Part shown: piece by piece, positions 1-23,701 of the stretch
Layout of the letters: every line of letters starts with the position of its first letter
Position numbering within the stretch: position 1 is the stretch's first letter
Virus record (IMG/VR): IMGVR_UViG_3300032213_000498
Location: 1-23,701 of that record
Strand: one strand, 5' to 3'
Origin: a virus
Length of the DNA stretch: 23,701 bases
Made by a program: the position numbers and the translations under genes
Notes under the pieces: model-generated
Database searches by the model: none
The model's input: the letters and a program-made list of their open reading frames with translations, nothing else
Told to the model about the DNA's origin: nothing

Positions 1-40
1 CCATTATAATTATAAATTATTAATAATACTATATTAGGAG

Positions 41-266
41 CGGAGTCTTAAACGGAGCGACTCCGTATATTATATATATACTATAGATAACCTGTTCAAA
101 CAGGTAAAAGCGAACAGATAGGTGATAATCACGCTCATTCTGAGCGTATATATACCCCCCTATATTATATAACAGTAATTTTTTATGGGATACTATAGTA
201 GTAGATTCCTTCGGAATTAATAAACCCCCCCTCAAACCTTGCGGTTTGTTCCCCCCCCTTAGGGGG
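41..266. repeat. Cluster of six small perfect hairpins
   Basis: Perfect inverted repeats follow one another. They are CGGAGTC/GACTCCG (41-65), ACCTGTT/AACAGGT (90-105), ACGCTCA/TGAGCGT (131-147), ATTCC/GGAAT with a TTC loop (205-217), CAAACC/GGTTTG with a TTGC loop (233-248) and CCCCC/GGGGG (254-266). The C-run at 225-230 can also pair with the G-run at 262-266, enclosing the fifth hairpin. None has a convincing T-run, so a simple terminator is unlikely for most. A structured RNA or a replication origin would fit. Confidence 0.55.
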
Positions 267-382
267 TTATTGTTGCTGCGTTGATATTGTTGGCTAATGT
301 GTAGTGTTGGACTATCTCCCTGCTATCTATTCCCCCCGTTTAATAAAGATTTTCTACGGGCTAATAAATAAATAATAATAAG

Positions 383-520
383 TAAATGAATTGGTGAGTG
401 AGTGCGTGTGCCTATCTGCCACCGCTTATTAATGAATGAATGAATGGGCAGTAATGAATGAATGAATGAATCGGTGAATGGATTAATGAATGGATTAATG
501 AATGAATAAGTGAATGAATA
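383..520. repeat. TGAA tetranucleotide tandem repeat tract
   Basis: The tract is built from degenerate GAAT/TGAA units, uninterrupted at 430-446 and 453-471. A 12-bp unit GGATTAATGAAT is tandemly duplicated at 480-491 and 492-503. Period-4 sequence shifts frame at each unit and creates overlapping ATG and TGA triplets in every frame, so it is unlikely to be coding. Such tracts can act as iteron-like or easily melted DNA. That function is inference. Confidence 0.7.
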
Positions 521-563
521 CGCCATAAATACACCAATAAAAAAACATGCCAAAAACCCCTAC

Positions 564-580
564 AAAAAGAGCTTCTTTTT
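564..580. terminator. Possible weak bidirectional terminator stem
   Basis: AAAAAGA-GCT-TCTTTTT is a perfect 7-bp inverted repeat with A-run and T-run ends, so it would carry a U-tract on either strand. The stem is nearly all A and T and thus weak. It could end leftward transcription from outside the leader or be fortuitous. Confidence 0.25.
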
Positions 581-609
581 CAGGTGTTTTATTATTTGCC
601 CAAAATTGG

Positions 610-641
610 TATCTCATATCTCAAGACGGGCTATCTCATAT
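610..641. promoter_or_regulatory. Spaced direct repeat TATCTCATAT, possible operator
   Basis: TATCTCATAT occurs at 610-619 and again at 632-641, offset by 22 bp (about two helical turns). ATTGG flanks the outer edge of both copies. The second copy runs directly into palindrome copy 1. This resembles a dimer-binding operator, but no binding protein is known. Confidence 0.35.
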
Positions 642-646
642 ATTGG

Positions 647-663
647 CACTATATTATATAGTG
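647..663. promoter_or_regulatory. 17-bp palindrome, copy 1 (T-centred)
   Basis: CACTATAT-T-ATATAGTG is a perfect odd palindrome centred on 655. It is preceded by ATTGG, as is copy 4, so these two copies share 21 identical bases. It lies 139 bp upstream of the gene at 803, further from a start codon than copies 3 to 6. It is followed by GGAGAAAAGG, but no plausible gene starts there. Confidence 0.7.
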
Positions 664-802
664 GAGAAAAGGCATCAAAACCCAACACAAATACGCTCAA
701 AAATAGTTCAGGAATAAGTAGAAAAAAGCTGGACTCTCATGTTAAAATTAATCCATTGGTAATCGTCCGATTATCAAAAACCAAAAGAATGGAAACAAAA
801 AA

Positions 803-1459
803 ATGGCAAAAGCAAAAGCAACAAAAGCACCAAAAGTAATCCGCATTAATTCAGCACTAGGAACTAAGTACCAGTTATTAATCGAAAATGGAGAAAAGAT
901 TAATTCCGAAGATTTAGCCTTTATCGCTGAAGTAAATAAAGAAATGCAAAACGGATGGACGCAGGAAGAAGTAATCGAAACATTCGAAAATGAATTAAAG
1001 AATGTAAATGTTCGTCCAACGATTTTACCTTCTCATGTTCCATCAATTAAAACCGCAGCCGAATTAATTTTGGCTTATGCATCCGAAATACAAGAGAAAA
1101 AAGCCTCAGCAGTTCTAAGCATGGCAGTTCGGGTTTTGGCTGATGTTAAAGCAAGTGGAGTATCTGCTCACCTTGCAAAAAATAAAACATGGGCAGAACT
1201 GGAAACCAACACAAAAACAAAAAAGGAATCTCAAGAGAGAGATACCAGAGCAAGTGGAAAAAATAAGGAAACTAAACCGCTTAATTTCGAGGAAGGAATT
1301 ATCAAGTTCCGCAAGTGGTTAAGTATGCCAGCAGTATCAGCAGAAATGAAAAAGGTCATTTTGACCGAACAAGGTCGAAAGGATTTCGGTTTCATTTTGG
1401 CTCAATTCGAACAAGTCAAAATGAATCAGCCAAAAAGCAAGGTAAAAGCCACTATATAA
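803..1459 (+). CDS. Hypothetical basic protein, 218 aa
   Basis: I do not recognise a family. The N-terminus is lysine-rich (MAKAKATKAPKV). The middle (about 75-125) is predicted helical, residues 135-165 form a charged low-complexity linker rich in K, T and E, and the C-terminus is again basic and helical. There is no signal peptide or membrane segment. The composition would suit a nucleic-acid-binding or virion-associated protein; this is inference. The start has only a weak upstream GGA in an A-rich leader, but the next upstream ATG (789) is in another frame. The last codons and stop (ACT ATA TAA) are built from palindrome copy 2, and a strong terminator follows, so this is a single-gene transcription unit. 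Confidence 0.85.
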   Translation: MAKAKATKAPKVIRINSALGTKYQLLIENGEKINSEDLAFIAEVNKEMQNGWTQEEVIETFENELKNVNVRPTILPSHVPSIKTAAELILAYASEIQEKKASAVLSMAVRVLADVKASGVSAHLAKNKTWAELETNTKTKKESQERDTRASGKNKETKPLNFEEGIIKFRKWLSMPAVSAEMKKVILTEQGRKDFGFILAQFEQVKMNQPKSKVKATI

Positions 1460-1466
1460 TATAGTA
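1450..1466. promoter_or_regulatory. 17-bp palindrome, copy 2 (A-centred, at gene end)
   Basis: The perfect core ACTATATAATATAGT lies at 1451-1465, and the outermost pair is C/A instead of C/G. It overlaps the stop codon of the preceding gene (TAA at 1457-1459) and abuts the terminator stem. This copy is not upstream of a start codon, which argues against a purely ribosome-site role for the motif. Confidence 0.7.
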
Positions 1467-1505
1467 AATAACCCTCACCGAGAAATCGGTGGGGGTTATT
1501 TTTTT
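1467..1505 (+). terminator. Rho-independent terminator
   Basis: A 15-bp stem, AATAACCCTCACCGA paired with TCGGTGGGGGTTATT with one T-G wobble, closes on a GAAA tetraloop. It is followed by an uninterrupted T-run to 1505. This is a classic strong intrinsic terminator for the gene ending at 1459. Confidence 0.92.
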
Positions 1506-1685
1506 GCCCAAAAATTTTCCGACACAAACCAACACAAACCTTTTAAGGAGATACGGAGAGTTCAAGAGTTGGAGAGGGGGGCATAATTTTTCAACACAAA
1601 CTGGGATGAGGCGGATTTAGTGAAGCGGGGGATATGGTGGGGCAGATTTGATGAGGGGGTGGTGAAATAAAGTTTTCGTTTTGGC
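1506..1685. other. Intergenic G-rich island without a gene
   Basis: Together with the flanking terminator and promoter this forms a 325-bp gene-free gap. It contains G-runs on the + strand at 1576-1581, 1603-1605, 1627-1631, 1639-1642 and 1655-1659 in an otherwise AT-rich genome. It also carries AACACAAA at 1531 and 1593. Short ATG frames end within five codons. The G-runs could form a long-loop quadruplex; no function can be read from sequence. Confidence 0.5.
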
Positions 1686-1715
1686 TTGACTTACCCTCGG
1701 ATGGGCGAGTATACT
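1686..1715 (+). promoter_or_regulatory. Sigma70/SigA-type promoter
   Basis: The -35 is TTGACT (1686-1691), followed by an 18-bp spacer and a -10 of TATACT (1710-1715). The -35 and -10 each match the consensus at five of six positions. Exactly seven bases separate the -10 from an ATG at 1723, so transcription should start at or next to that ATG. It probably drives the rightward genes from 1785 onward. Confidence 0.75.
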
Positions 1716-1722
1716 AAAGCCA

Positions 1723-1761
1723 ATGGCAAAAATGTTGTCGTTCGTTCACTATATAATATAG
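1723..1761 (+). CDS. Possible leaderless 12-residue leader peptide
   Basis: The frame encodes MAKMLSFVHYII and stops at a TAG inside palindrome copy 3. Its ATG is at the predicted transcription start of the promoter at 1686-1715, which is the geometry of leaderless actinobacterial mRNAs. It has no Shine-Dalgarno. Ribosomes would terminate on top of the palindrome, 23 bases before the ATG of the next gene. It could act as a regulatory upstream reading frame or be fortuitous. Confidence 0.35.
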   Translation: MAKMLSFVHYII

Positions 1762-1763
1762 TG
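1747..1763. promoter_or_regulatory. 17-bp palindrome, copy 3 (A-centred)
   Basis: CACTATATAATATAGTG is perfect and extends by two more pairs on each side to 21 bp (1745-1765), the longest copy. It lies in the 5' leader between the 1686 promoter and the gene at 1785, 21 bases upstream of its ATG. Confidence 0.75.
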
Positions 1764-1784
1764 AAGCGTATATGAAGGGTAAAC

Positions 1785-1931
1785 ATGAGCGTAGATATAG
1801 AAAATCCTCTATATGCTTTAATCCAGCATGTTGAGATAAATGAAAACATATTAGCCGAAGCGCAACGCAAGGCTAAGGTTAAAGAGCAAATTGCTAGGGC
1901 TATGGATAGGGCGAATCATGAGTGGCGATGA
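1785..1931 (+). CDS. Small hypothetical protein, 48 aa
   Basis: The protein begins MSVDIENPLYALIQHVEINE. It has no recognised domain and looks like one long amphipathic helix rich in E, K, A and R, ending in HEWR. AAGGG lies six bases before the ATG, a good ribosome binding site. It is the first sizeable gene after the 1686 promoter and palindrome copy 3. It overlaps the next frame by 14 bp, which suggests coupled translation. Small helical proteins at the start of phage early blocks are often host-takeover factors, but nothing in the sequence shows that here. Confidence 0.7.
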   Translation: MSVDIENPLYALIQHVEINENILAEAQRKAKVKEQIARAMDRANHEWR

Positions 1932-2061
1932 TATTGCATTAGATTTCATGACCGAGCATGAGATAGCCGAGATTATGGCAACGGAAGATATTTTTCAAGT
2001 AGACATGACTAACATTGATGATTTGCTTGAGGATGTTGCTACGGACTCGGACTACGAATAG
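1918..2061 (+). CDS. Small acidic hypothetical protein, 47 aa
   Basis: The protein starts MSGDDIALDFMTEHEIAEIM and is strongly acidic throughout, ending in DSDYE. No family is recognised. AGGG lies seven bases upstream of the ATG, and the frame overlaps the previous gene by 14 bp. Acidic phage micro-proteins can mimic DNA or bind host enzymes; this is only a possibility. The gene ends 10 bases before the tRNA-like element at 2072. Confidence 0.65.
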   Translation: MSGDDIALDFMTEHEIAEIMATEDIFQVDMTNIDDLLEDVATDSDYE

Positions 2062-2071
2062 CAACTGGACA

Positions 2072-2116
2072 GCCCACGCTGGTGTGTAATAGCAGGTTCG
2101 ATTCCTGCGGTGGGCA
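2072..2116 (+). ncRNA. tRNA-like mini-helix (acceptor and T arm only)
   Basis: A canonical T arm, stem GCAGG/CCTGC with loop TTCGATT (2092-2108), is followed by GGTGGGC and a discriminator-like A at 2116. GTGGGC (2110-2115) pairs with GCCCAC at 2072-2077. Only 14 bases lie between the 5' acceptor strand and the T stem, so the D and anticodon arms are missing. The encoded tail is CGG, not CCA. I cannot fold a full tRNA using upstream sequence. It could be a tRNA-mimicking RNA, a tRNA remnant, or a piece of a host tRNA 3' end as in attP sites. Confidence 0.5.
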
Positions 2117-2118
2117 CG

Positions 2119-2133
2119 GTGCCAAATTGGCAC
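2119..2133 (+). promoter_or_regulatory. GTGCC/GGCAC hairpin overlapping palindrome copy 4
   Basis: GTGCC-AAATT-GGCAC forms a five-pair stem. Its right arm shares CAC (2131-2133) with the left end of palindrome copy 4, so in RNA the two stems compete for these bases. A switch controlling the gene at 2157 is possible but unproven. Confidence 0.4.
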
Positions 2134-2147
2134 TATATTATATAGTA
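2131..2147. promoter_or_regulatory. 17-bp palindrome, copy 4 (T-centred)
   Basis: ACTATATTATATAGT (2132-2146) is perfect; the outer pair is C/A. It runs into the ribosome site AAGGA and ends about ten bases before the ATG at 2157. From 2133 to 2153 it is identical over 21 bases to 2528-2548 at copy 5, so palindrome plus ribosome site look like one cassette. Confidence 0.75.
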
Positions 2148-2156
2148 AGGATAAAC

Positions 2157-2288
2157 ATGTATATAGAGATAACAGATACAATAGCAATCATAATTGCGCT
2201 GACTACTAGCACCACGCTGGTAATCACCACCGCAATTAGGAACGCTAAACTAACTCGTGCTTTGCGTGAGTTGAGTGTCCAAAAGTAA
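2157..2288 (+). CDS. Small single-pass membrane protein, 43 aa
   Basis: The protein has one hydrophobic segment at about residues 8-27 (IAIIIALTTSTTLVITTAI), followed by a basic tail (RNAKLTRALRELSVQK), so an N-out/C-in topology is likely. I chose ATG 2157 rather than the upstream in-frame ATG at 2082. AAGGA sits six bases before it, and the longer form would be read through the tRNA-like element and the palindrome. Its function is unknown. Small phage membrane proteins from early blocks often act in superinfection exclusion or host envelope changes, which is only a guess here. The 3' end overlaps the next frame by 14 bp. Confidence 0.7.
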   Translation: MYIEITDTIAIIIALTTSTTLVITTAIRNAKLTRALRELSVQK

Positions 2289-2496
2289 TGTAGATTATGC
2301 CAATGAGATTATCCTGACACTTACTAGAGATGAACTAGAAACTGTCAGGGAATCTCTTAGGCAATTCTCTATACATAATACAAGGCAGGGCTTCGAGGCT
2401 CGTGCTAAGTATGCTGATGACCTACGGGATAAAATCGTAAATGTTATTATCGATAGTGTTCAGCGTAGGGTTGACAAGGCTAAGGAATTAGTCTAA
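2275..2496 (+). CDS. Hypothetical helical protein, 73 aa
   Basis: The protein starts at GTG 2275 inside the previous gene and reads MSKSNVDYANEIILTLTRDE. It is highly charged and predicted almost entirely helical (ELETVRESLRQF, DKIVNVIIDSVQRRVDKAKE), with heptad-like spacing that suggests a coiled coil or a small helical bundle. No family is recognised. There is no strong ribosome site, so translation probably depends on coupling to the membrane-protein gene it overlaps. It ends 31 bases before palindrome copy 5. Confidence 0.65.
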   Translation: MSKSNVDYANEIILTLTRDELETVRESLRQFSIHNTRQGFEARAKYADDLRDKIVNVIIDSVQRRVDKAKELV

Positions 2497-2527
2497 AATG
2501 GTACTAATGGCAGAAGAAATTCTTTTG

Positions 2528-2540
2528 CTATATTATATAG
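2528..2540. promoter_or_regulatory. Palindrome copy 5 (core only, T-centred)
   Basis: The 13-bp core CTATATTATATAG is perfect. The next outward pair is G/T instead of A/T, so this is the weakest of the six copies. It leads directly into TAAGGATAGGGT and the ATG at 2553, repeating the arrangement at copy 4. Confidence 0.65.
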
Positions 2541-2552
2541 TAAGGATAGGGT

Positions 2553-3779
2553 ATGGAAACTGTTAATGAGGTTGAGATAAAGTACGAATGTACTGTCTGC
2601 CACCTTGATTTAGACAGTAGTACTGTTATAGAAACTGATAGCGGTGAGCCTGTCTGTGAAATATGTTCTGTGATATGTATGCGGTGTGATAGCGTCCAAC
2701 ACGCCAACGACATTTATGGAAATGTAAATGGCGAAAGATGGTGTGAGCCTTGCATAGATTCTTATGCTGCATATTGCGATTTATGCGACAGGTATTTCAC
2801 AGGACACCGATATGGTGCTGAGGATACTGGTATGACATTTTGCGAGTCATGCTTTGAGGATAATGTGTCCTATTGTGAGGATTGCGACAATTATTACTAT
2901 GAAGGTTGCAGTTATTCACATGAGGATGAGGAAGATTCTAGGTTGATACATGATTACTCGTACCGACCTGACCCCATCTTCCGCAGTTCCGAGGATGAGA
3001 ATACTAGGTTATATTTTGGTATCGAGGTTGAAACCGAGGTGCGAGGTGGTAGTTTTGATGACCGCAAATACGCAGCCGAGTATGCAGTTAAGTTAGAGCA
3101 ATATAATCTAGCCTATCTAAAATCTGACGGCTCACTTGAGTGCGGATTTGAGATAGTATCACATCCAATGACCCATAATTATTTTATGAAGGATGCAAGT
3201 ATGCTATGGGAAACTATTAGCACACTAAAATCTAATTATAATATGATGGCATGGGGTACAAAAACCTGTGGACTTCATGTGCATATATCTCGTGCTGGGT
3301 TTAATGGTGGTTCACATCAGCATAGATTCCTGCAATTAGTTTACAACAATAAGGACTTCTATGAGGTGCTTGCTGGTAGGTCATCTAGTCATTGGGCTAA
3401 GTTTGATGACAATGTTGACCCTAGTACTGGTAGAAAATCCTTTAAGCACAAGTTTGACCGACATGGTAGCGATAGATACTCTGCGGTCAATACCAACAAT
3501 AGAAATACTTTAGAGATGCGAATCTTTAGAGGTAGTATAAATCCAAGATTCATCAAGTCTGCTATTGACTTAGCGCATGCCAGCGTTGAGTTCACTAGAG
3601 TGATGAGTGTCAAAGAAGTAAGAGAAGGTGGACTATCCTGTCTAAACTTTAGGCAGTACATAGAGAGTAAGTCTGAGTTATATCCATCTCTCAATGATAG
3701 AATAAAAATACACAAAGATGTATTAACTAGGATAGAAAGGAAAGAGCATGTGTCTACTAGTAGTAAGTTCCCCGAATAG
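2553..3779 (+). CDS. Amidoligase (COOH-NH2 ligase) with N-terminal zinc ribbons
   Basis: The protein is a predicted ATP-dependent ligase of the glutamine-synthetase-like amidoligase family (Amidoligase_2 type), which joins a carboxylate to an amine. The first 120 residues carry seven CxxC pairs (13/16, 35/38, 42/45, 64/67, 75/78, 97/100, 108/111), so several tandem zinc ribbons. The ligase domain follows at about 150-370. It shows FGIEVE (155-160), a SDGSLE stretch with a following EIVS, CGLHVHIS, and a C-terminal RYSAVN...TLEMRIFRGS block, all typical motifs. AAGGA before ATG 2553 and palindrome copy 5 support the start. The 3' end overlaps the glutamine amidotransferase gene by 32 bp, so the two products probably work together. 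The substrate is unknown. Confidence 0.85.
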   Translation: METVNEVEIKYECTVCHLDLDSSTVIETDSGEPVCEICSVICMRCDSVQHANDIYGNVNGERWCEPCIDSYAAYCDLCDRYFTGHRYGAEDTGMTFCESCFEDNVSYCEDCDNYYYEGCSYSHEDEEDSRLIHDYSYRPDPIFRSSEDENTRLYFGIEVETEVRGGSFDDRKYAAEYAVKLEQYNLAYLKSDGSLECGFEIVSHPMTHNYFMKDASMLWETISTLKSNYNMMAWGTKTCGLHVHISRAGFNGGSHQHRFLQLVYNNKDFYEVLAGRSSSHWAKFDDNVDPSTGRKSFKHKFDRHGSDRYSAVNTNNRNTLEMRIFRGSINPRFIKSAIDLAHASVEFTRVMSVKEVREGGLSCLNFRQYIESKSELYPSLNDRIKIHKDVLTRIERKEHVSTSSKFPE

Positions 3780-4563
3780 CACACCACGCAAGAAGGATTT
3801 AGATAATGCTTCTTGTAATAATCCGCATGGCTTTGGCTATGCCGTAATTGCTGGTAATAAGATTATTACTGGCAAGGGTATGTCTGCTAAAAAAGTAATT
3901 AAGGAGTTCCTTGCAGTACGCAAGCAGTATCCAAATAGTTATGCTATGTATCATGCTAGATTTGCAACACATGGCGTAAAGAATGAGGAGAACTGTCATC
4001 CATTCAAGGTAGGTGGTAGCGACCTTACATACCTAGCCCATAATGGCATATTACCTGTACATATTGAGCCTACTGATAAGCGTAGTGATACTCGTATATT
4101 TGCCGAGGACATCCTGCCATCAATGGGAGGTATTACAGCATTAGATAACCCTAATCTATATGGGATGATACAGAAGTGGTCTCTCGGTAGTAAGATTGCG
4201 GTCTTTACCTTAGACCCTAATGCTGAGTATGACTGCTATATTATCAATGAGGACACAGGTGCTTGGGATAATGATGGCAACTGGTGGTCTAATGATTCAT
4301 ACAAGAGCGACAACAACTGGGGTAAGTACTTCAGGCAATACGATTACGAGGCTGCTGATGATGCCGAGTATGCTTGTATGATGTGTGGTATAGATGTACT
4401 TGAAGACGGCAATATATACTACTGTGAAAACTGTGGTTCATGTTTTGATTGCAGTATGATAGTAAATGATAGTTGCCTATGCTGGTCTCCTGAGAGGGAT
4501 GAACTAGCCCGACACAAACAAACGACAGGAGCGTATGATGGACAGTATGACTTTGGCTTCTAA
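3748..4563 (+). CDS. Class II glutamine amidotransferase with C-terminal zinc ribbon
   Basis: The predicted role is hydrolysis of glutamine to release ammonia for a partner enzyme, here most likely the amidoligase. Ntn-hydrolase features are clear. The chain begins MCLL, so Cys2 becomes the N-terminal nucleophile once Met is removed. HARFATHG matches the GlmS/PurF-type arginine motif, and ENCHPF, LAHNGIL and SDTRIFAEDIL follow in the usual order. The domain spans about residues 2-170. The C-terminal 100 residues are acidic and hold CMMC, CENC, CFDC and CLCW-type cysteines, a zinc-binding module that echoes the partner's N-terminus. AAGGAAAG before ATG 3748 is a good ribosome site, and the need for Met-Cys fixes the start. 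Confidence 0.88.
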   Translation: MCLLVVSSPNSTPRKKDLDNASCNNPHGFGYAVIAGNKIITGKGMSAKKVIKEFLAVRKQYPNSYAMYHARFATHGVKNEENCHPFKVGGSDLTYLAHNGILPVHIEPTDKRSDTRIFAEDILPSMGGITALDNPNLYGMIQKWSLGSKIAVFTLDPNAEYDCYIINEDTGAWDNDGNWWSNDSYKSDNNWGKYFRQYDYEAADDAEYACMMCGIDVLEDGNIYYCENCGSCFDCSMIVNDSCLCWSPERDELARHKQTTGAYDGQYDFGF

Positions 4564-4681
4564 GGAAGAAGTCAGAAAAGTAATCATAGAGTTAATCTCT
4601 ATCGCCAATTTGACTGACGAAAGAGATGACGCTATAATTGCTAATGCACGACTACTACTACAACAACTATACACTATATAA
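4538..4681 (+). CDS. Small helical hypothetical protein, 47 aa
   Basis: The protein begins MDSMTLASKEEVRKVIIELI and is predicted helical and leucine-rich, ending LLLQQLYTI. No family is recognised. AGGAG lies six bases before ATG 4538; an ATG three bases upstream is too close to it. The frame overlaps the amidotransferase 3' end by 26 bp, so it may be coupled to that operon. The final codons ACT ATA TAA are the left half of palindrome copy 6, exactly as at the end of the 803-1459 gene. Confidence 0.6.
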   Translation: MDSMTLASKEEVRKVIIELISIANLTDERDDAIIANARLLLQQLYTI

Positions 4682-4688
4682 TATAGTG
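4672..4688. promoter_or_regulatory. 17-bp palindrome, copy 6 (A-centred)
   Basis: CACTATATAATATAGTG is perfect over 17 bp. It carries the TAA stop of the upstream small gene on its left and leads into AAAGGAG and the GTG start at 4701 on its right. It is the last full copy in the window. Confidence 0.75.
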
Positions 4689-4700
4689 AAAGGAGAGCAA

Positions 4701-4928
4701 GTGAAACTAAAAGTACATCACCCAAGTGGTGATGTTATAGCGGAGGTATATGATTTTGCTGCTGGCGCATTACTGATGAGCCTATACGGAGAAGGCTCAC
4801 ATATATCATATAGAGGCAAAGCACTATGGCGTGAAGGCATAGATGGCGAAGGTGCCGAAAGTTATGATACAACAAGCATGACAATAGATAGCAGACTAAT
4901 AGAGATGGGAGTACAACTTGACGGGTGA
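4701..4928 (+). CDS. Hypothetical protein, 75 aa
   Basis: Starting at GTG 4701, the chain reads MKLKVHHPSGDVIAEVYDFA and is predicted to be mainly beta-strand with an acidic middle. No family is recognised. The GTG has AGGAG five bases upstream. The alternative upstream ATG (4638) would be read through the previous gene and the palindrome and is rejected. It overlaps the next frame by 11 bp. Confidence 0.7.
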   Translation: MKLKVHHPSGDVIAEVYDFAAGALLMSLYGEGSHISYRGKALWREGIDGEGAESYDTTSMTIDSRLIEMGVQLDG

Positions 4929-5160
4929 AGTATCAATTTCTGAAATCATGAATAAATACATGATATCATCTGACGGAAAATTTGAAACTGGATTTTCTAA
5001 ATCTATCATGTTAAATGATGGAACTAATCAATACTCAGGTAGACTACATTGGAACTCCAATGACGGCTATTCCATGGGTTGGGATACATCTGCGCCACCT
5101 GAGGCAGACCGACCTGAGTTTGAATATGTACTCGATTGCATAACAGACTTGGACCACTAA
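4918..5160 (+). CDS. Hypothetical protein, 80 aa
   Basis: The likely start is TTG 4918, which has GGGAG six bases upstream. The first internal ATG (4948) has no ribosome site. The protein is soluble and acidic, with a predicted beta-rich middle (YSGRLHWNSNDGYSMGWD). No family is recognised. It overlaps the previous gene by 11 bp and shares one base with the next start (TAATG), so it belongs to a coupled series of small genes. Confidence 0.6.
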   Translation: MTGEVSISEIMNKYMISSDGKFETGFSKSIMLNDGTNQYSGRLHWNSNDGYSMGWDTSAPPEADRPEFEYVLDCITDLDH

Positions 5161-5324
5161 TGAGTAATTTCTATGAAGATATGGAGACAAAGAATATCGC
5201 ATGGCAGGCAACCTTAAGATATTCTGATGTTTCAAACATGAATGATGAAGAGAGAAATCTATTCATAAATGCTTTAGGAACAGCAGTGCAAAAGGTCTGC
5301 TGGGATTATGGGGTGCACAACTGA
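5160..5324 (+). CDS. Hypothetical protein, 54 aa
   Basis: The protein begins MSNFYEDMETKNIAWQATLR and is predicted helical. The start at 5160 is chosen because it forms a TAATG overlap with the preceding stop; the in-frame ATG at 5136 would lie deep inside the upstream gene. No Shine-Dalgarno is obvious, which agrees with translational coupling. Function unknown. Confidence 0.6.
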   Translation: MSNFYEDMETKNIAWQATLRYSDVSNMNDEERNLFINALGTAVQKVCWDYGVHN

Positions 5325-5419
5325 TGGATGATTCAGAGTTTGATTTAATCTATGAGCGAGACCTTATTAATGATTGGGCTATGACTCGTATGGCTGATGC
5401 AGAAATGGGGGACTTATAA
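5324..5419 (+). CDS. Acidic micro-protein, 31 aa
   Basis: The protein begins MDDSEFDLIYERDLINDWAM and ends AEMGDL. It is strongly acidic. It starts in a TGATG overlap and ends in a TAATG overlap, so both ends are joined to neighbours with one shared base. That supports it being real despite its length. Function unknown. Confidence 0.5.
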   Translation: MDDSEFDLIYERDLINDWAMTRMADAEMGDL

Positions 5420-5532
5420 TGAGTGAGCCAATGTATCTACAAGGTGATGACTATGCCTTAAATGGGACAGAGGAAGACGTAGACGAAAACGATACTGGAC
5501 TACCTGACCGCATGTGGGAGGATGACGAATGA
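5419..5532 (+). CDS. Acidic small protein, 37 aa
   Basis: The protein starts MSEPMYLQGDDYALNGTEED and is very acidic with no obvious fold. GGGGG a few bases before the TAATG can serve as its ribosome site. It ends with an ATGA overlap into the WhiB gene, so it may set the translation level of WhiB by coupling. Function unknown. Confidence 0.55.
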   Translation: MSEPMYLQGDDYALNGTEEDVDENDTGLPDRMWEDDE

Positions 5533-5882
5533 TTAATGGCAACTGTACTGGCGACGCTAACCCTGATTGGTGGTTCCCTGAACTGCCTAGAAACAGGATA
5601 AGTGCTCGTGCCTTGGAAGTACTTACTAGTCAGACCAAATATGCGCTACAATTATGTGCCTCGTGCCCTGTTAAAACAGAATGCTTGGCTGAAGGTATGA
5701 AAACTGAGACCATGCGGGGAAATGTAGTTGGTTGGGGTAATCTGCCTTTTGGAATATGGGGAGGAACTATGCCATACGAAAGATTAGAGATGGTTGGAAT
5801 CACTCCTAAAACTAGTAGCGGTGAAGCAGTTTCTAAGGCATACGCTTTAAGAAATAAACTAGGACAACTAATAAGGCGGTGA
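5529..5882 (+). CDS. WhiB-like iron-sulfur transcription regulator
   Basis: WhiB-like proteins bind a [4Fe-4S] cluster and contact region 4 of the primary sigma factor to change promoter choice. The four ligands are here: Cys6, Cys43, Cys46 and Cys52, with canonical CxxC-x5-C spacing. The signature turn GIWGG lies at 75-79, with a W-rich DWWFP near the N-terminus. After the turn a basic C-terminal tail (ALRNKLGQLIRR) can bind DNA. At 117 residues it is a normal size. It is coupled to the small upstream gene by an ATGA overlap. The family is restricted to Actinobacteria and their phages, so it fixes the host phylum. Phage copies are known to interfere with host WhiB proteins. Confidence 0.93.
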   Translation: MINGNCTGDANPDWWFPELPRNRISARALEVLTSQTKYALQLCASCPVKTECLAEGMKTETMRGNVVGWGNLPFGIWGGTMPYERLEMVGITPKTSSGEAVSKAYALRNKLGQLIRR

Positions 5883-5885
5883 AAT

Positions 5886-6269
5886 ATGAGGAAAAGATTA
5901 GTATTGTTATTAGTCATATTTATAACTTTATTTAATTTTATTCCACTACATGATGCAGAGATGCAGACTGAGAGAAAATGGACTGTTGAAGATAGTAAGT
6001 CCTATGCAAAAGATGCTGTGCTCAAGTGGTCTTTAACTGAGTGGAAGTGTCTTGATAATCTGTGGACAAAAGAATCTAATTGGAGACCGGGAGCATATAA
6101 TCCTGTAAAGGTTATGGGAAAAAATGCTGGTGGTATCCCGCAGATTCTTGGGCTTTCGCCCGACACAAACCCCACAGAGCAAATTGACCGAGGCGTCAGT
6201 TATGTTTTCCATCGATACGGAACTTTCTGTAATGCGTGGAAACATTTTCAGAGAAAAGGCTGGTACTAA
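5886..6269 (+). CDS. Secreted lytic transglycosylase-like (SLT) protein
   Basis: The predicted role is cleavage of the peptidoglycan glycan strand. Residues 1-24 form a signal peptide: basic MRKR, then a hydrophobic stretch LVLLLVIFITLFNFIPL. The mature part has the lysozyme-like pattern common in actinobacterial secreted enzymes. It has LTEWKCLDNLWTKESNW with the probable catalytic Glu63, then GGIPQIL, then NPTEQIDRGVSYVFHRYG and a final W-rich end. Cys55 and Cys115 could form a disulfide. GGCGG precedes ATG 5886, three bases after the WhiB stop. It sits among accessory genes, away from the holin and M15 endolysin, so it may aid envelope alteration or lysis; the sequence does not say which. 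Confidence 0.8.
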   Translation: MRKRLVLLLVIFITLFNFIPLHDAEMQTERKWTVEDSKSYAKDAVLKWSLTEWKCLDNLWTKESNWRPGAYNPVKVMGKNAGGIPQILGLSPDTNPTEQIDRGVSYVFHRYGTFCNAWKHFQRKGWY

Positions 6270-6445
6270 TGGCTTCTTATGATTATGAATGCCCGGGCGA
6301 TGGTGAAATCATTACTATTGAGCGTGGCATGACGGAAGCAGAACAAGAATATGCATGTGGCCTTTGTGGCAGTAAATTAAGAAGAATATATACCGCACCA
6401 CCAGTCAAGTTTAATGGGACTGGATTCTATTCGACAGGAGGATAA
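6269..6445 (+). CDS. FmdB-like small zinc-ribbon protein, 58 aa
   Basis: The protein starts MASYDYECPGDGEIITIERG, has a central CGLCGSKLRRIYTAPP and ends in FNGTGFYSTGG. The layout and the C-terminal motif are those of FmdB/zinc-ribbon proteins often seen in phages, usually called putative regulators without proof. Only one cysteine is in the first knuckle (CPGDG instead of CxxC), so zinc binding may be altered. The start at 6269 is set by a TAATG overlap with the transglycosylase gene; an in-frame ATG at 6236 would lie inside that gene. Confidence 0.72.
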   Translation: MASYDYECPGDGEIITIERGMTEAEQEYACGLCGSKLRRIYTAPPVKFNGTGFYSTGG

Positions 6446-6879
6446 TGAAAAATTCTAATTGGGACTTAGACTTACGTGATGGTGAGTTAGGCGAGAGTAA
6501 ACTCGCTGACCTATTACGTATGGATACAGTAGAAGTTAAGACAGATAGACGCTGGATAGAGACAGGTAATCTATTTATTGAAGAGTCTTGTTTCTATCAA
6601 GGAAGTGGACAATGGGAGCCATCAGGACTATTAGTAAGCAAGGCTACTCATTGGGCTTTCATATTGGATAACAATGTAATCATAACACCAATAGACCATT
6701 TAATAAATGTAGTTAGGGACTATGGTAGACCAATAGAGAATAAGCAACCACCGAATCAATCCAAGGGACATTTAATTACACCAGCACAGTTAATCAATTA
6801 CAAGAGGGTCAAGAACGAAGAGTTTGATAGGGCTGGAGAAGCGTACAAAAACTATATGGAACAGGAGTACCCTATCTGA
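6445..6879 (+). CDS. Putative PD-(D/E)XK endonuclease, 144 aa
   Basis: The N-terminal half resembles restriction-endonuclease-fold phage nucleases. A helix holds a glutamate (GELGESKLADLL), followed by MDTVEVKTD, which fits D-x2-ExK, then a strand with WIETGNLFIEES. The second half is helical with a basic stretch and has no clear domain. Family members cut or resolve DNA with Mg2+; the substrate here is unknown. AGGAGG and a TAATG overlap give a very clear start. The gene ends only five bases from the stop of the converging sigma-factor gene, with no terminator between them. Confidence 0.6.
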   Translation: MKNSNWDLDLRDGELGESKLADLLRMDTVEVKTDRRWIETGNLFIEESCFYQGSGQWEPSGLLVSKATHWAFILDNNVIITPIDHLINVVRDYGRPIENKQPPNQSKGHLITPAQLINYKRVKNEEFDRAGEAYKNYMEQEYPI

Positions 6880-6884
6880 AAAAT

Positions 6885-7598
6885 TTATTCACTTTCAGTA
6901 TCGCTATCTTCGTTCCGTTCATCTTTATCTTCGGACTTATCGCCTTCTACAATCTCGTCTGGCTGCTCGGATATTTCATCTCCAGAATCTCTGTCTAACC
7001 AAGGTCGGAATCCACCGATTCTAGTTATGAGTTTCTTGATAGCACGATTATGGCGCATGCGAACAGCATCTTCGCTACTTATACTCATCTCTGTAGCGAT
7101 TTCGCCATACTCCATAGATTCGGCGTACTTATAAAACAGTACAGTTCTATCCTCTGTGCTGAGTTTATTGTACGCCTTATCTATTTCAATCATCATAATC
7201 ATCATATTGCCGCCTTCGGCAGGTGCTGGAGGCTTTGAGGGACCAGCAAGATTTAACTTATGAGACACACCAAACTCACCACGAAGCACACCGGGCAATA
7301 AAGCCTCAACAATTTCAGGCTCATAGAAAAACGAATCTGATGCTTCATAACCTAATGATTTGGCTTTCCACTTCTGACAATAGTCTAATGCATCATTACG
7401 AAGTGAACGATAAATAAGATTCTTAGCATCTTTTTCGCCTATGGCTTCCCACTCTTTTAACTTATTAGGATGCTCTACAAACCATTGATATAAAGATTGC
7501 TTTATGTCATCGAGTTCAACCATTGAATATTTTTTATGATACTCAGAGGCAACAGCGATTACAATGTAATTCCACTTCTCAATGCTAGTCCAATCCAT
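6885..7598 (-). CDS. Phage sigma-70-family (ECF-like) sigma factor
   Basis: The predicted role is to direct host RNA polymerase to phage promoters. The N-terminal part (about 20-85) looks like region 2: LDDIKQSLYQWFVEHP, then RSLRNDALDYCQKWKAKSLGY. A FFYEPEIVEALLPGVL linker follows. Region 4 is at about 145-195, with a helix-turn-helix (LSTEDRTVLFYKY, EYGEIATEMSISSEDAVRMRHNRAIKKL). The last 35 residues are an acidic tail. I chose ATG 7598 because it forms a TAATG overlap with the upstream phosphoesterase; ATG 7604 and TTG 7610 (with AAGGA five bases upstream) are alternatives. It is the last gene of the leftward replication block. The cognate promoter is unknown. Confidence 0.72.
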   Translation of the reverse strand: MDWTSIEKWNYIVIAVASEYHKKYSMVELDDIKQSLYQWFVEHPNKLKEWEAIGEKDAKNLIYRSLRNDALDYCQKWKAKSLGYEASDSFFYEPEIVEALLPGVLRGEFGVSHKLNLAGPSKPPAPAEGGNMMIMMIEIDKAYNKLSTEDRTVLFYKYAESMEYGEIATEMSISSEDAVRMRHNRAIKKLITRIGGFRPWLDRDSGDEISEQPDEIVEGDKSEDKDERNEDSDTESE

Positions 7599-8338
7599 TA
7601 CCATTTCCAAGTTTTTCCTTCAACAGTAAAAGACCTATTTACGATAGGTACTAATTGAGGCACAACAGTTTTGCCATCAACATGCAAAATACCAAAACCT
7701 TGTTGCCACGTAAACAATCCAGCCTTAATATATTTAGCGTTAGCATAGTTCATTAGATTGCCCAGTTCCATACCCCATATAGTCTTAGGCTTACCGCCAC
7801 GATATGTTTGAGTATGATGTGTCAAGCCCATACGATGCGTGTGTCCACACACTACTGACATGCCTGAACGTTTGGCTAATCCAAGTGCGGTAGCACCAGC
7901 AGTAGGCTGTACGTTGCCTTCATCACCATGCATTAACAACCAGCCAGGAGCCAGTTCATAAGGGTCTTTATGGTATTTAATCTCTAATTCATCAAGCCCT
8001 AAGAAGTTTTCTAATTGCAACTCAGGTAAGCCAAGTAATCCTGGCGCTCTCATTGCAACTGTATTAAATAATCTATCTGTATGATTGCTACGAACCATAT
8101 GTTCAACAGTTAAGTCATAAAGAACTTGACGAGTAGTGTCTCTATCACGTCCAATAGAACGCTCAAACTCTAACTCGGTGCCCTTACTCCATTTGCTGAT
8201 AGTCTGCATATCCATTTCATCTCCGCAAGATACTACGGTGTCAGGTTGGTATGCCTTGATAAACTTAGCAATTGCTTTCACGGCTTCTGCATCGTGGTAC
8301 GGTACTTGCAGGTCTGAGATACAGACTATAGTTTTCAT
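7598..8338 (-). CDS. Calcineurin-like metallophosphoesterase
   Basis: This is a two-metal phosphoesterase, here probably a nuclease or nucleotide phosphatase of phage DNA metabolism. All family motifs appear in order: SDLQVPYHD (Asp9, His15), GDEMD (39-43), SNHTD (84-88, a variant of GNHD), HGD (137-139) and GHTHR (165-169). At 246 residues it is a complete single domain without the extra Mre11 capping domain. The start ATG overlaps the HNH gene by four bases (ATGA) and the stop overlaps the sigma-factor start (TAATG). MRE11-like nuclease activity is possible, but the sequence alone does not establish the substrate. Confidence 0.87.
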   Translation of the reverse strand: MKTIVCISDLQVPYHDAEAVKAIAKFIKAYQPDTVVSCGDEMDMQTISKWSKGTELEFERSIGRDRDTTRQVLYDLTVEHMVRSNHTDRLFNTVAMRAPGLLGLPELQLENFLGLDELEIKYHKDPYELAPGWLLMHGDEGNVQPTAGATALGLAKRSGMSVVCGHTHRMGLTHHTQTYRGGKPKTIWGMELGNLMNYANAKYIKAGLFTWQQGFGILHVDGKTVVPQLVPIVNRSFTVEGKTWKW

Positions 8339-8616
8339 TTCTTTTTGGCTCGTCTCTTATTCTCTAATCCTACATTTTTCTTTTTAGATAAAACACGTAG
8401 GTTGGATATCTTATCGTTGCCTTTACGACCACCATTATCTATGTGGTCTACTTCTTGATTGCGCTTTAACTTCTTACCAGTAGCCTTCTTGTAATCAAGA
8501 CGTGCTTTATTGGTAGATGTAGTTTCAGTAGAGCCATCTTTTTTCTTACGTTTAATTACGTAGATAGGACGACCACCATTTTGTTTACTGCCTTTATATG
8601 GTCCAAATATTTTCAT
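8335..8616 (-). CDS. HNH endonuclease
   Basis: This is a small, very basic DNA endonuclease. The zinc-finger-like beta-beta-alpha metal motif is at 55-82: EVDHIDNGGRKGNDKISNL and the downstream NVGLENK. It contains the DH pair (57-58), Asn72 and a closing Asn. A beta-rich N-terminus (GPYKGSKQNGGRPIYVIKRK) probably contacts DNA. The pattern matches HNH_3-type proteins, both free-standing homing enzymes and phage packaging or recombination nucleases. It is joined to both neighbours by four-base ATGA overlaps, so it appears stably built into the replication operon rather than newly inserted. Confidence 0.87.
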   Translation of the reverse strand: MKIFGPYKGSKQNGGRPIYVIKRKKKDGSTETTSTNKARLDYKKATGKKLKRNQEVDHIDNGGRKGNDKISNLRVLSKKKNVGLENKRRAKKK

Positions 8617-8993
8617 TTATCCCATTCTCCTCTCAGTACTAGCAATCCGATGATTGCATAGTTAGCCATATCTTTGAATGAATCTTCAAGAGACTCATGC
8701 TGTGGTTGGAACCCGTTAGTATCTTCCATATATTCGTATAGATTATTTATACGAGCCAACTTATCATGCATACGAACTCTTAATCCATTCAATGCACCAC
8801 CCGGAGCATCAGATATATTCTTTGGTCCGTAATCTTTATGTTTAGATAATAATAAATCTAATAATTCTTGGAAGGTCTTTCCGACATGGTACTCAAAAGT
8901 GGTATTTTGAGCGTCAAAATGAGTGATTTCTGCTCCATCTGTGTCTTGGTTATATGGAAACCTTGCTTTTCCAAGTGGGTTATAATCTGCCAT
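8613..8993 (-). CDS. DUF1599 / nucleotide modification associated domain 1 protein
   Basis: The family (Nmad1) is widespread in phages and is linked to nucleotide metabolism or modified DNA bases; its reaction is not proven. The signature is clear: LLSKHKDYGPKNI (49-60), GLRVRMHDKLARINNL (70-85) and ESLEDSFKDMANYAIIGLLVL (100-120). These helices resemble all-alpha NTP pyrophosphohydrolases. At 126 residues it is full length. The start is ATG 8993, six bases after the preceding stop, with GGAG a little far upstream. No clear base-modifying synthase lies in this window, so any modification pathway would need genes elsewhere. Confidence 0.85.
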   Translation of the reverse strand: MADYNPLGKARFPYNQDTDGAEITHFDAQNTTFEYHVGKTFQELLDLLLSKHKDYGPKNISDAPGGALNGLRVRMHDKLARINNLYEYMEDTNGFQPQHESLEDSFKDMANYAIIGLLVLRGEWDK

Positions 8994-8999
8994 ATTTCA

Positions 9000-9368
9000 T
9001 CACTCTCCATCTTCTTCATTATTGGTCTCTTCTTCTAATAAACTTACTAGGTCCTGGTCGAAGGAAGACATGTGTTCATGTATTATCATATCTTCAATAA
9101 AGCGTTTCATTTTACCAGGATTAGTTTCGGCTGCATATAATGTGGCGTAGGTAGATTGAGTAATTTCTCTAATGTTCTCAGGTTTATCTGCATAATCATA
9201 AAGACATCTCAACAGAGAGCCTATCATTAATTGATATCCACTAGGAAGTATTAACTTAGGGTCAAATGGTTCGCTACCAATATCATCTAGCAAATGGTCT
9301 GTAGCCTCAAAGATATTGTCAAATTGTTGACCACATATCTTACACTTAGGTATCTTTTTAAATTTCAT
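9000..9368 (-). CDS. Hypothetical protein with N-terminal C2H2-like zinc finger
   Basis: The N-terminus CKICGQQFDNIFEATDHLLDD (residues 9-29) gives C-x2-C and a downstream His, a truncated zinc-finger-like knuckle. The remainder is helical and ends in an acidic tail (LLEEETNNEEDGE). No family is recognised. The 5' end overlaps the TOPRIM gene by 11 bp, and AGG lies six bases before the ATG. Its place between primase and Nmad1 suggests a role in replication, but this is context only. Confidence 0.7.
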   Translation of the reverse strand: MKFKKIPKCKICGQQFDNIFEATDHLLDDIGSEPFDPKLILPSGYQLMIGSLLRCLYDYADKPENIREITQSTYATLYAAETNPGKMKRFIEDMIIHEHMSSFDQDLVSLLEEETNNEEDGE

Positions 9369-9984
9369 TGAAACCTATTTTCTTATGGAAGTATGATGCA
9401 CCTTCCAACACAAACATCGAATTAACATCATGCCCATCAGGCAACTGAATAGTAGTTACTGGTAGTTCCCTGGCAAGACTTGTTGCAAACTCTTTGCCTG
9501 GTTGGTCTCCATCTGCAAATACAAAAATTCTTTCAAAGTCTGCAAGTAGTCGTGTATAATGTTTCTTCCAACTGTTAGCACCAGGAACTCCAACACATGG
9601 AATACCAATTAAAGAAGAGACAGTAATTGTATCTATCTCACCCTCGCATACTCCAATAAAATCTCCAGCCCTTTCAATATCTAATACATTATACATTTTA
9701 GTTTCAGCGCCTGTCATTCCCATGTACTTAGGTTCAACAGCAGGATTAAGGCTGCGAAAACGCAAATCGACAACACCAGTCTTGGTAATATACGGTATGG
9801 ATAATCTTCCTTGGAATTGTTCGTGTCCAACCTCAGGCTCCCCTACTACGCCTAATCGAGCCAGACGTGCCGCTTCCCTTGTTATTCCCCTGCTTGCGAG
9901 GTAATCTTCCGCCTGAAAGATGTTTGCTGCGTACTTGGTTGTCGCCAAATCCAATAATTCCCTCTGCAAATGATTTTGCTTCAC
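9358..9984 (-). CDS. TOPRIM-domain DNA primase subunit
   Basis: This is the catalytic half of a DnaG-type primase, which makes RNA primers. The TOPRIM signature is visible: CEGEIDT (Glu114, Asp118) and FADGDQPG (158-160), with a P4-type preceding region (QGRLSIPYITKTGVVDLRFRSLN). It lacks the zinc domain, which is encoded by the upstream gene in another frame. Starts at TTG 9993 and GTG 9984 are possible. I chose GTG 9984 because AAAGGG lies nine bases before it but touches the TTG. About 150 bp overlap the CHC2 gene; the +1 relation means either internal initiation or a +1 frameshift. Confidence 0.82.
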   Translation of the reverse strand: MKQNHLQRELLDLATTKYAANIFQAEDYLASRGITREAARLARLGVVGEPEVGHEQFQGRLSIPYITKTGVVDLRFRSLNPAVEPKYMGMTGAETKMYNVLDIERAGDFIGVCEGEIDTITVSSLIGIPCVGVPGANSWKKHYTRLLADFERIFVFADGDQPGKEFATSLARELPVTTIQLPDGHDVNSMFVLEGASYFHKKIGFNEI

Positions 9985-10207
9985 GAATATCAACCCTTTC
10001 TTGCTTTGCTATAATCTGTAAACTATTACCGTTCATACCACAAGCGAAACAATTAAATATGTTTTCTCTCGTGTTAAAACTTGCCGAACTGTGTGTATCG
10101 TCGTGGAATGGACACTTGATGTTAACTTGTCCAGTTGTTCTAGAAAAGTTAGCACCATAATGTTTTAATACCGCAACTATATCTGGTAAATCATCAACTA
10201 AAGACAT
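9833..10207 (-). CDS. CHC2 zinc-binding primase subunit
   Basis: This is the zinc-binding domain that recognises template and initiates priming. The ligands are Cys32, His35, Cys53 and Cys56 (CPFHDD ... FNCFACGMNG), the standard CHC2 arrangement. The last 40 residues are basic and low in complexity (RLPRKQGNNKGSGTSGSIRR) because this stretch is also coding in the other frame for the TOPRIM start. Such a tail suggests that the second frame is the conserved one. It overlaps the nuclease gene at 10194 by 14 bp. It should act in a complex with the TOPRIM protein. Confidence 0.85.
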   Translation of the reverse strand: MSLVDDLPDIVAVLKHYGANFSRTTGQVNIKCPFHDDTHSSASFNTRENIFNCFACGMNGNSLQIIAKQERVDIREAKSFAEGIIGFGDNQVRSKHLSGGRLPRKQGNNKGSGTSGSIRRSRGA

Positions 10208-10559
10208 CGCCTAACCTCAATACTAAGTAGGAATCTGCTATTGTTTTTCCTCTTGCTTTGATAATAACCGCAGGAAGGACGGCTTCTCTCTTAATGCCTC
10301 TTGCTTCCGCATAATGCTTTGCTTCAATTTGAGCCTCTTTGGTCCAACCAGATAAGTCAATGCGACCTGATTGACCGGGGGCCTTGGCTTCGATGACTCC
10401 GACGCAGTTAAAGAAGTCCGCTCTGACAACAACGTCACCTTCATCTCTTGCACCTGTTCTTGCAAGTCTCTCACTATCATATCCAATTCGTCTAAAATAG
10501 TCTCGTAAGTCGGTTTCAAAGTTTGCTCCTCTAGCCTTATGGCTTTTTCTAGTTGTCAT
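10194..10559 (-). CDS. PD-(D/E)XK nuclease, Holliday-junction-resolvase-like
   Basis: The predicted role is a structure-specific DNA nuclease for recombination or replication intermediates. Motifs are a first-helix Glu15 (GANFETDLRDYFRR), GARDEGDVVV with Asp42, and GVIEAKA with Glu57-x-Lys59, followed by a helix that holds QIEAKHYAEARG. The size (121 aa) suits archaeal-type HJR or VRR-NUC-like phage proteins. The ATG at 10559 lies inside the 3' end of the preceding 41-aa gene, with AAGAG upstream. Its position between helicase and primase agrees with DNA processing. Confidence 0.8.
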   Translation of the reverse strand: MTTRKSHKARGANFETDLRDYFRRIGYDSERLARTGARDEGDVVVRADFFNCVGVIEAKAPGQSGRIDLSGWTKEAQIEAKHYAEARGIKREAVLPAVIIKARGKTIADSYLVLRLGDVFS

Positions 10560-10674
10560 GTGTAAACTCTTTATGAAATTTTATAATTTCTGCTGGAGCA
10601 GAATCTTGTTCATCATTACTATACATGCCCCATTTACACATATCGCATCCAATCCAGTTTAATTGTTTCGTCAT
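10549..10674 (-). CDS. Small protein with CxxC motif, 41 aa
   Basis: The protein begins MTKQLNWIGCDMCKWGMYSN and ends in a charged, helical tail with FHKEFTHDN. Cys10 and Cys13 plus the later histidines could bind a metal. It starts in an ATGA overlap with the end of the helicase gene and runs 11 bp into the nuclease gene, filling exactly the space between them. That supports a real gene, though it is short and of unknown function. Confidence 0.6.
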   Translation of the reverse strand: MTKQLNWIGCDMCKWGMYSNDEQDSAPAEIIKFHKEFTHDN

Positions 10675-11453
10675 GAATTCTCTGGAATGTCTTCTACGTA
10701 CATGTACTCTGGATTAAATGCTAACCAAGTCAGAAGTGTTCCTCCAGCATCCGCTCTACCATATCTGTTTTTGACTGACGCCACGCCCATTGATGTGCCA
10801 ACAGTGCCAAGTGTACAGATGAGGGCAGGGAGTTGGGAAACCTTCCCTTGGATTGCACTTCTTGGTTGACAAGGTGAGCCAGATACAGCCTCCGAAGTGT
10901 GATGTAATACAACAATCGCCGAGTTAGTCGCTCTAGCAAGATACTTTAACTCCTTCATAATTGCCCGCATTGATGCGAACTCTTCACCACCATCGGTGGC
11001 TACATCCATTAAGTTATCTAAAACTATTAAAGTTGGTGGACAACCCCACAACTCTTCAAACGCTTGTACTTCTTCGTCAATATCTTGCAGGGTTGGTGAT
11101 GATTCAAACGACCAAACTATATGACTGCCTTTTTGTAGGACTGCCTTAGTCCATCCAACATCAGTATTAAGTTTATGCTCAACATCTGTTTGACTCTTAC
11201 CTGATATCATTGACGCTAGGCGCATAGCCATAGTGTGAGCATTGGTATCAGCGGATATATAGAGAGTCGGAACATTAGTTTTTAATGCTAGTGCAAGTGC
11301 AAGTGTTGATTTACCTGCACCAGGAGCACCAGCAAACATAGAAACTTCTGAACGCCGTATTATAATTTTGGACGCTTCAAACGCTTTAAAACAAGAAGGT
11401 AGAGGTTCCCCCCCAATAGATGCTTTACCTATTGACCTAACTAGTGTACGCAT
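10671..11453 (-). CDS. DnaB/RepA-like hexameric helicase ATPase
   Basis: This is a RecA-fold ATPase of the AAA_25/DnaB-like group, likely the replicative helicase. Walker A is GAPGAGKST (42-50), the Walker B strand is TLIVLDNLMD (about 141-150), and a sensor-like IVVLHHTSE and later GVASVKNRYG follow as in RepA and RadA-like phage helicases. At 260 residues it lacks the DnaB N-terminal domain, which is usual for actinophage versions. AGGGGC lies seven bases before ATG 11453. The stop overlaps the 41-aa gene by ATGA. It works with the primase pair encoded downstream. Confidence 0.87.
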   Translation of the reverse strand: MRTLVRSIGKASIGGEPLPSCFKAFEASKIIIRRSEVSMFAGAPGAGKSTLALALALKTNVPTLYISADTNAHTMAMRLASMISGKSQTDVEHKLNTDVGWTKAVLQKGSHIVWSFESSPTLQDIDEEVQAFEELWGCPPTLIVLDNLMDVATDGGEEFASMRAIMKELKYLARATNSAIVVLHHTSEAVSGSPCQPRSAIQGKVSQLPALICTLGTVGTSMGVASVKNRYGRADAGGTLLTWLAFNPEYMYVEDIPENS

Positions 11454-11497
11454 TTATCAGCCCCTACCTAATTGTTAAAACGGAAATTGTTCTGCTG

Positions 11498-11884
11498 TTA
11501 ATTCACTGGTTTGCATTGGTCCGCCCCTTGAGGCATTGGACACACCCACATTGCGTAAGGATTTCCCGTCTTGCTGGAGATTCCCGACTTGTACTTCCTC
11601 GCCCCGTGCTGACATGTCGGCCCCGCTGAGGTAGCGGATGGAGCCGATGCCTGGGGTGGAACTGAGGACTGCGGAGGCTTTATGCTTGGAGTGGTACTGG
11701 GCGTCGATAAAGGGGTGGCATTACTCGCTCCCACCACCAACTTTCCAACGGCGGCAATTTGAGTTGAGTAATCCCCTATGCCCTCTAGTAAAACGCTTAG
11801 TTCATCAGCAGTATTCGCTCTGATGTTAATCATATCTCCACCAGGAGTTTTATATGATACTTGTAACTTCCAATCTTCTGCCAT
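11498..11884 (-). CDS. Hypothetical protein with Pro/Ser linker and C-terminal zinc ribbon
   Basis: Residues 1-50 form a small beta/alpha region (LQVSYKTPGGDMINIRANTADEL). Residues 55-88 are a proline, serine and threonine linker. Residues 89-128 hold CQHG, WVCP and QCKP in a zinc-ribbon-like pattern (CQHGARKYKSG ... YAMWVCPMPQGADQCKPVN). Similar tails occur in actinophage proteins of unknown role encoded beside the Cas4 and helicase genes. DNA binding is plausible. It starts directly after the Cas4-like gene (stop at 11885), so the two are tightly linked. Confidence 0.72.
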   Translation of the reverse strand: MAEDWKLQVSYKTPGGDMINIRANTADELSVLLEGIGDYSTQIAAVGKLVVGASNATPLSTPSTTPSIKPPQSSVPPQASAPSATSAGPTCQHGARKYKSGISSKTGNPYAMWVCPMPQGADQCKPVN

Positions 11885-12493
11885 TTATCCTTCTTTCTTT
11901 ACAGAGAATTGACAATGAGCGGTGAGTCCGCACATGTACTGACAAGAATTTGTGTTGGGCAAGAATATACCTGCCTTCCTAGCCTTGTCAAAACCTTTAA
12001 TCAAGAACTCCATTCTGTCGTATGTATATCCTGATAAGTCAACCATTTCTACAGTATTACTAGCACGAGACATGTAATAGTTACCCCAGTTAACACTTAT
12101 GTTAAAGGTTTGCTCTAAACCAAGTTTGTAAAAACCTAACTGTAAAGTGCTAGTTGGAGTATTTTTTGATGTCTTCAAATCAACTATTACTAATTGACCA
12201 TCAACATCAAAAATTCTATCTATAACCATCTTGACCGGAACATCAGCCACTACTGGCATCAGTTCTAATTCAATTGCTGGTCGACCATCTGGTGCTGTCC
12301 AAATCTTCCAATTAGGATTAGCCTTACGCCAATTGATATAATCCTCAACCCACATAGGTCCTGCAGTTTGCCAAAACTTTACATCTTCCTTGTTAGGAGA
12401 CATTTTGGTAGCCCTGCCACCTACACGAGCATTGGTTAAATCTATACCTTCAGATTCTTTAGACCATGCTTGGTCCCATAGATGCTGGCTCAT
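11885..12493 (-). CDS. Cas4/RecB-like exonuclease, C-terminal part
   Basis: This is the PD-(D/E)XK catalytic core of a Cas4-like exonuclease. Asp92 (MVIDRIFDVDG) and Asp105-x-Lys107 (VDLKTSK) are the active-site strands, followed by QLGFYKLGLEQ, the RecB-family helix. At the end Cys184, Cys188 and Cys194 are three of the four iron-sulfur ligands. The fourth, and the His of motif I, are in the separate upstream gene. ATG 12493 has GGGAG five bases upstream and overlaps the previous stop as ATGA, so it can initiate on its own. In most phages these parts are a single chain of about the same total length. Confidence 0.82.
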   Translation of the reverse strand: MSQHLWDQAWSKESEGIDLTNARVGGRATKMSPNKEDVKFWQTAGPMWVEDYINWRKANPNWKIWTAPDGRPAIELELMPVVADVPVKMVIDRIFDVDGQLVIVDLKTSKNTPTSTLQLGFYKLGLEQTFNISVNWGNYYMSRASNTVEMVDLSGYTYDRMEFLIKGFDKARKAGIFLPNTNSCQYMCGLTAHCQFSVKKEG

Positions 12494-12681
12494 AGATTCT
12501 CCCTATCATACATTTCTGTTGCTAGGTGAAATGCTGAACCACCAACTGACCAAACAGATGGCTCCTCTTGCTTCTCCAATAATCTACCAAGATAGTATTG
12601 ATATCCACAAGTTAGGTAAGTGCTGAAAGCACTGTACGACATGTGTTCAGGTAACGTATATTCTTCTAGTTTGATTGACAT
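12490..12681 (-). CDS. Cas4/RecB-like exonuclease, N-terminal part
   Basis: The chain MSIKLEEYTLPEHMSYSAFS contains the typical family opening: SYSAFSTYLTCGYQYYLGRL with Cys25, the first iron-sulfur ligand, then GGSAFHLATE with His52 of motif I. It stops after 63 residues, where homologues continue. I place the start at ATG 12681, not 12687. The promoter -10 lies exactly seven bases upstream of 12681, which predicts a leaderless message beginning at this codon. It is the first gene of the leftward replication operon. Confidence 0.75.
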   Translation of the reverse strand: MSIKLEEYTLPEHMSYSAFSTYLTCGYQYYLGRLLEKQEEPSVWSVGGSAFHLATEMYDRENL

Positions 12682-12688
12682 TGGCATG

Positions 12689-12717
12689 AGTATACATCAT
12701 AGGGATAGGGTATGTAA
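12689..12717 (-). promoter_or_regulatory. Leaderless-type promoter of the replication operon
   Basis: Read on the - strand, the -35 is TTACAT (12712-12717), the spacer is 17 bp and the -10 is TATACT (12689-12694). Seven bases then lead to ATG 12681. This is the same TATACT-N7-ATG geometry as the rightward promoter at 1686-1725. No Shine-Dalgarno is present, in agreement with a leaderless transcript. Confidence 0.7.
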
Positions 12718-12764
12718 TTCCCTAGGTATTTACATATATTGGTAGTCATGTGTATAATTGATAT

Positions 12765-12817
12765 TAATATAATATATAATAAGACCCCGAAGGGGTCTAT
12801 AATATAATATATAATAA
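12765..12817. repeat. 18-bp direct repeats bracketing a GC-rich hairpin
   Basis: TAATATAATATATAATAA occurs perfectly at 12765-12782 and 12800-12817. Between the copies AGACCCC-GAA-GGGGTCT (12782-12798) forms a seven-pair hairpin. Each repeat contains TATAAT-like hexamers. The element lies between divergent transcription units and may hold the promoter of the gene at 12842 or a protein-binding site. Confidence 0.6.
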
Positions 12818-12841
12818 ATTATATACTATAATAGGAGAACT

Positions 12842-13009
12842 ATGTCAACTACTTTCTGGGCAGTATTTCTTGGTGTAATGGCAGCATATATCGTAGTAAC
12901 CCTACTGGAGGGTGTTGTAGATGAAATCCATGCAAGGAGACATGCTAAGTACCTAGAGTATTTAGATGACCAAGCAGAAGAATTCTTTGAAGAAATGGCA
13001 AATATCTAG
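12842..13009 (+). CDS. Small membrane protein, 55 aa
   Basis: The protein begins MSTTFWAVFLGVMAAYIVVT with one membrane helix at about 5-22. An amphipathic, charged cytoplasmic helix follows (DEIHARRHAKYLEYLDDQAEEFFEEM). AGGAG lies six bases before the ATG, and the upstream AT-rich region can supply a promoter. It is the only rightward gene between two leftward operons and has its own terminator, so it may be expressed at a different time. It could be an exclusion or lysis-regulating protein; this is inference. Confidence 0.75.
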   Translation: MSTTFWAVFLGVMAAYIVVTLLEGVVDEIHARRHAKYLEYLDDQAEEFFEEMANI

Positions 13010-13018
13010 AAACGACAA

Positions 13019-13060
13019 AAGACCCCCTTTCCTAGTATCTCTACTGGGTCAGGGGGTTTT
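13019..13060. terminator. Bidirectional intrinsic terminator
   Basis: AAGACCCCCT (13019-13028) pairs with AGGGGGTTTT (13051-13060), with one G-T wobble. Inside, CCTAGTA pairs with TACTGGG around a four-base loop. T-runs lie on both strands (TTTT at 13057-13060; AAAA at 13017-13020). It separates the rightward small gene from the end of the leftward lysis genes and probably stops both. Confidence 0.8.
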
Positions 13061-13101
13061 CGTGTCTCTAAAGAGCCTTTAAAGCCTTTTTAGGGGTATA
13101 T

Positions 13102-13299
13102 CTATGCGCCTTTGCCAAACTCTTTTTCAGCACTATCTGCCCATTTAGCCATTGGACCACATACAGCACCAATTAAGATAGCGTATTGAGGGGCTAGGTC
13201 AGCAGCAAGTGCTAAGCCTAAAGTAACCGCTGATGCTAACACAGCACGGCAGTATGATTTAAATGCTTTCTTTTGACGCTCAGTAATTTTGAACTTCAT
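13102..13299 (-). CDS. Holin-like small membrane protein, 65 aa
   Basis: Starting at ATG 13299 the protein is MKFKITERQKKAFKSYCRAV, with a basic N-terminus and two likely membrane segments at about 19-34 (VLASAVTLGLALAADL) and 39-53 (AILIGAVCGPMAKWA). A short charged tail follows. Size, topology and position directly after the endolysin fit a holin, which opens the membrane at lysis. AAGGAG before this ATG and the ATGA overlap with the endolysin stop decide the start; the longer frame to 13380 would lie inside that gene. It is the last gene of the leftward late block. Confidence 0.72.
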   Translation of the reverse strand: MKFKITERQKKAFKSYCRAVLASAVTLGLALAADLAPQYAILIGAVCGPMAKWADSAEKEFGKGA

Positions 13300-13745
13300 T
13301 TGCTCTCCTTCTTTGGTAGCGGCTTGATTGAAGCCTTTACCTTGTTGAGTGTTGTTACTTTTCCCAGCCAGCCAAACCAAGGCGACGTATCGTTGCCACA
13401 GTCATCTTTGATGGAAATATGTAGATGTTTATTATGTTGATTTACTCCAGTGTATCTAGCCTCGCCATTTTTGGCTGACCAAATCTTACCAGTAAAAATT
13501 AAATATTTAACTCTTGGGTCTGACTGCAACTTTTCATAGAACTCAAAGCAATCTATGCTGTTGGCTGGGTCGTGAGTTATGTCTACTGCGTATCCAGTAT
13601 TGTGGTCTGAATTAGGACTCTGTGCTAGGTGAGCAGCAGATGGAAGCAGACCATCGCTGGCTTTCTTGCGATTCGGTCTTAACGCCGTCGCTTGGCGCAG
13701 CACAGCAATTGCAGCAGGCGTGGCTTTCTTGGCTACAGTTGTCAT
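13296..13745 (-). CDS. Endolysin, M15-type D,D- or L,D-peptidase
   Basis: The predicted role is a zinc peptidase that cuts peptidoglycan stem peptides at lysis. The M15/VanY-like pattern is seen: SDHNTGYAVDITHD (His48, Asp55), a middle helix, then HNKHLHIS (His107/His109). A tryptophan-rich region, SPWFGWLGKV, and a basic tail follow. It has no signal peptide, so it needs the adjacent holin. I chose ATG 13745 because it forms an ATGA overlap with the 38-aa gene upstream; ATG 13757 has the AAGG directly against it and lies inside that gene. The total of 149 aa leaves no room for a large wall-binding domain. Confidence 0.8.
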   Translation of the reverse strand: MTTVAKKATPAAIAVLRQATALRPNRKKASDGLLPSAAHLAQSPNSDHNTGYAVDITHDPANSIDCFEFYEKLQSDPRVKYLIFTGKIWSAKNGEARYTGVNQHNKHLHISIKDDCGNDTSPWFGWLGKVTTLNKVKASIKPLPKKESK

Positions 13746-13858
13746 ATTGACATCCATCCTTCGTATTTTGCATCTGGGTTGTCCTTAAGCCATTGCTCTC
13801 TTAATTGATTCTGGTATTCCCAGTCAATTTCATTACTAATTATTTCTTCCTTATCCAT
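13742..13858 (-). CDS. Small acidic hypothetical protein, 38 aa
   Basis: The protein begins MDKEEIISNEIDWEYQNQLR and ends DAKYEGWMSI. It is predicted to be one charged helix with several aromatic residues. It overlaps the methyltransferase gene by 19 bp, with AAGGG about nine bases before its ATG, and gives its TGA to the endolysin start in an ATGA overlap. It may mainly couple endolysin translation to the upstream gene. Confidence 0.58.
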   Translation of the reverse strand: MDKEEIISNEIDWEYQNQLREQWLKDNPDAKYEGWMSI

Positions 13859-14424
13859 ACTTGCCATCCCTTGCGGATTATCTCAATATCATCTTTATGT
13901 TTTGTTAGCCACGCATCTATTGCTGGTTTAGGGTTCTTGTCTGTGCCATCTGGATGGTCCCACTCATAGTCATCAAATGCCATAATGCCACCAGGCTTAA
14001 GCAAGTCCCAAGATAGGTCAGCATCTAAAGTAACTGACTCTGGTAGATGGTCTCCATCAATGTAGATGAAGTCATACTTAACATCTCTGTGTTCCTTCAG
14101 CCAATCACCACTAAATGCTTTATGTGATGCTACCTTTTTAAGATAAGGCTTTACCTGTTCCTTGTATGCCTCTTGCACATCATCCCAATTGTAGACTGAT
14201 TCATGAGCCAAGTTGCCACACCAAGGGTCTATGTCTACTAGTAAAGATGTTGGGTCTGTAAGAATATTTTTTAGTAACCAAACAGATGCGTTGCCAGTAA
14301 AGACACCTATCTGTAAGAACTTAAGATTCTTTTTGCCCTTAAACTCTGCTAGTCCATTCTCAAAGTCTTGGACTGTTGCATTGTCATAAAACCATTTTGG
14401 AAAGTTATCTGTTTTCATCCCCAT
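13840..14424 (-). CDS. Class I SAM-dependent methyltransferase
   Basis: The protein has a Rossmann-type methyltransferase fold of the Methyltransf_24 kind. Motif I is FLQIGVFTGNAS (36-46), the acidic strand end is LLVDIDPW (61-68), YDFIYIDGDH lies at 117-126, and the post-strand loop is GGIMAFDDYEW. This family usually methylates small molecules or sugars; DNA-methylase motifs (DPPY/NPPY) are absent. A virion, cell-wall or glycan substrate is therefore more likely than DNA, though this is inference. It sits between a tail-associated membrane protein and the lysis genes, an unusual place for a DNA-acting enzyme. ATG 14418 is an alternative start. Confidence 0.78.
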   Translation of the reverse strand: MGMKTDNFPKWFYDNATVQDFENGLAEFKGKKNLKFLQIGVFTGNASVWLLKNILTDPTSLLVDIDPWCGNLAHESVYNWDDVQEAYKEQVKPYLKKVASHKAFSGDWLKEHRDVKYDFIYIDGDHLPESVTLDADLSWDLLKPGGIMAFDDYEWDHPDGTDKNPKPAIDAWLTKHKDDIEIIRKGWQVWIRKK

Positions 14425-14430
14425 TACTTT

Positions 14431-14625
14431 CTACTTCTGTATTAAAATTTGGTAAAGCGTGTCTACTTTTTCTTCTAACCGATTGACCTGGTCCTTGATA
14501 CTAGAGCCACCATTTTGCTTAAGTTCAGATAAATAGTATTTAACTAAATGTCTTACCCCTATTGCTAAAGAGCCAATTAAAGTTGTTACGGCTACGGCTA
14601 ATCCAGCCCAATCAGTTGGTGTCAT
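14431..14625 (-). CDS. Small membrane protein with coiled-coil tail, 64 aa
   Basis: Residues 5-28 form a membrane helix (WAGLAVAVTTLIGSLAIGV). A helical stretch follows, and after a short glycine-serine turn a heptad-rich coiled coil closes the chain (DQVNRLEEKVDTLYQILIQK). This form is common directly after tail genes in actinophages, where it is annotated as a membrane protein or a second holin. The start shares one base with the tail gene stop (TAATG), and AGGA lies eight bases upstream. It could be a holin partner or antiholin. Confidence 0.72.
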   Translation of the reverse strand: MTPTDWAGLAVAVTTLIGSLAIGVRHLVKYYLSELKQNGGSSIKDQVNRLEEKVDTLYQILIQK

Positions 14626-16592
14626 TATAAGGTCCTAATTGTTACTAGCAGGATACCGCCAAAACCTGAGAATCTTTTGTCGGAAGGAGTTCGGTTGATA
14701 AATTGTATTTCTTCTATAAGGCCAAGATATGATTCGTCATTTCTGAAGTCTTCAATGCGAATAGTATCACCACCACTTTCTATGTTTTCCAGTAAGGTTA
14801 ATTTTTCATATGCTGCACCTTCGTGCCCTACCTGGACTCCAAAAGAATCTAGTTCTCTATCAAAGCAAGCCAATGGGTATTGGATTAATCTTTGGCGTGG
14901 AACTGCTGGTAATGATTTTAACTGATAGCCTCTAAAGACTGGGCCTTGAGTATTCACTGTTGCTGACCTATTTAGGATAAACTTAAACGAGATATATTGT
15001 TGAGAACCGCTAGGGTAGGATACTGAAGTCTCTTGGATATCAATTCCTTCAGGGAATGTTCCAATAGTATACTCGGCATCATCTTGTCCTATAGTGTTGA
15101 TGCTTACAGTACCATAGTTATTTTTTCCAATAAATTTTAATACTTTAAATATCTTATCTTCTAATGTAGCATAACGTATTTTTCCAGTAGTAATATATCC
15201 AGTAGATGCTAGGATTGTTGCATGTTCTGTGTATACATATCCACCAGTTGCGCTAGAGTATGGGGTTGTAAACATTATTTGATTAGTGCTACCTGCAAAA
15301 GCACAGGAGGTTGTAACTTTGTTGCTAACTCCAGGGTAGTATACATCATTTGCATAAGCAAATCGTAATGTTTCAATTTCATTACCTAAATCAAGACGGA
15401 TAAGTCCAGGCTCACCACCTACGCCAGTTGCACACCAGACGAATTTGTCTCGTGCAGCAAAGTCATAGCAAGGCTGAGTAGTTTCCACAATAAGTGGACC
15501 ATATTGGATGGAGCCGTCGGTATCTGAGACAACTGCTGCACGGATTCCTTTACTAGTACCTATTAGCATATAGCCAAGGTAGTAGAAAATCTTATTTACT
15601 ATTTCTCCAACAGGAAGTTCAGCGGCAATAACTGCTGATGTCAATGTAGGCATCACGCCAACGGTTGATAGTGTAAATTTAGAAATTGTAGATTGAATTC
15701 CGCTGTAACCAGCAACATAGATAGCGGCACCGGATGCGGTAATGCTTGTGTAAGTATAACTGCTACTTGGGTGAGTATACACAGCAGTAGGTAAAGCAGT
15801 TGCACTAGTTGCAATCTCATAAACCTTATTATTAATACAAGCAACAATACGCTCTTTGGTGTACTCAAGAACTGCATTAGTTATTACAATTCCAGTAGCG
15901 GTGAACATTAAAGTTTCGGCTACAGTGCTATCGTCAGTTAGTAACTTTTTGTACATATGAATTTTATTAGCACCACCAGCAACCTTATTAGTTACCCAGT
16001 AGGCATACACGCCATCATCGCAAATACCATACACTGGTTCATCTGCACCTGAGTTGTAATCAATGAAATGAGTTACGGTCCCGGTATTTGATATCTTATC
16101 TACATCATATTCATCATGTAATAATATGCCATTATTACCACTCCATGTGATAGAGCGAGCAAGTTGTGTTGCTCTAGAGTTTGTGTTGATTGGGCCTGTA
16201 GTACCATGTCCTTCAGTACAGGACTTAAGAAGCGTTGCCTCTCCTTTGTTCCAAACATTTATACCTTTGCTATCTGCAAATCTATATGATACAGACTCGC
16301 CAGCAGATGGGTCATAAAAACTAATACCATCACCACTATGGAATGATGATTGAGCACGTACCCACCAACCAGTAATAGACTGTTCACCAGGCTCTGTGCT
16401 CTGGTCAATCTGTTGTTTACGGTATTGGGCTGTCTGTCTGCGATAAGGAGCCTCATCATTAGTAAATAGAAAGAACGGTAACGCATTAATTGCTACATCA
16501 TATGATTCAGCGTTTCCAGCATAGCCAACTGCATTAGCAGCATTTGACAAACTATAGGGTAAGCCTTCGGTAATATCTGAACCATATGCCAT
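14625..16592 (-). CDS. Large minor tail / virion protein, 655 aa
   Basis: The protein is beta-rich throughout, with repeated blade-like stretches in the middle (VYGICDDGVYAYWVTNK, ERIVACINNKVYEIA, AAIYVAGYSGIQSTISKF, FVWCATGVGGEPGLIRLDL). This suggests a propeller-like domain at about 170-400. The C-terminal 200 residues look like an immunoglobulin- or carbohydrate-module-like beta region. There is no signal peptide or enzyme motif. Length, place between other tail genes and the absence of catalytic residues point to a tail-tip, baseplate or receptor-binding part. GGAG lies seven bases before ATG 16592. I do not recognise a named family. Confidence 0.72.
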   Translation of the reverse strand: MAYGSDITEGLPYSLSNAANAVGYAGNAESYDVAINALPFFLFTNDEAPYRRQTAQYRKQQIDQSTEPGEQSITGWWVRAQSSFHSGDGISFYDPSAGESVSYRFADSKGINVWNKGEATLLKSCTEGHGTTGPINTNSRATQLARSITWSGNNGILLHDEYDVDKISNTGTVTHFIDYNSGADEPVYGICDDGVYAYWVTNKVAGGANKIHMYKKLLTDDSTVAETLMFTATGIVITNAVLEYTKERIVACINNKVYEIATSATALPTAVYTHPSSSYTYTSITASGAAIYVAGYSGIQSTISKFTLSTVGVMPTLTSAVIAAELPVGEIVNKIFYYLGYMLIGTSKGIRAAVVSDTDGSIQYGPLIVETTQPCYDFAARDKFVWCATGVGGEPGLIRLDLGNEIETLRFAYANDVYYPGVSNKVTTSCAFAGSTNQIMFTTPYSSATGGYVYTEHATILASTGYITTGKIRYATLEDKIFKVLKFIGKNNYGTVSINTIGQDDAEYTIGTFPEGIDIQETSVSYPSGSQQYISFKFILNRSATVNTQGPVFRGYQLKSLPAVPRQRLIQYPLACFDRELDSFGVQVGHEGAAYEKLTLLENIESGGDTIRIEDFRNDESYLGLIEEIQFINRTPSDKRFSGFGGILLVTIRTL

Positions 16593-16626
16593 TTATTTAC
16601 TCCGTTTTTAAGTGTAAGGTTAAATT

Positions 16627-16914
16627 TTAAAGAATGTCTAAAATTGCTTGTGCTTTAGCACGTTCTACAATTTCAGTTTTTAACAGATTATTTACTTGCT
16701 CAAATTGTTGAAGTACAGCGAGGCGTTCTAGCCTATCCATTGGACATTGACGTGCTGCTTCTTGAGTCTCTAAATCTTTTAAAGCAATTAAATCAGCATC
16801 CCAATTGCCATCTAGAGTTGCTAGCAGTTTTTTATAGACATCAATATTGGTAGAATATGCATCTACTTCCATTTGTCTGCTTTGTATTGGCGTTAGTTGT
16901 ACATTATTTTCCAT
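16627..16914 (-). CDS. Small helical protein, possible fibre chaperone, 95 aa
   Basis: The protein starts MENNVQLTPIQSRQMEVDAY and is predicted almost wholly helical, with a coiled-coil-like C-terminal half (LERLAVLQQFEQVNNLLKTEIVERAKAQAIL). It has no catalytic motif. Position between two tail genes and helical nature fit a chaperone or assembly factor for the propeller or fibre proteins, as seen next to many tail fibres. That is context inference only. Its ribosome site is weak (GGAAATGG). Confidence 0.65.
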   Translation of the reverse strand: MENNVQLTPIQSRQMEVDAYSTNIDVYKKLLATLDGNWDADLIALKDLETQEAARQCPMDRLERLAVLQQFEQVNNLLKTEIVERAKAQAILDIL

Positions 16915-16940
16915 TATTTATCCATTTCCCTTAGTTGATT

Positions 16941-18008
16941 TTATATGAATTCAGCATCATTTACAATGCCCCCTGGCAGAGTTGCAGGATTAGAGTATTT
17001 AGTACCAAATCCACCAAACCATGCGTATGCGTGAATATAAGGCGATTGACTACCGCCAAATGCTATTGCAGTTTCGGTAGGATTCCAATCAATAGCACGA
17101 ATTTCTGATGTACCAGTTGTGCCGACAGATGGGTTAGAGTATCGGGTACCAAAACCAGTGGACGAACTCCAAGGATGTACTACTACTGGAACTGAACCAC
17201 TACTTGAATATGCATTTCCAAATGCAATAAGTGTACCAGCAGAATTAAATTTAACAGAATATGGGCTGCCGGTTGCGGGGAATGAAGGTGGATTTGTGTA
17301 TTTAGTTCCGAAACCACTAGACCAAGCGTAAGCCTGAACATTAAGCCATGAAAGAACTAATGCATCCCCAGCAGGAGACCAATCTAAATATTGCCCTGTA
17401 GTACTTGGTGTTGTAGCAGGGTCTGCATACTTAGTACCAAATCCACTAGACCAAGCATATACAGCAACCCAAGGAGAACTTCCTTGTCCAAGTGCTAGTG
17501 CTGTTCCGGCAGGATTAAATTTTGCTATTGTTACATTGGCGCCTGGTAATGTTGCTGGATTAGAGTACTTAGTACCAAACCCACTAGACCAAGGAAAAGC
17601 ATGAATATAAGGACTACTAATGCTACCAACTGCTATAGCAGTGCCAGCAGAATTAAAATGCACAGCAGTTCCAAACTCGTTAAAAGTTTTTGTATATCTA
17701 GTACCAAAACCGGTGGATGAACTCCAAGGATAGGCATTAACTCCATCGTAATAATCATTAGCAACAGCAATAACTGAGCCATCTGATTTAAATGATACGC
17801 TATTGCCGTTTCCTGGCGGCAAAGTGGCTGGGTTAGAGTATTTAGTTCCAAAGCCAGTAACATCATTAAATTTATATACAGTCAGATATGGTGTATCATC
17901 ATGTGCTACTGCTAACACGGAATTATTATTAAATCCAGGGAGTATAGAAGATGCCATATGAGAAAAGCCTCTAGCACTTGCTCCAGCCCTAGTACTAATT
18001 AGTGGCAT
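16941..18008 (-). CDS. Seven-repeat WD40-like beta-propeller tail protein
   Basis: The chain is made of seven repeats, each with a GFGT[KR]Y strand, usually followed by S/A/T-NPATLP, then a FNSAGTAIAVG-type strand and SPYIHAYAWSS. Seven copies of GFGT[KR]Y give seven blades. The last copy is near the C-terminus, and the matching strands at the N-terminus (SVLAVAHDDTPYLTVYKF) suggest circular closure. There is no signal peptide. The gene is framed by tail genes, so a receptor-binding or structural role is likely. AAGGAG five bases before ATG 18008 is an optimal ribosome site. The DNA repeats are diverged, so the repeats are old or under selection for variation. Confidence 0.8.
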   Translation of the reverse strand: MPLISTRAGASARGFSHMASSILPGFNNNSVLAVAHDDTPYLTVYKFNDVTGFGTKYSNPATLPPGNGNSVSFKSDGSVIAVANDYYDGVNAYPWSSSTGFGTRYTKTFNEFGTAVHFNSAGTAIAVGSISSPYIHAFPWSSGFGTKYSNPATLPGANVTIAKFNPAGTALALGQGSSPWVAVYAWSSGFGTKYADPATTPSTTGQYLDWSPAGDALVLSWLNVQAYAWSSGFGTKYTNPPSFPATGSPYSVKFNSAGTLIAFGNAYSSSGSVPVVVHPWSSSTGFGTRYSNPSVGTTGTSEIRAIDWNPTETAIAFGGSQSPYIHAYAWFGGFGTKYSNPATLPGGIVNDAEFI

Positions 18009-18017
18009 TATTACTCC

Positions 18018-19037
18018 TTAAGCAAACTTATTTTGAGTTGCTAGTACTACATAGGTTGGTGTAGATGCTGTCTTGATAATTGTATAGGAATATGCGTCTA
18101 TACTAGATGCGTTTCCAGCATTTGGCGTTTGCCCGTTTACCCACTTAGGAGTAACTGACGTGCCATCAATTGAAAGTGCTGTAGGATAATATGCAGTTGT
18201 ACCGTTAGTATTTAAGAAGGTAACTGTTACAGAGTCTCCAGTATCCATTAGGGATGCTAGGGTTGTGCTGCTATTACCACGAATATTAAATGTAAAGTTA
18301 GCAGATGCATTTGTTGTATAATACAATATTGCTTGAGTTAAATAATCAAAGTTAATTGTGCCAGTAGCAGCGGTTGCTGATACGGTTGTAATCTCCTGAG
18401 GAGACTTTAATGTTGGATAGTTGTCAGTTGAACTAGTAAGAGTCTTGTTACTTAACGTCTCAGTACCAGCAAGGGTTGCAAAATCTCCATCAGATAGGGC
18501 TGTGTTGAATTGTGCAGTAGTGCCAGTAAGTGTATTAGAGGTCATAGATACTGTCTTGTTAGTAAGTGTATCTGTAGTCGAACGACCCACTAATGTATCA
18601 GATGATGAAGGTAGGGTTAATGTTCCAGTATTTACAATGGTAGACATTGCTGGAGATGTAAGAGTTTTATTAGTTAATGTCTGGGTACCAGTTAAGGTAA
18701 CAGCAGCATCAACACCAGTAGTAAAGTAAGTCAAGTCATCTGAGGTCAGAACATGCTTAATTACAGCACCAGCAGAATGGCTTTGTCCACTAGTACTTGC
18801 TTTTGCTCTTTGAATGGTTAGGGTATCTGCTGCAATGGCAGTTACAAAAACAATCTCTTCATTAATTGTATCTGGGTCAAGGGCTAAGGTAAACTGGTCT
18901 ACGTTTCCGGCAGACAATGACACTCCACCCATAAGAGCGGTTCCAGTACCTGCTGTAACGGTCATAGTAGTTGCTGAGGAGTTTATAGCACTTTGTAGCG
19001 CTGTTTCAACGCTAACGCTTGAGAACTTACGGGTCAT
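18018..19037 (-). CDS. Tail fibre-like virion protein with LTNKTLTS repeats
   Basis: The N-terminal 100 residues form a beta domain (SAINSSATTMTVTAG ... EEIVFVTAIAADTLTIQRA) as in many virion surface proteins. Then comes a fibre region with repeats TGTQTLTNKTLTSPAM, TDTLTNKTVSMTSN and AGTETLSNKTLTSST. A compact beta C-terminus ends in YVVLATQNKFA. Threonine and serine content is very high, typical of trimeric fibres. AAGGA six bases before ATG 19037 is a good ribosome site. The role is probably a side or minor fibre; adsorption is inferred. Confidence 0.75.
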   Translation of the reverse strand: MTRKFSSVSVETALQSAINSSATTMTVTAGTGTALMGGVSLSAGNVDQFTLALDPDTINEEIVFVTAIAADTLTIQRAKASTSGQSHSAGAVIKHVLTSDDLTYFTTGVDAAVTLTGTQTLTNKTLTSPAMSTIVNTGTLTLPSSSDTLVGRSTTDTLTNKTVSMTSNTLTGTTAQFNTALSDGDFATLAGTETLSNKTLTSSTDNYPTLKSPQEITTVSATAATGTINFDYLTQAILYYTTNASANFTFNIRGNSSTTLASLMDTGDSVTVTFLNTNGTTAYYPTALSIDGTSVTPKWVNGQTPNAGNASSIDAYSYTIIKTASTPTYVVLATQNKFA

Positions 19038-19046
19038 TGGTTTTCC

Positions 19047-19949
19047 TTACCTAGTGTAGTGCGGACGTATTGGATACTTGCCTGTTAATTTAGAATTTTC
19101 TTCTTTAAGTCTTTGTTGGTACAGGGCATAAATATATTTAGAGGCTGACTGACCAGCATTAGAAGGAATCTTAGTGTCTGCATTGTCGGACTCAGCAGAT
19201 GTAAGGTTAATCTTTCCTGCGTCAAGGAATGATAGTAGACGATAAGCAGCACCCAGAGTAATAACATCTCTACAAGTCTCTGGCAAACCAGTTACATCAG
19301 AAAATTCTTCGTTGCTTGAATCAAGAGTATTTGGGGTTGAACGATACCATACTTGGACTGTTCTACCAGGAGTTATGTAATCAAAGATTACAATTGCTGA
19401 TGTTGAGTTAAAGGATGAGGAGTTTGCCATTCCATCCAGTCTCCACTTGTCAACCATCTTCCACTCTTTAGATGGGCCAACTGTTTCCCAAGATATCTGA
19501 ATTATATCTTCGCAGTCATCAGGTAGAGCGTAACTGTTCTGGGCTGAGTTAAATGTGAATGTGTATGAGGCTACCGTCCATAAAGTTGGGTATACGCTGT
19601 TAATTGTATCGTTGATTGCTTTTCTAATATTAACTCTAGGAAATGTTGGGGATAATGTTACCTGTGCATATTGTGCGTGAGGGGCTGGAGATGTATTGCT
19701 ATAACCACGACCAAAGCCTGGGATAGCAGTTAGGGTGCTTGATGACTTATCAAAAGAGTCAATCCAAATAAGTTCATCATCTATTTCAATAATGCCTTTA
19801 GCAAGATTGGATGATGAACCTATCTGAATGGATGAATCAGTTGTTGTCAACCCACTTGAATTAGCAAGATAAGTAATGCGGTCTTGACGCATAGTGTAAC
19901 CAGTCAGGTTAGATTTAACTTCGTCAATCATATCTTTAAGCGTTGCCAT
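19047..19949 (-). CDS. Virion structural protein, 300 aa
   Basis: The chain opens with MATLKDMIDEVKSNLTGYTM. It has a region with GIIEIDDELIWIDSFD and GFGRGYSNTSPAPHA that recurs in actinophage virion proteins of unassigned place. It then has FPRVNIRKAINDTINSVYPTLW, a helical part, and a beta-rich section with YALPDDCEDIIQISW. It is probably a connector, neck or baseplate-type component. No enzyme motif is visible. GAGGAG lies four bases before the ATG, and the 5' end overlaps the previous gene by 14 bp. Confidence 0.72.
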   Translation of the reverse strand: MATLKDMIDEVKSNLTGYTMRQDRITYLANSSGLTTTDSSIQIGSSSNLAKGIIEIDDELIWIDSFDKSSSTLTAIPGFGRGYSNTSPAPHAQYAQVTLSPTFPRVNIRKAINDTINSVYPTLWTVASYTFTFNSAQNSYALPDDCEDIIQISWETVGPSKEWKMVDKWRLDGMANSSSFNSTSAIVIFDYITPGRTVQVWYRSTPNTLDSSNEEFSDVTGLPETCRDVITLGAAYRLLSFLDAGKINLTSAESDNADTKIPSNAGQSASKYIYALYQQRLKEENSKLTGKYPIRPHYTR

Positions 19950-20205
19950 TATTCTCCTCTAGTGTTGATTGTATTTCCATTGGATAAATAGGTGAAATAA
20001 ATGTGTCACTGACTTCATCGTAGTAATCGCCAATGGCTGCGTATTTGCCTCTTATGCGCCCGTTGTAAGAAGTACGGACACAGGGTTGTCCTCTGAAATT
20101 GCCATACCACTTTTCAGGAGATACTCCCTCAATAAGTTCTGTTTCGTCAATTCCAACGATAACTTCAATAACTGTGTTGTCCCTTAAAAATGCGTAATGT
20201 GCCAT
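19936..20205 (-). CDS. Small virion-associated protein, 89 aa
   Basis: The protein starts MAHYAFLRDNTVIEVIVGID, followed by EKWYGNFRGQPCVRTSYN and YAAIGDYYDEVSDTFISP. This is a widely distributed phage protein type, found in cyanophages, pelagiphages and actinophages next to structural genes. Its job is not established; a tail or fibre accessory role is the usual guess. The start shares one base with the stop of the glycine-rich gene (TAATG), and no good ribosome site is present, so coupling is likely. Confidence 0.78.
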   Translation of the reverse strand: MAHYAFLRDNTVIEVIVGIDETELIEGVSPEKWYGNFRGQPCVRTSYNGRIRGKYAAIGDYYDEVSDTFISPIYPMEIQSTLEENNGNA

Positions 20206-21125
20206 TATGCGAAACTCACATTTCCTGTGCCTGCTGTAATTGTTGTTACTTTAAATCCGCCGCTTGGTGCTGATGTAGAAGCAGTTAATCCGCTACCAAT
20301 AGTAATTGTTACAGTATCTGAGTATTTAAAAATAATTACTCCAGAGCCACCTGCTCCGCCTGATTTAACTTGGTTAAGGTTACCACCACCGCCGCCGCCA
20401 GTATTTGCAGTACCAGCAGTGCCATCAGTGCCACCGCCCCATATATTGCTTGAAGTACAAGTTGTTCCACCACCGCCACCACGCTTAACTGCACTTCCTG
20501 TTATAGAGGACTCAATGCCAATACCGCCACCGCCACGACAAGCACTAACAGAATGGTCATTGCCAGCACCCCCAGCACCACCACCGCCACCACCAGTACG
20601 ATAATTTACAAGGTCAGTACCACCTGTACCGCCCGCTAAACCTTGTGTAAGGGTGCCACTTCCTCCTGCATAACCAGTTGGACCTTGAACACCACCGCCG
20701 CCACCAGAACCACCAGAAGCACCAGATTGTCCATTAGTACCTCCTCTGCCTCCGCCAAGTGAAGTAACGCTAGTGCTTGAACCTATTACAGTAAAACTAG
20801 AATTTGAACCTTGATTTTCAGCAGCACCACCTGCACCGATTGTAACTGTGATATTTACATTTAAAGGAATTGTTAATGCAGATTCAGCAGATGAATTTGC
20901 TCCTGAATTTTCTCCTTGAACATTTGACCTATAACCACCAGCGCCGCCACCACCGCCAGCACCATTTGGACCGTTTGAACTACCACCACCACCACCGCCA
21001 CCAATAACTAAATAATTTAGAGAAAGTAATTGGTTTCTTGATGGGATTGTAAGTATTCCTTCTCTGTTACCAAACCAATCAGAAACCTGACTAGATGAAA
21101 CTACTCGGCGTAATGGATTAGTCAT
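20205..21125 (-). CDS. Glycine-rich tail protein, putative adhesin, 306 aa
   Basis: Residues 1-40 form an attachment region (VSDWFGNREGILTIPSRNQ). From about 42 to 265 there are many runs of five to seven glycines (VIGGGGGGGSS, GAGGGGGAGGYR, RTGGGGGGAGGAG, VKRGGGGGTT, TGGGGGGNLN) split by short beta stretches. A 40-residue C-terminus closes the chain. Poly-glycine layers like these occur in tail-tip adhesins that bind host surface proteins or glycans; the similarity is in composition, not proven fold. Long complementary CCACCGCC runs on the + strand give false proline-rich frames. TAATG coupling sets the start. Confidence 0.8.
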   Translation of the reverse strand: MTNPLRRVVSSSQVSDWFGNREGILTIPSRNQLLSLNYLVIGGGGGGGSSNGPNGAGGGGGAGGYRSNVQGENSGANSSAESALTIPLNVNITVTIGAGGAAENQGSNSSFTVIGSSTSVTSLGGGRGGTNGQSGASGGSGGGGGVQGPTGYAGGSGTLTQGLAGGTGGTDLVNYRTGGGGGGAGGAGNDHSVSACRGGGGIGIESSITGSAVKRGGGGGTTCTSSNIWGGGTDGTAGTANTGGGGGGNLNQVKSGGAGGSGVIIFKYSDTVTITIGSGLTASTSAPSGGFKVTTITAGTGNVSFA

Positions 21126-21493
21126 TAAGCAATCCGATTTACATAACCTGAAACAGTTATTACATTTGTTGTGCCAGCATACGCAGCAATTGTGTTAGCA
21201 GCCGAGCCTGTGCCTGTAAGAATTAGACCAGGAATAACTAAAGTAAGACCTGATGTTGCAGGTATTCCTATTTTAATTTCATTATCAACTGCTGTTACAC
21301 CACCCCATTGAATTGTCAATGTGACTGTACCTGAAGATGAATTGTAAGCATAAAGCCAAACCTCATCTTCAGTTGTAGATGATGTACCTGTAGCGTGGAT
21401 AGTTGTGCCAGCACTACCTGATGTTGTGGCAGCAACTTTGATTGCTTTACCCTGTGTGCTACCTGAGAGAAGTTCTTTGCTATATGTTGCCAT
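21125..21493 (-). CDS. Beta-rich virion protein, 122 aa
   Basis: The protein begins MATYSKELLSGSTQGKAIKV and is threonine- and serine-rich with alternating hydrophobic residues (VWLYAYNSSSGTVTLTIQWGG, LTLVIPGLILTGTGSAANTIAAY). This suits a single immunoglobulin-like or jelly-roll domain. No family is recognised. Such proteins decorate capsids or tail fibres. It begins in a TAATG overlap with AGGTG upstream and ends in a TAATG overlap, so it is part of the coupled tail series. Confidence 0.72.
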   Translation of the reverse strand: MATYSKELLSGSTQGKAIKVAATTSGSAGTTIHATGTSSTTEDEVWLYAYNSSSGTVTLTIQWGGVTAVDNEIKIGIPATSGLTLVIPGLILTGTGSAANTIAAYAGTTNVITVSGYVNRIA

Positions 21494-21705
21494 TATTCAC
21501 CTAACTTGTTTAGTTCATCTTGGTGTAAATTAATTGCTGCTTCAAGAGTGGTTAAGGCATTATCTGCTGCTGCAACTGCTTCTTCATTATCTTTAGCCAA
21601 CTTCTTGTTTAAGTCGTGCTGATATGCTTCAGAAGCAAACTGAGCAATACGTTGCTCCAGAATAGCCTTCTTTTGTTCTGTTGTTAGTAGTGATGAGTAG
21701 TCCAT
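21493..21705 (-). CDS. Small coiled-coil protein, 70 aa
   Basis: The protein starts MDYSSLLTTEQKKAILEQRI and is helical throughout with heptads (AIAQFASEAYQHDL type, then AVAAADNALTTLEAAINLHQDEL). No enzyme motif is seen. It has AAGGAG five bases before ATG 21705. It sits just behind the long fibre gene, where many phages encode a fibre assembly helper, so this is a reasonable but unproven role. Confidence 0.7.
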   Translation of the reverse strand: MDYSSLLTTEQKKAILEQRIAQFASEAYQHDLNKKLAKDNEEAVAAADNALTTLEAAINLHQDELNKLGE

Positions 21706-21717
21706 TTGTTTCTCCTT

Positions 21718-23701
21718 TTATCCGTATATTTGTCCTGCGAGAACGAGTTGGTCGCCATCGCCTTTTGTGAAGTTACCTACGTTATCTATTGTTGAAAGCG
21801 TAGTTCCTGCACCAGATTGCCATTGTTGTAAGTCAGCAGTTTGTGAACCATTGCCACGAATAATTACACCAATTCCCGCTGAGTATCCTGTTCCAACTAA
21901 TAATGATGCGTTTAAAAAATAAGCAGTGGTGCCAGTATTTCTAATTGTAGTGTTTCCAATGCCTTCACGTATATCAAAACTTCCACTTGAGAAACTGGCT
22001 CCTCCGTCTGCATTAATCTTAGACAACACGCTTCCAGCACTATTCTGCCACTCCTGAAGATTTGCAGTTTGTGAGGCTGCGCCACGAATAACTGTACCGA
22101 CAGTTGTAGCACCATTTACAACTACTCCTAATTGGGATGCTACTGACCCACTGCCAAGAGTTGATGAAGTAGAGTTAATAGCGGTAAAACCACTATTAAA
22201 AACTTTAAATCTTGTATTCCAAGCACCAGATTGATACTGATAAACAGTGAAACCGCCTTCACCGCCGTTTTCACTGCTAAATACAAACTCTGCTCCACCT
22301 CTTTGAACTGCAAATGTACTACTGTTTCCAAAAACTTGAAAATATGCACCAGCACCTGTGCCGCTTGAATTTAACATACCATATGCTAGACGTGAAGTGT
22401 TAGTTGGATTAAAAATTGTACTAGCATTTGAGTTTATTCCTAGAAGTACAGTCCCCGCACTATCTTGCCATTCCTGCAAGTTGGCAGTTTGGGATGCTGT
22501 ACCCTTAACGACTAATCCTTTATACGAAGCATTTCTGGTATTAAGGGTGAGTGTGTTGCTACCAAAAATTAAATATGGCGCAGTGTCGCTGGCATCATAG
22601 ATTGAATTTGTGGCTAAAAAGTTTGGTCGTATTCCACCAGTAGAATCTATTCTAGCAAGCACAGTTCCAGCAGAGTTCTGCCATTCCTGAAGGTTAGCGG
22701 TTTGTGAGGCAGTACCTTTTACTACTAATCCAATTCCTGATGCGGAGCCATTTTGAACAAGAACTGTTCCAGTACCTTGTTGACCAATTATTAAATTCCC
22801 GTTAAATCCAGATTCTCTTGTTATTGCTGCTTGTGCATAATTTGCTCCTGCAACGGTTGTAAAATTATATAATGCGGCTCCATCTGCTGCTCTGTTATAT
22901 CCCGTCCAGATAGTTGTTGATGATGAATATATATTTCCACTGGCATCAACTCTAGCCAACACAGTACCACTACTATTCTGCCACTCCTGTAGGTTGGCAG
23001 ATTGTGATGCTCGGCCCTTTACGTACAATGGGATTGCACCAGCATTTGCACCATATACAGTCATTGATGCGGCAGCGGTTGTGTTTCTGTTTAAATCAAT
23101 ATAGTTATGTGATACAGTAAATGACGCATCTCCGCCACCAGCACGTTGAACTTCAAATATATTTGTTGAAGTTTGACCAGTTGCGCCTAGTACAATTAAC
23201 CCTACGGTTGATGAGTTAGTAGAAGTAATCGATTGAGAAGCGGTAAAAGTATTGGCAGTAGCAAGATAAGGGACGCCAGTAATTGCTGAACCTGCTGGAA
23301 TTGTTACTGTGCCAGTAAATGTTGGAGAAGCAATAGGTGCTTTAGTAGCAATAGAGTTAGTTACAGTAGTTGCAAAACTAGCATCATCGCCAAGGGCGGC
23401 AGCAAGTTCATTGAGAGTATCAAGGGTAGCAGGAGCAGCATCAACAAGATTAGATACAGCAGTACCAACAAATGCAGTAGTAGCAATTTGAGTAGTATTA
23501 GTTCCAGCAGTAGCAGTTGGTGCTGTTGGTGTACCAGTTAAAGCAGGAGATGCTAGAGGTGCTTTAAGTGCTACATTGGAAATAGTCTCATATGTAGATG
23601 CGGCAGTAGCAGAAGCAAGTTTGGCAGATAAGTCAGATACAAGTCCAGTAACTTGTGACTGAGCAATAGTAATACCAGTTTGGTCTATACCAAGTGTAGC
23701 A
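21718..23701 (-). CDS. Long tail fibre protein (N-terminus beyond window)
   Basis: The frame is open from its stop at 21718 to the window end, about 660 residues, with no stop at the edge; ATG 23064 is internal. The N-terminal part carries the classical fibre units APLASPALTGTPTAPT with TNTTQIATTAFVG, LNELAAALGDDASFATTV and APIASPTFTGTVTIP. The part after residue 210 has five copies of a repeat of the type KGTASQTANLQEWQNSAGTV, each ending in a D/N-x-x-G turn, separated by variable beta segments. Together they suggest a trimeric beta-structured fibre for host binding. There is no visible C-terminal peptidase. The DNA of the repeats is similar enough for recombination. Confidence 0.85.
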   Translation of the reverse strand, partial: ATLGIDQTGITIAQSQVTGLVSDLSAKLASATAASTYETISNVALKAPLASPALTGTPTAPTATAGTNTTQIATTAFVGTAVSNLVDAAPATLDTLNELAAALGDDASFATTVTNSIATKAPIASPTFTGTVTIPAGSAITGVPYLATANTFTASQSITSTNSSTVGLIVLGATGQTSTNIFEVQRAGGGDASFTVSHNYIDLNRNTTAAASMTVYGANAGAIPLYVKGRASQSANLQEWQNSSGTVLARVDASGNIYSSSTTIWTGYNRAADGAALYNFTTVAGANYAQAAITRESGFNGNLIIGQQGTGTVLVQNGSASGIGLVVKGTASQTANLQEWQNSAGTVLARIDSTGGIRPNFLATNSIYDASDTAPYLIFGSNTLTLNTRNASYKGLVVKGTASQTANLQEWQDSAGTVLLGINSNASTIFNPTNTSRLAYGMLNSSGTGAGAYFQVFGNSSTFAVQRGGAEFVFSSENGGEGGFTVYQYQSGAWNTRFKVFNSGFTAINSTSSTLGSGSVASQLGVVVNGATTVGTVIRGAASQTANLQEWQNSAGSVLSKINADGGASFSSGSFDIREGIGNTTIRNTGTTAYFLNASLLVGTGYSAGIGVIIRGNGSQTADLQQWQSGAGTTLSTIDNVGNFTKGDGDQLVLAGQIYG

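Follow-up and report, generated by a model that had tools for sequence, protein, structure and literature searches.

Amidoligases encoded beside class II glutamine amidotransferases have been noted since 2009 and occur in phages of Mycobacterium, freshwater phages and OM43 phages as well as in clostridial genomes; Iyer et al. 2009 reportedly made a prediction on the amidoligase cassette of phiEco32/LUZ24-like phages. Elsewhere the pair has been recorded among auxiliary genes, with wall modification, superinfection exclusion and secondary metabolites as suggested roles (PMC10580990, which refers to Iyer et al. 2009 and the Marvin paper; PMC5498523). The literature that we searched yielded no biochemistry on any member of the family. 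The window analysed here, a tailed-phage virus record of 23.7 kb, carries a variant of this arrangement. What is new is not the pair but the branch of ligases with N-terminal zinc fingers and the rule by which such ligases keep their partner; the fingers themselves may already be mentioned by Iyer et al. 2009 or in the Marvin genome paper.

In phage Marvin and other cluster S phages, as in the window, a ligase (gp105 in Marvin) is followed on the same strand by a class II amidotransferase (gp106), the ligase bearing N-terminal CxxC pairs and the amidotransferase the same C-terminal cysteine pattern. The Marvin proteins are, however, ~28% and 34% identical to those of the window; the ligase zinc region is shorter, the C-terminus is longer and there is no FDF-type tail. 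The OM43 phages MEP401 and MEP402 (PMC10580990) share an overlapping pair and a similar FDF tail on the amidotransferase, but their ligases have ~300 residues before the catalytic domain with two CxxC pairs only, and their amidotransferases lack the cysteine module. The phiEco32/LUZ24-like cassette, represented by UFV-P2, likewise combines an Amidoligase_2 with a class II amidotransferase within a block of early genes, yet its ligase is without fingers, falls on the other side of the family tree and has genes for COOH-NH2_lig, ATP-grasp and cyclotransferase proteins beside it. Zinc-free Amidoligase_2 proteins of Bacillota and phages have the same catalytic domain and active-site residues as the window ligase, but no fingers and mostly a cyclotransferase instead of the amidotransferase.

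Two further systems bear comparison. MurT-GatD resembles the proposed window pair in principle, an ATP-dependent ligase and a glutaminase together putting an amide on a carboxylate; it is built from a Mur-ligase fold and a class I glutaminase, unrelated to the folds of the window. A class I (CobB/CobQ-like) glutaminase of the MurT-GatD type was not encountered, the window partner having the class II Ntn fold. EgtA/EgtC, acting in ergothioneine synthesis, consists of a gamma-glutamyl ligase from the glutamine-synthetase superfamily and a partner of the class II Ntn type; unlike the proposed pair, EgtC hydrolyses a gamma-glutamyl bond, and zinc fingers are lacking. Further ergothioneine genes were not recognised in the window.

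Active sites and zinc fingers of the pair

Both genes are present exactly as the original prediction had described them, a ligase with seven N-terminal CxxC pairs overlapping by 32 bp a Met-Cys Ntn-type amidotransferase with a C-terminal cysteine-rich module (Table 1). Neither ORF is a chance reading frame, and purifying selection acts on both (dN/dS 0.12-0.22 for the ligase and 0.07-0.23 for the amidotransferase, against seven relatives and with the overlap excluded). The overlap likely reflects translational coupling; it is kept in the closest clade, whereas in more distant relatives the genes merely abut.

Table 1. Features of the amidoligase/amidotransferase locus, in window coordinates
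Feature	Position	Strand	Basis
One of six copies of the 15-bp palindrome ACTATATWATATAGT	2527..2541	.	11 bp upstream of ligase start codon
Amidoligase_2 (COOH-NH2 ligase, glutamine-synthetase fold), 408 aa	2553..3779	+	PF12224, phrog_16683, model
Seven CxxC pairs, residues 13-111, putative LIM-like tandem zinc fingers	2589..2885	+	Cys conservation, profile matches
Catalytic amidoligase domain, residues ~150-372	3000..3668	+	Conserved residues, fold match
Overlap of both reading frames, 32 bp	3748..3779	+	ORF coordinates
Class II (Ntn) glutamine amidotransferase, 271 aa, Met-Cys start	3748..4563	+	phrog_25883, fold
Ntn glutaminase domain, C2, R71, T74, H75, N99, G100, D114	3748..4293	+	Invariant in 44 pairs
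C-terminal 8-Cys module CxxC-x12-CxxC-x2-CxxC-x7-CxC	4375..4482	+	Cys conservation
Extreme C-terminal tail GAYDGQYDFGF	4528..4560	+	Conserved

The ligase matches PF12224 (Amidoligase_2) with an E-value of 9.7e-8 and 32.6 bits, above the curated cut-off of 22, and phrog_16683 at 2e-30. Over residues ~150-408, its AlphaFold model (pLDDT 85.5) resembles YbdK (VIA Z 12.7), plant glutamate-cysteine ligase (12.2) and glutamine synthetases (10.5-11.9); the alignments to PDB structures covered residues 148-408 only, that is, the protein without its N-terminal fingers. The catalytic residues (E158-x-E160, D192, S194, E200, H242-x-H244, N313, T319, E321-x-R323) are invariant in 8/8 zinc-finger clusters of the family at 50% identity; in the 18 other clusters they are likewise unchanged in each row without a gap, except that position 319 holds Thr or Ser. 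We take them to be the ExE, GxHxH and ExR motifs of glutamine synthetase, which provide metal and ATP ligands.

For the amidotransferase, the match to phrog_25883 is strong (1.6e-41), whereas the Pfam class II GATase models reach E ~2e-4 and stay below their cut-offs (20.7 against 23 and 21.1 against 27); a clostridial partner amidotransferase passes the Pfam GATase cut-off with 54.6 bits. The fold is GlmS-like: Foldseek matched the model to GFAT (E 6e-7), and VIA Z was 13.9 for the GlmS glutaminase domain and 13.0 for EgtC. NCBIfam returned nothing beyond partial GlmS/PurF-like matches and a weak match of zinc-ribbon type to B12-dependent ribonucleotide reductase. Across a wider set, R71, N99 and G100 occur in essentially all of 208 amidotransferases, D114 in 185 and C2 in 186/186 of those aligning there. 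Loss of the ligase glutamates or of Cys2, which the original prediction had proposed to look for by alignment, is thus not seen. Since the active-site residues and folds are conserved, both enzymes look active, as far as sequence and models can predict.

The ligase CxxC pairs are C13/16, C35/38, C42/45, C64/67, C75/78, C97/100 and C108/111. In a 44-sequence alignment 12 of the 14 cysteines are invariant, C111 is nearly so and C78 is sometimes H or E. They are spaced CX2C-X18-CX2C-X3-CX2C-X18-CX2C, followed by two further units, one of them partial; compared with the LIM pattern (PF00412), CX2C-X16-23-[HC]X2C-X2-CX2C-X16-21-CX2[CHD], the middle is one residue longer. A profile of 24 N-terminal sequences retrieved LIM structures first (LMO4, E 0.004), Pfam LIM matches 5/24 of the family N-termini (best 3e-6) with the window copy below a match, and UniProt already names a viral relative 'LIM domain containing protein'. 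LIM domains are mostly protein-binding. Hence the fingers, if the LIM-like assignment holds (it is itself weak), are more likely to serve protein recognition than nucleic-acid binding, and the nucleic-acid or ribosome binding once envisaged for the zinc modules becomes less likely. Most plausibly, they would bind the amidotransferase and/or a target protein. LIM is a domain that is usually regarded as eukaryotic.

The eight cysteines of the amidotransferase module (residues 210, 213, 226, 229, 232, 235, 243 and 245) are all invariant in 44 sequences and lie in a low-confidence part of the model. The module recurs in Marvin gp106 and on two mycobacterial plasmids, and is absent or reduced in the amidotransferases of Clostridia, OM43 and Manatee Spring; in these sequences it is confined to actinobacterial-type loci. 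Matched zinc modules docking to each other, as had been suggested, are therefore no general device, the clostridial, OM43 and Manatee Spring partners having no comparable cysteine module although their ligases do carry CxxC pairs. Nor did a direct hhalign comparison of the cysteine module with parts of the ligase zinc region give significant similarity (P 0.025 at best, probability ~1%), and mutual docking was rejected. Another candidate contact is the conserved C-terminal tail, which in its Y[DN]xx[FY]DF-type form is found in most of the freshwater clade and in the OM43 amidotransferases, the latter without the cysteine module.

Partner genes across the amidoligase family

Ligase and amidotransferase are adjacent in more than 150 related loci. 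The ligase lies directly upstream in 79/80 IMG/VR loci anchored on the amidotransferase, the exception being cut by the contig start; viral loci anchored on the ligase and lacking the partner all end at a contig edge, and in clostridial loci the partner is next door in 17/18. The same arrangement is seen in cluster S mycobacteriophages, OM43 phages, a Manatee Spring phage, mycobacterial plasmids and clostridial genomes. As queries against IMG/VR, the Manatee Spring ligase retrieved one further locus and the Christensenellaceae ligase none. In a comparison of 20 divergent loci, the distances of the ligases correlate with those of the amidotransferases (Mantel r 0.73, 0/2000 permutations). The gene-neighbourhood survey called for originally thus finds the two genes co-occurring almost without exception, and the proposal of a co-inherited ligase and glutaminase-type partner is borne out.

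Our survey comprised 253 loci, including amidoligases from 24/299 Bacillota genomes and from annotated phages and plasmids, its queries biased to zinc-finger members; a partner was counted when an amidotransferase lay within 500 bp, in clusters at 50% identity. The ligase tree separates a zinc side from a zinc-free side with 99/99 support. At 50% identity an amidotransferase stands beside the ligase in 8/8 zinc clusters against 3/18 zinc-free clusters (Fisher 1e-4), and a gamma-glutamylcyclotransferase is near 0/8 and 10/18, respectively (Fisher 0.009). At 70% identity the amidotransferase accompanies 41/41 zinc clusters and 4/22 zinc-free ones. Among the zinc-free Bacillota loci, for which flanks of only ~1.4 kb were available, the cyclotransferase is found in 25/29 and the amidotransferase in none. 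By tree and neighbourhood, the zinc-finger ligases are thus a branch of their own, in which the amidotransferase is retained almost without exception. With two branches that have different partner enzymes, an experimenter knows which pairs to compare.

In keeping with a coupling of fingers to partner, the ligase of C. difficile phage AR1086-1 sits inside the zinc clade with neither fingers nor partner. The coupling has its exceptions: one clostridial locus (L166) has a zinc-finger ligase and no adjacent amidotransferase, and a second, zinc-free ligase at another locus (L188) is on a long branch, its placement unsure. Conversely, the zinc-free ligases of UFV-P2, Salgado, Ottawa and APT65 have an amidotransferase, so the fingers are not needed for pairing. 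Since the zinc side is mainly one deep clade, the link between zinc and partner does not represent many independent events.

The Bacillota combination of a zinc-free Amidoligase_2 with gamma-glutamylcyclotransferase (L206, L210-L227, L233-L238) forms a compact two-gene unit of its own, for which no tested function was found in the literature searched. At several clostridial zinc-finger loci (L171, L177 and others) a DUF960 (PF06124) gene lies directly upstream of the pair, and at other clostridial loci a recombinase-like gene precedes it; either neighbour is a possible third component in mobile elements. In the window, the neighbouring genes at 2275-2496, 4638-4928 and 4918-5160 were considered as substrate peptide or third subunit and rejected, being present in the freshwater clade and its nearest relative only and missing from clostridial loci; as they are not kept beyond these, only the pair itself travels. 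Neither protein, nor either of two clostridial relatives, had a match in PADLOC-DB, and on that basis a known anti-phage defence system was rejected as the identity of the pair.

Proposed reaction and competing readings

We favour, at a probability of roughly 55%, the reading that ligase and amidotransferase are the subunits of a single enzyme that forms amides and depends on glutamine, with an acceptor other than free glutamate, likely a protein or peptide, and with fingers that bind the partner or the target. Cys2 of the amidotransferase would hydrolyse glutamine to give ammonia, while the glutamine-synthetase-fold ligase would use Mg-ATP to activate a carboxylate as acyl phosphate and join it to the ammonia delivered by the amidotransferase, forming an amide. 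The acceptor carboxylate would reside on a protein or peptide, and the LIM-like fingers would hold the amidotransferase and/or the target protein. Free glutamate is an unlikely acceptor because making glutamine from it with glutamine-derived ammonia would be futile, and the LIM-like fingers in turn favour a protein or peptide. Gene identities, intact active sites, purifying selection, co-inheritance and the link between fingers and partner are shown by the data, while a physical complex, the passage of ammonia, a protein or peptide as target and an advantage for the phage are inferred.

It is tempting to speculate that the fingers pick a host or phage protein and that the pair amidates its Glu, Asp or C-terminal carboxylate during infection, an extension that we consider tentative and on balance unlikely. 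To our knowledge, post-translational protein amidation of such kind has not been assigned to phages. Small pairs of the Marvin gp105/gp106 type can be expressed in M. smegmatis, so that the function of such pairs is open to direct testing.

Class II glutaminase-fold proteins can also work without an ammonia acceptor, EgtC being a gamma-glutamyl hydrolase, and the VIA Z of 13.0 for EgtC, within 1 of that for GlmS, counts against the two-subunit amidation reading. The main rival builds on this: as in EgtA/EgtC or PuuA/PuuD, the ligase would join the gamma-carboxyl of glutamate to an amine and the Ntn protein, which fits EgtC about as well as GlmS/GFAT, would cleave the product later. Among the solved structures nearest in fold to the ligase are YbdK and plant glutamate-cysteine ligase, both gamma-glutamyl ligases, and the zinc-free relatives pair with a cyclotransferase that acts on gamma-glutamyl compounds, as at the Bacillota loci counted above; in the zinc clade the amidotransferase is present and the cyclotransferase missing, which looks like a replacement of one by the other. 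Four zinc-free loci (UFV-P2, Salgado, Ottawa and Vibrio 172P1), however, carry both enzymes, which are therefore not simple substitutes, and tagging of a small molecule would leave the conserved LIM-like array without a role. We regard such tagging and removal as unlikely. Characterised enzymes related to the ligase by fold frequently couple amino acids or amines instead of ammonia, and the zinc-free branch can do without the amidotransferase; the ligase might accordingly use its own amine or amino acid while the amidotransferase merely supplies a metabolite (e.g. glutamate) or acts separately. That the two genes of the zinc clade are adjacent, overlap and diverge in a correlated way speaks against this division of labour, to which we give very little credence.

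Modification of the cell wall to block superinfection would have the pair amidate a peptide-stem carboxylate. In the cytoplasmic precursors of peptidoglycan, the carboxylates of D-Glu and diaminopimelate are free, and MurT-GatD amidates them in some hosts. The idea was put forward for phiEco32 and taken up again for OM43 and Pseudoalteromonas phages (PMC10580990; PMC5498523). The phiEco32/LUZ24-type cassette is the literature basis for the peptidoglycan, superinfection and metabolite roles that the original prediction suggested, but the idea was built on the other branch than the zinc-finger one, the ligase of the LUZ24-like cassette (UFV-P2) sitting across the tree. The additional genes of that cassette were sought in a near-complete 40-kb relative, the window being a fragment, and neither cyclotransferase nor COOH-NH2_lig nor ATP-grasp was found among its 41 scanned ORFs, a set from which a 1683-aa ORF was left out. 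Profile searches revealed no transport or wall-binding domain in either protein, and this reading, drawn by analogy, seems to us improbable. More remote is the proposal that the pair amidates a carboxylated DNA or RNA base while the fingers bind nucleic acid. Several zinc fingers in a phage setting would suit it, as would a conserved tRNA-like element ~430 bp upstream and a DUF1599 'nucleotide modification associated' gene in the window, but the fingers look like LIM domains and not like a typical nucleic-acid binder, and no base-carboxylating enzyme was recognised in the scanned parts of the window or in the Pfam list of the relative; we judge modification of nucleic acids or nucleotides decidedly improbable.

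Phage and gene setting

The phage is a freshwater one. An actinobacterial host is indicated as likely by a WhiB-like gene in the window and by a conserved 655-aa gene whose nearest isolates are Streptomyces phages. The ligase and amidotransferase genes belong to a cluster of small + strand genes and are probably expressed early.

The palindrome upstream of the ligase is a likely regulatory site of the transcript. This odd palindrome, ACTATATWATATAGT, has six copies across window positions 648-4687, within the + strand gene cluster, where 0.02 would be expected. Related phages (loci L002-L110) have different perfect odd palindromes with self-complementary arms, in 3-10 copies each; 12 distinct words were found in 64/110 loci against 0 in shuffles, and ~60% of the relatives' palindromes lie at most 60 bp upstream of an ORF start. 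The central A/T does not keep one orientation, so the palindrome is not simply a -10 box; the set looks like a diversifying family of operators or RNA hairpins, perhaps tied to heteroimmunity.

The tRNA-like element is a minihelix at window 2072-2117 (+), found at a similar position in many relatives. It consists of an acceptor-like stem and a perfect T arm with a TTCRANT loop, without D or anticodon arm. Its stems covary, with 95% of cells paired and two-sided changes in 9/13 pairs, and 0/500 shuffles were as high. ARAGORN called no tRNA in the window or in 15 relatives' loci, and Rfam gave a below-threshold match only, on the opposite strand.

Elsewhere in the window, a degenerate AATG tetranucleotide array of ~22 copies occupies positions 431-519 at the left end. 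A methyltransferase-like gene (phrog_2675; 13843-14424, -) lies between lysis-region and tail genes. A PD-(D/E)XK-type exonuclease (11888-12687, -) is divided into two ORFs with a 4-bp overlap, matching consecutive stretches (1-62 and 88-287) of phrog_1870; the split may be natural, since two members match in the 40-kb relative as well. That relative (L239/L240) additionally has an ORF matching the Proteasome/HslV-family peptidases (PF00227 at 1e-4, phrog_1040 in the 6e-26 range), by these matches perhaps a head-maturation protease.
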